57,266 nucleotides of DNA from SAR202 cluster bacterium AD-804-J14_MRT_500m (GTDB lineage: Bacteria; Chloroflexota; Dehalococcoidia; UBA3495; GCA-2712585), in the NCBI GenBank assembly GCA_009391275.1, contig VEXF01000009.1:1-57266 (forward strand). The letters are read 5' to 3'. Every line of letters starts with the position of its first letter. Positions within the stretch are counted from its first letter, which is position 1. Position numbers and translations under genes: made by a program. The notes under the pieces are model-generated. The model saw nothing but the letters and a program-made list of their open reading frames with translations, ran no database searches and had not been told where the DNA came from. Positions 1-57,266 of this stretch are shown here, one piece after another.

Positions 1-40
1 CTAGCCGTGTGCTACCAAACTGCTGAGTTTAGTTACAGGT

Positions 41-130
41 TGGCGGAGGGGACAGGATTCGAACCTGCGATAGAGTCGCCCCTATAACGGTTTTCAAGAC
101 CGTCGCCTTAAGCCACTCGGCCACCCCTCC
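41..130 (-). tRNA. tRNA-Ser (anticodon UGA)
   Basis: On the minus strand the sequence folds as a type II tRNA. A 7-bp acceptor stem GGAGGGG/CCCCTCC is followed by G73 and an encoded CCA whose last base is the complement of position 41. The anticodon loop CTTGAAA carries TGA, which reads UCA serine codons. The variable arm is long, as in tRNA-Ser, and a standard GGTTCGAATCC T-arm is present. No gene partner lies downstream within the window. Confidence 0.96.
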
Positions 131-292
131 GCTATTACAATTCTATACGTAAACCTGACCAAATCCTACGGCAACAAAGACATCTCAGGAACTTCACAAA
201 CAACCTTCCTTGTACTATCCGGGGCACTGTGCCTGCAAAAATTAGAGGTGCTGTACCGACCGCGTATATCCTATTCCATAAACATGGCCATC

Positions 293-321
293 TTGCCCCG
301 CAGATATTGGACACCTATAAT
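293..321 (+). promoter_or_regulatory. Predicted sigma-70-type promoter
   Basis: TTGCCC (293-298) and a perfect TATAAT (316-321) are separated by 17 bases. The expected transcription start lies shortly before the small gene starting at 367, so this probably drives that gene and perhaps the deacetylase gene behind it. Confidence 0.6.
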
Positions 322-366
322 CGCCCCTGACGCTATTTTTGAAATCTCTGAATAGGAGTGCCCTAT

Positions 367-690
367 ATGTACATTGTTCGTCGTGTTGCCAAAACCCTGC
401 CAGGTAAGGCCTGGGAAGTTGCCGGACTTCTGAACAAAATTGTAGAAGCCTACGAAGAAACCGGGAGAACCAAAGCTCGTATCTACATCAGCGGCCAAGG
501 CACGCCTGGGAATCCTCCAACGGTCTACGCTGAATGGACTCAAGAACGAATAGAACCTACCGTCATGTCCAAGGTCCCAGCATCTGTCCGAGAAAATAAC
601 GCCAAGATGCAAGAGCTTCTCACTGAATATTCCATAGAGTTTTATGAATTAGCAACGCAGGAAAAAATGAAAGCTCGCGGAGTAGCTTAA
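367..690 (+). CDS. Small dimeric alpha-beta barrel-type protein
   Basis: A 107-residue soluble protein with no signal peptide or membrane segment. Its pattern of a beta strand (MYIVRRVAKTLPG), a helix around residues 15-35 and a strand (ARIYISG) resembles dimeric alpha-beta barrel (ABM/NIPSNAP-like) proteins, but I cannot name a function. The ATG at 367 is preferred over the GTG at 358 because AGGAG at about 353-357 is spaced correctly for it. It sits behind a good promoter and 81 bases before the deacetylase gene, so the two may be cotranscribed. A NIPSNAP protein also occurs at 5254, suggesting this fold is used repeatedly in the genome. Confidence 0.75.
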   Translation: MYIVRRVAKTLPGKAWEVAGLLNKIVEAYEETGRTKARIYISGQGTPGNPPTVYAEWTQERIEPTVMSKVPASVRENNAKMQELLTEYSIEFYELATQEKMKARGVA

Positions 691-771
691 AATCTTTTTA
701 CGAAAAACCTGTACGATATAGATGCGCTCAAGTTCACCGTAGAGAATCCAGGACCGAGAAGGGGGAGTGAT

Positions 772-1662
772 ATGACAGATCGAGACTTTATCGGCTATGG
801 ACCGAATCCCCCATCAATTCAGTGGCCTAATGGAGCTCGGATTGCTATCTCTTTAGTAGTCAACTACGAAGAAGGTTCAGAATACTCCCTTCTAGACGGG
901 GACGCTACTGGAGAAACCATGGGAGAAGCCCCATCCCCTGTACCGATCGGCCAAAGAGACCTAGCTAACGAGTCGTTCTTCGAGTACGGCAGTAGAGTTG
1001 GAGTTTGGCGGATTATGAACATATTTGATGAGTTCGATGTCAAATCCACATTCTACGCCTGCGGATTAGCTTTAGAACGCAATCCCGAAGTCGGCCCTGC
1101 GATAGCGAACCGGGGACACGAAGTCTTCGGACACGGGAACAGATGGGAAGAGTACTTCAAGATGGATCGAGACACCGAAAGAGAAGCAATTCGAAAAGGG
1201 GTCGAGTCTATAACTAAGGCGACTGGTCAACGCCCTTTAGGCTGGTATTGTCGATACGGTCCTAGCCTCAACACAAGGGCCCTAGTTGTAGAAGAGGGGG
1301 GATTCGAATATGACTGTAATGCTTACAATGATGACCTTCCTTATTACACCAGTGTCCAAGGAAAGCCTTGGCTAGTGATTCCATATTCCCTTGAAGTGAA
1401 TGACACCAAATTCTGGCGTGGAGGGATGACCAAGCCTAGCGATTGGTTAGAAGTAGCTAAAAATACATTTGATCTGCTGTACCGCGAAGGTGCAACACAT
1501 CCGAAGATGATGTCTGTAGGGTTACATTGTCGAATTATGGGGAAACCAGCCCGAGCGTCTGCACTGAGACAATTCATACAATACGCCAAGTCCAAACCCA
1601 ACGTTTGGTTCGCCCGACGCATAGAGATTGCCAGATGGTGGAAGGCAAACTATCCACCTTAA
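772..1662 (+). CDS. Polysaccharide deacetylase family protein, PuuE allantoinase-like
   Basis: A 296-residue cytoplasmic protein of the NodB/polysaccharide deacetylase superfamily. The opening GYGPNPPSIQWPNGARIA and the NYEEGSE segment match the PuuE (metal-independent allantoinase) branch, whose members hydrolyse cyclic amides or N-acyl groups rather than polysaccharides. HEVFGHGNRWEE around residue 120 holds the histidines of the family motif 2 region. The ATG follows GGGGGAG at ideal spacing. There are no purine catabolism genes nearby, so allantoin as substrate is not supported by context; another C-N hydrolase activity is equally possible. Confidence 0.85.
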   Translation: MTDRDFIGYGPNPPSIQWPNGARIAISLVVNYEEGSEYSLLDGDATGETMGEAPSPVPIGQRDLANESFFEYGSRVGVWRIMNIFDEFDVKSTFYACGLALERNPEVGPAIANRGHEVFGHGNRWEEYFKMDRDTEREAIRKGVESITKATGQRPLGWYCRYGPSLNTRALVVEEGGFEYDCNAYNDDLPYYTSVQGKPWLVIPYSLEVNDTKFWRGGMTKPSDWLEVAKNTFDLLYREGATHPKMMSVGLHCRIMGKPARASALRQFIQYAKSKPNVWFARRIEIARWWKANYPP

Positions 1663-1915
1663 CCAGGGTCCTGTTATATGGCTGCTGCTCCATCCCTCCA
1701 GTAACTAGCTCCGAGTCTCCCGTTGTGGCGGGTTAGGCATCGGACTTTTCAGCGGGCAGGGAACCTTGGTGATAGAGACGATTTCCGGTCAGAGCACGGA
1801 CCACCGGCCATATCCAACGACATCCTATGTCCATAAAAGTTGTCCGAAGGATACAATTATTAGAGGCCATATTAAAAGGCGGATCTCCTACAATATTGAT
1901 CAGGTATACAGGCTG
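1663..1915. other. Non-coding stretch upstream of the methyltransferase remnant
   Basis: Together with the remnant that follows, this forms about 520 bases without an intact gene. I see no tRNA, promoter of good quality or complete reading frame here. It could be decayed sequence from the same acquisition that left the methyltransferase fragment. Confidence 0.4.
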
Positions 1916-2209
1916 ATGATGATCGGATCTAAACTACAAACCATCTCTCTATTCTTGGGATGCGGAGGTCCAGATTTTGGGGCCGAGAAGGCAGGCGCAG
2001 AAGTCATCTTGGCAACAGATATCGATAAGGATTCAGTAGCGACTCTCCATAAATATTCTAAGGGCAAGGAAATAATAGAAGGTGATATAGCCGATATCTA
2101 ATCTTTCCCCAAAGCTGATTTATTAATAGGTGGCTATCCTTGCCGATCCGTTTCGCTCGGCGGTTGGGCCCTGGTACAACCGTCAATTACTCTGCCGGCC
2201 TCCAAGTAA
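1916..2209 (+). pseudogene. Remnant of a cytosine-5 DNA methyltransferase
   Basis: The reading frame from ATG 1916 shows SAM-binding motif I of C5 methyltransferases (SLFLGCGGPDFGAEKAG), then a motif II-like stretch (ATDIDKDSVAT). A TAA stop at 2099-2101 follows. Continuing in the same frame gives ADLLIGGYPCRSVSLGG, which is motif IV with the catalytic Pro-Cys but with Gln replaced by Arg. Similarity ends near 2163 and all later motifs are missing. The piece is therefore about one quarter of a Dcm-type enzyme with a nonsense codon. Its end overlaps the 3' end of the opposing MmgE/PrpD gene, and no restriction endonuclease is nearby. It is non-functional as it stands. Confidence 0.8.
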
Positions 2210-3550
2210 CTGCATTAATTCTCCTACGTTTGCCTCATACTCAAGATGCTCTACTCTAGAGATGACTTCTTCCTGATCGGCCTCAGTAACAAAATTTCTT
2301 GCGTATCGTCGAAATTTTTCCGCCATCTCCGAGAAAGTGTAAGGGTTAGTAGGTGCACCCTTCCAATCATTAGCTTGCAAGGTGAAAGTCTTGTCGGCAA
2401 TTGTTAGGACCACAATTGGTGGAGCTTCCATGGTAGATTCAGCTAAACCGGCGGTTGTAGATAGTTCTACCATGCCAGCCAAAGATCGTATATTGGGGTC
2501 CCACAACGTAGCTTCGCTAAACGATAAGGGATCTCCCACATCGCGAAGAAGCGCAATTGCCACAGAAAATGGAAGACTATATTGCGCTCCTAAGATTGAT
2601 GTAGGCTCCTTATCGCAGAATCTAGCCTCCATCATCTTTTCCGTACCTACTATCCTCACAGATTTGACTTGATCAGGATCAACCTGATTGTTTTGTAGAA
2701 AGCGCCATATAACATCAATCACAGCATGGAAAGAAGCATGGCATGGATACGCTTTTACTAGTATGTCAAGAAGTTTCCAATTCTCTCCCAATCCATCAAG
2801 AAGCAGATCGGGCTTCGGATCAGGAGAATACACCTGCAAAAATCCTCGATGCCCCTCTAGAACAGTGGATGGACCAGTGAATCCATTTGCAGCAAGCATG
2901 GCGCTTTCTAACCCAGTTTGGGCGCCACGAGCTACATGTATGCGCTTAGTCATAGCACCTTCTTTGACAAATTCCAATAATCCTGCCCCATGTGACCCTG
3001 CGATCCCCAAACTATGGATCATCTGTTGAGATTCTAATTTCAAGGCTTTGCCAGCTCCAATTGCTCCCCCAAAAGGAGCATTCGTCCCAGGGCCATGGAA
3101 TCCTCTTTTATCCTCCACAGATCTGGTAGCCGCCAATCCGATCCTACATATCACTTCATATCCTATCGCCGATGCAGACAAAAATGTGGCACCATCCAAA
3201 CGATTTCTTTGCGCAATTGCCATCACTGCAGGAAACACAGCTGCACTTGGATGACACGAACCAGGAAGGAAAGCATGATCGCACTCAAATCCACCGATCA
3301 TGGTCCCATTGACCAAAGCAGCGTACGAAGGGGTCGTAGTCTGGCTTGTGCCAAACAAAGAACAGGGACCGGTAGGTGAAACTTCATTCGCAAGCTTGGC
3401 TACCATGGCCGCCCAGGGGGTTGCAGACCCAACTAGACCCGCCGCCAAATTATCCAAAACGTACACTTTCATCGCTTGTACAACAGGGGCTGGCAAATCC
3501 CGATGCTCAGTTTGTACGGCAAATTCGGCTAGCTGTCTTGTCTCGTGCAA
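2183..3550 (-). CDS. MmgE/PrpD family protein
   Basis: A 455-residue cytoplasmic protein over the full length of the MmgE/PrpD family, which includes 2-methylcitrate dehydratase, cis-aconitate decarboxylase and iminodisuccinate epimerase. Recognisable segments are GGFECDHAFLPGSCHPSAAV near residues 82-102, the helical-domain signature TKRIHVARGAQTGLESAMLA, and KAYPCHASFH. The start is TTG at 3550 with AGGAG upstream. The TcuA-like flavoprotein gene ends 48 bases upstream on the same strand, so the two are probably one transcript. A role in dehydrating or isomerising a tricarboxylate-type acid is inferred from family and neighbour only. Confidence 0.9.
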   Translation of the reverse strand: MHETRQLAEFAVQTEHRDLPAPVVQAMKVYVLDNLAAGLVGSATPWAAMVAKLANEVSPTGPCSLFGTSQTTTPSYAALVNGTMIGGFECDHAFLPGSCHPSAAVFPAVMAIAQRNRLDGATFLSASAIGYEVICRIGLAATRSVEDKRGFHGPGTNAPFGGAIGAGKALKLESQQMIHSLGIAGSHGAGLLEFVKEGAMTKRIHVARGAQTGLESAMLAANGFTGPSTVLEGHRGFLQVYSPDPKPDLLLDGLGENWKLLDILVKAYPCHASFHAVIDVIWRFLQNNQVDPDQVKSVRIVGTEKMMEARFCDKEPTSILGAQYSLPFSVAIALLRDVGDPLSFSEATLWDPNIRSLAGMVELSTTAGLAESTMEAPPIVVLTIADKTFTLQANDWKGAPTNPYTFSEMAEKFRRYARNFVTEADQEEVISRVEHLEYEANVGELMQLLGGRQSN

Positions 3551-3598
3551 GAAAAGGCTCCTTTATCAGTACTAGTTTAATCTATATTCCTTAGCCGT

Positions 3599-5086
3599 TT
3601 ACCCATTAGCGAATGTGGCAGCGTTTGCGCCAGCAATTCGTCCAAAAACTGCCCCTCGCATTAGCCCTGAGCCGCCCGGATAGTTATGATAAAAGAAGTC
3701 CCCGGTTATTTCCCCGGTGGCAAACAATCCCGGCATTGGATTGTCTTCAGTATCGATAACCCGCGCGTCAGGATCTATTTGAACACCCCCGTAGGTAAAA
3801 GTGATCCCGCATGCTACTGGATAAGAGGTATAAGGTGGCGAGTCAATAAGCGTGGCCCAGTTGGATTTCGCTGGTTCCAGTCCCGCCGTACATTTGCCGT
3901 CCTTTTTTGTGGAATCAAAATCCCCTGGTTGCACCGCAGCATTATAGGCATCGATGGTACTTACCATTTCAGCCACTGGGAGACCTAGACCTTCAGCCAA
4001 TCCTGATATAGTTTCGGAAACAACGGGAGTCCCTGTGGAATATCGTTCCTCTAACAGATGAATTGTTTTAGCATCGAATATTTGATATGCGATCGCACCC
4101 GGCTGATTGAGAATAGCACGGCCCGTTTTAGCATAGGTCAGTCCCCCTAAGTCTTCACCTTCATCTACAAACCTTTTACCTAAAGAATTGACCATTATCG
4201 AATACGGATATGATAGGCGATTGGTTCTATCGGTAAGACGCAAATCCCCCATGGCTGGAGCATCCCCATCAATTGGCGTCGCATGACAACCTTGCCAATG
4301 GCCTACAGGTTTAGCACCAATTTCTAGGGCCATTCGCAACGTCTCACCAGTATTGTAACGAGTACCACGAACTTTCACTTGATCCCAACCAGTTCCCAAA
4401 TAACGCGCCCGCATTTCCGCATTGGCTTCGAATCCACCCGAGGCTAAGACTACAGCCTTGGTCAACACATCCTCCATACCATTAGGCGTTTGTAGGCTAA
4501 CACCACATACACTGCCCTGTTGATCTTGCATCAAACGAGTCATCTTGGCCTGATAGGATACTTCGATGCCGGAATTCTCGACGGCTCTAAACAAATATGC
4601 CATCAGTCCTACCCCTTTGTTCTTGGATTCCAAAACAGTCCCTGGATTAAATCGGAGGCTTTCTTCCGACTTAACCGACCAAAGCGCAGTCCAGTCCCAT
4701 TCCACTCCTAAATCCGTCATCCATGTCATAGTGTCGTAGGATTTTTGAGTTAAAACCTGCAGCAACTGAGTACTTGATTGTCCACGACTAGTACTCATGA
4801 TGTCATCTAAGTAACGTTCTGACTCGTATGGCTCCACCTCGACCCGCTCCCAATCGTTAGGAATTACATCTGGCCGAAGCGGCTTTAAATCTTCTAGACT
4901 TTCATAAGCAAATCTGAACAAACCACCGCTGAATCGACTGTTTCCCCCACGGAACGAGTGAGGGGCTTTCTCCAACACAAGAACTTTTGCACCAGACTGA
5001 CTAGCAGACATCGCCGTAGTAAGAGCAGCATTCCCAGCCCCAACAACCACTACATCATATTTGATTCCTGCTTTCGAGTTTGCCAT
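3599..5086 (-). CDS. FAD-dependent dehydrogenase, tricarballylate dehydrogenase (TcuA)-like
   Basis: A 495-residue flavoprotein of the fumarate reductase/succinate dehydrogenase flavoprotein superfamily. The FAD-binding Rossmann motif VVVGAGNAA lies at residues 13-21, followed by EKAPHSFRGGNSRFSGG and a C-terminal FAD-contact motif YPGGSGLMRGAVFGRIAG. TcuA oxidises tricarballylate to cis-aconitate and normally passes electrons to the membrane protein TcuB; no tcuB is nearby. AGGGTGA precedes the ATG. A clear paralogue lies at 42141-43625. Adjacent MmgE/PrpD suggests action on a tricarboxylic or related organic acid, but the substrate is unknown. Confidence 0.88.
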   Translation of the reverse strand: MANSKAGIKYDVVVVGAGNAALTTAMSASQSGAKVLVLEKAPHSFRGGNSRFSGGLFRFAYESLEDLKPLRPDVIPNDWERVEVEPYESERYLDDIMSTSRGQSSTQLLQVLTQKSYDTMTWMTDLGVEWDWTALWSVKSEESLRFNPGTVLESKNKGVGLMAYLFRAVENSGIEVSYQAKMTRLMQDQQGSVCGVSLQTPNGMEDVLTKAVVLASGGFEANAEMRARYLGTGWDQVKVRGTRYNTGETLRMALEIGAKPVGHWQGCHATPIDGDAPAMGDLRLTDRTNRLSYPYSIMVNSLGKRFVDEGEDLGGLTYAKTGRAILNQPGAIAYQIFDAKTIHLLEERYSTGTPVVSETISGLAEGLGLPVAEMVSTIDAYNAAVQPGDFDSTKKDGKCTAGLEPAKSNWATLIDSPPYTSYPVACGITFTYGGVQIDPDARVIDTEDNPMPGLFATGEITGDFFYHNYPGGSGLMRGAVFGRIAGANAATFANG

Positions 5087-5188
5087 CCGGTCACCCTGCC
5101 TCTCATATCGTCTAATCTAGTGAAACCGGTTGCAATTTACCTTCATTCGGTCATAAGAGCAAGATGTCAAATTAGTCCTGCAGGAATT

Positions 5189-5217
5189 TTGACACTTTTT
5201 ATGGCTCTTGATAGACT
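5189..5217 (+). promoter_or_regulatory. Predicted sigma-70-type promoter
   Basis: A perfect TTGACA (5189-5194) and TAGACT (5212-5217) are separated by 17 bases, 36 bases before the NIPSNAP gene at 5254. The region lies between divergent genes and so probably also holds the flavoprotein promoter on the other strand, where TTGCTC and TAAATT are a weaker 17-base-spaced pair. Confidence 0.65.
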
Positions 5218-5253
5218 CGAGCAAAGTTAGAGATAGACGATAGAGGTACAGTT

Positions 5254-5868
5254 ATGATCTATGAACTCCGTACATACACACTCAAATCAGGCGCAGTCCC
5301 CGGGTACGAGAAGGTATTCGGTGAACGTCTACGCTATCGTGAGAAACATTCAAAAATGGCCGGATTTTGGCACACTGAAGTAGGTCCTTTAAATCAAGTG
5401 CTCCATCTGTGGCCGTATGACGACCTGAAACATCGAACTGACGTTCGAGCAGCAGGAGCACAGGAAACGCAATGGCCTCCACCTAGCGAAGGCAACCTTG
5501 TGAATATGGAAAGCGAGATCCTTATTCCTGCACCTTTCATGCGTTCGTTAGAGGCAGCTAATCACGGCGGGCTGTATGAGTTGAGGATGTACACATATCA
5601 ACCAGGCTCATTACCAGAGGTTTTAAACAGATTTGGGGAATCAGTAGAAGCAAGAGAAAAGATTTCTCCATTAGTTGGGGTGTGGACTACAGAGCTTGGA
5701 TCACTAAACAAACTTTACCATTTATGGGCTTACAAAGATGGCAATGACCGTGACGAAAAGAGGGCTGCTTCTCGTCAACTTCCCAATTGGCCTCCCGATA
5801 CCAGCGAATTTTTAATGAAGATGGAAAATAAATTCCTCATCCCAGCACCGTTTTCTCCACTTCGATAG
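5254..5868 (+). CDS. NIPSNAP family protein with two tandem domains
   Basis: A 204-residue soluble protein made of two NIPSNAP-type ferredoxin-fold domains. Each starts with a near-identical motif, MIYELRTYTLKSGAVPGYE at residue 1 and LYELRMYTYQPGSLPE near residue 107, and each ends in an L-I-P-A-P-F motif. The internal duplication is plain in the sequence. NIPSNAP proteins form small barrels and have no settled enzymatic role. RBS AGAGGT and the strong promoter at 5189 support the start. It leads a run of plus-strand genes with a luciferase-like oxidoreductase and an alpha/beta hydrolase. Confidence 0.9.
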   Translation: MIYELRTYTLKSGAVPGYEKVFGERLRYREKHSKMAGFWHTEVGPLNQVLHLWPYDDLKHRTDVRAAGAQETQWPPPSEGNLVNMESEILIPAPFMRSLEAANHGGLYELRMYTYQPGSLPEVLNRFGESVEAREKISPLVGVWTTELGSLNKLYHLWAYKDGNDRDEKRAASRQLPNWPPDTSEFLMKMENKFLIPAPFSPLR

Positions 5869-5958
5869 GGCCAATCATGATCCGATTCTCCATCCTGCTT
5901 TGACATACGCAATGGTTATTCGTATTTTGAATGATCTACAAATCCTCGGGGTCCATCT

Positions 5959-6816
5959 ATGAACATAGGAATCCTGGCATCACCAGCAACGAGTGCGATA
6001 GACATAGCATTCACGGCTAAGACAACCGAAGAGTTGGGGTTCGATTCTATCTGGTGCGCTGAGCATCCAATAATCCCCGTCCGTTACTCGACACCTTATC
6101 CAGGATCATCAGACGGGATAATCCCAGACAACTATCACCACATCGTGGATCCCTTCATATTTCTAGCCCGAGCGTCAGGAGTAACCCGCCGCATTAAACT
6201 CGGCACCGGAGTATGCCTGATTCCAGAACGAAACCCTCTACTACTAGCAAAGATAGTGTCCACTCTCGATCATTTCAGTGACGGACGTTTCGTTTTCGGC
6301 ATTGGAACCGGATGGCTCAGAGAACAAGTAGAGATAATGGGAGGAGACTTCGAGCATCGCTGGAGTCAGACCAAAGAATCGCTCGAAGCTATGAAAGTTC
6401 TATGGGCCGAAGACGCTGCTGAGTACCACGGTCAATACATTAACTTTCCGGCGGTAAAATCATTCCCAAAACCAATCCAGAAACCGCATCCGCCAATCCT
6501 ATTTGGTGGCAGTGCAAAAAATATCTTTAAGCGTATAGTAGACCACGGTGATGGTTGGCTACCAAATCGCGCCACTCCTGACGATATCGCCCAAGCTAAA
6601 ACTACCATCAACAATTTATGCAAACGGACTGGCCGCGATCCATCTACTATTTCCATCACAGTGTTTCATATCTTTGGTCCTCCAGACAATCCTCGACTCA
6701 TCCAGGCATTTTTTTCCGCTGGGGCAGATAGAGTTGTTGTACGACCTAAAGACGTTGGCACAGAAGATGAAATGTTTGCAGAACTCCATCGCCTGGCGAC
6801 TTTATTGGTCAAATAA
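5959..6816 (+). CDS. Luciferase-like (LLM class) F420/FMN-dependent oxidoreductase
   Basis: A 285-residue TIM-barrel enzyme of the bacterial luciferase superfamily. The N terminus MNIGILASPATSAIDIA, the barrel segment FDSIWCAEHPIIP, VCLIPERNPLLLAKIVSTLD and the FGIGTGWLREQ motif match the F420-dependent LLM subgroup. Members use reduced F420 or FMN for hydride transfer or oxygenation of organic substrates. The ATG lies 90 bases after the NIPSNAP gene. A second luciferase-family enzyme of a different subgroup lies at 12538-13656. Cofactor choice cannot be fixed from sequence alone. Confidence 0.88.
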   Translation: MNIGILASPATSAIDIAFTAKTTEELGFDSIWCAEHPIIPVRYSTPYPGSSDGIIPDNYHHIVDPFIFLARASGVTRRIKLGTGVCLIPERNPLLLAKIVSTLDHFSDGRFVFGIGTGWLREQVEIMGGDFEHRWSQTKESLEAMKVLWAEDAAEYHGQYINFPAVKSFPKPIQKPHPPILFGGSAKNIFKRIVDHGDGWLPNRATPDDIAQAKTTINNLCKRTGRDPSTISITVFHIFGPPDNPRLIQAFFSAGADRVVVRPKDVGTEDEMFAELHRLATLLVK

Positions 6817-6866
6817 GGCATGTAAGAATTCCAACAATCATCAAAATTGATGCCCCGGAGGTAGGA

Positions 6867-7619
6867 ATGCAAAACCCACAACCAACCTCGGCCGAAAAAA
6901 CTATGGCTCGATACATGACGGGGGAAGTAGACCAAAACTTAGTGCCAATGCGTGTGGATCGTATAAGTTTGGAGCCGGCGCTAGATGATAACAACGGTCA
7001 AGGATTGACCTTGCACACAACTCACGGAAACTTGGGTGCAATTTGGCATGAAGCCCAAGGCTCCGCGAGAGCAGTGGTATTGGCAAGTGGTGCTGGCGGT
7101 GGATTTAATGGTCCAGGCAGGGTGTTTTATACTCAATTTGCCGAGGATTTGAGGCAAATTGGCATCTCTGCATTACGAGTCGACTACCGACACCCGGCCG
7201 ATCTAGTCCCCAGTGGTATTGACGTACTGGGCGGCATAGATTTTTTAAAATCCAAAGGCTACGGACCAGCAGTGGTAGTCGGACATTCTTTTGGGGGAGC
7301 AGTAGTCATAGCAGCAGGTGCTGCGAGCCCTCATTGTTGTGGAGTAGTATCCCTAGCCGGACAAACTCAAGGAGCTTATAGAGCAGGCATGGTATCGCCC
7401 AGACCTTTATTGATCGTCCACGGTGAACGTGACACTAGGCTCCCGGTTCTTTGCGCCATACAAATCCATAGCTGGGCTGCGCATCCTAAGCAAATAGTCA
7501 TTTATCCAAACGCAGAGCACAGCTTGTTAGAACACCGCGACGAACTAGAACTTCTCCTGAAAGAATGGATCCCTGAAACATTCCAGAAAGCCATCACCGA
7601 ACAAGCCAATCAGATCTAA
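6867..7619 (+). CDS. Alpha/beta hydrolase (dienelactone hydrolase-like)
   Basis: A 250-residue alpha/beta hydrolase. The nucleophile elbow GHSFGG places Ser141, HGERD gives the acid Asp189, and NAEHSL gives His218, so the catalytic triad is complete. An unusual 50-residue N-terminal extension precedes the core. GGAGGTAGGA sits just before the ATG. It follows the luciferase-like gene by 50 bases and is probably cotranscribed; an ester or lactone made by that oxidoreductase is a plausible but unproven substrate. Confidence 0.85.
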   Translation: MQNPQPTSAEKTMARYMTGEVDQNLVPMRVDRISLEPALDDNNGQGLTLHTTHGNLGAIWHEAQGSARAVVLASGAGGGFNGPGRVFYTQFAEDLRQIGISALRVDYRHPADLVPSGIDVLGGIDFLKSKGYGPAVVVGHSFGGAVVIAAGAASPHCCGVVSLAGQTQGAYRAGMVSPRPLLIVHGERDTRLPVLCAIQIHSWAAHPKQIVIYPNAEHSLLEHRDELELLLKEWIPETFQKAITEQANQI

Positions 7620-7649
7620 ACTATCATCTCGTCAAATAATCTGAAGGCG

Positions 7650-8114
7650 TTAAGTAAATCTGACTTTTGACCAACCCTCTTCAAACGGTGTGCGAAATAA
7701 TCGCTTCGCGACTTTCTTGCTAAACATCCACTTATCGTCTCGACGAATATATTCCTCGTTGTCGACCCCAGCCATCCAATGCGCCCCATTGTTGTAACCC
7801 ATGATACAGGGCATGAAAGTAAACCATCGGGCTTTGGCTGTGTTCCCGTTTACTTCAATTTTTGGATTTATATTGTAATGAACTGCGAAGGTGAAGATCT
7901 TAGAAGCTCCTTTAAAAAACTCCCTTATCTCTTCTCGCCCGTTGTATGTTCCCAAACCTTCACTCTCCCAAACCGCGTCTTCTGTAAATAACACTGCTAT
8001 CTTGTCAGCATCGTAATTATTATCACAAAGTGCTGCGTACTCAGCCTTTAAATTACGGATAGCTTCTACATCTTCGAGTGCTCTAATCCTTGCTTCCAAT
8101 TCTTCATGACTCAT
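7650..8114 (-). CDS. SnoaL/NTF2-like family protein
   Basis: A 154-residue protein with the NTF2-like cone fold signature: an N-terminal helix (ELEARIRALEDVEAIRNL) followed by AEYAALCDNNYDADKIAVLF and EDAVWESEGLGTYNGREEIREFF. Family members are polyketide cyclases, small dehydratases or ligand-binding proteins. The active-site type cannot be read from the sequence. It is convergent with the hydrolase gene and 50 bases downstream of the aldo/keto reductase gene on the same strand. Confidence 0.85.
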   Translation of the reverse strand: MSHEELEARIRALEDVEAIRNLKAEYAALCDNNYDADKIAVLFTEDAVWESEGLGTYNGREEIREFFKGASKIFTFAVHYNINPKIEVNGNTAKARWFTFMPCIMGYNNGAHWMAGVDNEEYIRRDDKWMFSKKVAKRLFRTPFEEGWSKVRFT

Positions 8115-8164
8115 TTCTATAGGCCCCCAAAATTTTCCGCCGATTGTAACACAGTGTTGATCCG

Positions 8165-9184
8165 TTAGATTCTATACTCGTCTCCGCAATCACCGATCGT
8201 GTCCATCAAGTTGCGAGACTTCTTTAGTATTGTCTCTAAATTCTCTAGATCATCGCAATCTAAATGGAAATTTCCGATCCTGCGGTTATCTTCAATGTGG
8301 TCAACAATCCCTAGGCGGGCTCCTACAATTACACCCGCTACAGCCGGCCTATCTAATATATATCTTACCGCGACATTGGCCACACTTACGGAGTGCTTAT
8401 CGGCGATTCCTCTAGCAACAAGTAATAATTCCTGAAATAATTCCCACCCACCCCATGCATCTATCATCTGCTTATATTTCTTCAGACTAGCCGTGTTCAA
8501 TTCAAAAGCCTGGGGTTCAGCAGATCCCAAATACCTGTCTGTCAGTAGACCTCCGCAAACCGTTCCATATGCCAATATATGAACCCCGTTGGATTGACAT
8601 AGCAACGCCATCTGATTTTCTGGACGACGATCTATCATCGAATATTGCACTTGGTTCGACACAACAGATATGCCTTTACTAAGAATTTGGCCCAGCCTCT
8701 CCGTGTCAAAATTGGTTAACCCTAAATTGGTAATTCTTCCTCCCGCTTTAATGTCGGACAGAAAATCTAATGCCTGGAGGTACCTGTTGTCGTCATAGTC
8801 CCACCAATGAAACTGGAGGAGATCCAGACGCTCTACACCCATTCGTCTCAACGATCTTGTGATAGCTTGTCGAACTATATCTTTAGAAATTGATGCCGAC
8901 GAGGGAACCCATTTAGTAAAAACCCGTAGCTTCGACAAAAGCTCATCTTCCTTTGCGTTGAGTAATTGCCTTCGAAATTCGCCAATGAACTCCTCAGCCG
9001 GACCATAATGGTCTGCTACATCCCACGTATTAAACCCAGATTCAGCGTATTCAAACATACTTAGAACAGCTGCTTCTGGTTGGATGAGGCCATGCGCGCC
9101 AGATACCTGCCAGAGTCCTGTCAGCAAACCAGAGATGGGCATATCACCGATAAACCTCACATTGTCGCTTGTAGATGAAATCAC
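8165..9184 (-). CDS. Aldo/keto reductase
   Basis: A 339-residue (alpha/beta)8 aldo/keto reductase. The catalytic tetrad is visible as Asp55 and Tyr60 (DVADHYG), Lys91 (VFTKWVP) and His126 (LLQFHWWD). A late IVGARL segment fits NADPH phosphate binding. GTG start at 9184 is preceded by AAGGA. It ends 12 bases after the aminotransferase gene on the same strand, so the two likely form an operon. The specific carbonyl substrate is unknown. Confidence 0.9.
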   Translation of the reverse strand: MISSTSDNVRFIGDMPISGLLTGLWQVSGAHGLIQPEAAVLSMFEYAESGFNTWDVADHYGPAEEFIGEFRRQLLNAKEDELLSKLRVFTKWVPSSASISKDIVRQAITRSLRRMGVERLDLLQFHWWDYDDNRYLQALDFLSDIKAGGRITNLGLTNFDTERLGQILSKGISVVSNQVQYSMIDRRPENQMALLCQSNGVHILAYGTVCGGLLTDRYLGSAEPQAFELNTASLKKYKQMIDAWGGWELFQELLLVARGIADKHSVSVANVAVRYILDRPAVAGVIVGARLGIVDHIEDNRRIGNFHLDCDDLENLETILKKSRNLMDTIGDCGDEYRI

Positions 9185-9196
9185 AAAGTTATCCTT

Positions 9197-10531
9197 CTAC
9201 CGGACCCTATGCATAACCGTCCTAGTAGCTTCTACTAAGTTATCTATTTCATTTTCGGTGCTCAGAATGTTCAGAGCGCCTGCGCATGATGCCTGGAGCC
9301 ACATACCTTCGTTTATTAATCCTAAAAACAAGGTTTTCCGTTTTAATAGATCCCCTTGGATCATCGAGCGATGGTCGATAATCGGATGTCCGGCTAAATG
9401 GATTCCAAACAATGACGCCACCCCGGTGATTTGCACTGGTACGTCAAGTTCATCGAACACGGATCGCATTTTCATACGCAGGCTTTCGCCCAGAAATGCC
9501 AACCGCTCATACACTTCTCTCGTCAAATTGTTCATTACAAACTCACCTGCCACCATAGTGGTCGGGTTAGCATTGAACGTCCCAGCATGTGGAACAGTTT
9601 CTCCGGGAGCTGATGGGTCAAAGACAGACATGATGTCCTCCCGTCCACCGAATGCGCCTACTGGTAGTCCTCCACCGATTATCTTACCTAGGGTCGTCAT
9701 ATCTGGTATCACGTTGAAAACTTCTTGTGCTCCTCCTGGAGCTACGCGAAAGCTTTGCACTTCATCAAAGATGAGTACTATTCCAAGTTCTTCGGTGACA
9801 GATCTGACTCCTTCAAGAAAATGGAGTTCAGCCGGAGCGTATCCGAACCTTGACGAGATTGGCTCCATAATCACGCATGCTAATTCGGACGCATTTTCTC
9901 GAATCTTGCGTTCGCTCTTTTCTAAATCATTAAAAGGCAGAACAATAACATCGTCTAGAACGCTCGGTGGTTGCCCAGGATGGTCAGATATAGCAGTAGG
10001 TCCAATACTATCTAGTTTGTCTGCAGGTGGCCCCACGCTCACAGATACATACTCGTGAGAACCATGGTAGCCGCCCTCGAACTTCGCTATCTTGTAACGT
10101 CCTGTGAAAGCACGTGCTGCTCTAATAGCCATCAGGGTGCCTTCGGTACCTGAATTCGTGAAGCGTATGGTCTCAACAGAAGGAATACGGTTGCTCAAAA
10201 TTTCCGCTAACCGGACTTGTGATTCAGTTGGTCCACCGTAGGCCGTACCCCTAGCTATCTGATCCTGAATGACACGCACCAACTCGGGAGGGGCGTGGCC
10301 CATGATCAAACTCGTTGCATTGATCATGAAGTCCAAGTACCTGTTCCCATCAACGTCATAGATATGGTGCCCTTCGCCACGATCAACAAAAATAGGGTAC
10401 GGATCAAAAAATGCTGTTCCTCGAGAACTTCCCCCAGGAAGGAATTGTTGGGCTTTTTGTTGTATTAATCTAGAAACTTCTGTTTTTGCTCTGTATCGTT
10501 CAATCTCCGCATCCCAGATATTTCCAGCCAT
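9197..10531 (-). CDS. Class III aminotransferase, glutamate-1-semialdehyde aminomutase-like
   Basis: A 444-residue PLP enzyme of the HemL-like class III family. The motifs FTNSGTEGTLMAIRAAR near residue 125, FDEVQSFR near 255 and TTLGKIIGGGLPVGAFGG, with the Schiff-base Lys283, are intact. HemL itself isomerises glutamate-1-semialdehyde for tetrapyrrole synthesis, but no heme genes are near and HemL-like paralogues act on many amino substrates. A strong GGGAGGA site precedes the ATG. The aldo/keto reductase follows 12 bases downstream. Confidence 0.88.
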   Translation of the reverse strand: MAGNIWDAEIERYRAKTEVSRLIQQKAQQFLPGGSSRGTAFFDPYPIFVDRGEGHHIYDVDGNRYLDFMINATSLIMGHAPPELVRVIQDQIARGTAYGGPTESQVRLAEILSNRIPSVETIRFTNSGTEGTLMAIRAARAFTGRYKIAKFEGGYHGSHEYVSVSVGPPADKLDSIGPTAISDHPGQPPSVLDDVIVLPFNDLEKSERKIRENASELACVIMEPISSRFGYAPAELHFLEGVRSVTEELGIVLIFDEVQSFRVAPGGAQEVFNVIPDMTTLGKIIGGGLPVGAFGGREDIMSVFDPSAPGETVPHAGTFNANPTTMVAGEFVMNNLTREVYERLAFLGESLRMKMRSVFDELDVPVQITGVASLFGIHLAGHPIIDHRSMIQGDLLKRKTLFLGLINEGMWLQASCAGALNILSTENEIDNLVEATRTVMHRVR

Positions 10532-10602
10532 ATGAATCCTCCCAGTTGTGCATTTTAGCTATGGTACCATCGAACGATGGACCAGACTAACAAATTATCA
10601 GG

Positions 10603-10631
10603 TTGCATCACTTCCCAAGGCATCGTATGCT
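10603..10631 (+). promoter_or_regulatory. Candidate promoter for the amidohydrolase gene
   Basis: TTGCAT (10603-10608) and TATGCT (10626-10631) are 17 bases apart, about 107 bases before the ATG at 10738. A nearby TTGACA has no well-spaced -10 partner. It is a moderate match only. Confidence 0.35.
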
Positions 10632-10737
10632 TTTGACATCGAAAGATAGGCTTATATCTGCGTAACAGCCTCTTCCCTAGGCCAATATTAGCGCAAACAC
10701 GTATCCAACGAATATCAACAACATAGGAGGCAATCAA

Positions 10738-12438
10738 ATGGCCGAGTATGATCTAGTAATCCGCGGTGGCACGATCGTAGATGGCACCGGTATCCCGCGG
10801 TTTAAGGCCGATATGGCAATAAAGGATGGGAGGATCGCCCGGATTAGTGGAAAAATTCCAACCGGCGGTGCCAAAGAGATCGACGCTGTGGGTTGCATAG
10901 TGGCTCCAGGAGCTATTGATCTCCATACCCATTACGACGCTCAGCTTAACTGGGATCCTTACGCCTCTCTGTCTGGGTGGTTTGGTGTAACTTCTCTTAC
11001 CATTGGCGAGTGTGGCTTCGGTTTCGCTCCTACAAAACCCGAAGACCGAGACCTGAATATGAGGATGATGAATCGCATTGAGGCTATACCACTCGAATCT
11101 ATGAGAAAAGGCCTACGATGGGACTGGGAGACCTTCCCGCAATATCTGGACAGTTTAGACCGACAAGGACTAGGGGTGAACGTAGGAGCATTGTTCCCTT
11201 TCTCTCCTATGCGCGGATACGTCCTAGGAATGCTACCTGCCAGAGAGCGTACTTCTGTCACGGATTCTGAATTAAATCAAATGCGGCAGCTATTCGACGA
11301 AGCTATGCAAGCAGGAGCTTTTGGCTTCTCTTTTGATAAGAACATGGAAGATCGTCCGGAAGATGGCGGGTTCCTACCTAGCCATGTTGCTTCAGACGAT
11401 GAATTCATGGCATTAGCAGAGATCCTAGGAAAATATGGAGCTGGACACATGGGTCTCACTCTCGGTTTCGGGTATTCGGAAGAAGAACGACGATCCATTC
11501 GGAGCCTGACAGGGAACATGATGCGAGCTAGTGGGCGGCCATTTTCATTACTCGACATTGAAATGGGCGAGGATCCAGATTGGGAAGATACTTGCCGAAA
11601 GGATGGCCTCCAATTACTCTATCAACAACTTTCAACCGGAGTAGGCATAGGCCAACAATTTAGACTCTCTGAATTCAATATGTATGATTACATGCCACAC
11701 TGGGTTGAACCACTATTGGGCACACCTGGTGAGAGAGCTGAAAAACTTAAAGACCCTAGCATCCGTCCTGCCATGAAAGCTGATGTAGCCCAATGGCCAA
11801 ATCGCCGGACCGACTGGAATCGTGTCCGTGCAGTTGAGGTAGTTCACGAGAGGAACTATCAATACGAAGGTCTCTCCATAAACGAGATAGCAGCTAAAAT
11901 GGGCAAGGAGCCATTAGACGCCCTACTAGACTTGGCCCTTGATGAAGGATTGGAAACCGAGTTCACCACACCACCACTGGATACTGAAGACGAGATAAAC
12001 AATCACGGTAAAAGTCTTTTAGATCCTTACACTCATATCTCCGTATCAGATGGTGGTGCTCATACCCGCTTTACAACTCATAGCGTATGGCCCATGTTTT
12101 GGCTGTCCTACTGGATTCGTGATCGAGAATTGATGACTCTCGAGCAAGGACACTACAAGATGAGCGCTCTACCCGCTTGGATCACTGATTTCAAAGATCG
12201 AGGAACTCTAAGGGTTGGAAACTGGGCTGACATCATCGTTTATGACTTGGACAAATTAGGTTTCTTACACGAGAAACCGATATATGCGGACGATTTTCCT
12301 GGCGGTGAGCGGCGGTTGATTCAGAAACCCACGGGCCTGATGTATACCATTGTTAATGGAACCATCACATTCGAAGGAACCGATTGCACTGGCGAGTTAC
12401 CTGGCAAACTCCTACGAAGCCACGATATGGTTAGCTAG
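10738..12438 (+). CDS. N-acyl-D-amino-acid deacylase family amidohydrolase
   Basis: A 566-residue metal-dependent amidohydrolase of the D-aminoacylase type. The N-terminal beta-sandwich (DLVIRGGTIVDGTG) leads into the metal motif DLHTHYDAQLNWDP at about residue 60, and GECGFGFAP supplies the Cys typical of this family. SVSDGGAHTRF near residue 435 carries the catalytic Asp, and WADIIVYDLD marks the return of the small beta domain. These enzymes remove acyl groups from N-acyl-D-amino acids or related amides. AGGAGG stands before the ATG, and a clear terminator follows the stop codon, so it is a single-gene transcript. Confidence 0.9.
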   Translation: MAEYDLVIRGGTIVDGTGIPRFKADMAIKDGRIARISGKIPTGGAKEIDAVGCIVAPGAIDLHTHYDAQLNWDPYASLSGWFGVTSLTIGECGFGFAPTKPEDRDLNMRMMNRIEAIPLESMRKGLRWDWETFPQYLDSLDRQGLGVNVGALFPFSPMRGYVLGMLPARERTSVTDSELNQMRQLFDEAMQAGAFGFSFDKNMEDRPEDGGFLPSHVASDDEFMALAEILGKYGAGHMGLTLGFGYSEEERRSIRSLTGNMMRASGRPFSLLDIEMGEDPDWEDTCRKDGLQLLYQQLSTGVGIGQQFRLSEFNMYDYMPHWVEPLLGTPGERAEKLKDPSIRPAMKADVAQWPNRRTDWNRVRAVEVVHERNYQYEGLSINEIAAKMGKEPLDALLDLALDEGLETEFTTPPLDTEDEINNHGKSLLDPYTHISVSDGGAHTRFTTHSVWPMFWLSYWIRDRELMTLEQGHYKMSALPAWITDFKDRGTLRVGNWADIIVYDLDKLGFLHEKPIYADDFPGGERRLIQKPTGLMYTIVNGTITFEGTDCTGELPGKLLRSHDMVS

Positions 12439-12459
12439 AATCCATCTTTGGTACCTTTG

Positions 12460-12490
12460 AAAAGAGCCTCGGAATAACCGAGGCTCTTTT
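12460..12490 (+). terminator. Intrinsic terminator
   Basis: A 13-bp perfect stem, AAAAGAGCCTCGG pairing with CCGAGGCTCTTTT around an AATAA loop, is followed by a T-rich run. It ends the amidohydrolase transcript. The A-tract and T-tract also make it a possible terminator for the opposing luciferase-like gene. Confidence 0.92.
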
Positions 12491-12537
12491 CATTCTTTGT
12501 TTCTTAACATTCACTAACCTGGGGGGGAAGCACACCG

Positions 12538-13656
12538 CTACTCAGCCAAATCATCATCAAGCGTATTTTGGGAAGTTATACCAAATGCTTGTGCTAGGAG
12601 CTTATAAGATCTCACCCTAGCTCGGAAAGAATAGCAATTGGTGACTAAACCTATGTCATGAGTTTGATACCTCTCAGCGTTATCCACTATCCAATCTCTT
12701 ACTTGGTCGGGAGTACTATCTCGATATCCTTTTCTATAGCTGTCGACATGTTGGCGTGCCTCTTCGGTCAAAGGAAAATCTGCTGCCTCCTGAGGAGGAA
12801 ACAACCCATGTTCCATCCCGATGAACCACGCCACCCTGTTCAAGTTACGGCTAGCTCCTAATAAAATAGCTTCTTTCTCGGTCGGAGCGCAGATGACTTG
12901 GAAAGTGACATTGACCTTTGGTTTTTTAAGAAAATTGGAGGCTTGAAATTCGTTCCTATAGATCTCAGTCACACTAGGCCCATAGTCACCAGTGTTACCG
13001 AAGAAATCTGCAAACGAGAATGGCATTCCCAATTGGGCAGCTAATTGGGCGCTGTAAGTGCTTGACCCTAGAAGCCATACCTCAGGAGACGAATCTGGGA
13101 TTGGGCCTGGTAAGACATGGATCCGAGAAAACGGATGGCTTTCATCAATTTTCCCGTTAATGAAACCGATCAGATCTAATACTTGTTGGGGGAAATGTTG
13201 TATTTCGGCCTGACGCCGCGGATAGGCTAGTGCCGCAGCGGTCAACTGATCGCTTCCGGGTGCTCGACCTATACCTAGATCAATCCGACCTGGAAAAAAT
13301 GAGTCCAAAATACGGAACTGCTCCGCTACTTTCAATGCTGAGTAATGGGAAAGCATTACCCCACCACTCCCTACCCTGATGGTTCGGGTTTGCGCTGCAA
13401 TCTGACCTATCAATAGCTCAGGACTCGTCCCTGCAAATGAAGGAGCGCTATGATGCTCTGCCACCCAATAACGCTTATAGCCCAACCGCTCTACCGTCTG
13501 AGCTAGCTTTACCGATTCTGCTAATGCTTCTGCTGGTGTACCGCCTCTCCGCATGGGAGATTGGTCTACAACGCTCAGTGTAAACTGACTGGACGATGGT
13601 GGGGGATTAAATTCCGGGTTTGCTGGATTGTCTGACATAGAACTCAATTCATTCAA
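12538..13656 (-). CDS. Luciferase-like flavin-dependent oxidoreductase, YhbW-type
   Basis: A 372-residue LLM-class flavoprotein of the alkanal monooxygenase-like subgroup. Signatures are TLSVVDQSPMRRGGTPAEAL, the barrel segment RYWVAEHHSAPSFAGTSPE, RVGSGGVMLSHYSALKVAEQF and IDLGIGRAPGSDQ. The first codon taken is TTG 13656; ATG 13638 is an alternative, and neither has a strong ribosome site. It begins four bases after the stop of the M20 peptidase gene, so the two are translationally close. It belongs to a different subgroup from the enzyme at 5959. Confidence 0.88.
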   Translation of the reverse strand: MNELSSMSDNPANPEFNPPPSSSQFTLSVVDQSPMRRGGTPAEALAESVKLAQTVERLGYKRYWVAEHHSAPSFAGTSPELLIGQIAAQTRTIRVGSGGVMLSHYSALKVAEQFRILDSFFPGRIDLGIGRAPGSDQLTAAALAYPRRQAEIQHFPQQVLDLIGFINGKIDESHPFSRIHVLPGPIPDSSPEVWLLGSSTYSAQLAAQLGMPFSFADFFGNTGDYGPSVTEIYRNEFQASNFLKKPKVNVTFQVICAPTEKEAILLGASRNLNRVAWFIGMEHGLFPPQEAADFPLTEEARQHVDSYRKGYRDSTPDQVRDWIVDNAERYQTHDIGLVTNCYSFRARVRSYKLLAQAFGITSQNTLDDDLAE

Positions 13657-13660
13657 TCGG

Positions 13661-14743
13661 TTAGGCTGAAGTAGTCAACAGAGCCCGACAAAACCGGGCC
13701 GCGTCATATAGATCATCGATCGGCACATTCTCCCTTACAGTATGCATTTCACGTGTGGACATTCCCACCACTACACATTTGATTCCATGCCTATTCAAGA
13801 CATTTGCATCAGTACCACCGCCTGATGGACCGATTTCTGGCTCTAGGTTCATTGACCCCAATACTTTAGTAGCTCTTCCGACCATTGGATCATCATCTGA
13901 CAGAGAATACATTTGGAATTCGACTTCCATATCGCCGTTTATCAAAGCATCTCGGTGAGTTCCCCGTGCCTCTTCTAAGGTATTTAACACCTGTAGTTTG
14001 AGCAAATCTATTGTCTCTAAACTCCTGCTACGAAATTCTCCAGTGAAAGCAGCAGATTCTGGGACAGCATTACGGACGGACCCTCCCTTAATAGTACCTA
14101 TGTTAAACGTAGTCTCATCATCGAGCCGGCCTTGTGGGAGCTTACCAATGATATCTGATGCTATTCTGATAGCTGAAAGGCCTTTCTCAGGCTCCACACC
14201 AGCATGAGCAGATCGACCAGTAACTTCTACCTCTATACTTATGTAGGTAGGACTTGCCACGGTGATCTTGCTTACTGGACCATTACCGTCGAATACTACT
14301 CCTTCCTTTGCCTTCAACAAAGAAAGGTCGAGGTTCCGTGCACCCACTAGCCCAACCTCTTCACCTTTCGTGAAAACCAACTGTACGGGAATTCGACCTA
14401 GGCGCTCCATATGAATGGACTCTAAAGCTTCAAGCATAGCAGCAACGCCCCCCTTGCAATCTCCCCCGAGGATGGTAGTTCCATCGGAAATAATCCGCCC
14501 TTCCACAACCCTGGGATTGATGCCCCTTCCAGGTTCTACCGTATCCATATGAGCCGACAACATGAGAGGGCTTTCACCGTCCTCAGTTGCAAAAAGATTG
14601 CCGTGAGCATCTCTTTGTATTTCAAATCCTAAGCTGCTAAGCCTCCTAGTCAAATCCTGGGCCATATCTTCTTCTTCACCAGATGGGCTATCTATTCTTA
14701 CGATATCGCAGAAAGTCTTCACCAACCGGTCTCGGTCAATCAT
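13661..14743 (-). CDS. M20/PepT-like zinc metallopeptidase
   Basis: A co-catalytic zinc peptidase of about 360 residues, resembling peptidase T and related aminotripeptidases. SAHMDTVEPG holds the first metal His and Asp, LGGDCKGGVAAML the bridging Asp, and FTKGEEVGLVGA the catalytic Glu and metal Glu. The dimerisation domain (GRSAHAGVEPEKG) and the final His (TREMHTVRENV) are present. The ATG at 14743 with GGAGAG upstream is preferred over the TTG at 14755. It is the first gene of a two-gene operon with a luciferase-like enzyme. Confidence 0.9.
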   Translation of the reverse strand: MIDRDRLVKTFCDIVRIDSPSGEEEDMAQDLTRRLSSLGFEIQRDAHGNLFATEDGESPLMLSAHMDTVEPGRGINPRVVEGRIISDGTTILGGDCKGGVAAMLEALESIHMERLGRIPVQLVFTKGEEVGLVGARNLDLSLLKAKEGVVFDGNGPVSKITVASPTYISIEVEVTGRSAHAGVEPEKGLSAIRIASDIIGKLPQGRLDDETTFNIGTIKGGSVRNAVPESAAFTGEFRSRSLETIDLLKLQVLNTLEEARGTHRDALINGDMEVEFQMYSLSDDDPMVGRATKVLGSMNLEPEIGPSGGGTDANVLNRHGIKCVVVGMSTREMHTVRENVPIDDLYDAARFCRALLTTSA

Positions 14744-14870
14744 TAATCTCTCCAATATTGCCTGATTGAATCCCCAAATCTATGGTCAGAATTATACACT
14801 AGAACACGCCCATGCCTCCGATTTGGACGCAGTTGGTACTAACGCAGTTATTTTGCTGCAGTCAAAATTC

Positions 14871-14899
14871 TTGACACCCCCAAGGGCCATTGATAGGAT
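14871..14899 (+). promoter_or_regulatory. Predicted promoter of the citrate synthase gene
   Basis: A perfect TTGACA (14871-14876) and TAGGAT (14894-14899) with 17 bases between, 87 bases ahead of the citrate synthase ATG. The leader between them contains no obvious regulatory hairpin. Confidence 0.7.
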
Positions 14900-14986
14900 A
14901 AGTTCAGCCCTCATATGGTTCGCCAAAAGGGGGAACCCTCCCGTTAAGGCCTAAATTTACATGCCCATCTCTAAGGAGCCCGTGCC

Positions 14987-16129
14987 ATGCCGAGCAGCAC
15001 TAACCAAATCCACCGTGGCCTCCGAAGCGTCTACTTCGACACGAGCTCCGCCAGTTTCATAGACGGAGAAATCGGTAAGCTGCTGTATCGCGGCTATAAC
15101 ATTCACGATCTAGCTGAAAAATCGACCTACGAAGATGTAATATACCTCCTCTTGTATGGCGAATTACCAAATCGAAAACAATTGTCCGAGATAGAGCAGA
15201 CTCTAAGGACGAGCCGCGAAATCCCAGATGAAGTTATCCAGGTTTTAGAACTGATCAAAAACAGTCATCCTATGGATGCACTAAGAACAGGGGTATCTGC
15301 GCTAGCCGCGTTCGACCCAGAGGTCAATGACAATTCCATAGAAGCCACCAGGCGTAAAGGTATCCGTCTAACTGCCCAGGCTCCCACGATTGTTGCTGCC
15401 CATCATAGGATACGGCAAGGTTTGCAGCCCATTCAGCCTGATCCCGAGCTAAATCTAGCCGGAAGTTTTCTCCATATGGTTTTTGGAAAGCGCCCAACTG
15501 CAGAAGAAGCACAGTTAATGGACGTCGACTTCATTATCCACGCTGAACATGGTTCCAACGCATCGGCATTCGCAGCCCGAGTGACTGCATCCACAGTCTC
15601 GGACCTCCACTCTGCTGTAGTTACCGGTATCGGTGTCCTGAAAGGACCTTGGCACGGCGGAGCCGCAGAATCCGTAATGAAGATGGCACAAGATATAGGA
15701 GACCCGGAGAACGCCGAGTCTTATGCTCGTAATATCATAGACAACGGCGGGCGTATCATGGGGTTCGGACACCGCGTATATAAGGCCGAAGATCCACGGG
15801 CACGCCACATGAGAGATCGGTCAAAGATACTGAGCGAACAGAAGGGCCAACCTCAGTGGTTCGAAATACTGCGCCATCTCGAGACTAAAGTAATGGCACC
15901 TTATAGAGAAAAAGGTATCTACGTTAACGTCGATTTCTATGCTGGTTCAGTTTATTATTTGCTAGGCATCCCTGATGATCTTTTTGTTCCCATATTCGCA
16001 ATCGGGCGAATCCCAGGATGGACTCTTCAATGTATCGAACAATATTCTGACAATATAATCATACGCCCGCTGACTGAATACACGGGCCCCATGGATCGAG
16101 AATACATCCCTCTCGATAAAAGGGGTTAA
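14987..16129 (+). CDS. gltA: Citrate synthase
   Basis: A 380-residue short-type bacterial citrate synthase. It condenses oxaloacetate and acetyl-CoA. The active-site segments are HAEHGSNASAFAARV, GPWHGGAAESVM and the family signature GFGHRVYKAEDPRA, with the C-terminal RPLTEYTGP. AAGGAG precedes the ATG. The length and simple architecture also fit 2-methylcitrate synthase, which this family cannot always be told apart from; MmgE/PrpD 11 kb away keeps that open. It is followed by a methyltransferase gene 30 bases downstream. Confidence 0.95.
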   Translation: MPSSTNQIHRGLRSVYFDTSSASFIDGEIGKLLYRGYNIHDLAEKSTYEDVIYLLLYGELPNRKQLSEIEQTLRTSREIPDEVIQVLELIKNSHPMDALRTGVSALAAFDPEVNDNSIEATRRKGIRLTAQAPTIVAAHHRIRQGLQPIQPDPELNLAGSFLHMVFGKRPTAEEAQLMDVDFIIHAEHGSNASAFAARVTASTVSDLHSAVVTGIGVLKGPWHGGAAESVMKMAQDIGDPENAESYARNIIDNGGRIMGFGHRVYKAEDPRARHMRDRSKILSEQKGQPQWFEILRHLETKVMAPYREKGIYVNVDFYAGSVYYLLGIPDDLFVPIFAIGRIPGWTLQCIEQYSDNIIIRPLTEYTGPMDREYIPLDKRG

Positions 16130-16159
16130 GCGAACACCGGATCTCTAGACTTACCACAA

Positions 16160-17437
16160 GTGGTTAAAGATAAACCTCCGAACCCATCCCTGGACACCGA
16201 CGTGTCTTTGCAGTCCGTCTCCCAAGAATTAGATAATCGCGTCCGAAATCGGGGCGCGGTCACCTTCGCCGAATTCATGTCATTGGCACTTTATTGGCCT
16301 AACGGGGGATATTATACTCATCTAGAAAACCTATCAGCATATAAAGACTATTACACCGCTCCTTCCGTTCATCCAACTTTCGGTGCATTACTTGCAGTCC
16401 AACTATTCCAGATGTGGCGAAACCTGAATAGACCCAATCCATTTTGGATCGTCGAATCAGGGGCTAGCAGTGGCCTTCTTTGCCATGACATAGTCAATTT
16501 TTCGACGCATTTGCCAGAAGGCTTCCCTGACGCACTTAGATATCTTTGTATCGACGTCAGAAAAACCGTAGGATTCGAGAGTAAGCTAGTGCACTATCGC
16601 AATGTTGTAGGGCGCATCTCAGCTACTCAGCTACCGCTTATCCCATTTGTAGGATGTATTCTTTCTAATGAACTCCTTGATGCCTTCCCGGTACACGTCG
16701 TTCAACAACAGAACGGCCAACTCAAGGAAGTTTACGTCACGACTGATGTTAATGGGTTAAAAGAACAGCTTGGTCCACCCTCAACAAATGCGCTAGTACA
16801 CCGTCTGGAAAATCTCCAGATACACCTAGCCGAGGGACAGCGTGCTGAGATCAACCTCTCATTGGATGAGTGGTTACATGGAGCTGCCCAACTACTAAAA
16901 AGAGGTTATTTGCTAACCGTTGATTATGGTCGGGAAGCCACCGAGTTATACTCACACGAAAGGCCAAATGGCACCTTAACATGTTACTTTGATCATCTTC
17001 AAACAAACGATCCATTTCTACGAGTAGGACTTCAAGACTTAACTTCCCAAGTAGATTTTACGACGGTCAAAAAATTAGGTATGGATGTCGGCCTACAACC
17101 CGTGACATATCTCACCCAATCAAAAGCACTCAACAATCTGGGCATCAAGCACATGATGTCATTGTTGAGAACATCAAAATTATCGCAAGTGGAACAAGCC
17201 GCGAATAGAATGGGAATGCTGGATCTGGTCCGTCCAACAGGAATGGGCGATTTCAAGCTACTTGTCCAACAAAAAGATGTCTTCGCAGAACATCTATGGT
17301 GCGAAACCCCTGACGACGACTTGAAATCTCTACTGCACCGACTACCCTTGCAACTACTCACAGAGTCGCATGTATCACTGGTTGCTGCCAAATATCCGCA
17401 TCTCACGCAAGACTGGGGAACTTGGGATCTAGAATAA
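16160..17437 (+). CDS. MidA/NDUFAF7-family SAM-dependent methyltransferase
   Basis: A 425-residue class I methyltransferase of the MidA (COG1565) family. The N terminus has RGAVTFAEFMSLALYWPNGGYY, typical of the family, then IVESGASSGLLCHDIV as SAM motif I (family members usually have E-x-G-x-G) and ILSNELLDAFPVHVV as the conserved post-motif. The eukaryotic NDUFAF7 dimethylates an arginine of a complex I subunit; bacterial targets are unknown. GTG start at 16160, 30 bases after gltA, so it is likely cotranscribed. The Ser in place of Gly in motif I is a small deviation. Confidence 0.87.
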   Translation: MVKDKPPNPSLDTDVSLQSVSQELDNRVRNRGAVTFAEFMSLALYWPNGGYYTHLENLSAYKDYYTAPSVHPTFGALLAVQLFQMWRNLNRPNPFWIVESGASSGLLCHDIVNFSTHLPEGFPDALRYLCIDVRKTVGFESKLVHYRNVVGRISATQLPLIPFVGCILSNELLDAFPVHVVQQQNGQLKEVYVTTDVNGLKEQLGPPSTNALVHRLENLQIHLAEGQRAEINLSLDEWLHGAAQLLKRGYLLTVDYGREATELYSHERPNGTLTCYFDHLQTNDPFLRVGLQDLTSQVDFTTVKKLGMDVGLQPVTYLTQSKALNNLGIKHMMSLLRTSKLSQVEQAANRMGMLDLVRPTGMGDFKLLVQQKDVFAEHLWCETPDDDLKSLLHRLPLQLLTESHVSLVAAKYPHLTQDWGTWDLE

Positions 17438-17567
17438 CTATATAAGCTGAACACAATGCTAGATTTGCTGCCATCGATATCCCGAATTTAACCATATTGG
17501 TACTTATTTAGATTTTCTGTTACTCACAACTTCTATGTCTTCATTAGCCAACGGCAAAAATTACACG

Positions 17568-18446
17568 TTATCTATTCTCTACCGTTAACGAAGTTTCTGA
17601 TCTGATTATTCGGGTCGTACCTTGGGGTCGAGGAGTGCATAGCCTAGCGGTAGTTATGAATCCTGTATGCGCGACCATCCTATGAACAGGTCTCATGCTA
17701 CGCTCAGATACATGCCACGGGCGCAACATTAACTCTACGGCCTCAATAAGCTGGAATCCACCGTGGGATTCCAATTCCTGAGTTAATCTGTGCACCTGCA
17801 ATACGGTCGGGAGAAAACTGACAAAAATTCCGCCAGGAACTAGCAGATTCCCCGCCGAAGCTACCACCCTCCAAGGCTCAGGAACGTCTAATACCAGTCG
17901 GTCCACATCAGTCTCTTCTACTCCTTGGTAAATATCCCCCTCTTTCACGTCCAAAGAGTATCCTTTGGGAATCAATGGCGAAATGTTCTTGAGAGCTTGT
18001 TGGGTTTGATCGGACCGCAGATCATATGAGGTAACTTTGCCATTTTGCCCTACAGCTCGTAACAGAGCTAATGTGAGAGCTCCAGATCCAAACCCTGCTT
18101 CAACAACATGGGACCCAGGGAATATATCCCCCAGCATAATAATCGCACCTAAATCTTTCGGATATACTACCTGGGTAACTCGCCGCATTTCCAAAACGTA
18201 GTCTGAAAGCGTCGGTTTCAACGCCAAAAGCCTATGTCCATTACTAGTTTGCACCCACTCCCCTTGGCATTTACCAAGAACCTTGGAGTGCTCTAGAAAT
18301 CCCAGATGGGTATGGAAAGATTCGCCTTCTGTCAGGGTAACAAGGTAACGACGTCCTTTGCGGTCTATCAAGAGAGAAAGGTCTCCATCTTGAAACCGTG
18401 ATCTCAAAGACTCTGCAGGATCCATCCTTTCGCCTATATTGCTCAT
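17568..18446 (-). CDS. trmI: tRNA (adenine-58-N1)-methyltransferase TrmI
   Basis: A 292-residue SAM methyltransferase that makes m1A58 in the tRNA T-loop as a homotetramer. An N-terminal beta domain (LSLLIDRKGRRYLVTL) precedes IIMLGDIFPGSHVVEAGFGSGALTLALL, the TrmI SAM-binding motif, and LDVPEPW carries the catalytic Asp region. The gene is preceded on the same strand by the peroxiredoxin gene, 104 bases upstream. The 130 bases after its stop toward 17438 show no gene. Confidence 0.9.
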   Translation of the reverse strand: MSNIGERMDPAESLRSRFQDGDLSLLIDRKGRRYLVTLTEGESFHTHLGFLEHSKVLGKCQGEWVQTSNGHRLLALKPTLSDYVLEMRRVTQVVYPKDLGAIIMLGDIFPGSHVVEAGFGSGALTLALLRAVGQNGKVTSYDLRSDQTQQALKNISPLIPKGYSLDVKEGDIYQGVEETDVDRLVLDVPEPWRVVASAGNLLVPGGIFVSFLPTVLQVHRLTQELESHGGFQLIEAVELMLRPWHVSERSMRPVHRMVAHTGFITTARLCTPRPQGTTRIIRSETSLTVENR

Positions 18447-18550
18447 AGGTTTTGCGGTGCTACGAGAGGAGCATTACGACTGCAGGGCAGGGCCATTTTG
18501 CAACTTTCAGTGCCTCCCGAATGGACCTCATACCCCCTCAACAAATGCTT

Positions 18551-19015
18551 TTATCCAATCCGAATCACTTCAGACAAAATATCTTCCGGAGACGGCAGAA
18601 CACCTGGCGGATATTCTTCTCGAAACCTGATGGTTCCTGCTCTATCGACTATAATTATGGCACGCTTGGGACCACCATTGGATTCATTAAAAAGTACATA
18701 ATTCTTTACCATATCGCCGTGGGGATTAAAATCCGCCAAGAGCGGATACTGTATATTGCCTAAAGAATTAGACCATGCCCGATGCGAGTGCTGACTATCA
18801 CAACTAATACCCAATACTTGGGCATTTTTCTCCTCAAACCGGGCGTTGGCCCTGCTAAAAGAGGAGACTTGGTTAGTTCAACCACCTGTGAAATCAAACA
18901 CGTGGAAAGCTAATACTACCAGTTTTTCACCATTGAATTTAGACAAAGATATCTGCTCGCCTGTTTGATCTGGCAAACTAAAACCCGGAGCTACATCTCC
19001 TACGTTCGCTGACAT
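18551..19015 (-). CDS. Selenocysteine-containing peroxiredoxin (in-frame TGA)
   Basis: Reading from ATG 19015, which has a strong AGGAGGGAG site, gives a 154-residue thioredoxin-fold peroxiredoxin of the AhpC/TSA-Bcp type. The frame continues through one TGA at 18878-18880, codon 46. The residues around it are FDFTGG-TGA-TNQVSSF. In peroxiredoxins the active-site pattern is T-x-x-C, and here the TGA stands exactly at the peroxidatic Cys. Good family sequence continues on both sides: APGFSLPDQTGE and LVVLAFHVFDFT before, VLGISCDSQHSHRAW and a thioredoxin-fold C terminus after. Selenocysteine is therefore a much better reading than a nonsense mutation. Cys72 (ISCDS) is a possible resolving residue. 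A simple gene caller would report only the C-terminal half. It would reduce peroxides in the cytoplasm. Confidence 0.85.
18830..18866 (-). promoter_or_regulatory. Candidate bacterial SECIS stem-loop
   Basis: On the mRNA, CTCCTC starting 12 bases after the TGA pairs with GAGGAG. Inside, GGGC pairs with GCCC around a CAAC loop, which lies about 30-33 bases after the TGA. This distance fits the usual bacterial range for SelB recognition. The loop lacks the G normally expected among its first two bases, so the assignment is tentative. Confidence 0.5.
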
Positions 19016-19132
19016 TAATCTCCCTCCTATTGATAACGTTCGAAAGTGCTTCAACCGTGCACATTTTTACAAGCAACCACGAGATTATACAGATTGGTTT
19101 AGATTGTTACTACCGAACACGCGCGTATGTTC

Positions 19133-19161
19133 TTGACTGTATGATGCTAGTTTCTTAAAAT
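19133..19161 (+). promoter_or_regulatory. Predicted promoter of the tRNA-tuf operon
   Basis: TTGACT (19133-19138) and TAAAAT (19156-19161) lie 17 bases apart, ahead of the tRNA-Thr/Tyr/Thr-tuf genes. The position of the expected start, near 19168, falls inside the 5' arm of a 12-bp inverted repeat. Confidence 0.7.
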
Positions 19162-19164
19162 TAG

Positions 19165-19197
19165 GTGAAACGTAGCTGCTTCGCCGCTACGTTTCAC
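19165..19197 (+). repeat. 12-bp perfect inverted repeat at the tRNA-tuf transcription start
   Basis: GTGAAACGTAGC and GCTACGTTTCAC form a perfect 12-bp stem around a 9-base loop. It begins four bases after the -10 box and ends 17 bases before the first tRNA. It has no T-run on its 3' side, so it is not a standard terminator for plus-strand transcription. It may be an operator, a stabilising 5' hairpin, or a processing signal for the tRNA precursor. Confidence 0.7.
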
Positions 19198-19214
19198 GTC
19201 GGCGAAAGTTAAAC

Positions 19215-19290
19215 GCCCCAGTGGCGCAATGGTAGCGCAGCCGACTTGTAATCGGCAGGCTGGTGGGTTCGAGTCCCCCCTGGGGCTCCA
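19215..19290 (+). tRNA. tRNA-Thr (anticodon UGU)
   Basis: A 76-base type I cloverleaf with encoded CCA. The acceptor stem is GCCCCAG/CTGGGGC with T73, and the anticodon loop CTTGTAA carries TGT for ACA codons. It is the first of three tRNAs before tuf, an arrangement widely conserved in bacteria (thr-tyr-thr-tufB). Confidence 0.97.
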
Positions 19291-19377
19291 TCTCTAACCT
19301 CTGGATTGCGTGACGCGTAGCATGGACATATATTGGTGCAGACTGGCAGCTATGCTAAACTAGATCCAAACCCTTTT

Positions 19378-19465
19378 GGAGGGGTGGGTGAGTGGTTTAA
19401 ACCACCAGACTGTAAATCTGGCGCTCGAAAGGGCTTCGTAGGTTCGAATCCTACCCCCTCCACCA
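19378..19465 (+). tRNA. tRNA-Tyr (anticodon GUA)
   Basis: An 88-base type II tRNA with a long variable arm and encoded CCA. The acceptor stem is GGAGGGG/CCCCTCC with A73. The anticodon loop CTGTAAA carries GTA, reading tyrosine codons. A weak promoter-like pair (TTGGTG, 17 bases, TAAACT) lies just upstream. Confidence 0.97.
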
Positions 19466-19494
19466 AAATGTAGTGAAATTAGGAGAGCAATCGT

Positions 19495-19570
19495 GCCCAC
19501 ATAGCTCAGTCGGTAGAGCACGTTCTTGGTAAGAACGAGGTCCCCGGTTCAAATCCGGGTGTGGGCTCCA
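19495..19570 (+). tRNA. tRNA-Thr (anticodon GGU)
   Basis: A 76-base cloverleaf with encoded CCA, acceptor stem GCCCACA/TGTGGGC and T73. The anticodon loop TTGGTAA carries GGT for ACC/ACU codons. It ends 54 bases before the tuf start and is probably processed from the same transcript. Confidence 0.97.
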
Positions 19571-19624
19571 TACGAGCGAGGTAACTAGTAAATATGATCT
19601 TAAGAAATCCTGGGAGGATCTGTA

Positions 19625-20830
19625 ATGGCTAAGCAAATATACCAACGGGGAAAGCCGCACCTAAACGTCGGCACCATAGGTCATGTAGACCACGGTAAGA
19701 CTACTTTGACCGCCGCCATATCTATGGCATTGGCAGCAAGTGGCACCAACACTAAACCTCGTGCCTTCGACACCATAGACAATGCGCCAGAAGAAAAAGC
19801 CCGCGGTGTGACAATCAATATTTCTCATATAGAATATGAGACAGATGAGCGCCACTACGCCCATGTCGACTGCCCAGGACACGCAGACTACATCAAAAAC
19901 ATGATTACCGGCGCAGCCCAAATGGACGGCGCTATTCTTGTTGTGAGCGCTCCCGATGGCCCCATGCCCCAGACGCGAGAACATATATTGTTAGCCCGTC
20001 AAGTGGAAGTCCCTAAAATTCTGGTCGCCTTAAACAAAGTAGATGCTATGGAAGATGAAGAACTCCTCGAGTTAGTAGAACTTGAGGTAAGAGAGCTTTT
20101 AAACGCCTACGACTTTCCTGGCGATGATTCTCCTATAGTAAGAGTCAGTGCCCTGAAGGCTATGGAGGAGTTAGAATCCGGACAATCCGACGGTCCTTCA
20201 ACAATCGGGATTTTGGATCTAGTCAAGGCAATGGAAGACTATATCCCAGTACCTGAGAGGGCGAAAGATCTTCCATTCCTTATGCCTGTTGAGGATGTGT
20301 TTGGCATCAAAGGACGCGGGACGGTCGTTACTGGTCGGGTAGAACGAGGAACGATCAAACCTGGTGATAACGTCGAAATTGTTGGGTTCGGAGAGGTTAA
20401 AACAAGCGTGGCCACGGGCCTCGAAATGTTCCACAAAACGCTTGAAGAATCGGAAGCCGGAGATGCCGTAGGAGTTCTTTTGAGAGGCGTAGATCGAGAA
20501 GATGTGCAGCGTGGAGAGGTCCTAGCTCGGCCTGGCAGTATCAAGCCACACGCTAACTACAAAGCAGAAGTATACGTCTTAAGCAAGGACGAAGGCGGTC
20601 GTCACACTCCTTTCTTCACCGGATACAAACCTCAATTTTTCATACGAACTAGCGATATCACCGGTGAAATAAAATTACAAGAAGGCGTAGAGATGGTGAT
20701 GCCTGGCGACAACACTATAATGGAAGTAAACTTGATGTACCCCCTCGCAATGGAAGCGGGACTCCACTTTGCCATTAGAGAAGGTGGCAGAACTGTAGGA
20801 GCAGGGATCGTTACAGAGGTGCTAGACTAG
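19625..20830 (+). CDS. tuf: Translation elongation factor Tu
   Basis: A 401-residue full-length EF-Tu, which delivers aminoacyl-tRNA to the ribosome as a GTP complex. The G1 motif GHVDHGKTT is near residue 19, the switch II/G3 motif VDCPGHADY near residue 81, and the G4 motif NKVD near residue 136. Domains 2 and 3 are intact through the usual [10 protein letters not shown] ending. GGGAGGA precedes the ATG. It is followed by rpmG after three bases. Confidence 0.98.
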
Positions 20831-20833
20831 ACT

Positions 20834-21004
20834 ATGGCTAGAAAACGTGGAGACGTCCGAATAATCGTGACCATGCAGTGCTCAGACTGCCGTGAACGAA
20901 ATTACACTACTACAAAAAATCGTAGGAATGATACCCAACGTCTGGAGCAGAATAAATATTGTTCTCGATGTCGAATTCATAAGATGCATCGGGAAATTCG
21001 CTAG
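20834..21004 (+). CDS. rpmG: Ribosomal protein bL33
   Basis: A 56-residue protein, MARKRGDVRIIVTMQCSDC to the end HKMHREIR. It has the L33 zinc-ribbon form with CSDC and CSRC pairs, i.e. the C+ type that binds zinc. The start is three bases after the tuf stop and the gene ends two bases before secE, as in the common tuf-rpmG-secE-nusG order. Confidence 0.95.
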   Translation: MARKRGDVRIIVTMQCSDCRERNYTTTKNRRNDTQRLEQNKYCSRCRIHKMHREIR

Positions 21005-21006
21005 AC

Positions 21007-21258
21007 ATGACCAGTCGTCCCCTCCAAAGTGGGTCCAATGTAAGACGACCTTCTCAAGAACAGATGCGCGGCTTCAGGCCGGTGGAATTTATAAAAGAGG
21101 TGGTTAGCGAGCTACAAAAGGCTGTGTGGCCAAGCCGAGATGAAACGATTCGTCTCACCTGGGTCGTGGTCGTGGTGGCGGCTTTAGTGGGGTTTGTACT
21201 AGGATTCTTTGACTTCAGTCTTTCTAGGACGCTAACCAAATACATAATCCTTCCCTGA
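21007..21258 (+). CDS. secE: Preprotein translocase subunit SecE
   Basis: An 83-residue single-span SecE. The amphipathic helix motif EFIKEVVSELQKAVWPSRDET is the family hallmark and is followed by one membrane segment of about 20 residues (TWVVVVVAALVGFVLGFFDF). SecE clamps SecY in the translocon. It stands between rpmG and nusG as in many bacteria. The first 20 residues are a polar extension; a later start at Met20 is possible. Confidence 0.92.
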   Translation: MTSRPLQSGSNVRRPSQEQMRGFRPVEFIKEVVSELQKAVWPSRDETIRLTWVVVVVAALVGFVLGFFDFSLSRTLTKYIILP

Positions 21259-21305
21259 CCATTCAATTGACGTGGAAATGGATTGAAAACAAGTAGGACG
21301 CAAAA

Positions 21306-21869
21306 ATGGTTCAAGAACAAGTAGATCAAGAAGCTCAATGGTATATAGTCCATACGTATTCTGGGCAAGAAGAACGGGTCAAGAAATACTTGGAACAAAG
21401 AATCCAAAGTCTGGATATGCAAGATAAGATCTTTCAGGTTGTCGTACCCACAGAAGATGAAATTGCTATAAAAGATGGCAAGCGACGCGCAGAAAAAAAG
21501 AAGGTTTTCCCTGGTTATATTCTCGTCCAGATGAAAATGGACGACGAGAGCTGGTACGCGGTACGGAACACCCCAGGGGTGACCGGGTTCGTCTCCACAG
21601 AAGATGAATCTGATAAACGCCCCAAGCCCATCGCTCTAGAACCCCGAGAAGTCGATTTAATCATGACTCAGCTGGAATCTGAACGCCCGCGCGTCAACCT
21701 AGGTTTAGAGACGGGCCAAACAGTCCGCATCACAGAGGGACCGTTCACGGATTTCATGGGAGTAGTGAACGAGGTAGATACCGATAGGTCTCGTATACAT
21801 GTATTAGTATCATTTTTCGGAAGAGAGACCCCGGTAGAGCTAGACTTTCTGCAAGTAGAAAAACTCTAA
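21306..21869 (+). CDS. nusG: Transcription termination/antitermination protein NusG
   Basis: A 187-residue NusG with the N-terminal NGN domain ([21 protein letters not shown]) and a C-terminal KOW domain ([22 protein letters not shown]). [17 protein letters not shown] is the usual RNA polymerase contact region. It lies between secE and rplK in the standard order, and the next gene begins 10 bases downstream. Confidence 0.97.
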
Positions 21870-21879
21870 GGACTAAAAT

Positions 21880-22308
21880 ATGGCAAAAAAAGTACGCGCA
21901 GTGATTAAGCTCCAGCTCCAAGCAGCGCAGGCCACACCTGCTCCGCCGGTAGGTCCCGCCTTGGGACAACATGGTGTGAATATTATGGCGTTTGTAAAAG
22001 AATACAACGCACGTACCGCTAACCAAACCGGCACAGTGATACCGGTTCACCTAACGGTATTCGAAGATCGTTCGTTTAGTTTTGTGCTACGCACACCTCC
22101 AGCGTCGGAACTGCTCCGCAAGGCTGCCGGAGTAGAAAAAGGTTCGGGCCAACCGCTTCAAGAAAAGATAGGCACGCTCAGCAAGTCCGCTGTTGAAGAG
22201 ATAGCTAAATCAAAAATGGCTGACCTAAACTCCGCGTCACTGGAAGCGGCAGTAAAAGTAATAGAAGGAACAGCCCGCAGTATGGGAATAAATGTCGTGG
22301 AGGAGTAA
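21880..22308 (+). CDS. rplK: Ribosomal protein uL11
   Basis: A 142-residue L11. The N-terminal domain has [20 protein letters not shown], and the C-terminal rRNA-binding domain contains [21 protein letters not shown] and GTARSMGI. L11 forms the base of the L7/L12 stalk at the GTPase centre. The short gap to nusG and three bases to rplA indicate one operon. Confidence 0.98.
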
Positions 22309-22311
22309 ACA

Positions 22312-23025
22312 TTGAAAAAACATGGAAAAAGGTTTCAGGACGCCAACAAGCTTATAGATTCTGATAGAACCTTTACACTCAGTGAAGCAATCAACCTCAT
22401 TGGGCAAATGCAAAGACCTAGATTCGACGAGTCCCTGGAGCTCCATTTACGAACAAATTCCGACCCTCGACATGCTGACCAAATGGTTCGTGGCGTAGCT
22501 ATGCTCCCTCACGGCCTCGGGAAATCTGTTCGAGTTCTGGTCTTCGCCAATGGCGAAGACGCGGAAACTGCTAGGAATGCCGGCGCAGACTACGTTGGTG
22601 ATGATGACCTTATTAGCCAAATAGAGTCGGGTTGGGTGGGATTTGACGTTGGCCTTGCCACCCCTGATATGATGAGCAAGATCGGGAAGCTCGGACGTGT
22701 CTTAGGGCGAAGAGGACTCATGCCTAACCCTCGTACGGGGACCATGGTGCCAGGTCGGGACTTACCGCGCACCATAGAAGAAGCGAAGATGGGCCGAGTA
22801 GAATACCGTATGGATCGAACCGCAATTATACATGCCCATGTTGGTAAGGTGAGTTTCTCTAACGAACAGTTGACAGAGAACATTGCATCTCTCATAGATG
22901 CAATTAACAAATCTAGGCCATCCGGTATAAAAGGATCCTTCGTTCGTACTGCTTTTATTACTACGACCATGGGCCCGAGCATTAAGCTCGATGTTGCCGA
23001 CCTTCTATCGATTAAAGTAGAATAG
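22312..23025 (+). CDS. rplA: Ribosomal protein uL1
   Basis: A 237-residue L1 with a TTG start three bases after rplK. Conserved segments include FDESLELHLRTNSDPRHADQ, RGVAMLPHGLGKSVRVLVFA and the interdomain hinge GRVLGRRGLMPNPRTGT. The family's role is to form the mobile stalk at the E site and in many bacteria to repress its own operon. The weak TTG start with no strong separate ribosome site suggests coupling to rplK. Confidence 0.97.
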   Translation: MKKHGKRFQDANKLIDSDRTFTLSEAINLIGQMQRPRFDESLELHLRTNSDPRHADQMVRGVAMLPHGLGKSVRVLVFANGEDAETARNAGADYVGDDDLISQIESGWVGFDVGLATPDMMSKIGKLGRVLGRRGLMPNPRTGTMVPGRDLPRTIEEAKMGRVEYRMDRTAIIHAHVGKVSFSNEQLTENIASLIDAINKSRPSGIKGSFVRTAFITTTMGPSIKLDVADLLSIKVE

Positions 23026-23169
23026 ACGAAACAGCCACGCTTAAGACAGCGGATCTCCACATTTGGAGTTAAAATTCTGTCCGCCGAGGCGCCGAGGCAC
23101 GGAAGACTCAGATTTGAGAGTTGTGTCCCCGCGCTTTAGCGTGGGGATTTGTTATTTAGAGGACTAAAA
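23026..23169 (+). promoter_or_regulatory. rplJ leader, probable L10-L12 autoregulatory region
   Basis: The 144 bases between rplA and rplJ are structured. A tandem GCCGAGGC repeat lies at 23083-23098. A stem CCCCGCGC/GCGTGGGG with a TTTA loop at 23127-23146 follows, then T-rich sequence and the rplJ ribosome site. In many bacteria this spacer binds the L10-(L12)4 complex and represses rplJL. The match is by position and structure, not by an alignment to the known RNA family. Confidence 0.6.
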
Positions 23170-23724
23170 ATGCCAACGGATCGAAAGATACGCCAAGTGG
23201 CAGAACTAAAAGATCGCTTGGCTAGATGCACAATAGCGATTGCAACTACTGCAACAGGTCTTTCCGCTAATGATATGAATGACTTGCGAAAAAACCTTCG
23301 ATCTAAAAATGTAGAATTCCGCGTTGTCAAAAACACATTGACGTATCTCGCCGCAGACGAAGCAGAATTATCTGAACTCAAGGGAATCGTTCAGGGACCC
23401 ACCGCACTCGCTTTCGGTTATGCCGATCCAGTAGAGGTTGCTAGCGCACTCCACGCGTATATCCAAGCCAAACGTTCCCCTTTAATAATTCAGGGGGGAG
23501 TGCTGGAGCACAGAGTACTTAGCACCGATGAGATAACCACTTTAGCCTCGCTACCATCTAGAGAAGTACTGATAGGCCGCCTATTGGGTCAGATGCAATC
23601 GCCGATTTCCCGGCTTATGCGACAACTCCAGAGCCCGATAACCGGACTAGTTACGGTTCTACCTGGGCCTCTAGCTGGATTAACAAACGTTTTACGACAA
23701 CGAGCCGCACAACTCAGAGTCTAA
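23170..23724 (+). CDS. rplJ: Ribosomal protein uL10
   Basis: A 184-residue L10, the anchor of the L7/L12 stalk. ATG 23170 is chosen over an in-frame upstream codon at 23149 because AGAGGA sits before it and the protein then begins MPTDRKIRQVAELKDRL as in the family. A C-terminal helix (LTNVLRQRAAQLRV) binds L12 dimers. Codons before the start belong to the regulatory leader. Confidence 0.96.
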   Translation: MPTDRKIRQVAELKDRLARCTIAIATTATGLSANDMNDLRKNLRSKNVEFRVVKNTLTYLAADEAELSELKGIVQGPTALAFGYADPVEVASALHAYIQAKRSPLIIQGGVLEHRVLSTDEITTLASLPSREVLIGRLLGQMQSPISRLMRQLQSPITGLVTVLPGPLAGLTNVLRQRAAQLRV

Positions 23725-23771
23725 CCTTGACCATAGATCTAAAATCTTTTTGACGTTAATCAGGAGGGGAA

Positions 23772-24158
23772 ATGAATAAAGAAGAAATCCTACAAGCGAT
23801 AAAAGATATGTCTGTCTTAGAGCTTTCCGAACTAGTCAAAGAACTCGAAGACCAGTTCGGCGTATCAGCCGCTCCCGTAGCAGTTGCAGCCGCCGTTCCC
23901 GTTGGTGGAGCAGCATCGGCCGCAGATGCACCCCAAGTTGAAGAGCAAACTGAGTTTACCGTAGTCCTGCAAGATATCGGACCCAACAAAATCAACGTTA
24001 TCAAAGCTGTAAGGGAACTGACATCTCTGGGGTTAAGAGAAGCCAAGGAAATGGTTGAAAGTGCGCCCAAACCCATCAAAGAATCCGTATCGAAAGACGA
24101 AGCAACAGAGATAGAGAAAAAATTGGTCGAAGTAGGGGCTACCGTAGCCGTACAATAG
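23772..24158 (+). CDS. rplL: Ribosomal protein bL12
   Basis: A 128-residue L7/L12. The N-terminal dimerisation helices ([18 protein letters not shown]) lead to an Ala-rich hinge, followed by the factor-binding domain [22 protein letters not shown] and [24 protein letters not shown] precedes the ATG. In most bacteria rpoB follows; here the next gene is a small zinc-ribbon protein. Confidence 0.98.
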
Positions 24159-24177
24159 ACTGAATTCCCACCTCAGG

Positions 24178-24195
24178 CTAGGAGGATTATCCTAG
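24178..24195 (+). promoter_or_regulatory. Hairpin covering the ribosome site of the zinc-ribbon gene
   Basis: CTAGGA and TCCTAG form a 6-bp stem around GGATTA, immediately before the GTG start at 24196. The AGGAGG ribosome site is partly inside the 5' arm and loop. A competing pairing CACCT (24169-24173) with AGGTG (24194-24198) would cover the start codon itself. This could tune translation relative to the ribosomal protein genes upstream. Confidence 0.45.
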
Positions 24196-24453
24196 GTGAG
24201 CAAACGTAAAGATAGAGAACGATTTCTGGCTCAAAAACAATTGAACCCGGACTATGTCGGCTTCAGGGGACATACCCTGGGAGCCGGCGTGGAACCCACC
24301 ACACAACTCGAAAGTATAACCTGCACCCGATGCGGTCGAAAGCGCAATGTTGCAGCAGGCGTAGCTCTTGAGCATTCTGGTGATTACATCTGTTCGACTT
24401 GTGAAGATGAGTTGGAAACTGAACCCTCTGACGAAGACCAGACAAATCCATAA
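24196..24453 (+). CDS. Small zinc-ribbon protein of unknown function
   Basis: An 85-residue protein with a GTG start and AGGAGG upstream. The C-terminal half carries two CxxC pairs, CTRC and CSTC, 22 residues apart, forming a probable zinc ribbon. The N terminus is basic (SKRKDRERFLAQKQ) and the last 15 residues are acidic. It lies 37 bases after rplL and is likely transcribed with the ribosomal genes. I do not recognise a named family; nucleic acid or ribosome binding is only a guess. Confidence 0.75.
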   Translation: MSKRKDRERFLAQKQLNPDYVGFRGHTLGAGVEPTTQLESITCTRCGRKRNVAAGVALEHSGDYICSTCEDELETEPSDEDQTNP

Positions 24454-24546
24454 GAATCAATAGTCAAAAACTGATTACAGTTGTATTGATAATTTATTGA
24501 ATCAGCCAACGCTGCGCCCTTCCTATCTCACTACATAGATCATCCT

Positions 24547-24586
24547 AATATGGGTTCGGGTGGCCCAATCCCGCCAGACCCGTATT
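24547..24586. terminator. Possible bidirectional terminator between convergent genes
   Basis: AATATGGGT pairs with ACCCGTATT (nine pairs, one G-U). An inner TGGC/GCCA stem can form. The sequence lies between the ribosomal protein operon and the oppositely transcribed S41 gene. There is no long T-run, so efficiency is uncertain. Confidence 0.45.
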
Positions 24587-24628
24587 ATTAGTGATATGTT
24601 TGGCGCCACCCGCCGATCAATCCAGTTT

Positions 24629-26008
24629 CTATCGATAATCTGGGAGAAGACTGTCGAGATGGTTGTACGCGGCATTCAACTGAGAATCCCTACCCAACGA
24701 TATATCTTGTTCAGTTAAAGGTGCGTCTTCATCTGGCTTTAAGCCGTCGCCAAATAAAGAAAGCCCCGAAGGTGTAAACCATCTTGATGTTGGTATGTAT
24801 ATCGCTGATCCGTTACTTAGCTCGATGTATACGTTAGAACTTCCTAGCCCGGCAGTTCGTACTCCAATGATAATCGCCCCCACAGAATCCCGTAGTACAG
24901 CAGCGAAAGCTTCTGCTGCTGCTCCGGTCCCTTGGTTGACTAAAACAACCAGCTCCATCCCGCCTGTCAAAAAACCGCTTTCCTCTATGGTAAAGTCTCG
25001 CCTCTGCTCATTGTTGTTGATTTCATATATGAATGGACCAGCAGGAACAAACTGACCTGCAACAGCACTCGCATATTTAACAGAACCCTCTTTGTTGTTA
25101 CGGAAATCGACTATAATGCCTAGTGTATCTAACTGATTGAACCGTTCTAACACATCCAGCGTCTCATTTAGAGTACCTTCACTGAACTCTATAAATCGGA
25201 GGTATCCCACGGAGCCCGGTAGCAACGACATCTCTATCGTTGGAATTTCTATTAAAGCCCTCGTTACATTTATCTCTCTTGACTCATCTTCCCCGGGCCT
25301 TTGGATGAGAAACGTTACCCTGGTACCTGCAGCACCTTTTACATATTGAGATGCAATTTCTAGGCTTTGTCCTTCAACTGAACGTCCGTTTACCTTGAGT
25401 ATAAAATCCCCTCTCTTTAAGCCGGATTTCTCGGCGGGACCGCCACTCATCGGTGATATGATCGTTAATTGACCGTCCTGTAATCCGATTACAGCGCCAA
25501 TTCCTTCATAGCTTGATTTGTTTATTTCCTTTATCCGTTGATATGTTTCAGAGTTCAAATATCCACTAACTGTATCGGGCAGTGAGTCCAACATACCGAA
25601 AAGCGCCGCTTCAGCTAATGCTAGCTTATCAATGTCCGGCGATCTGATAAGTATCAAACTTTTGACCCGCCATACATCCTCCAGTTCTTCTGGAACTTGC
25701 TTCGGTGGCTTATCAATCACATCGCCTAGTTCTGTGAGCAGAGGATAAGCCGGCATGTTTGCAAATTTGAGCATTTCTCTTATGGCACCATTCATTACAA
25801 CATCAGCACTGAGTGTGGAGGAATCGACATATAAGTCAGTAATACCCTCCCAAGCTTCCCACATTACGGCATCGTGCCTAGGTTCATGAGACCCGAGATT
25901 TGCACATCCAATCCCAATGGCGAACACAACAGGAATGATAGATAAACGAATCATTACCTTTGTCAAGTTAAGAGTGCAGCTGGATAAATTAATAGGCATA
26001 TTGTCCAC
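24629..26008 (-). CDS. S41 (Ctp)-family lipoprotein lacking the catalytic Ser-Lys dyad
   Basis: A 459-residue protein with the C-terminal processing peptidase layout. It has a lipoprotein signal (IIPVVFAIGIGC), an N-terminal helical region, a PDZ domain around residues 165-260 (GIGAVIGLQDGQLTIISPM; GLKRGDFILKVNGRSV) and the S41 core. In active enzymes the core reads S-x-S-x-S-E and later G-K-G. Here the first motif is GTGAAAEAF, putting Ala363 at the nucleophile, and GLGSS puts Leu388 at the general base. The fold is kept (FTPSGLSLFGDGLKPD) but the dyad is gone. ATG 25999 or 25954 are alternative starts. It is divergent from a peptide transporter. Confidence 0.85.
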   Translation of the reverse strand: MDNMPINLSSCTLNLTKVMIRLSIIPVVFAIGIGCANLGSHEPRHDAVMWEAWEGITDLYVDSSTLSADVVMNGAIREMLKFANMPAYPLLTELGDVIDKPPKQVPEELEDVWRVKSLILIRSPDIDKLALAEAALFGMLDSLPDTVSGYLNSETYQRIKEINKSSYEGIGAVIGLQDGQLTIISPMSGGPAEKSGLKRGDFILKVNGRSVEGQSLEIASQYVKGAAGTRVTFLIQRPGEDESREINVTRALIEIPTIEMSLLPGSVGYLRFIEFSEGTLNETLDVLERFNQLDTLGIIVDFRNNKEGSVKYASAVAGQFVPAGPFIYEINNNEQRRDFTIEESGFLTGGMELVVLVNQGTGAAAEAFAAVLRDSVGAIIIGVRTAGLGSSNVYIELSNGSAIYIPTSRWFTPSGLSLFGDGLKPDEDAPLTEQDISLGRDSQLNAAYNHLDSLLPDYR

Positions 26009-26050
26009 AAAAGTCGGCGACGTTCAGTGTCCAGTTCAAAACTAATGCCA

Positions 26051-26080
26051 TTGTAGCATCGGTTGAATTTGAACTAAAAT
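26051..26080 (+). promoter_or_regulatory. Candidate promoter of the peptide transporter operon
   Basis: TTGTAG (26051-26056) and TAAAAT (26075-26080) are separated by 18 bases and lie just before the substrate-binding protein gene. If correct, the leader is very short. Confidence 0.45.
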
Positions 26081-26096
26081 CACAACCATCCCTAAC

Positions 26097-27839
26097 ATGA
26101 TACAAGGTGGTCAATTGAACAATCACTCCCCTCATTACCGGAAGTTACTAATGAATATAGCGCCGTTGCTTATTGCGTTTTGGGCTATATTCTTAATATT
26201 TGGCTGCAGACCGGTCACGGACGACACAAGCGATACAACCTCGGTTGCTACAACTATGCCTCAACCTACAATAACACAAGGGCCAGAGACTCAATCCTCT
26301 ACTCTCAACACACCACCGCCTAAAGAAGCATCACACAAAGGAGGAGTGTTCCGGAGGGTTTTTACAAACCCTCCTACTTTGGACCCACACCTCACTACAG
26401 ATGCAACATCGGCTGCCATAATAATCGAAATCTTTGGCGGCTTGGTTACGATTAGCCCGGATTTAAAAGTTGTACCAGACATCGCTAAAGATTGGGACAT
26501 TAGCGACAACGGACTAACTTACACTTTCTATTTGAGAGAGGACGTCACATTCCATGATAAAAAACTCGTAACCGCTCACGATTTTAAATGGTCATTCGAA
26601 CGATCCACAGACCCTATTACCGGATCACTAGTAGTCGAACAGTATCTGGGAGATATAGTCGGAGTAATAGATAAATTACACGGAAAAACTCGCGAAGTAA
26701 AAGGGATTAAGGTTATTGACTCCCTGACCCTAGAGATCACTATTGATCAACCCAAGTCCTACTTCATATCCAAACTCACATATCCCACGGCATTCGTTCT
26801 AGACAAAGAAAACGTAGAAACTGGTTCACGATGGGCTAGAACTCCTAACGGAACAGGGCCTTTCAAACTTCAAAATTATGTACCAGGTGAATATTTAACG
26901 CTTGAAAAAAATCCAGACTACCATTTAGGACCACCACACCTCGACACAGTCGAGATGATCTTGAGTGGTGGAACTTCTATGTTAATGTACGAAAATGACG
27001 AAATAGACATAGCCGGAGTAGGAATGGCTGATATCGACCGGCTAGAAGACCCCAATGAACCTCTCAGTTCAGACCTTAAAAAAGCCCCACCATCATTCAG
27101 CACGAATTACATCGGCATGAATACGTCAGAACCTCCTTTTGATGATGTCAAAGTTCGTCAAGCTTTAAATTACGCCATCAACAAACAAGAAATAGCCACA
27201 TTAGTATTGGCAGACCTAGTCACTCCTGCAAAAGGTATTCTTCCACCAGGATTTCCGGCTTATAACGAAGAATTGGAGGGATATTACTTCAATCCCGAAA
27301 GGGCTCAAATACTTCTAAAAGAATCTCGATATGGAGGGGATATGGAAAACTTTCCACCGATAGTTCTTACGGTAAGCGGTGGTTTCGGAGCTTCAGTAGG
27401 GTTGGACCTAGAAGTCATACTAGAATCATGGAGGCAGGTATTAGGGATAGAGGTTGAAATCCAACAAACCGAGTTCGCAACCTATCTTCAGGATCTGCAT
27501 AAGAATCGTTTTCAAATGTTTGAGATAGGATGGATTGCCGACTATCCTGATCCCGAAAACTTCCTAGACCTGCTGTTCTACAGTGAAAGCAGCAACAATC
27601 ATACCCGTTTTAATGATCCATTAGTCGACAAGTTATTATTGGATGCTCGCACTGAAACTGACACTAACCTGCGTTACAACACTTACCAACAGGTGGAAGA
27701 ACTCATTGTAGCCAACGCACCATGGATTCCTTTATGGCATGGTGGGGAACAGCGTATTCTAATCAAGCCCTGGGTCGAAAATTATTATCTGACACAACTA
27801 ATTGTCCCTAGACTGCGATTTGTCGAAATACATAAATAG
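26097..27839 (+). CDS. ABC transporter substrate-binding lipoprotein, oligopeptide/dipeptide (SBP_bac_5) family
   Basis: A 580-residue extracellular solute-binding protein of the OppA/DppA family. The signal ends in a lipobox LIFGC, followed by a Thr/Ser/Pro-rich linker. GGVFRRVFTNPPTLDPHLTTD is the classic start of the mature domain, and DVKVRQALNYAINKQEIA and WIADYPDPENFLDLLF are further family segments. ATG 26097 is used, but TTG 26115 has the better ribosome site (AAGGTGG). Two permease genes follow, so it is the receptor of an importer for peptides or similar solutes. Confidence 0.9.
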   Translation: MIQGGQLNNHSPHYRKLLMNIAPLLIAFWAIFLIFGCRPVTDDTSDTTSVATTMPQPTITQGPETQSSTLNTPPPKEASHKGGVFRRVFTNPPTLDPHLTTDATSAAIIIEIFGGLVTISPDLKVVPDIAKDWDISDNGLTYTFYLREDVTFHDKKLVTAHDFKWSFERSTDPITGSLVVEQYLGDIVGVIDKLHGKTREVKGIKVIDSLTLEITIDQPKSYFISKLTYPTAFVLDKENVETGSRWARTPNGTGPFKLQNYVPGEYLTLEKNPDYHLGPPHLDTVEMILSGGTSMLMYENDEIDIAGVGMADIDRLEDPNEPLSSDLKKAPPSFSTNYIGMNTSEPPFDDVKVRQALNYAINKQEIATLVLADLVTPAKGILPPGFPAYNEELEGYYFNPERAQILLKESRYGGDMENFPPIVLTVSGGFGASVGLDLEVILESWRQVLGIEVEIQQTEFATYLQDLHKNRFQMFEIGWIADYPDPENFLDLLFYSESSNNHTRFNDPLVDKLLLDARTETDTNLRYNTYQQVEELIVANAPWIPLWHGGEQRILIKPWVENYYLTQLIVPRLRFVEIHK

Positions 27840-27854
27840 TCACTGCAGGTTATA

Positions 27855-28784
27855 TTGGCTACCTACATCGTAAAACGTTTGCTATGGACCCCGGCTCTGC
27901 TATTGATTGTTGCCCTAGTTACGTTTTTACTTGGGAATTACGCTCCTGGGGATCCAGTATCCATCCTACAAGGTCAATTTAACAATCCGGCTGCAGTCGA
28001 ACGAATCCGGGAGCAACGTGGGCTCGATAAGAATATTTTTATCCAATACGGGATTTATGTTAAGAATATACTAAGGGGTGACCTGGGAGAGAGCTTTCGA
28101 CATCGAGGACAAAAAGTTTCGGAATTAATTGGCAAACGAATATGGGTGTCGGCACAGCTCGGTATCGCAGCTTCTATAATATCGATTTTGTTAGGGATAC
28201 CTCTGGGAGTGTTCGCAGCCATCAAACAAGGTACCTGGATCGACATGGCCACTGTCAGCGTTACACTTTTTTTTATGTCTCTTCCGGTTTTCATCACGGC
28301 ACCTTTCTTATTAATGGCCTTCGGGTTATGGCTAGGTATATTACCAACTCATGGGTGGAACGGATTTTTCGATACTCGGATAATCATGCCAGCTCTAGTA
28401 CTCGGCATACCAGGGGTGGCGGGACTCACACGTATTACTCGTGCTAGCACACTGGAAGTACTTACCCAGGATTATGTTCGCACAGCTAAGGCAAAAGGAT
28501 TAGGTGAACTAGTGGTCCGGCGTAGACATATCCTTCGCAATTCGTTAATTCCGGTTTTTACTATTCTTGGTCTATCATTGGCAGGTTTGGTTGAAGGATC
28601 TTTCATAGCTGAAAAGTACTTCGGAATCCCAGGAATTGGGCTATTAGCGATAGAATCCTTTTTCTCTCGCGATTATCCGATCATCACAGCCCTCGGCCTA
28701 ATAATTGCATCCGCTTTTGTGATAGCAAACTTGGTAGTGGACATCGGTTACCGATTTATAGACCCACGTATACGAACCACCTAG
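27855..28784 (+). CDS. ABC transporter permease, DppB/OppB type
   Basis: A 309-residue inner-membrane permease with six predicted membrane segments. The N terminus MATYIVKRLLWTPALLLIV and GDPVSILQGQ match the DppB family. The cytoplasmic EAA loop is TQDYVRTAKAKGLGELVVRRRHILRN. TTG start 15 bases after the binding protein stop. It pairs with the next gene to form the translocation channel. Confidence 0.92.
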   Translation: MATYIVKRLLWTPALLLIVALVTFLLGNYAPGDPVSILQGQFNNPAAVERIREQRGLDKNIFIQYGIYVKNILRGDLGESFRHRGQKVSELIGKRIWVSAQLGIAASIISILLGIPLGVFAAIKQGTWIDMATVSVTLFFMSLPVFITAPFLLMAFGLWLGILPTHGWNGFFDTRIIMPALVLGIPGVAGLTRITRASTLEVLTQDYVRTAKAKGLGELVVRRRHILRNSLIPVFTILGLSLAGLVEGSFIAEKYFGIPGIGLLAIESFFSRDYPIITALGLIIASAFVIANLVVDIGYRFIDPRIRTT

Positions 28785-28889
28785 CTCTTAACTCTGTAGT
28801 TTAATATCTTTACTCTAACAACATTACCAGCTATTCGACTATCATCCCATAACAGGGGTAGTAGCCTGTGGGGTCAATCTATCCGTCGA

Positions 28890-29798
28890 TTGCTTCGCAA
28901 GAAAATAGCTGTGGCTTGCATCGTAATAATCTCAATCATGTATCTTTCTGGGCTAACCACTATTTTTACATCACCGACACCTTATGGTTTCAACGACCAG
29001 AATTTACAACCCACAGCTACAAAACAAGGGCCCAGCTGGTCTCACCCTTTTGGAACAGATAGGCTCGGCCGAGATATGCTTACCCGAGTAATCTACGGTC
29101 TTCGTACTACGGTGATAATAACCGTCGCATCTATGGTCACTGGCGGCTTAGTTCTAGGGGTTGGTCTGGGCCTGATTTCCGGTTATTTTGGTCGTTGGCT
29201 TGACACATTGATCATGCGAGTTGGCGAAGTATTTTTGGCTTTCCCTGGATTACTTTTAGTAATTTTAATAGCCGCAACCGTGCGACCCCGGGTGGCTGAC
29301 TGGATCAGAGGTTGGGCTCCAGGATTAGAAAACGTGACGGGGATTGATATCATTTCATTAGGTATAGTTGATTACGTGGTCGTATTTGGTTCTCTCGCTG
29401 CCTTCTCGTGGGTTGGTATGGCCAGGTTAGTTAGAGGTCAAGTACTTTACATCAAACAGAGCCAATACGTAGAGGCTGCGCGAGCTATGGGGGCATCCAA
29501 CATACGGATTTTACTGATTCACATACTCCCCAATGTAATCAGCCCCGTGGTGGTAGTTGTATCTATTGGGATGGGAGCAACTGCTGGTTCGGAAATTATC
29601 TTGAGCTGGTTGGGAATTGGGATACAACCACCTACACCTAGCTTGGGGGTTATGATTTTCGAAAATGGTAACATAAGCGTACTCCGAACAACCCCACATC
29701 TCATACTGTTCCCAATCATGACAATTACGATATTAATATTTGCTTTCAACCTTCTTGGCGATGCTCTGAGCGATGTTCTAAACCCTCGGACACGATAA
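28890..29798 (+). CDS. ABC transporter permease, DppC/OppC type
   Basis: A permease of about 302 residues with the DppC layout. A first membrane helix follows the N terminus, then SHPFGTDRLGRDMLTRVIYGLR, which is diagnostic of the family, and an EAA loop QSQYVEAARAMGASNIRILL. The TTG at 28890 lacks a clear ribosome site. In-frame CTG at 28866, eight bases after AGGGG, would add LWGQSIRR, which resembles the usual N terminus, so the real start may be there. No ATPase genes follow; the next gene is on the other strand. Confidence 0.9.
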   Translation: MLRKKIAVACIVIISIMYLSGLTTIFTSPTPYGFNDQNLQPTATKQGPSWSHPFGTDRLGRDMLTRVIYGLRTTVIITVASMVTGGLVLGVGLGLISGYFGRWLDTLIMRVGEVFLAFPGLLLVILIAATVRPRVADWIRGWAPGLENVTGIDIISLGIVDYVVVFGSLAAFSWVGMARLVRGQVLYIKQSQYVEAARAMGASNIRILLIHILPNVISPVVVVVSIGMGATAGSEIILSWLGIGIQPPTPSLGVMIFENGNISVLRTTPHLILFPIMTITILIFAFNLLGDALSDVLNPRTR

Positions 29799-29822
29799 TC
29801 CAACCTGAAAAGGCTGCGTATC

Positions 29823-31205
29823 TCAACGCAAACTCTTGAATCTCCGCAACCCTAACATGGCAATAGTGCTTGTGATCAGGGCTAAAAAGGAAACATCTAC
29901 TGCAGTAGGTCCAGTCGAACTTACCGATCTATTGCAGCCCGGAGACATCTTGCCTTCTTTTCCATCTTGAGGTGTCTCGGTGTAGTCCGTAACTGCCGAG
30001 TCCTGCGAATCATCTATGCTATCCTTCTGCTCTGCTACCATACCCGCATCTGGTGTCGATATTAGTGACTTTTCCAATTCTTCTATGTTAATCGGACGTA
30101 GCCCGATCCAATCCCGCCATTCCGAGTCCAATCCACGCTGATCGAACCCGTAGGTTTCTGTCAATGCGGCATCCACGGATAATGTTTTACCAAGATCTTC
30201 CATCAATTGAGCCATCTTGTGTTCCCCGTAGACGTTTATCAAGTATGAAACTACTGAACGGGATTGGCCATACCCTATTACTACATCATCCGTACCGCCA
30301 CTGAACGATTGCAGATGCCACAAGGGTTTCACCCTGCGAGTGTAAATTCCGTACAACAATGCATTATCGTACGACTCGCTGGGTGATATGTTTCCAAATT
30401 CAGCTAAACCCTCATTAAGCCAGATAGGTAGTACCCCGTATCCGCGGCCCGCGGAGTCATCAATCAAAACGTGAGTAATTTCGTGAGATGTAATTCCTGA
30501 AACTTCCGGATCGAAAGCTAATACAAGCACAACTCTGATTTCAGTGAAGGCCTGACCTTGAGTAACCAAACCTTCCCGGACAGCTTGGGCACGCGGTGGA
30601 AGAGCTACTGCCATATGTCTGTAGTTGTTATAAGCGATAATACTAATAGGGGAGACATCCGATACAGCCAACACCCTCGACATCTTTACCACTGCATCTT
30701 GAGCAGATTGCAGTATAGTTTCTGCACGTTTTTGAGTCGGTCCATAGTAATATACCGATAGAAGACCGTCTGACAGTAATTCCCATTCGAACCGCGGGTC
30801 TAAATATATAAACTCTTTCTCGTCGGTACGTACCACATTGCCCACTTTGTCACGCAACTCAAAATAGTATAAGAATTTCGACCCGGCGGGTATAAATCCG
30901 GCGCCCCCGCCACTTGTATTTTAAAAGAATCTACCTTCCACACTTGGACCCGTCTCAAACTCGACATGTCCATAGGACGTGGTATTAGTAACCTCTGATT
31001 TATAGAATACGCGTATATCTTCAATCGTACTCCTGCTTTCAGCTGAGATATTAAAAGTAATTCCATCTGGGAATTGGCTTATAACGTCTTCAGATCGTAC
31101 AACTATCTCTCCTTCTCCTACCGCACCTACAACGTCTATGAGGAACACACCTGTAACAAGAATCGTAATTGCTGGTAGTATTTTTAAGAACGTCACAACC
31201 TTCAC
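29823..31205 (-). pseudogene. Peptidase MA-like (gluzincin) surface protein gene with in-frame TAA
   Basis: One reading frame runs from ATG 31205 to 29823, broken only by TAA at 30921-30923. The upstream part (94 residues) has a signal peptide and a beta-rich domain (GITFNISAESRSTIEDIRVFY). The frame continues without shift through NTSGGGAGFIPAGSKFLYYF to the peptidase-like part. That part has HEITH at residues 125-129 counted from a TTG at 30857 and WLNEGLAEF with the third ligand Glu149. A Thr/Asp-rich linker and a C-terminal hydrophobic segment ending in RRFKSLR suggest a membrane anchor. A single base change (AAA to TAA) would explain the stop. It could be a true pseudogene, a sequencing error, or two separate proteins (29823-30857 and 30921-31205). 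Confidence 0.75.
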
Positions 31206-31318
31206 ACGACCTGTCGATTAAACTTACTGCCAAACTCAATATCTGCGAACATTGACATAGAACAACAGATTGTAAAATAAGAGAAATACCACTGGTTCAT
31301 CCTCTATTTCGAGACCTG

Positions 31319-32656
31319 TTAAGTATCATTAAACCTATGGTAGTTTTGGTCTGTTTCCTGTATCCACCCAAGCTCTTTTTGCCTGTTTAGGGAGAGAGGA
31401 TGAGGTGCTTTACTATCAACTGGCACTCTGCCAATTATCCCAAGTTCTCGTAACCGGTCAATCTGGCCTGAGGGTACATCCAATAACTCTTCCAGTATAT
31501 AGTTATTGGCCTCTCCTAACTCTGGTCCCGGCCTCCTATCCTGAAAATTGATCCTTGAAAATTTCCATCCTCGCCCTAGGTATTTACGCCTACCCATCTT
31601 GCTGTTTTTTGAATGAGACGCTGTTTCGAAAAAATTTCTTTCCTTGTAATGCGGATCTCTGAAGAGATCCTTGGTTTTCAGCACTGGCCCGCAAGGTATA
31701 CCCAAGTTTTGAAGCTGATTCATAATCAGGTATTTATCCCGGCATTGTGTCCATTCCTTGATCAATACATCTATTTCGTCTTGTCTTCCGTAACGATTAG
31801 CTATATCTATATACCGCGGGTCAGAGACCAACTGCGGCATTCCTATGACTTGGCAAAAATCTGCCCATTGTGAGTCGTTCTGCACTGCTAACACTACCCA
31901 TTCATCCAGACCTTTACACGGATAACATCCATGCGGAGCAAAGCTCCGATGTCGATTCCCAATATGGCGCTGTCTTTTGCCATTTAAAGCAAAGTCCAAA
32001 ATTCCTTCTCCAGCGAATGCTGCTCCTACTTGATACATGGCAAGATCGACCCAGAGTCCCCTACCTGTACGTGATCGATGAATTAATCCAGCCATCACTG
32101 CAAACACGGCAGTCCAAGCGGCAATGAAATCTGTGTATGAATTACCAATTTTTGACGGGAGACCTCGATAAGACATAAAGGCGCTAGATCCATGCGTCGG
32201 TTCCATGGTCGCCGCTACGCCTCCATACAAGCTCCAAGGACCAGAATGTCCATATCCAGTATTAGAGACCGCAATTACATCGGGTTTGATTTTTCTTAGA
32301 TTTTGATAATCCAACCCGAACCTACGAGTGACCCGTGGTGTATAGTTTTCTATCGTGATATCCGAGATCGCAATCAAATCTCTTAAGATCTGTTGAGCCC
32401 CTTCATCTCTCAGATCCAATGTAAGGCTTCTCTTCCCTCGATTTAAAGTGTGGAAAGTGCCGGACCGTTCCCACCAATCATCGCCGGGCTTGTTTTCTGG
32501 CAAAGCATGCAGCTGCAATCTGGAATCCGGAAGGTGACAGGCTTCCACTCGTATAACTTCTGCCCCAAGATCCGCCAAGAACCCTCCAGCATATGGCATT
32601 GCGAAAACCCGACTCAAATCTACAACCCTCACCCCATTTAACGGCAAATTGCACAT
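31319..32656 (-). CDS. Family III CoA-transferase (CaiB/BaiF type)
   Basis: A 445-residue class III CoA-transferase, which moves CoA between acyl-CoA and a free acid. The family start LNGVRVVDLSRVFAMPYAGGF, FADLGAEVIRVE-type segment, LDLRDEGAQQILRDL and DITIENYTPRVTRRFGLDY are all present; an Asp in SYTDFIAAW is a candidate for the catalytic residue. Its ATG overlaps the stop of the next CoA-transferase gene by one base (TGATG), so the pair is translationally coupled. The substrate is unknown. Confidence 0.9.
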   Translation of the reverse strand: MCNLPLNGVRVVDLSRVFAMPYAGGFLADLGAEVIRVEACHLPDSRLQLHALPENKPGDDWWERSGTFHTLNRGKRSLTLDLRDEGAQQILRDLIAISDITIENYTPRVTRRFGLDYQNLRKIKPDVIAVSNTGYGHSGPWSLYGGVAATMEPTHGSSAFMSYRGLPSKIGNSYTDFIAAWTAVFAVMAGLIHRSRTGRGLWVDLAMYQVGAAFAGEGILDFALNGKRQRHIGNRHRSFAPHGCYPCKGLDEWVVLAVQNDSQWADFCQVIGMPQLVSDPRYIDIANRYGRQDEIDVLIKEWTQCRDKYLIMNQLQNLGIPCGPVLKTKDLFRDPHYKERNFFETASHSKNSKMGRRKYLGRGWKFSRINFQDRRPGPELGEANNYILEELLDVPSGQIDRLRELGIIGRVPVDSKAPHPLSLNRQKELGWIQETDQNYHRFNDT

Positions 32657-33852
32657 CAGATTACGTCCAACTGACGGTACCGAACGAGGTCTTTATTAGA
32701 CATACCAACCAATTGCTCATATACCTCTATATTGTGCTCACCCAACAGAGGGGCAGACCGTCTGGCTTGGAAGGACCCTTCACTTAACCTAACGATCTCT
32801 CCGGGATACGCCATTTCACCAATGACAGGATGGTTTACAGTAACGTAAAAGTCCCGACTATGAAGTTGCGGGCATTCGAACAAATCGCCTGCATCTTGAA
32901 CCATTCCGAAGAGCAATCTCCTTTCCGCTGATGCATGAAATAGCTCCTTTTTATCCCATTCCAACAGCCCTTCGGATAGGATCTCCCGTAGATGTTCGCT
33001 ATTTTCCATACGCCCTTCGGCAGTAGAAAATTTTGGATCGTTTAGTCCATCGATTCCTACCAGCTCTGCTATCGTTTCCCAAGGCTGTGAGCCTTGAGCT
33101 GAAGGTAGACAAAATCCGTCCTTGCACGGCATTATCTCTTCTAATCCAGAGTTTTGCGGAGATCGACGCCCCCGAACAGCCCCCATATAGGTATATGCAG
33201 ACGCTGCCTGGACCAGATGTGCAGCCATGCATTCCACGATAGAAACATCGATCTGTTGCCCTAAGCCCATCGACATCCTATGAAACAATGCAATCAGACT
33301 AGCACCAGCGGCATTGATCCCTCCCACATAATCGGATTGATTTAAACTATTCCGTAACGGCTCTTTGTCTGAATCCCCGGACAAATACATCAGTCCACTC
33401 ATAGCGCACGCAACGATGTCTTCTGATACAAAGTGTCGATAAGGCCCAGTTTGACCAAAAGGAGTTATGGACGTAACAATGATACCGGGATTTAACTGTT
33501 CCAGATCGCGATGCCCAAGTCCAATTCTATCTAAAAAGCCAGGTTTAAATCCCTCAACTATTATATCTGCCCGATCTGCGAGCTTTAATAACACCTCCTG
33601 TCCCAATCGTGTGCTGAAATCTAATGTTACGCCGCGTTTATTGGAATTAAGGTACAAGAATGGGATGCTCTTTTCTAAATGTGGATCATCATTTGCATAG
33701 GGCCCGGACCTCCGCAAGGGATCCCCATGACCTGGCGGCTCAACTTTTATTACTTCCGCACCATAATCAGCCAATAATCTTGAGCAAAAGGAAACTGATG
33801 TCCCTGGCCCCAAATCAAGAACTATTATCCCCTCAAGGATGCTTTCCAGCAT
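32656..33852 (-). CDS. Family III CoA-transferase (CaiB/BaiF type)
   Basis: A 398-residue second family III CoA-transferase. It shows IIVLDLGPGTSVSFCSRLLAD, YGAEVIKVEPPGHGDPLRRS and ADIIVEGFKPGFLDRIGLGH, with a candidate catalytic Asp in NQSDYVGGI. It is only distantly similar to its partner, so the two may form a heteromer or handle different acids. The gene lies four bases after the hot-dog hydratase gene and overlaps the next transferase gene by one base. Confidence 0.9.
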   Translation of the reverse strand: MLESILEGIIVLDLGPGTSVSFCSRLLADYGAEVIKVEPPGHGDPLRRSGPYANDDPHLEKSIPFLYLNSNKRGVTLDFSTRLGQEVLLKLADRADIIVEGFKPGFLDRIGLGHRDLEQLNPGIIVTSITPFGQTGPYRHFVSEDIVACAMSGLMYLSGDSDKEPLRNSLNQSDYVGGINAAGASLIALFHRMSMGLGQQIDVSIVECMAAHLVQAASAYTYMGAVRGRRSPQNSGLEEIMPCKDGFCLPSAQGSQPWETIAELVGIDGLNDPKFSTAEGRMENSEHLREILSEGLLEWDKKELFHASAERRLLFGMVQDAGDLFECPQLHSRDFYVTVNHPVIGEMAYPGEIVRLSEGSFQARRSAPLLGEHNIEVYEQLVGMSNKDLVRYRQLDVI

Positions 33853-33856
33853 GCAA

Positions 33857-34897
33857 TCAGTCTTTCCATTCCAACGGTAATGACTTGTTTAATTTTGGCA
33901 GAGCCACTGTGGCATTCCCGTTAGCCGTACGCCTGCCCCTTTGGTTTTCCAACTCTATCTCGCACTCCACTAGACCGTAGTCTCCCTTGTCTTTTAGTGC
34001 AATCACGCGCCCGGAAAGAGCTAGAACATCTCCAGCAAAATCCATACCGCGGTGTTCTATATAGTACCGCCTTAGCCACCCTTCTTCCCCAGCAAATCGC
34101 ATTAGTAGCTCACCAAAGTATTGGTTCTTTAAACTTCCATTAACTACAACATTTGGAAGATTTTGCCTAGTAACTGCGAAAGGTAAGTCCCAGTGTATTC
34201 GGGCGTAGTTTCCGTTTGCGGCAGCCCAGCGGACCAAATGTGTGGTTGTTACTGGTCCTTTTATGATCCCTGGTAACTCTTGTCCAACAACAATCCCTTC
34301 AAACCATTTCTGAGGCGAAAATTTCCAAGACGGAACAACAACGTTCTCATTTCGATAAGGGGGGGACAAACACGGCAATCGGATTTCTGGAGTGTCCCCG
34401 AGATCTAATGATTGTTCTTTCAACTCTCGGAAGATGTTTGTTCTCCGAGCTTTCAGCACGATCTCTCCGTTCTGGTTATGTTGAATCTCTTCTCTTTCCA
34501 CAAAGATCAGCATCCCTGAACGGCCTTCTTTTTCATACACATCCGTAACTTCATAGTGTCGTGTTAGGAGGTCCCCAACAAACGCCGGTCTATAGAAAGT
34601 CCACTCAGCGCCGCCATTATAGCCATAACTCTTAATCGTCGTTGGTATTTCTAATATACCTTCTTGTCCCGCACCAAAATAATTGATGTTTTGACGCCAC
34701 TCCTTCCATGTAGACAAAGGAGGGCAAATCAACCTTTTAAAACGCCCGCGCCTTGCATACTCTATATCTAGAAAAAGAGGATTCTTGTACTCTACAGCAT
34801 CGGCCAAGTCATAAACCATTTCCCGAGATATCGCGAATTTATTGGTCTCTGACTCGGAAATGGTGCCCACCAGGGCTTCCACCTCTGGAGTGAGCAT
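33857..34897 (-). CDS. Double hot-dog (MaoC-like/FAS1-type) acyl dehydratase
   Basis: A protein of about 346 residues with two hot-dog domains. The N-terminal half has the FAS1-like dehydratase form (ISREMVYDLADAVEYKNPLF ... CPPLSTW), and the C-terminal half a MaoC-like segment (TTHLVRWAAANGNYARIHWD) containing Asn and His as in hydratase active sites. Enzymes of this kind hydrate enoyl-CoA or mesaconyl-CoA-type substrates. ATG 34897 with GGTGAG upstream is preferred over a TTG at 34927. It is the first gene of an operon with the two CoA-transferases. Confidence 0.85.
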   Translation of the reverse strand: MLTPEVEALVGTISESETNKFAISREMVYDLADAVEYKNPLFLDIEYARRGRFKRLICPPLSTWKEWRQNINYFGAGQEGILEIPTTIKSYGYNGGAEWTFYRPAFVGDLLTRHYEVTDVYEKEGRSGMLIFVEREEIQHNQNGEIVLKARRTNIFRELKEQSLDLGDTPEIRLPCLSPPYRNENVVVPSWKFSPQKWFEGIVVGQELPGIIKGPVTTTHLVRWAAANGNYARIHWDLPFAVTRQNLPNVVVNGSLKNQYFGELLMRFAGEEGWLRRYYIEHRGMDFAGDVLALSGRVIALKDKGDYGLVECEIELENQRGRRTANGNATVALPKLNKSLPLEWKD

Positions 34898-35055
34898 GGA
34901 TCTCACCAATGCACAAACCTTCCACAACTACTAGACTCCGGCGATGCTACTACGCCTTTGAGGAATGGTCAACGCAGCAATGGCGCCGAAAGGCCATCTC
35001 ACCTTGTCCGTCTAGCAATGCTATACTCGCGCCACCAAAATGCTGGAGGCTGTTC

Positions 35056-36201
35056 ATGAAGCCCACTTCTCACCAATCCCCTATATATCATAAATATCAC
35101 GTCCGGCCTATTATCAATGCAGCAGGCAGTGTGACTAAGTTTGGTGGTTCCAGAACTCGGAAAGAAGCATTAGAAGCCATGGAACAGGCCTCAAAGACCT
35201 TAGTGGATCTGGCAGACCTCAATGAAAAAGCCGGTGAAGTGATAGCCCGCATCACCAAGTCCCCAGCAGGGTTTGTCAGCAACGGAGCAGCAAGTGGGCT
35301 CATACTTCAAGCTGCTGCTGTCATAGCTGGAGCAGATCCTATAAAAATGGCTCAACTACCACAAACGAAGGGTCTGAAAAATCAGATCATTATCCAGACC
35401 ATGCACAGATTCCCATACGATCAATCTTATCGAGCAGCTGGGGCAGAACTAGTGACCATCGGATCGGCAAGACGCACTGCGACTTGGGAGTTAGAAGGTG
35501 CCATAAATGAGAGAACTGCGGCCGTCGCATTTTTATTTTCGCCTTTTACTGCTCGAACCGGCTTGACTCTGCCCCAAGTCTCGGAAATTGCCCACTCAAG
35601 AGGTATTCCGGTCATTGTAGATGCCGCCTCAATGGTTCCTCCTCGAGAGAATCTGACGAAATACGTGAAAATGGGCGCAGATTTGGTAAGCATTAGCGGC
35701 GGAAAGGGAATTCGAGGCCCTCAAGGTTCAGGGCTCCTTTTTGGACGCAAAGACCTAGTTGATGCAGTTTCGGCCAATGCGAGCCCAAACCAATTCTTGG
35801 GACGGGGTATGAAGGTGTCCAAAGAGCAAATTATTGGTTTTCTCACCGCGCTAGAGGTATTCATACAAGAAGACGAAGAAGCAGAAATGAATGAGTATCG
35901 GAGAAAAGCTCAACAAATAACTGATGCGTTGATCGAGATTCCTGGAATGGCAGTTTCAGTGAAGCATGACGAACATGATTTCATAATCCCTTCCACCCTT
36001 ATAACATTTGATCGGTCTTGGACCGGGCGAACAAAAGAAGACATCCTTTCTAGCCTTGCCTCTGGGGATCCTCCGGTGCAACTTCAGTCTATATTCTTGC
36101 CCGAGGACCAAATGGCAGTAGATCCGTTTAACGTGGACAACGAAGAGCTAGAAGTCCTTATACGTAGACTTAGGGAGGAATTATTGAAAAGCGATCTCTA
36201 G
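35056..36201 (+). CDS. SelA-like PLP-dependent enzyme (not selenocysteine synthase)
   Basis: A fold-type I PLP enzyme of 381 residues in the SelA/DgaE-like family. HVRPIINAAGSVTKFGGSRT replaces the N terminus of true SelA, SNGAASGLILQAAA binds the cofactor phosphate, VIVDAASMVPP holds the PLP Asp, and SGGKGIRGPQGSGLL the Schiff-base Lys. Relatives are ammonia lyases of amino sugar acids or hydroxy-amino acids. ATG 35056 is chosen over an in-frame codon at 34909, as the upstream 49 codons are not family-like. It is divergent from the CoA-transferase operon. Confidence 0.85.
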   Translation: MKPTSHQSPIYHKYHVRPIINAAGSVTKFGGSRTRKEALEAMEQASKTLVDLADLNEKAGEVIARITKSPAGFVSNGAASGLILQAAAVIAGADPIKMAQLPQTKGLKNQIIIQTMHRFPYDQSYRAAGAELVTIGSARRTATWELEGAINERTAAVAFLFSPFTARTGLTLPQVSEIAHSRGIPVIVDAASMVPPRENLTKYVKMGADLVSISGGKGIRGPQGSGLLFGRKDLVDAVSANASPNQFLGRGMKVSKEQIIGFLTALEVFIQEDEEAEMNEYRRKAQQITDALIEIPGMAVSVKHDEHDFIIPSTLITFDRSWTGRTKEDILSSLASGDPPVQLQSIFLPEDQMAVDPFNVDNEELEVLIRRLREELLKSDL

Positions 36202-36237
36202 ACATGGACGCACCCCATCCTGCCACTAGGCGTTCAT

Positions 36238-36903
36238 TTAATATTTCGACACATTTGTATCCGTGAGCTTGCCAGTAATTAAGTAAATAACTCTTTCAGC
36301 TATATTGGTTGCCCTATCGGCGATACGCTCCAAATCATGCGTAACCCAGAGAAGGTATGTGGCCCTTTTAATGGTTTTAGGATCCTCTGCCATAAAACTT
36401 AGCAATTCACGATAAACCTGATCATAAATCTCATCTACATTATCATCATCTTTGCAAACTTGATGGGCAGCAACAAGATCTCGATTTACAAAGGCATCCA
36501 AGCTATGGCGCAACATGCCGCTAGCCATTTCGGCCATCCTGGGAATGTCTATGAGAGGTTTAAGGGGTGGCTCATCGCCCATCATTAGACTTATCTTACC
36601 AATTCCTTCCGCATAGTCAGCCATTCGCTCTAGCTCTACTGAACTGTGAAGAATAGTAATAAGAATCCTCAGATCTCTGGCAACTGGGCTTTGAGTCGCC
36701 ATCACGTTGATACAACGTTCTTCTATATCAAATCGTTTCTGGTCTACATAGTCATCTTCTAGAATGACCTGACGTGACGCATCTAAATCCCTGCGTTTCA
36801 GCGCATCCAGCGACTTGGCTATAGCCTTTTCTACCATATTGCCCATTATGAGCAGTTCATCTTCAAGGGCCCTCAGTTGTGAGCTTAAAGCCGAGGTGGC
36901 CAT
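36238..36903 (-). CDS. phoU: Phosphate transport system regulator PhoU
   Basis: A 221-residue all-helical PhoU made of two similar three-helix repeats, each with an E/DxxxD metal motif (MADYAEGIGK and LERIADRATNIAERV). PhoU links the Pst transporter state to the PhoR kinase and represses the Pho response when phosphate is plentiful. GAGGAGGAG lies before the ATG. It is the last gene of the pst operon. Confidence 0.96.
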   Translation of the reverse strand: MATSALSSQLRALEDELLIMGNMVEKAIAKSLDALKRRDLDASRQVILEDDYVDQKRFDIEERCINVMATQSPVARDLRILITILHSSVELERMADYAEGIGKISLMMGDEPPLKPLIDIPRMAEMASGMLRHSLDAFVNRDLVAAHQVCKDDDNVDEIYDQVYRELLSFMAEDPKTIKRATYLLWVTHDLERIADRATNIAERVIYLITGKLTDTNVSKY

Positions 36904-36918
36904 AACTTCTCCTCCTCT

Positions 36919-37851
36919 TTAACCAAAGCGGCCTGTAATGAACGCTTCAGTACGTTCATCTTTCGGAACTGTAAACACTTGGCGGGTTTCCCCCACTTCT
37001 ACGACAAATCCTGCGCGATCCTCATTTACGGTCATGAATATGGTCTTGCGTGAAACACGAGCAGCCTGTTGAATGTTATGAGTCACAATCACAATGGTAT
37101 ATTGTTGTGATAGCTCTCTGATCAAATCTTCAATGGCCTGTGTAGCCACCGGATCCAAAGCTGAGCATGGCTCATCCATCAATATCACCTCAGGATGAAC
37201 CGCCAGCGCCCGAGCAATACAAAGCCGTTGCTGTTGGCCCCCTGAAAGATTTGTAGCTCTATCTTTCAATCTATCTTTCACTTCATCCCATAAAGCGGCC
37301 CTTCGCAGGGAATCTTCGACTAATTCATCTGTGTCAACCTTGAAACCATTGATCCTAGCCCCGAATGCCACATTGTCGTAGATAGATTTAGGAAATGGAT
37401 TTGGCTTTTGGAACACCATTCCGATCCTAAATCTGATCTCTGTCGGGTCTACATCAGCGTCATAAATATCCATCCCATTGAATAAAACTTGACCGTTTAT
37501 CTTGGCTGCGGGAATGTCATCATTCATCCGATTAAAACACCGAAGCAGTGTACTTTTGCCACACCCAGATGGTCCTATTATTGCCGTTACCCGATTCGCT
37601 TGGACATCTATATTGATGTCATGCAGCGCCTCAAAATCATCATAAACAACGCTAAGGGCTTTCACAATTAATTTCTTGGGCTCGATATCCTCCGGAGGCT
37701 CTCGGCTTGCTTGGTCGGATAGAAGATCATCTGCTATTTGAATCCGTGTTCCCTCAAAAACGTCCACCGCTTCAGGTATGCCCGGTTTGCTGTTTGATCC
37801 AGCGATATCGGATCCAACATTTGGGTCTGTCGATCGTCCTAACTGTGTCAC
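36919..37851 (-). CDS. pstB: Phosphate ABC transporter ATP-binding protein PstB
   Basis: A 310-residue ATPase with Walker [10 protein letters not shown] at residues 93-101, the signature LSGGQQQR and Walker B VILMDEP. The segment [20 protein letters not shown] is typical of PstB. The usual PstB is about 250-260 residues; here an extra polar N-terminal stretch of roughly 58 residues precedes the fold. The GTG start overlaps the pstA stop by four bases. A shorter protein from an internal start cannot be ruled out. Confidence 0.95.
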
Positions 37852-38726
37852 CCTTCACCCCTTCGCTGGTACCTGTTTCTTAAAATAACCGCACCGGCGT
37901 TCATTACAAACAAGATAACTAATAGTACTATAATACCTGCTGCTGCAATCCCACGGAAATCTTCTTGAGGACGACTGGTCCAATTGAAAATTTGGATCGG
38001 TAGGACGGTAAAGGGATCTAAGGGATTTGTAGGACTGAACGCGATAAAGGTCAGAGCCCCGATCATTATCAAAGGTGCCGTTTCACCTATTCCACGAGAC
38101 AAAGCCAATATCGTTCCAGTTAAGATTCCCGGCATGGCCTGTGGTAGTACTATATTCCACGTAGTCTGCCACCTTGTAGCCCCCAAAGCATAAGCTCCTT
38201 GTCGTAAAGCTATGGGTACGGCTCTTATGGCTTCTTGCGAGGCTATGATAATAATGGGCAAAACCAAGAGTGCAATGGTTAATGCACCGGCCAGTACACT
38301 TCTTTCTAGCGACATGGCTCGAACAAATATTGTTAGTCCAAGTATTCCATACACAATCGAAGGCACTCCTGCGAGATTAGAAATATTGAGTTTAATGGCA
38401 GAAATCAGCCAATGCTTCGGTGCATATTCTTCCAAGTAAACAGAGGCTCCAACCCCTAATGGGAATACGAATAAAGCCGTAAGACCCATCAACCATAGGG
38501 TGCCAAATAGGGCGGACCGTATTCCAGCTCGATCAGGGAAGCGAGATGGGAAACTAGTAATAAACTCCCAGTCTAACCACTTGCTACCTTCTTGCACGAC
38601 ATCGACTATGAGAGTCCCTAAAATCACTATTCCTAAGAAGGTAGCTGCAAGTATTAGAGCCAAGAAAATCGCCGCACGTTTTCGTTGGCTAGTACGTTGC
38701 CGTATAGGTGAACTCGCCCCTATCAC
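37848..38726 (-). CDS. pstA: Phosphate ABC transporter permease PstA
   Basis: A 292-residue integral membrane protein with six predicted helices. [13 protein letters not shown] and [31 protein letters not shown] are the PstA core and EAA loop. GTG start with GAGGAG inside the end of pstC. It forms the channel with PstC. Confidence 0.95.
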
Positions 38727-38728
38727 CT

Positions 38729-39667
38729 CTAATACTCCTCTCGGTACCGTCGCACCACCATGTTCGCAACTACGTTAAGCAGGAACGTCATCACAAACAG
38801 AGTCATACCCACAGCAAATATGGTAAGGAATTCTGGCGTTCCTTGTGGGGTGTCTCCCAGACTAGTTTGAGCGATATACGCAGTCATAGTCTGAACGCCT
38901 TCGAAAGGGTTGACTGTCATATTAGGTATCGATCCTGCCGCCACAGTCACTATCATCGTTTCTCCGATAGCTCGGGAAATAGCCAATATAAAAGCCGCGA
39001 TGATTCCCGATAACGCGGCTGGTACAACTATCCTGAGTGAGACTTGAAGACGGTTTGCTCCCAACGCATAAGCTCCATCTCTAAGAGACCTAGGAACTGA
39101 AACCATCGCATCCTCACTCAAAGAAGAAACCATCGGGATGATCATTATTCCCACCACCAAAGCCGCACTGGCAACATTAAAAATCGCTGCGTCTGGGTTG
39201 ACGACACGGATGATGTGTGGTGTCACGAAGGTAAGAGCAAAAAAGCCGTAAACTACGGTTGGTATGCCTGCTAGCACCTCGATCATCGGTTTAAGTATCC
39301 GCCTAAGACCATCAGGCGAATACTCGCTTAGGAAAATAGCAGTCGCTAAACCTAGTGGAAGAGCAACTATGGAAGCGCCTACCGCTACCAAAAGCGTACC
39401 CACAACCAGTGGCAATACTCCAAAACTTTGCGGAATAAAATTAGGAGTCCACTGCGTTCCACTCAAAAATTCCCAAAATGACACATTCCGAAAGAAAGTC
39501 ACTGTCTCGGTAAGTAACGTGACGATTATCCCCACTGTGGTTATAATCGATATCAGCGCACACAGTAGAAGAACCCCGTGGATTGTTCCTTCCCCCAATT
39601 TTCGGGAACGTCGTGATCTAGACAAAGGAAACTGATTCCTCGAAAAATTTCGCTCACGAACAGCCAT
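38729..39667 (-). CDS. pstC: Phosphate ABC transporter permease PstC
   Basis: A 312-residue permease with the PstC motifs [31 protein letters not shown] and [29 protein letters not shown]. The ATG at 39667 has no good ribosome site of its own. A 9-codon frame with a strong site ends directly before it, so translation may be coupled. In this window pstC is the first gene of the pst operon and pstS is absent. Confidence 0.95.
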
Positions 39668-39697
39668 CTATCTTGTTGAATGATTGGGTTGGATCAT
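39668..39697 (-). CDS. Possible 9-codon leader frame ahead of pstC
   Basis: ATG 39697 follows GGAGGA with six bases between. It encodes MIQPNHSTR, and its TAG stop directly abuts the pstC ATG. pstC itself lacks a ribosome site. The frame may serve to load ribosomes for pstC rather than to make a working peptide. Confidence 0.35.
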   Translation of the reverse strand: MIQPNHSTR

Positions 39698-39889
39698 CCT
39701 AAATCCTCCATTCCTATAACCAAATCACCCAAGAACTCCTATTTTTGTGTTTGTGAAAAGCCCACCGAACATGAGGCAGGCATTCGCCAATTTTTATAAC
39801 TGCAATGCGAAAACAACCTCACGAAACCATTAAATAGCCTTCGGACTAATACAATCTTGTCTATCTTAGGCTTTTTGCACAAGTTGCAG

Positions 39890-39908
39890 TGTTAACAGAC
39901 TGTTAACA
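39890..39908 (-). promoter_or_regulatory. PHO-box-like operator before pstC
   Basis: Two copies of TGTTAACA are repeated with an 11-base period (39890-39897 and 39901-39908). TTAACA repeats five bases apart are the known binding pattern of Bacillus PhoP, a PhoB orthologue, and 11-base direct repeats are general for PHO boxes. The site lies 220 bases before pstC in the only long gap of the cluster. TAAGAT on the minus strand (39868-39863) is a possible -10 box. The rest of the gap 39668-40001 shows no gene. Confidence 0.65.
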
Positions 39909-40001
39909 TTTGCTAGTCAATTCTAGAATCATTGCGTCGCCGCACCCAGACGTACCGCTCAAGCACGAAAGTGCGCTTTGGAATATTGCATCTACAAATA
40001 C

Positions 40002-41399
40002 CTAACTGGACAGAGTTGATTTATCAAGTGGGACCGTGAACGAAAACACACTGCCCTCGCCTTCCTGACTCTCCACTCCAATATGCCCTCCGTGTGCTTC
40101 CACTATATGCTTAGCAATAGCTAGGCCAAGCCCCATTCCTCGATCTTCCCGTGAGCGATCAATTTTATAGAATCTTTCAAAGGCATGCGGTAGATGCTCG
40201 GCAGCTATTCCAACCCCGCTATCACGAATTTGAACACTGATCTCGTTGCCATTGGCGAACATTGACATTTCCACCTCGCCACCCGGTTCAGTAAATTTCA
40301 CGGCGTTTTCCACTAAATTAGAGATGACTTGTTGGATCCTTGCTTCATCAACAATAGCTTTCAATTCAGGCTGCGCAGAATCGGCAAAAAGTCGGACTCC
40401 CTTTTCGTTTGCAATTTCTTGGTGTATTTCTATCCCGTCCATGATTAAATGCTGCAGATCTACGCTCTCTAATTGGAGTGCGGTCTCACCAGTTTCTAGT
40501 CTTGACAGATTCAATAGCTCTTTAACCATCCAAGTCATCCGATCTACGTTCTTGTTAGCTCTATCAATGAATTCTAAGGCTACATCTGGCTCATATAAGG
40601 CCCCGTTCTGGAGCGTTTCCACGGCAGCTTTAACGGCAGCGAGTGGTGTCCGAAGTTCGTGAGAAACGTTCGCAACAAATTCGCGCCTCGTAGTCTCTAG
40701 TCGCCGAGCCTGTGTCAAATCGTGAATCACTAACAAAACCCTGTTGCTAGTATGTGATGTCAATGGAGAGGCGATAACGCTTAAATATTTGCGGCTCGGC
40801 GAAAGTTCCAGTTCTAATTGGCGTGGAGATCTCTTTTCTTGACAATCCGTAACCAACTTATTCAACTCGTGGTCTCTCACCGCTTCTACAAACCTAGTGA
40901 TAGAATTAGTTGGTAGTTCTAGTCCTAGAAGTTCTTCTGCTGCCGGATTTTGCAAACTGATATTGCCATTGGAATCTATCACTACCACGCCATCTTTCAT
41001 TGTAGCCAAGACCGTGAACAGATGGTCTCTCTGTGCAGAAGATTCTGTGATCATTCGTTTTAAGGCCGCAGCCATCGCGTTAAAGGCATCGGCCAATTCA
41101 CGGGTCTCGTCCGATGAACCCGGTGGAACACGGTGGTCGAGATCGCCTTGTGCGAGTTTACGAGCACCGTATATGAGATTCCGTACCGACCTTGTCCCTC
41201 TCCGAGCAATGAGATATGCCAAAACTACGGACAATAGCGCCACACCCGCCCCTGTAATACCAGTACTTCTGATTATTTGCCCTGAATTATTCGCTTGTCC
41301 ATCCATAGTGAGGAAAATAGAGACTACGGCCAGAGCTGTAAGTATTAGCAATATGTAGGCTAAAGCGATTCGCCATTGGATGCTTTGTGGAATTCTCAC
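40002..41399 (-). CDS. phoR: Phosphate-regulon-type sensor histidine kinase PhoR
   Basis: A 465-residue membrane kinase. Two N-terminal membrane helices (AYILLILTALAVVSIFL and GVALLSVVLAYLIA) bracket a very short external loop. A HAMP region, a PAS domain (DGVVVIDSNGNISLQNPAAEELLG), the H-box FVANVSHELRTPL and the ATPase N, G1 and G2 boxes follow. The small sensor loop fits PhoR, which senses through Pst-PhoU. GTG start overlaps phoB by four bases. Confidence 0.93.
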   Translation of the reverse strand: MRIPQSIQWRIALAYILLILTALAVVSIFLTMDGQANNSGQIIRSTGITGAGVALLSVVLAYLIARRGTRSVRNLIYGARKLAQGDLDHRVPPGSSDETRELADAFNAMAAALKRMITESSAQRDHLFTVLATMKDGVVVIDSNGNISLQNPAAEELLGLELPTNSITRFVEAVRDHELNKLVTDCQEKRSPRQLELELSPSRKYLSVIASPLTSHTSNRVLLVIHDLTQARRLETTRREFVANVSHELRTPLAAVKAAVETLQNGALYEPDVALEFIDRANKNVDRMTWMVKELLNLSRLETGETALQLESVDLQHLIMDGIEIHQEIANEKGVRLFADSAQPELKAIVDEARIQQVISNLVENAVKFTEPGGEVEMSMFANGNEISVQIRDSGVGIAAEHLPHAFERFYKIDRSREDRGMGLGLAIAKHIVEAHGGHIGVESQEGEGSVFSFTVPLDKSTLSS

Positions 41400-42097
41400 A
41401 GTTCAAACCTATATCCGGTCCCCCGGATCGTAATAATTCTACGAGGGGAACCCGAGCCGCTCTCAATCTTGGATCTCAATCTACGTATATGGACATCTAC
41501 CGTCCTATGATCTCCAAAAAAATCATCGCCCCAAACATTATCCAACAATTCATTTCTACTAAACGCCATGCCAGGGTTCGATACGAGAAATGCCAATAAT
41601 TCATACTCCTTCGGACTTAGATCTAATTTATTGCCTTTAAAGTTAGCTGACTTAGCCCTTACATTCAGCACTAGATCACCCGCAGACAACATTCCTGCAG
41701 AAGCATCCGTCTTTGAGGCCGTCTGTACACGACGTGACATTGCTCTGACCCTTGCCATAAGTTCACGCATACTAAAAGGCTTGGTCATATAATCGTCAGC
41801 CCCCATATCCAATCCAACCACTTTATCCAATTCTGAATCTCTTGCTGTTAACATCAGAATTGGAGCGGACATATCTTTCCGAAGGAGTCGGCAAACTTCT
41901 AGGCCATCCAACCGCGGTATCATGAGATCAAGAATGATTAAATCAGGACGATATCGCCTAGCTACCTCAACCGCAATTTCCCCGTCAGTAGCAGAAATTA
42001 CTTGAAATCCCTCATTGCTCAGATTGTATTTCAAAGCTGCTTGAAGAGTTTCATCATCTTCAACAACTAACACGGATCGTTTGATATCTGCAAACAT
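41396..42097 (-). CDS. phoB: Response regulator PhoB/PhoP
   Basis: A 233-residue OmpR-class regulator. The receiver has VVEDDE near residue 11, the phosphoacceptor Asp in LIILDLMIPRLDG near residue 56, and MLTARDSELDKVVGLDMGADDYMTKPF. The winged-helix domain ends HRTVDVHIRRLRSKIE and RTIRGTGYRFEL-like sequence. It precedes phoR and pst on the same strand and likely binds the repeats at 39890-39908. Confidence 0.95.
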   Translation of the reverse strand: MFADIKRSVLVVEDDETLQAALKYNLSNEGFQVISATDGEIAVEVARRYRPDLIILDLMIPRLDGLEVCRLLRKDMSAPILMLTARDSELDKVVGLDMGADDYMTKPFSMRELMARVRAMSRRVQTASKTDASAGMLSAGDLVLNVRAKSANFKGNKLDLSPKEYELLAFLVSNPGMAFSRNELLDNVWGDDFFGDHRTVDVHIRRLRSKIESGSGSPRRIITIRGTGYRFEL

Positions 42098-42140
42098 CTC
42101 TGTGATCGCAATAATTCGTTATTCTACTAAGAAACTGGCG

Positions 42141-43625
42141 TTAGCGTGTCATTGTATCCTTGGTAGCGTTTGTGCCTGCAATTCGACCAAAAACAGAACC
42201 GGCTATAAGTCCTGACCCTCCGGGATAGTTATGATAGAACAATCCACCTATCAGTTCGCCTGCGGCGTACAATCCCGGTATAGGCAAACCTTCTGTATCG
42301 ATGACTTGAGTTCTTGCATTTATACGAAGACCACCAAAAGTAAAAGTGATGCCACATGTAACCGCGTACCCTAGGTAGGGAGGAGTGTCTATCTTCTGTG
42401 CCCAGTTGGATTTAGGGGGTTCTACTCCGGAGGTACATTTCCCGTCCAAAACAGTTGGATTGAAATCGCCGGGCTGAACCGACAAATTATATTCTTTGAT
42501 CGTCTTTAGCAATTGCCCTTGATCAATATCCAGTCCGTCAGCTAACCCCTCGATGCTTCCAGACTCAACCATAGTACATTGAGGGATCCGATATTCGTCC
42601 CGCAATAGATGCTTAACCTTATCGTCAAAAATTTGGAACGCCGTCCGTTGCGGTTGGTACAAGATCTCTCGCCCGTATTTTGCATACGTGTAATTACGCA
42701 TATCAGCGCCTTCATCGACGAATCGTTTTCCATAGACGTTTACGATGACACCAAAGGGATATGAATGTTTTTGGAATAAATCGGTTACGGTTCTATCTCC
42801 GTAAGGCGGTGCATTAAGATCCCAAGCGACAGCATGGCAACCGCTCCAGTGTCCGTGTGATTGTGCCCCCACGTCCAGCGCCATTCGTATACCGTCTCCA
42901 GTGTTATATGGGACACCTCTAACTTTGGCGAGCTCCCAACCTGGACCCAAATAACGAGTTCGCATCTCTGCATTAGCTTCGAATCCACCGCACGCTAAGA
43001 CAACGGAGTCAGAGAATACTTTTTGCCTACCGTCCGGGCCTTGTTTCACAAGGCCAATCACTCGAGCATTCTGGTCTTGCAACAGTTTAATCGCTTTCGT
43101 CCCGTACTGCACTTCAACCCCCGTTGAAACCGCAAGATCAAACTGTTGATCTGAAAGACCTTTGCCACCCCCAACAGCTTCGACCGTCAATCCTCCCCAA
43201 AATCTATGTTTACCATCCACCTTGAACGATTGTCGCCCATACAGTAAGACAAAGCGTAACCCTAATTTCCTTTGCCAAACCAATGTTGGATGAGATTGGC
43301 TAACCAATACTTGAGCTAATTCTGGATCCGACATCCCTTCGGTCACACGCATCAGGTCGTCATAGAAATCTGATTGAGTGTAGCTCCCTACATCTATCGA
43401 ACATTCCTCTTCGGAAGACATATCTGGTATTAGTGCCTTGATGTCCTCGAGTCCTTCATAGGCACAACGTATGGCGCCTCCTGTAAAATAGGAGTTCCCA
43501 CCTCGAAAATATTCCGGAGCCTTTTCGAGGACTAAAACGGTAGCTCCTTTATCACGAGCTGCGAGCGCGGCACACAATGCAGCGTTACCTGCTCCCACAA
43601 CGATAACGTTATAATGATCCGCCAT
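42141..43625 (-). CDS. FAD-dependent dehydrogenase, tricarballylate dehydrogenase (TcuA)-like paralogue
   Basis: A flavoprotein of about 494 residues with VIVVGAGNAALCAALAA at the N terminus, EKAPEYFRGGNSYFTGG and YPGGSGLIAGSVFGRIAG at the C terminus. It is a clear paralogue of the protein at 3599-5086; many blocks are identical (VLVLEKAP, FEANAEMRTRYLGPGW). ATG 43625 with GGGAGGC is preferred over the start at 43670. It ends 43 bases before phoB. No TcuB-type electron partner is present. It is divergent from an enoyl-CoA hydratase gene. Confidence 0.88.
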   Translation of the reverse strand: MADHYNVIVVGAGNAALCAALAARDKGATVLVLEKAPEYFRGGNSYFTGGAIRCAYEGLEDIKALIPDMSSEEECSIDVGSYTQSDFYDDLMRVTEGMSDPELAQVLVSQSHPTLVWQRKLGLRFVLLYGRQSFKVDGKHRFWGGLTVEAVGGGKGLSDQQFDLAVSTGVEVQYGTKAIKLLQDQNARVIGLVKQGPDGRQKVFSDSVVLACGGFEANAEMRTRYLGPGWELAKVRGVPYNTGDGIRMALDVGAQSHGHWSGCHAVAWDLNAPPYGDRTVTDLFQKHSYPFGVIVNVYGKRFVDEGADMRNYTYAKYGREILYQPQRTAFQIFDDKVKHLLRDEYRIPQCTMVESGSIEGLADGLDIDQGQLLKTIKEYNLSVQPGDFNPTVLDGKCTSGVEPPKSNWAQKIDTPPYLGYAVTCGITFTFGGLRINARTQVIDTEGLPIPGLYAAGELIGGLFYHNYPGGSGLIAGSVFGRIAGTNATKDTMTR

Positions 43626-43779
43626 TACGCCTCCCAAGATGATGCTATGCCTAGATGCAACAACTGTCAACGCATAACGTTCACATAAGGGCTTTCACTG
43701 AACATCTGTGTTTACAACCTGAACAACCGACCTTTATCATGGATGCGGTACCCGACACTTTCTCGCGAGAAATCATCAA

Positions 43780-44532
43780 ATGAACTATGAAACGATCCTG
43801 ACAGACCAAACAGAGGGAGTAGGCATTATTACTCTTAACCGTCCAGAAGTCCTTAATGCTATGAGCTTAAAGCTTATCGAGGAACTCGACTCTGAAGTTT
43901 CACGGATGGGATCAGACGGCAGAGTGAAAGCAATCATAATAACCGGAGCGGGGGAGAAAGCGTTTTCCGCCGGAGCCGATATTCATGAAATGCGCACCTT
44001 GACCCCTGACCAACTATCAGAGGGCCATCAGATTAGGTACGACAGCCATTGGCGAATCGCAAACTGCCGAAAGCCCATCATAGGCGCTATTAACGGTCTG
44101 TGCTATGGAGGTGGGACAGTACTCGCTTCATCTTTAGACTTCCTAGTAGGATGTGAAAAAAGCAACTTTAGATTTTTGGCAGTGGTTTATGGACAGATGA
44201 ACGCCACGTGGACTCTGCCGGTCATGATTGGATGGCCGATGGCTAAAGAAATTCTGTACACTGGCAGGATTATCCTGCCAGACGAAGCATACCGAATCGG
44301 ACTTCTTAACCATCTCGTGCCTTCGTCGAATCTCCTAGAAAAGGCACACGAATTAGCCTCGAATATCGCCAACAATCATCCCGCGTCTGTGGAAACGGTG
44401 AAAAGGCTTATGTTGACAAATCTGGACAAGTCATGGGAAGAGATGCACCTCAGAGAACATGCAGCCAGGCAAGGTCAAAATCTACCATTAGAGCAGGGGT
44501 TCAAAGAGTTCATAGACAGAAAAGGTCGGTAG
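43780..44532 (+). CDS. Enoyl-CoA hydratase/isomerase family protein
   Basis: A 250-residue crotonase-fold protein. GVGIITLNRPEVLNAMS is the family start, KAFSAGADIHEM the first oxyanion hole segment and INGLCYGGGTVLASSLDF the second. Position-equivalent catalytic Glu residues are not obvious, so hydratase activity is not certain; other crotonase activities are possible. A PanE-like reductase gene starts 12 bases later, indicating an operon. Confidence 0.9.
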   Translation: MNYETILTDQTEGVGIITLNRPEVLNAMSLKLIEELDSEVSRMGSDGRVKAIIITGAGEKAFSAGADIHEMRTLTPDQLSEGHQIRYDSHWRIANCRKPIIGAINGLCYGGGTVLASSLDFLVGCEKSNFRFLAVVYGQMNATWTLPVMIGWPMAKEILYTGRIILPDEAYRIGLLNHLVPSSNLLEKAHELASNIANNHPASVETVKRLMLTNLDKSWEEMHLREHAARQGQNLPLEQGFKEFIDRKGR

Positions 44533-44543
44533 TCAAAGTCACT

Positions 44544-45578
44544 ATGGTTGATAAGAAAATAGCAATAGTGGGAGTAGGAGCGATCGGCGGAACCATAGGC
44601 GGGTGTTTATCGATGGCGGGGTACGACGTAACCCTGATTGATCAGTGGCCAGAGAACGTAGATCTTATGAACTCCCAAGGGCTACGCATGTCTGGAACAC
44701 ATGGAAACCATGAAGTTCCTGTCAAGGCGCTTCATCTAACTGATGTTAGCCTAACCGGCTCTAAATTCGACATCGTATTTTTAGCCACAAAATCATATGA
44801 CACAAAATGGGCTGCAACTTTCTTAGCACCGCATCTCAAGCCAAGTGGTGTAGTGATTTCGGCTCAAAACAGTATTAACGACCCCATAATTGCTCAGATA
44901 GTAGGTTATAACCGCGTGCTGTCTTGCATATTGAACCTGGGTTCTGGGATGTACGCCCCGGCACACGTGGTAAGAACTAACGATCCCGAGGGAATTACCG
45001 TGACGCTAGGCGAGTTACATTGCAAGATTTCGCCAAGGCTCAAGGAAATCGAGTACATGATGGCCAGCGTAGGAAACACGAAACTCACCACCAATACGTG
45101 GGGGGAACGTTGGGCAAAATTAGCAGTGAACTGCATGGTCAATCCTATGTCAGGTATAACCGGAATTAGTTCATCTGAAGTACGTCAGAATGAATCTACG
45201 CGCGGATTAATTATTAAAGCCGCCGCGGAGACGGTCCGCGTGGCCACCAAGATGGGGGTCACGATGGAACCGATTAATGGAATACCCGCTCAGGCCTACC
45301 TAGACGCAGACACTGGGGAAGGTTTGGAATTTGTTCAATCCGAATTAGCGCAGGCCGCAGGCACTCGAGGAGAAGGGTTGCCCTCTCTTCTCCAAGACAT
45401 CAAAAAGGGTCGTCGAACAGAAATCGATTATTTGAACGGATATGTTGTCGTCCAAGCAACCAAATTCGGCATCCACACCCCAATCAATCAAGCATTGACG
45501 CGGACTGTTAAAAAAATTGAATCTGATATGTTGGCTCCAGCTTTATCCAATCTAGATATATTGGAATCGTACATTTAA
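44544..45578 (+). CDS. Ketopantoate reductase (ApbA/PanE)-family dehydrogenase
   Basis: A 344-residue NAD(P)-dependent dehydrogenase. The Rossmann motif IAIVGVGAIGGTIGGCLSMAG lies at the very N terminus with ATG 44544; an upstream in-frame codon at 44433 is rejected because it lies inside the hydratase gene. The C-terminal helical domain has GERWAKLAVNCMVNPMSGITG and PSLLQDIKKGRRTEIDYLNG, both typical of the PanE family. The family includes ketopantoate reductase and many unspecific 2-hydroxyacid enzymes; pairing with a crotonase suggests a catabolic role. Confidence 0.88.
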   Translation: MVDKKIAIVGVGAIGGTIGGCLSMAGYDVTLIDQWPENVDLMNSQGLRMSGTHGNHEVPVKALHLTDVSLTGSKFDIVFLATKSYDTKWAATFLAPHLKPSGVVISAQNSINDPIIAQIVGYNRVLSCILNLGSGMYAPAHVVRTNDPEGITVTLGELHCKISPRLKEIEYMMASVGNTKLTTNTWGERWAKLAVNCMVNPMSGITGISSSEVRQNESTRGLIIKAAAETVRVATKMGVTMEPINGIPAQAYLDADTGEGLEFVQSELAQAAGTRGEGLPSLLQDIKKGRRTEIDYLNGYVVVQATKFGIHTPINQALTRTVKKIESDMLAPALSNLDILESYI

Positions 45579-45909
45579 ACGAATCCTAAATAACAACGGC
45601 AGAGTACTACTCCATTACTTGAACTATCCGCCCAATGGTCACTCCGACCCTCGATATTTCCAAGTATTTAGGCATAAGCACAAGATATAACGATTGGAAT
45701 CTATCCTCGAATTGTACAACAAGCTACAAAAAGGCTTTGTTATAAGCGGGGAAACATTCAAATTTTGTGAGTATCCCGCTCTGAAAAGTCTTGCCAAGCT
45801 TCTTGCCAACCAATTATAATCCCAACCGCAGCTTCAACTGCCTTATTCTCTTTGTCTGCAAAGCGTATGCTCCGACATAGCGGAAGCGCTTACCGATAAA
45901 GGAGGTTCA
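45579..45909. other. 331-base intergenic region with a promoter and a leader
   Basis: The first 200 bases show no gene or clear structure. The promoter at 45791-45820 follows, then a leader of about 80 bases with a short AGCG/CGCT stem and a strong AAAGGAGG ribosome site for the surface protein gene. Confidence 0.5.
45791..45820 (+). promoter_or_regulatory. Predicted promoter of the surface protein gene
   Basis: TTGCCA (45791-45796) and a perfect TATAAT (45815-45820) are separated by 18 bases. The AAAGGAGG site and ATG at 45910 follow with no other gene in between. Confidence 0.65.
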
Positions 45910-47022
45910 ATGTACTCGTCTAAAATCCTTAAAGTTGTATTGTTACTGTCCCTACTCGCCCTAGTAGTCCCATTCAGTGTAGTCAAGGGGCAGGTGGCGG
46001 GATCCGCTGTCATACGAGACTCCTCAGCTGGTCTATCAGACCAGGTTTCGGTCACGTTGACAGATGTTCCGGCCTTAGGAGCAGCAGAGGTGTATGAAGG
46101 CTGGTTAATCTCCGACGACGGATCGGCCAGCCTTAGCATAGGGATCTTATCAGTTGACTCAGATGGAGTTATCGACACATCCGACGATCCCTACACCAAT
46201 GCCGATGGAGCTAACCTAGCTTCTGGTTACGACAAGTTTGTAATCACCATAGAGCCAGTCCCAGACGATGATGCAGCTTCATCAGGAAATGTCGCATTCT
46301 CAGACCAAATTCCAACCGACGGGATGGCACACATCAGACACCTGCTATCATCGGCACCAGGAACCACCAAAGGCATAACGGTCGGACTCTGGGAACAAAC
46401 AAATGTGGCTCTAACCCATGCGAGTTCTGCATCCGATTCAACGGCGCTGGCAGACATACATGAATACGCGGCTCACGTCATCAACATCATTGAAGGTGCC
46501 GACGGAGCCAATTTTGTAGCCGACGAAGATAATCCTGGGGATGGGGTCGGAGTTTTGTCTTACGCATCTGACGCCCGAACCCACGCTGAACTCACCATCG
46601 CTGCAGTTTCTGGAGACGCCACATTCACCCTTTACGAACCCAACGTTTCTGAATCAGCGGATAATGTGGCAGATTGGGCCGGTCAAGCTAGGGATTTCGC
46701 TGTCTTAGCTCGAAGTCAGAGCAGCGCCTCTGTCGCCACGGCATTTGTTGCCAACGCCGAATCTTTGCTCGAGAGGGCCTTGAACGGGTATGACGCAGAT
46801 CGAGACGGCAGCATAGTAGCCGGAGGCAGCGAAGGCGGCGCTATCCAAGCGCAATCCAGCGCCCAAGATATGGCGACATACAACCCACGAGAAGGAGCTT
46901 CGCTCCCAGCTACGGGTGATACCAGTTGGTCAGTATTTGCTATTGCGGCGTTATCGGCAGGCGCAGTTCTAATAGCAATGGGCAGCATGTTAGTCCGGAG
47001 ATCTCGAACTCATTTAGCATAA
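45910..47022 (+). CDS. Secreted protein with C-terminal LPATG sorting signal
   Basis: A 370-residue exported protein. A signal peptide (VVLLLSLLALVVPFSVVKG) is followed by a beta-rich domain with VYEGWLISDDGSASLSIG, which resembles the extracytoplasmic domain of RskA-type anti-sigma factors. A middle region (IHEYAAHVINIIEGADG) has helical character, and DADRDGSI resembles a calcium-binding loop. The C terminus has LPATG at residues 332-336, a hydrophobic span of about 20 residues and VRRSR, a complete sortase signal. A sortase is not in the window. It is flanked by a strong promoter and a 22-bp terminator, so it is a single-gene unit and probably well expressed. Confidence 0.85.
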   Translation: MYSSKILKVVLLLSLLALVVPFSVVKGQVAGSAVIRDSSAGLSDQVSVTLTDVPALGAAEVYEGWLISDDGSASLSIGILSVDSDGVIDTSDDPYTNADGANLASGYDKFVITIEPVPDDDAASSGNVAFSDQIPTDGMAHIRHLLSSAPGTTKGITVGLWEQTNVALTHASSASDSTALADIHEYAAHVINIIEGADGANFVADEDNPGDGVGVLSYASDARTHAELTIAAVSGDATFTLYEPNVSESADNVADWAGQARDFAVLARSQSSASVATAFVANAESLLERALNGYDADRDGSIVAGGSEGGAIQAQSSAQDMATYNPREGASLPATGDTSWSVFAIAALSAGAVLIAMGSMLVRRSRTHLA

Positions 47023-47034
47023 AAGGTACTTTAC

Positions 47035-47082
47035 CCTAAGGTATAAAGACCCCCCCGAACGGGGGGGTCTTTATACCTTAGG
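47035..47082 (+). terminator. 22-bp perfect hairpin terminator
   Basis: CCTAAGGTATAAAGACCCCCCC pairs over all 22 positions with the downstream arm around a GAAC loop. The arm contains seven G-C pairs next to the loop and an A/T-rich outer part. It begins 12 bases after the stop of the surface protein gene. Its perfect symmetry means it could stop transcription in either direction. Confidence 0.9.
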
Positions 47083-47229
47083 CAACTCTGAATAGACTTC
47101 CTCAGACTGCTAACATTTGGATCATAGTTAATAGGATCGCCGAATCAACATGGTGTCAGCAAATAAGAGACCCCAACAATTCGACCGCTATCTTAGAAGC
47201 CCGGCGCCAACTCAATCAAGGAGATAATC

Positions 47230-47622
47230 ATGGTAGATAAAATACGCAACAATCATCCGGACATATCGCCAGCAAATGGGGCCGGAGTTAGGGCCATTAA
47301 GGCTGGGGATACCGTCTACCTATCCGGCTGCACTGCGTTGAATACCCCTGAGCAGGCGGCCGATGTCATCACACAGGCGAGAGTTACGCTGGACAAGATC
47401 AAACGGATCATAGCCGCCCACGGCGGGAAACCGTCTGATATTGTACGAATGACTATATTCGTCGTCGACATGCCGGCGTTCATGACTCGCTATCAAGAGT
47501 TCAACCAACTGATGGAAGACTTATTCAAAGATGGTGCCTATCCCACTAGTACTATAGTAGGCACAACTGGATTGGCTATCGCCACTATGAACATTGAAAT
47601 TGAAGTGACTGCCGTTTTATAA
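47230..47622 (+). CDS. RidA/YjgF family protein
   Basis: A 130-residue trimeric RidA-type protein. GDTVYLSGCTALNTPEQAADVITQ and a helix TLDKIKRIIAAHGGKPSDIV are typical, as is the C-terminal IEIEVTAVL. RidA deaminates reactive enamines and imines formed by PLP enzymes. The arginine that binds the carboxylate in active RidA is not clearly placed, so subtype is open. AAGGAGATAATC precedes the ATG. Two mini-redoxin genes follow. Confidence 0.88.
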   Translation: MVDKIRNNHPDISPANGAGVRAIKAGDTVYLSGCTALNTPEQAADVITQARVTLDKIKRIIAAHGGKPSDIVRMTIFVVDMPAFMTRYQEFNQLMEDLFKDGAYPTSTIVGTTGLAIATMNIEIEVTAVL

Positions 47623-47758
47623 ATCATCACTAGCGCTCTAGCATAAAGCGGCCATGGAACATTCACTTCACGGTATCTCAGATGTTGAGTTGACCCTTAC
47701 TTTGATCAATCGATAAAATAATGCGAGAATCTTTAGTACACCCATAAGGTTATTGATC

Positions 47759-47878
47759 TTGGCAAACCAAACTGGCAAACGTTACCTATGCTCCAATTGT
47801 GGTTCAGAGTTGCTCGTCACCAGAGGTGGTGAAGGAGCTTTGAAATGCTGTGGTAAGATTATGAACGTTAAAACCTAG
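47759..47878 (+). CDS. Desulforedoxin-like mini-protein 1
   Basis: A 39-residue protein, TTG start, with AAGG nine bases before it. The pattern GKRYLCSNCG ... LKCCG matches the desulforedoxin fold and the N-terminal domain of desulfoferrodoxin, in which two Cys pairs (CxxC and CC) bind one iron. The superoxide-reducing C-terminal domain is absent. It is too short for routine gene calling but has a clean frame, and a similar frame follows 21 bases later. Confidence 0.72.
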   Translation: MANQTGKRYLCSNCGSELLVTRGGEGALKCCGKIMNVKT

Positions 47879-47899
47879 GAGCAACAAACCTCTAATACA

Positions 47900-48043
47900 T
47901 TGCCAAACCAACTAGGAAAACGCTACTCGTGCACACAATGTGGAACCATAGTTTTATGCGTAAAACAAGGGGATGGAAACGTTGTTTGCTGTGACTCCGA
48001 AATGGAAATCCAGGCGCCTCGTCCCCTTCCTTCATCCGATTAG
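47900..48043 (+). CDS. Desulforedoxin-like mini-protein 2
   Basis: A 47-residue protein, TTG start, with GKRYSCTQCG ... VVCCD. It repeats the same start (PNQLGKRY versus ANQTGKRY) and metal-binding pattern as its neighbour, so the two arose by duplication. An additional Cys20 and a short Pro-rich tail are unique to this copy. It ends seven bases before the convergent prmC gene. Confidence 0.7.
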   Translation: MPNQLGKRYSCTQCGTIVLCVKQGDGNVVCCDSEMEIQAPRPLPSSD

Positions 48044-48050
48044 CGCCACG

Positions 48051-48917
48051 TTACAGATCGTTTCCAGATACTTCCATCACGAAAAGCCGGTCCAATCCTG
48101 CTAAGTCTTGTTCTATCGAGATAACGGCGTCACCAAATAATTCCATAGCCGTCTTTTCCAAAACTGGAGATTGGCCAGGGTCTATCTCTAGTAGTACTGT
48201 AGCCCTAGGAGCTAGTTTTGTTGCCGCCTGCTCTAATAATCTGATCAACTGATCCACTCCTTCACACCCGCCGTCTAACGCCGACCTAGGCTCACATCTA
48301 ACTTCCGGAGAGAGTTGATCCAATCTGCCAGTTGGAATATAAGGAAGGTTACCAACTAGAACATCAACCGGCCCATCAATATTCTCTAGAAGGTCACCCC
48401 TCATTAAAGTGATCCTTTCTCCTAGGTGATGGTTCTGAACGTTAACCCTCGCTACATCCAACGCCTCTGCCGATATATCGACAGCTAGTACGGTACACAT
48501 TGGCAAATGCATAGCCAAGTTAATAGCTATGCATCCAGATCCTGTGCCCACATCGACTACTACAAGAGAATCCTTTGCTAACCGCTCCAAGCAAACCAGC
48601 AATGCTCTCTCAACTAGCAGCTCTGTTTCAGACCGCGGCACCATGACTGCCGACGATACCTGAAGATCTACTCCATAAAACTCCCTATGGCCGAGAATAT
48701 ATGCTAATGGCTCTCTTTGAATCCGCCTAGCTACGATTGATTCTAAGTTTCCAAGCTGTTGAGAGGTTAAGACATCATTTTGGAAAGCATACAACCGATG
48801 CCTGGCGACTTGTAGCTCGTGAGACAATATCATTTCAGCTTCCAACCGAGGGTCAGGTATGTCTGCGTCTATCAAGCTCCCTCGCGTTTGATACAGAAAA
48901 TCTCTTAAGGTTGTCAT
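48051..48917 (-). CDS. prmC: Peptide chain release factor N5-glutamine methyltransferase PrmC
   Basis: A 288-residue SAM methyltransferase that modifies the Gln of the GGQ motif in release factors. It has an N-terminal helical domain (AEMILSHELQVARHRLYAF), the motif YILGHREFYGVDLQVSSAVMVPRSETE, SAM motif VVDVGTGSGCIAINLA and the catalytic segment GNLPYIPTG. The usual N-P-P-Y is N-L-P-Y here. It lies directly downstream of prfA on the same strand, the normal arrangement. Confidence 0.94.
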   Translation of the reverse strand: MTTLRDFLYQTRGSLIDADIPDPRLEAEMILSHELQVARHRLYAFQNDVLTSQQLGNLESIVARRIQREPLAYILGHREFYGVDLQVSSAVMVPRSETELLVERALLVCLERLAKDSLVVVDVGTGSGCIAINLAMHLPMCTVLAVDISAEALDVARVNVQNHHLGERITLMRGDLLENIDGPVDVLVGNLPYIPTGRLDQLSPEVRCEPRSALDGGCEGVDQLIRLLEQAATKLAPRATVLLEIDPGQSPVLEKTAMELFGDAVISIEQDLAGLDRLFVMEVSGNDL

Positions 48918-49019
48918 CTAACACCCCTTTGCAGATGCTGCCTTTCACCGTGCAAAGCCGAAATTCAAAATTCGACCCAGATATTTGGAGTCAGTCTGCC
49001 AACGAGGTGACAGAGTTTA

Positions 49020-50102
49020 TCAATTTCTTAATGTCGCCTCGAGCCCTCGAACTTGCTCGTCAACTACCAACGCATCCACCACTTCATCTAGCCAGCCATC
49101 CAAGATCTTCTGTATTCCAAAGAAGCTCTGCCCTATACGATGATCCGTGACCCTATCTTGCGGGTAATTGTAAGTTCGAATCTTTTCGGCACGATCTCCA
49201 GTACCCACCTGTGATCGTCTCACTTCTGTAATCTCGTCTACCTGGCGACGTTGTTCTTGTTCATACAACCGGGCTCTGAGGATCCCCATTGCCTTTGTCT
49301 TATTCTTAAACTGAGACCGCTCATCTTGGCATGTCACCACGATCCCTGTAGGCATGTGAACTAAACGAATTGCGGTCGCCACTTTGTTCACGTTCTGACC
49401 CCCATGTCCACCTGCATGAAAGACGTCAATTCGGAGATCATTCGGACTGATGGTGACCTCCACTTCTTCCGCTTCGGGCATTACAGCTACCGTGGCGGTA
49501 GACGTATGAAGTCTGCCTGACGTTTCAGTCAACGGCACTCGCTGAACTCGATGTACACCACGTTCGAATTTCAAGCGACTAAAAGCTCCTTCACCTTTTA
49601 CTTCAAAAGAAATCTCGTTAAATCCTCCCAGATTTGATGGATTGGAGTTTAAGGTTCCAACCGTCCATCCTCTATTTTGTGAATACCGTTCTATCATTCT
49701 AAAAAGGTCTGCAGCGAACAAACTCGCCTCTTGTCCTCCTGCACCCTTCCGAACTTCCACAATAACATTACGATCATCATTCGGGTCTCTCGGGAGTATA
49801 GCGAGACGAAGTTGCTGCTCTAATATGTCTGTTCTCTGATTAAGATCAGCAATCTCCTCTTGAGCAAGATCCACCAATTCCTGATCTTCGGCAGCGTCAA
49901 GAATCTCCAGCGCATCTTTTTGTTGCTCCGAGGCACGCTTAAATTCATTGTTCAAATTGACAGTCTTCTCGATGTTTGCCCGTTCTTTTGCCAAAATTTG
50001 GATTCGTTCGTAGTCCACGGAAACATCAGGATCCGCCATAAGATCCGCCAATTCATGATATCGGGCTTCTATTGCATCGAGTTTATCGGACAGAGTGCTC
50101 AT
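49020..50102 (-). CDS. prfA: Peptide chain release factor 1
   Basis: A 360-residue RF1, which ends translation at UAA and UAG. The GGQ motif appears as GGHGGQNVNKVATAIR, and the stop-codon recognition region as RVQRVPLTETSGRLHTSTATVAVMPEA, with P-L-T at the PxT position. The C terminus has YNYPQDRVTDHRIGQSF. The ATG at 50102 begins the operon with prmC. Confidence 0.95.
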   Translation of the reverse strand: MSTLSDKLDAIEARYHELADLMADPDVSVDYERIQILAKERANIEKTVNLNNEFKRASEQQKDALEILDAAEDQELVDLAQEEIADLNQRTDILEQQLRLAILPRDPNDDRNVIVEVRKGAGGQEASLFAADLFRMIERYSQNRGWTVGTLNSNPSNLGGFNEISFEVKGEGAFSRLKFERGVHRVQRVPLTETSGRLHTSTATVAVMPEAEEVEVTISPNDLRIDVFHAGGHGGQNVNKVATAIRLVHMPTGIVVTCQDERSQFKNKTKAMGILRARLYEQEQRRQVDEITEVRRSQVGTGDRAEKIRTYNYPQDRVTDHRIGQSFFGIQKILDGWLDEVVDALVVDEQVRGLEATLRN

Positions 50103-50449
50103 AATTTCAATCGTTGTGACAAGACGTCGACATCCAATTCTACGTCACCTATCTTCATACCAACAAGACCAAGGATTCCACGTATCTTCATTGGTATAGT
50201 AAGGAGTGGTATCACATAATAACCCATCACAACGCATTGTAAAAAATTCTTAATTGCATATGGCAAATGAATCTGATACTCCCACACCAACTTGATTGAT
50301 CAATCTTTCTCTATGAATTGGCATGATAGTAATTTTAATGTCTGTTGCTCACATCTTTCTTTCGGTTTATAACAGCGGTCAATATGACACAAGTGAATAT
50401 CATGAAACACCAAGGCAAGGTATGAGCAAAAGCGGCTCTAATTTGTAGA
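50103..50449. other. 347-base gap between prfA and the amidase gene
   Basis: Both flanking genes run on the minus strand. A 63-codon frame at 50099-50290 overlaps the prfA start and has no recognisable features; I do not call it. TTGCCA with a 19-base-spaced TACAAT on the minus strand is a weak candidate prfA promoter. No tRNA, terminator or repeat was seen. Confidence 0.4.
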
Positions 50450-51862
50450 CTAAATCGGCGGTCGTCTGGTATGCCAATCCGTAGACTGTTGATAAGCATA
50501 CCCTGCGTTTAATGCAGTTGTTTCTTCAAATGGCCGTGCGGCCAGTTGAAGGCCAATCGGATGCCCGTTACTAAATCCACAAGGAACAGTAAGTGCCGGA
50601 AAGCCAGTCAGATTGAATGGCCTAGTGTATTGGGTCAACGCCGCTATAACGCCTATCTCTTGGCCATCTATTTTAAGTTGTTCTTCACCAATTTTTGGAG
50701 CTATCATGGGTTCCATAGGGCCCGCCAGTATATCCACATCTTGCAACAGTTGCGCAGTTGAATAGGTAAATGCCGCTCTAGCGCGTTGTGCACGTATATA
50801 ATCCACCCCTGATATAAACAACCCGGCTTCTATACGCCATCGAATCGATGGATCGTACTCATTCCCTCGTTTCAGAACCATGTCCCTATGAAACGCCGCG
50901 GCTTCTGCATAGAGAATTACTGTGGACATAGCCGCGGAATGATGGTACATGGGCCACGACACTTCTTTAACCTCAGCGCCCAACCGCGCGAGTACATCCA
51001 ACGCACGTTCTACAGCATTCTTTATTTCGACGTCGACTGGTACTTCAAAATATTCTTTGGGCACACCAATTCGAAGCCCCCGTACATCCCCAGTCAAAGC
51101 GGCGCGGTAATCCGACAAAGGGGCGTCAATTGATGCCGGATCCCTGGGATCATGTCCAGCAATCACTTTCAACGCGAGCGCGCAGTCCTCTACGGTTCGA
51201 CCCATAGGGCCTGGATGATCCAAAGACCACGACAATGGGACAAGACCATATCGGCTCACTCTCCCATACGTCGGCTTGATGCCAGACAAACCGCAGAGAG
51301 CACTCGGGATCCTGATAGATCCACCTGTATCAGTCCCCATTGTAATCGTACATTGTCCTGCTGCTGCTGCTGACCCAGATCCCCCACTAGAACCACCGGT
51401 GATCCGATCGGGGTCCCAAGGATTATGCATATCTCCATAATCACGATTAAGTCCAGTCGGACCGAAGGCGAACTGATGCATATTCAGTTTCCCAAAAAGA
51501 ATTGCTCCTGCGTCCTTAAATCTCTCGGCTACAGCGCCATCGTGCGTAGGCATAAAGCCATCATAGATTTTTGATCCAGAGGTATTTGGCATCCCTTCCA
51601 CATAATAGATGTCTTTTAAGCCAACAGGGATTCCATGCAGAGGCCCACGATAATTACCAGATTGTATCTCTTTCTCTGCCAGTTTTGCGGCTTCCAGCGC
51701 TCTTTCACCAGGCCGAGTTATAAAAGAGTTCAGAACATCTTCTGTTTCTTCTACACGATCCAGGTGAGCTTGCACAACCTCCACCGGAGATACTCGTCCG
51801 GAGCTAATTTGAACAGACAGATCGTCCGCACTCATATAGCAAAGTTCGTTAGCTGGCATCAT
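50450..51862 (-). CDS. Amidase, GatA-like (amidase signature family)
   Basis: A 470-residue amidase signature enzyme with the Ser-cisSer-Lys triad: Lys83 (VGLKDIY), a Ser in GGSSGGSGSAAAAG near 158, and Ser182 (GTDTGGSIRIPS). It hydrolyses amide bonds. Similarity to GatA runs throughout (KPTYGRVSRYGLVP, GHDPRDPAS, GVPKEYF), and its upstream neighbour is GatC-like. There is no gatB nearby, so it may be either the tRNA amidotransferase subunit or a free amidase with a small partner, as in AtzE-AtzG. Confidence 0.88.
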   Translation of the reverse strand: MMPANELCYMSADDLSVQISSGRVSPVEVVQAHLDRVEETEDVLNSFITRPGERALEAAKLAEKEIQSGNYRGPLHGIPVGLKDIYYVEGMPNTSGSKIYDGFMPTHDGAVAERFKDAGAILFGKLNMHQFAFGPTGLNRDYGDMHNPWDPDRITGGSSGGSGSAAAAGQCTITMGTDTGGSIRIPSALCGLSGIKPTYGRVSRYGLVPLSWSLDHPGPMGRTVEDCALALKVIAGHDPRDPASIDAPLSDYRAALTGDVRGLRIGVPKEYFEVPVDVEIKNAVERALDVLARLGAEVKEVSWPMYHHSAAMSTVILYAEAAAFHRDMVLKRGNEYDPSIRWRIEAGLFISGVDYIRAQRARAAFTYSTAQLLQDVDILAGPMEPMIAPKIGEEQLKIDGQEIGVIAALTQYTRPFNLTGFPALTVPCGFSNGHPIGLQLAARPFEETTALNAGYAYQQSTDWHTRRPPI

Positions 51863-52060
51863 CTATCCCCTTAGCGGGGAGAATGTATTTGATGGTTCTG
51901 TTTCCCCCACATCTATCTCTCGCAATTCCGCCACAGTCCGCATAATATTTTGAGCCTGAAAGTAAATCTCTTCCATGTGATCCTTGTCATTGGTATCTAG
52001 GCCGAGCTGACCGGCCATCTCGAAGAAAGCTTTTTTAGTGAGTTCGGTGGAGTTTCCCAT
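51863..52060 (-). CDS. Small GatC/AtzG-like amidase partner
   Basis: A 65-residue protein. The C-terminal VAELREIDVGETEPSNTFSP resembles the GatC end (ELDTSGVEP...), which wraps round GatA, while the N-terminal helix is like AtzG-type partners. Its TAG stop abuts the amidase ATG, a strong sign of a joint complex. The protein is shorter than a usual GatC of about 95 residues. Confidence 0.7.
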   Translation of the reverse strand: MGNSTELTKKAFFEMAGQLGLDTNDKDHMEEIYFQAQNIMRTVAELREIDVGETEPSNTFSPLRG

Positions 52061-52111
52061 TTTTTGCCTCTACCATTTGGATTCTGAAGTTAACAATCCT
52101 GCCTGAATGTC

Positions 52112-52423
52112 CTATATGGGCTTTTCTTTAATCTCAATCAACAAATTTCTGTGCTGCTTATCACCTGCGTTGGTAACACGGTGCGCTTCATGTGCACCTG
52201 AATACCGAAATACGCCTAGCGCTGGAGTTGTCTGATCCTTCGATCCATCCGCCAGCTCTCTATCAATTACACTATCCATCAAGCCTACGGTGATGTAATC
52301 CCACGTGTGATGATGCCAAGCACTAGATTCCCCTGGGTCTAGCACCAACTCCCAAATCTTCACTTTGTCATTTTCGAACAGGACATTAGTCCCTACCGAT
52401 CCTAACTCATGATTATCCGCCAT
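52112..52423 (-). CDS. Cupin domain protein
   Basis: A 103-residue single-domain cupin. The first cupin motif carries the metal ligands as WHHHTWDYITVGLMDSV, and the second is AHEAHRVTNAG. The small size and pattern resemble BauB-like beta-alanine-degradation cupins, but no specific reaction can be inferred. It lies between the GatC-like and the FAH-family genes on the same strand, with 51 and 133 base gaps. Confidence 0.85.
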   Translation of the reverse strand: MADNHELGSVGTNVLFENDKVKIWELVLDPGESSAWHHHTWDYITVGLMDSVIDRELADGSKDQTTPALGVFRYSGAHEAHRVTNAGDKQHRNLLIEIKEKPI

Positions 52424-52556
52424 GATTTAATGTCCTTTTCTGCGTTAAGCTACATTTGTAGTGGCCTCACGATGCCAAATCATCACAATTTGCTACTTCA
52501 TACGTCTCTTATTGGCATCTTAAATCAGTCGTCTATACCCGGTTCTCCTGGGCCGT

Positions 52557-53315
52557 CTAAGCTTCGTTTTTTACCGGATTTCGAAGGACACCTATACCTT
52601 CGATTTCTATCTCACACACGTCGCCGTCTTTTAGCTCTCCCGGCTTGCCCGGTGTCCCAGTATAAATCATATCACCTGGTTCCAACGTCATTGCTTTGGT
52701 TACGTGACTGATGACTGTCTGAAGATTAAACAAGAACAATTGTGTGCTTTCAGACTGGACTTCGGTACCGTTAACACGCGCTTTCAGCCGTAGGTTGTTA
52801 GGGTCTAAACCCGTGACAAGAAATGGGCCTGCCGGGCTAAACGTATCAGAAGACTTGGCACGCCACCATTGACCATCACCGCGTTGCCAATCCCTGGCGC
52901 TAACATCATTACCACAAGTGTATCCAAGCACATGATTTAACGCGTCGTCTACCGAAACGTTCTTACATCGATCTTTTATGACTGCGACCAACTCGCCTTC
53001 TTCATCAACCCTACCGTTAAACGCCTTGGGTATTACAATTGTATCCTCAGGTCCTATCAGGGACGAAGATGTCTTCAGAAATATGAGGGGCTCCTTTAAT
53101 GGTTCTCGTTCTCCTAAATGGCTTTTATAATTCAAACCCACGGCTACTATTTTGGCAGGCTGGCAAGGGGCTAGCAACTTAACACCAGAGATAGGATGTG
53201 TATGGTCCGTGACCTCAAATTTTTCGAATGGCGATGCAGTAATCTGTTTTACGATGTCTCCATCAACCACGCCGTACGCAATCTCACCGTGAGCCAAATA
53301 TCTGGCAAAAATCAT
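52557..53315 (-). CDS. Fumarylacetoacetate hydrolase family protein
   Basis: A 252-residue FAH-domain enzyme. AVGLNYKSHLGEREPLKEPLIFLK, the metal-binding EGELVAVI, GYTCGNDVSARDWQRGDGQWW and MIYTGTPGKPGELKDGD are typical of the C-C bond hydrolase and isomerase members that act on 2,4-dioxo acids in aromatic catabolism. The 60-residue N-terminal domain is also that of the family. Its promoter probably lies in the 53316-53440 region on the minus strand. Confidence 0.92.
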   Translation of the reverse strand: MIFARYLAHGEIAYGVVDGDIVKQITASPFEKFEVTDHTHPISGVKLLAPCQPAKIVAVGLNYKSHLGEREPLKEPLIFLKTSSSLIGPEDTIVIPKAFNGRVDEEGELVAVIKDRCKNVSVDDALNHVLGYTCGNDVSARDWQRGDGQWWRAKSSDTFSPAGPFLVTGLDPNNLRLKARVNGTEVQSESTQLFLFNLQTVISHVTKAMTLEPGDMIYTGTPGKPGELKDGDVCEIEIEGIGVLRNPVKNEA

Positions 53316-53442
53316 ATGCGATATGCCCTCCTTGTAAATCTCAATCTGTGATTTGCTGTCCCTATATTTGCCGTCATTCTAGAGGCAGTGGATATAATAA
53401 TCTAGACCCGTTTAGGATCGATCTTCACATAGCTAACGAACC

Positions 53443-53471
53443 TTGACACTTTAATTTGCCTTATCTATAAT
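53443..53471 (+). promoter_or_regulatory. Near-consensus sigma-70 promoter
   Basis: Perfect TTGACA (53443-53448) and perfect TATAAT (53466-53471) with 17 bases between. It is the best promoter match in the window and lies 82 bases before the DUF1800 gene, implying high basal expression of the pair that follows. Confidence 0.88.
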
Positions 53472-53552
53472 TCGGCCCATCCCTCAGTAGGCACAATTAG
53501 AAGTTGATGCCACCTCGGGGGGCTTTGGTATTTCACTTGGGAGGAGCGGTTG

Positions 53553-54977
53553 ATGGCCCACATAGGCAAGCACGAAATAGACCTTATGGCCCATCTGATG
53601 CGTCGAGCTGGTTTTGGCGCACCCTATCATGAAATAGTCGCTAGGGCCACCAAGGGATATGAGGTTACTGTCGAAGAACTTCTCGATCCTAACAAGAATG
53701 GTGTGCCCGCCTTTGACGAGTTGGCATTGGCCCGTTTTTATCCGGATATCGAGATCCCAGGTGCACCAGCATCAGGGACCTCGAACTTCATGTACCATAT
53801 GATGACCACCCCAAGACCGCTTGAAGAGAAAATGACTCTTTTCTGGCATATGGTATTCGCTACGGGCAACTCGAAAATTGACAACCCCACAGAAATGGTG
53901 CGGCAGCTAGGAATGTTCCGAGCTAACGGGCTCGGAAACTACAAGGATCTCCTGGTCCATCTAGCCAAAGATCCCGCGATGATCTACTGGCTAGACAACA
54001 ACGAGAGCCACAAGGATGCCCCTAATGAGAACTGGGGTCGAGAGTTATTAGAGCTCTTCACAATGGGTCAGGGGAACTACTCAGAAGATGATGTCAAGAT
54101 GGCTTCCAGGGCATTCACAGGCTGGACCATTAAACCTAAAATCCCACGGCTTCCTTACGGAAGGCACTTATGGCAGTTCGAATATAAAGCAGAAGATCAC
54201 GACGACAGCGAAAAGTCCTTCCTTGGAAGGACCGGACGCTTTAACGGTGAAGATATTATAGACATAGTCGTAGGGGAGACAGCTACACACAACTTCGTTG
54301 CCCGTCATCTGTATAATTTCTTTGTGGCAGACGAGGTTCAAGTCCCAAGCTGGAAAGACGTTCCTGCGCAAGACCCCAAAGCAGTCGAGGCTATCGCAAA
54401 TGCTTTCGTGGAATCCGGCTTTGAAATACGTGACACTCTTCGTTTCATTTTTAACGCAGACTTCTTTAAAGACGAAAGCGTCCGGTTTGCAAAAGTTAAA
54501 AATCCCGCCGAAGTAGTGGCCGGCACTGTCAGACTCGTAGGTGACTTTAGAATTCCTCGACCTGGCCTGCTTCCTATATCGCAGGAATCTGGCTTTCAAG
54601 GGCAAGAAATTATCAACCCACCGAGTGTTGAAGGATGGCATACAGGCCAGGAGTGGATAGATAGCGGATCACTGCTCCGTAGAATAAACTTCGTGGCCGA
54701 CAGGTTAGGAGACACATCGCTACCCGGTGTTCAATCAATCATCGATGAATTGGGTAACCGAGGTGACATGGAACCTGAGAACTTCGTGGAGAGTTGTCTG
54801 GATATCCTGGGTGCCCTAAGAGTTCAAGATGAGACTCGGCAGCAACTGATTGAGCACGTAAAAGCCGGCGGCGCCCTACACCGCGGTTCTTCTGAAACCG
54901 ATATTCAAGCATTTGGTCAACGTGTAGCCGAAGTACTACAGTTGATTGCATCGACAAGAGAGTTCCAATTCGGTTAA
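53553..54977 (+). CDS. DUF1800 family protein
   Basis: A 474-residue DUF1800 protein, a family of unknown biochemistry that is nearly always next to DUF1501 genes. Hallmarks are DLMAHLMRRAGFGAPYHEI at the N terminus, EKMTLFWHMVFATGNSKID, DNPTEMVRQLGMFRANGLGNYKDLL and PNENWGRELLELFTMGQGNYSE. ATG 53553 with GGAGGAG is preferred over the TTG one codon upstream. There is no signal peptide, unlike many relatives that are secreted. Confidence 0.9.
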   Translation: MAHIGKHEIDLMAHLMRRAGFGAPYHEIVARATKGYEVTVEELLDPNKNGVPAFDELALARFYPDIEIPGAPASGTSNFMYHMMTTPRPLEEKMTLFWHMVFATGNSKIDNPTEMVRQLGMFRANGLGNYKDLLVHLAKDPAMIYWLDNNESHKDAPNENWGRELLELFTMGQGNYSEDDVKMASRAFTGWTIKPKIPRLPYGRHLWQFEYKAEDHDDSEKSFLGRTGRFNGEDIIDIVVGETATHNFVARHLYNFFVADEVQVPSWKDVPAQDPKAVEAIANAFVESGFEIRDTLRFIFNADFFKDESVRFAKVKNPAEVVAGTVRLVGDFRIPRPGLLPISQESGFQGQEIINPPSVEGWHTGQEWIDSGSLLRRINFVADRLGDTSLPGVQSIIDELGNRGDMEPENFVESCLDILGALRVQDETRQQLIEHVKAGGALHRGSSETDIQAFGQRVAEVLQLIASTREFQFG

Positions 54978-55010
54978 TCACCAGAATTCCAAGCCTTTAG
55001 GAGGATTAAA

Positions 55011-56135
55011 ATGGCAAAAGACCCCGTATTGGTAGTATTCCAGCTAACCGGAGGTAACGATTACCTCAACTGCATAATCCCTAGAGATAATGCTCTTTAT
55101 AGGGATTACAGAACTACGGTGAACGTTCCTGAGGATGACATCATACCTATAGATGATAACTATGGCCTACATCCGGCTATGGAGCCAATGAAACAGTTTT
55201 GGACAGAAGGCAAAATGGCCCTTATTCACGGAATCGGATACGAGAACTCACCTCGCTCTCACTTCCGGTCTATGGATATCTGGCATACGTGTGAGCCAAA
55301 CAAGGTAGGAACCGAAGGATGGGTCGGCAGAGCGATCAAGACAGTCGACCCGGACAAAGAAAATGTGTTGACGGGTGTCAACTTCGGACAGGGCTTGCCA
55401 CGCGCACTGGCACTACCCGGCGTGCCAGTAGCTTCAGTGTCTGACATTGAAAACTACGGCGTGCTGACTGGTATCACAGGAGAAGAACAGCGAGCACGAG
55501 CACTTGATCGGTTCGCCCGAATCTATTCTCCGGCTATCGGCCGCGGTGCAGTTATGGATTATCTAGGTCAAACCGGATTAGACGCTCTCAAAGGGGCCGA
55601 CATTCTTAAGACTGCTCCTGACAAATATTCTTCCACTATCGAATATGCTGCCACTCCCATAGCTCAGAAGCTTCGCGGGATTTCGATGGTACACCAAGCC
55701 AATCTGGGAACCCGATTCTTCTATACCCAGCATGCTAGTTTCGACACACATGCCAGCCAACTCCCGGTTCACAACCAATTGTGGATAGATTGTGCCAGAG
55801 CTATTTCGGATTTCTTTGCCGACCTACGTGCGAATGATGCCGCTGATAATGTAGTTATGATTTTATTCAGCGAGTTCGGTCGCAGAGTCCGTGATAATGG
55901 TTCCGGCACGGACCATGGTGCTGGTGGGGTCGCATTCGCGATTGGCGACTCCGTCAAGGGAGGCCACTACTCAGAGTACCCATCCATGGAGGCCAAAGAT
56001 CTTCAAGAGGGTGACCTCGCCCCTAACTATGATTTCCGCGGATTCTATTCAAGCATCCTCGAGCAACATATGGGCTTGGATCCAACGGAGATCGTGGACG
56101 GTACATTCGAACAACTTCCGTTTATAGCAAAATAA
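55011..56135 (+). CDS. DUF1501 family protein (alkaline phosphatase/sulfatase-like fold)
   Basis: A 374-residue DUF1501 protein. It opens KDPVLVVFQLTGGNDYLNCI, has the conserved GLHPAMEPMKQFWTEGKMALIHG and SHFRSMDIWHT segments, and ends with FSEFGRRVRDNGSGTDHGAGG, the conserved metal-binding-like region of the alkaline phosphatase-type fold. Most relatives begin with a twin-arginine signal; this one has none. AGGAGG precedes the ATG. It is cotranscribed with the DUF1800 gene and is followed by a terminator. Confidence 0.9.
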   Translation: MAKDPVLVVFQLTGGNDYLNCIIPRDNALYRDYRTTVNVPEDDIIPIDDNYGLHPAMEPMKQFWTEGKMALIHGIGYENSPRSHFRSMDIWHTCEPNKVGTEGWVGRAIKTVDPDKENVLTGVNFGQGLPRALALPGVPVASVSDIENYGVLTGITGEEQRARALDRFARIYSPAIGRGAVMDYLGQTGLDALKGADILKTAPDKYSSTIEYAATPIAQKLRGISMVHQANLGTRFFYTQHASFDTHASQLPVHNQLWIDCARAISDFFADLRANDAADNVVMILFSEFGRRVRDNGSGTDHGAGGVAFAIGDSVKGGHYSEYPSMEAKDLQEGDLAPNYDFRGFYSSILEQHMGLDPTEIVDGTFEQLPFIAK

Positions 56136-56174
56136 TTACTCTCTCAAGAGTGGTTTAACCAACTGGATTAAGAA

Positions 56175-56207
56175 ACGGGCCGATCCTATTATGGAGGATC
56201 GGCCCGT
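56175..56207 (+). terminator. Intrinsic terminator after the DUF1800-DUF1501 pair
   Basis: ACGGGCCGATCC pairs with GGATCGGCCCGT over 12 perfect pairs, with a further T-A pair inside, around a loop of about seven bases. CCTTTAT follows. It separates the pair from the NHL-repeat gene. Confidence 0.9.
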
Positions 56208-56285
56208 CCTTTATACAGGGACTCAATCTCTGATGGATATTATGGGCCACCACTGAAACCAGTCGACTTCTCGAAGGAGGATACT

Positions 56286-57266
56286 ATGCCCACTACAACG
56301 CTAGCACCAAATAGAGCCTTTACATACATGGGATGTCTGGGCCGCACAGCCGTTCAAGGAAACGGTTTTTCTCATCCTCAATCTGTTGCCCGCGGTGCGA
56401 ACGATGTCTTGTATGTCGCCAATCGAGGAACCGAATGGAATGGTGGAACCCGCATTACCAAATGCACACTGCAGTCAGAATTTCTACTCGATATAGGAAG
56501 CCTTGGTCAGGGAACTGGTCAATTCTTGTGGCCGGCTTATGTCGCCCTTGATAGCAACGAACGAGTTTATGTCTCGGATGAATCCGCCAATAAGATCATG
56601 ATATTCGAAAACGATGGTTCATTCGTTATGGAATGGGGTTCATCCGGCGACAAGGATGGAGAATTGCATGATCCCACTGGGATTGTCATAGATAAACATG
56701 ATGACTTGTTTATCGTTGATACCCAAAACAACCGAATCCAGAAGTTCACCCAAGACGGTAAATTCCTAAGCAGTTTTGGGGCCGCTGGGTCTGGTTCAGG
56801 GCAATTTGACTTGCCCTGGGGCATAGCAATGGATGCGGCTGGGAACTTATACGTTGCGGACACGAACAATGATCGCGTCCAAAAACTTTCCCCAGAGGGG
56901 GACCATCTCTTAACATTTGGATTAGCTTCTCCGGGCGAACTTAATCGCCCATCTGACGTCACGGTAGACAAAGATGGAGATGTATACATCTCCGACTGGG
57001 GTAACAATCGCATACAAATCTACGCTTCAGATGGTAGTTACCTCGCGACTTTAATCGGCGACGCCACAGAACTGTCTCCATGGGCCCAGATGACCGTGAA
57101 TGCCAACATCGACTACATCAAGGCACGGGCCAGAGCTGATCTAGAAGCGGAATGGCGATTCCGACGTCCTACCGGACTCACCATCGACGACGACTACCGG
57201 TTGGTTATTGCAGAAGCGCAACACAACAGGGCCCAGATGTACCTTAAGGATGTCGAATACGAAGAC
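56286..57266 (+). CDS. NHL-repeat beta-propeller protein (partial, open at window end)
   Basis: The frame from ATG 56286, with GAAGGAGGATACT before it, is open to the last base, giving 327 codons. It has NHL repeats with the usual pattern, seen as WPAYVALDSNERVYVSDESANKIMIF, DPTGIVIDKHDDLFIVDTQNNRIQKF, LPWGIAMDAAGNLYVADTNNDRVQKL and RPSDVTVDKDGDVYISDWGNNRIQIY. These form a beta-propeller that usually binds proteins, RNA or ligands. No signal peptide is visible. Its neighbours suggest a shared, unknown role with the DUF1800-DUF1501 proteins. Confidence 0.88.
   Translation, partial: MPTTTLAPNRAFTYMGCLGRTAVQGNGFSHPQSVARGANDVLYVANRGTEWNGGTRITKCTLQSEFLLDIGSLGQGTGQFLWPAYVALDSNERVYVSDESANKIMIFENDGSFVMEWGSSGDKDGELHDPTGIVIDKHDDLFIVDTQNNRIQKFTQDGKFLSSFGAAGSGSGQFDLPWGIAMDAAGNLYVADTNNDRVQKLSPEGDHLLTFGLASPGELNRPSDVTVDKDGDVYISDWGNNRIQIYASDGSYLATLIGDATELSPWAQMTVNANIDYIKARARADLEAEWRFRRPTGLTIDDDYRLVIAEAQHNRAQMYLKDVEYED

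Follow-up and report, generated by a model that had tools for sequence, protein, structure and literature searches.

An AhpE-like peroxiredoxin with a predicted peroxidatic selenocysteine in a SAR202 bacterium

A TGA inside a peroxiredoxin gene raises the question of how it is read, and whether the gene is alive at all. Such a gene lies in a 57,266-nt stretch of contig VEXF01000009.1 (hereafter the window; GC content 46.8%), which belongs to the SAR202 cluster bacterium AD-804-J14_MRT_500m. Its frame, on the reverse strand, comprises 154 sense codons closed by a TAA; codon 46 is the single in-frame TGA (Table 1). Strand, start, ribosome site and lone TGA are all as described in an earlier note made from the sequence alone; the 155 codons given there count the stop, so that the protein has 154 residues. 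The read-through product matches the AhpC-TSA family (PF00578) with 116.9 bits against a cut-off of 26, and the match (residues 5–131) crosses the TGA, in agreement with the claim that family sequence continues on either side of it. The protein context of codon 46 is Thr-Gly-Gly-U-Thr-Asn-Gln, in which U stands for a predicted selenocysteine (Sec).

Table 1. Features of the predicted selenoprotein gene and its surroundings, in window positions
Feature	Position	Strand	Remarks
Peroxiredoxin selenoprotein CDS	18551..19015	-	ATG to TAA, 154 residues, predicted Sec46
Ribosome binding site AGGAGG	19023..19028	-	7 nt 5' of ATG
UGA codon 46, predicted selenocysteine, peroxidatic position	18878..18880	-	
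Thr43 codon, T of TxxU	18887..18889	-	Thr in 38/39, Ser in 1/39 TGA loci
Val39 codon, site of Pro in Pxxx(T/S)xxC	18899..18901	-	
Codon of Arg118, counterpart of the conserved active-site Arg	18662..18664	-	Arg in 84/84 loci
Predicted SECIS-type hairpin	18829..18867	-	first stem base 10 nt past UGA
Hairpin outer stem	18861-18867 paired with 18829-18835	-	
Hairpin inner stem	18849-18852 paired with 18841-18844	-	
Hairpin loop CAAC	18845-18848	-	
TrmI-like tRNA methyltransferase (PF08704), downstream neighbour	17568..18446	-	

Related loci were fetched by a peptide pattern located 3' of the TGA, and residue 46 of the query was masked in the alignment. Among the best 80 loci, the codon aligned with TGA 46 is TGA in 35, TGC in 44 and TGT in one, and no other codon occurs. 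The peroxiredoxin alignment, which the earlier note had proposed as a check, returns nothing but TGA or a Cys codon at this column, and a UGA in frame where homologues have Cys is a pattern expected of bacterial selenoprotein genes. The 35 TGA loci of this set show 40–73% identity. The order of the nearest single-chromosome genome was also searched, taking only matches at E <= 1e-40. It yields 87 matches, spread over 85 of 197 genomes, and every one has exactly one internal stop, a TGA, which is codon 46 in all 33 matches whose codon position was checked. From this order, 24 loci (two of which repeat L003 and L004) add to the 35 above in having TGA at this codon. Judged from a single alignment column that admits only TGA or Cys, the presence of TGA at codon 46 is more than chance.

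The sequences flanking the TGA change as coding sequences do. Against each of 13 relatives, changes are most numerous at third codon positions on either side of the TGA, and the frame 3' of the TGA closes at 107–109 codons in every one of them. In L001, the differences at codon positions 1/2/3 are 15/5/30 in the 45 upstream codons and 25/14/68 in the 107 downstream codons, with amino-acid identities to the window of 71% and 75%, respectively. The neighbourhood is conserved on one side: genes for TrmI-like and Methyltransf_28 proteins adjoin the peroxiredoxin gene in the six related genomes inspected, and, of four genomes from which a longer stretch was retrieved, three have citrate synthase next in line; it was not found in the stretch from G019. 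The upstream side varies, with EF-Tu located 0.6 kb from the gene start in the window and about 18 kb from it in G002.

At the protein level, the search returned 212 homologues. In the 120 of these that are listed, the TGA column holds Cys in 57, Trp in 10 and Val in one, and it is empty in 52, which are proteins that start 3' of the TGA. The Trp entries, read as the result of translation with code 4 by some gene caller, include the three nearest full-length relatives among the matches listed (86, 78 and 64% identity). Among these homologues, annotation does truncate the gene, as had been anticipated, or enters Trp at the TGA. Ordinary gene calling thus tends to shorten a predicted Sec peroxiredoxin of which 85 of the 197 genomes sampled from the order have a strong match with an internal TGA, and their peroxide defence is likely under-counted.

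The machinery for Sec insertion was surveyed in relatives, namely in seven genomes of the nearest family. SelB exceeds its cut-off in all seven (in G001 it is split across two contigs), and so does SelD, each time with an in-frame TGA; SelA is found in six (not in G018), tRNA-Sec in six (not in G017) and the peroxiredoxin with TGA in six (not in G020). The tRNA-Sec model also scores other tRNAs up to about 49 bits, and the tRNA-Sec count uses only matches above 65 bits; ARAGORN finds a tRNA-Sec with anticodon TCA in the seven loci scanned. SelA, SelB, SelD and tRNA-Sec are found together in G002 (OY282371), which consists of one chromosome of 2.35 Mb. In all 11 relatives whose SelD match exceeds the cut-off (for example, L120-L123), SelD contains one in-frame TGA, which makes SelD itself a likely selenoprotein there. 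Across the 79 genomes that hold the best 80 loci, SelA exceeds its cut-off in 31 of the 34 that have the TGA form, versus 18 of the 45 that have the Cys form (Fisher test, p=2e-6, uncorrected for relatedness). The three TGA-form genomes in which SelA falls below the cut-off (G005, G006 and G008) count against the Sec reading, as do the failure to find a tRNA-Sec in the 57,266 nt of the window and that to find a Sec-pathway gene among the window ORFs scanned. A SelA-family gene of the window, at 34909-36201, might have pointed to the Sec pathway, but it was rejected on its score with the selA model, 55 bits where the cut-off is 267.9. It encodes a SelA-family PLP enzyme other than SelA, the nearest model being DgaE-related (233.4 bits, cut-off 385.3).

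The other ways of reading this TGA can be weighed against these data. A lone in-frame stop in a single gene of a contig could mean that the gene is dead or encodes Cys, the TGA being a nonsense mutation or a sequencing error; yet the same codon is TGA in the 35 diverged loci and in the 24 further ones (two of them repeats), evolution is of the coding type on either side, and the neighbour genes are conserved, so that this explanation retains next to no probability. The earlier note, which had considered a nonsense mutation unlikely, was right in this respect. The Trp entries among the listed homologues (10 of 120), for which some gene caller seems to have used code 4, could suggest that UGA has an ordinary sense meaning in this organism, either Trp or Gly. 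However, a Trp or Gly codon never occupies the column in the best 80 loci, TGG occurs 194 times, and TGA, although the rarest stop, closes seven of the 47 window ORFs taken as genes (TAA closes 24 and TAG 16). RF2 is over its cut-off in 10 of 11 relatives; together with these seven ORFs, this indicates that UGA also serves as a stop, and it is scarcely conceivable that UGA is simply a sense codon here. (Two of the RF2 matches, G021:C1:134150-135193 and G001:C43:5845-6885, have one TAG inside the matched stretch.) Only a little more room is left for a mixed read-through, in which UGA 46 would mostly be read as Cys or another residue, for example as Cys carried on tRNA-Sec when selenium is short, with Sec inserted only in part. 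The residue inserted at UGA 46 is indeed a prediction, but the nearest family possesses SelA, SelB, SelD and tRNA-Sec, and its SelD carries an in-frame TGA, which makes predominant decoding as another residue very improbable.

Sec insertion in Bacteria is associated with a hairpin 3' of the UGA (bSECIS), and a structure of this type is predicted in the window and is common to its nearest relatives. The stretch of 54 nt from the TGA onwards folds with an MFE of -18.6 kcal/mol and a z of -2.69 against dinucleotide shuffles, and comparison of the hairpin with 500 synonymous recodings that preserve the protein gives a z of -2.97, with two of the 500 folding equally well. A 51-nt stretch that shortens the stem gives a z of only -1.60, 17 of 200 shuffles being as good, which counts against the hairpin. 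The mean z is -2.14 in TGA loci (n=39, 21 of them below -2) versus -0.79 in Cys loci (n=45, four below -2; Mann-Whitney p=1e-7, uncorrected for relatedness). Five of the 39 TGA loci have a z above -1 (L003, L009, L022, L023 and L049), and these also count against the hairpin; L003 and L009 belong to the window's own clade. Covariation was assessed in the window and nine of the 13 relatives, a set that leans towards the hairpin because four relatives with seemingly broken outer stems (L003, L004, L006 and L009) were left out. In these chosen ten, 88.6% of cells pair (81.6% when shuffled; 0/500 shuffles), eight cells are changed on both sides (3.5; 3/500) and the covariation score is 0.246 (0.134; 0/500); the four pairs with a double change (82/500) and the ten further pair types (56/500) are not unusual. 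RNAalifold returns the identical outer stem on this set. The bSECIS model asks for 16-37 nt to the apical loop, a loop of 3-9 nt, an upper stem of 4-16 bp and an MFE <= -7.5, with a G wanted in the first two loop positions, and a subset of putative elements departs from it (PMC13188914). The window hairpin lies within these sizes and this energy, with 29 nt to a loop of 4 nt and an inner stem of 4 bp. Its CAAC loop lacks the G, no alternative fold within 5 kcal/mol provides it, and the rule is satisfied in the MFE fold of two of the ten sequences.

Sec peroxiredoxins with a TxxU site are a known and abundant class of selenoproteins. They are tabulated with the Eubacterium acidaminophilum enzyme as reference, ahead of the group 'Predicted with high confidence' (PMC13188914), and 43 genes are reported from the Sargasso Sea set (PMC1088965), 253 from GOS (PMC2398784) and 12 in another report (PMC1794560). 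The window protein shares with this class the PF00578 domain, the TxxU, the use of Sec for the peroxidatic Cys and the hairpin 3' of the UGA, and differs from it in having Val for the Pro of the motif. It scores 55.7 bits with the NCBIfam PrxU model, whose cut-off is 270, and is therefore not an equivalog of that family. Peroxiredoxin-like thiol:disulfide selenoproteins also combine PF00578 with Sec, but their site is UxxC or UxxU (PMC13188914). A literature search on SAR202 and selenoproteins or selenocysteine, mostly at the bibliographic level, found no description of this gene. SelA and SelB are reported from most sponge-symbiont bins of various phyla, with no peroxiredoxin in the excerpted text (PMC5649159); Sec formate dehydrogenases and Sec translation factors are reported from other Chloroflexi, again with no peroxiredoxin in the excerpt concerned (PMC4959059). 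A scan of viral contigs retained no relative, and the 22 records from a search of phages all show less than 60% identity. One phage protein, from Microcystis phage MaAM05 (MW495066.1, 40607-40999), is annotated as a selenocysteine-containing peroxiredoxin and is 35.1% identical to the window protein.

To judge from sequence and from the predicted model, the closest kin of the window protein is the 1-Cys enzyme AhpE (PDB 1xxu, 4x0x, 5c04). It is the top PDB sequence match (E 8.9e-25) and the top fold match of the predicted model (TM 0.93, 34% identity); the AlphaFold model, with Cys placed at 46, has a pLDDT of 95.8. The AhpC-TSA domain, the fold match and the conserved Arg all place the protein in the peroxiredoxin superfamily. 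In the alignment, Thr43 and Arg118 have as their AhpE counterparts Thr42 and Arg116, which contact the catalytic Cys (PMC4965862). As in AhpE, a second Cys is not conserved: Cys72 is the only other Cys of the window protein and is Cys in just 10 of 39 TGA loci, which makes a conserved resolving Cys unlikely. The two proteins differ in that AhpE Cys45, Glu48 and Phe37 correspond to Sec46, Gln49 and His38, and the AhpE subgroup motif PxAF(T/S)xxC (PMC5302317) appears in the window as VFDFTGGU, in which F and T are kept, and P and A are absent.

The loss of this Pro qualifies the earlier statement that the context fits the T-x-x-C site exactly: TxxC is indeed matched, whereas of the full motif Pxxx(T/S)xxC only Thr43 is kept, with Cys replaced by Sec46 and Pro by Val39. 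This motif is described as definitive for the superfamily and present in 99.3% of 38,739 sequences (PMC5302317), and PxxxTxxU is described as highly conserved in Sec forms (PMC13188914). Residue 39 is Pro in all 45 Cys loci; in the 39 TGA loci it is Pro in 26, Val in nine, Ile in three and Ala in one, Pro being kept in 26 of 27 Sec forms outside the window's clade. The 24 order loci (two of them repeats) have Val in 19 and Ile in five; L008, from the same order, retains Pro. In a 109-row tree, which includes column 39, the 37 Val/Ile rows lie on one side of a branch with support 100/97, recovered in 200/200 bootstrap trees (100%); 35 of these rows are distinct, the window included (L140 repeats L003, and L150 repeats L004). 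The window groups with L001 (Chloroflexi), L002 (Dehalococcoidia) and L104, with support 100/83; SAR202 is a name in use for marine lineages of this kind. The named rows of the Val/Ile clade are Chloroflexota, with the exception of L005. This contig of 3.2 kb was binned as Armatimonadetes, and its genome has no SelA or SelB over cut-off; a possible mis-binning may account for its placement. The Val/Ile clade is a variant of the established class, and its loss of Pro is one event, so that the link of this loss with Sec is not replicated.

It could be argued that a protein with Val or Ile at residue 39, as found in the window and in all rows of its clade, is a selenoprotein whose main job is something other than peroxide removal, given that the motif is called definitive and occurs in nearly all sequences (PMC5302317). 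Nevertheless, Thr43, Arg118 and the predicted AhpE-like fold are retained, and a different main role appears unlikely, although it deserves more consideration than any of the alternatives concerning the codon itself.

It is very likely, on comparative grounds, that Sec occupies the peroxidatic position of the window peroxiredoxin, as the earlier note had proposed; the purity of the column, the coding-type conservation, the hairpin and the Sec machinery of relatives all support this prediction. The reading as a whole, that of an AhpE-like peroxiredoxin selenoprotein with a presumed 1-Sec peroxidase cycle, can be held with high confidence. According to this model, the window's own cell would possess the Sec machinery, and UGA 46 would be decoded as Sec by SelB and tRNA-Sec(UCA), probably assisted by the hairpin that starts 10 nt past the UGA. 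The selenolate of Sec46, positioned by Thr43 and Arg118, would then attack the peroxide and end as a selenenic acid. Because a second Cys is not conserved in the TGA set, a 1-Sec cycle is envisaged in which an external thiol, presumably thioredoxin- or glutaredoxin-like, would act as reductant.

A further proposal, which is tentative and rather doubtful at present, is that in this mostly Chloroflexota clade the changes from Cys to Sec and from Pro to Val/Ile work as a pair, so that the selenolate, being more reactive, tolerates or needs a pocket devoid of Pro, possibly with a different substrate range or reductant. If this were true, the clade would often escape surveys based on annotated proteins, as many gene calls start past the UGA. 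With Pro replaced, and Thr and Arg kept, the clade offers a natural test of the role of this Pro.

Additional in-frame TGA codons occur in the window and its relatives. Other TGA-interrupted frames exist in the gaps of the window, and further selenoproteins may be encoded there. In genomes of the nearest family (G002, G017, G018, G019 and G021), nine further AhpC/TSA-like matches, all of them weak and each with a single internal TGA (L109, L110, L112 and L114-L119), are possibly more selenoproteins.
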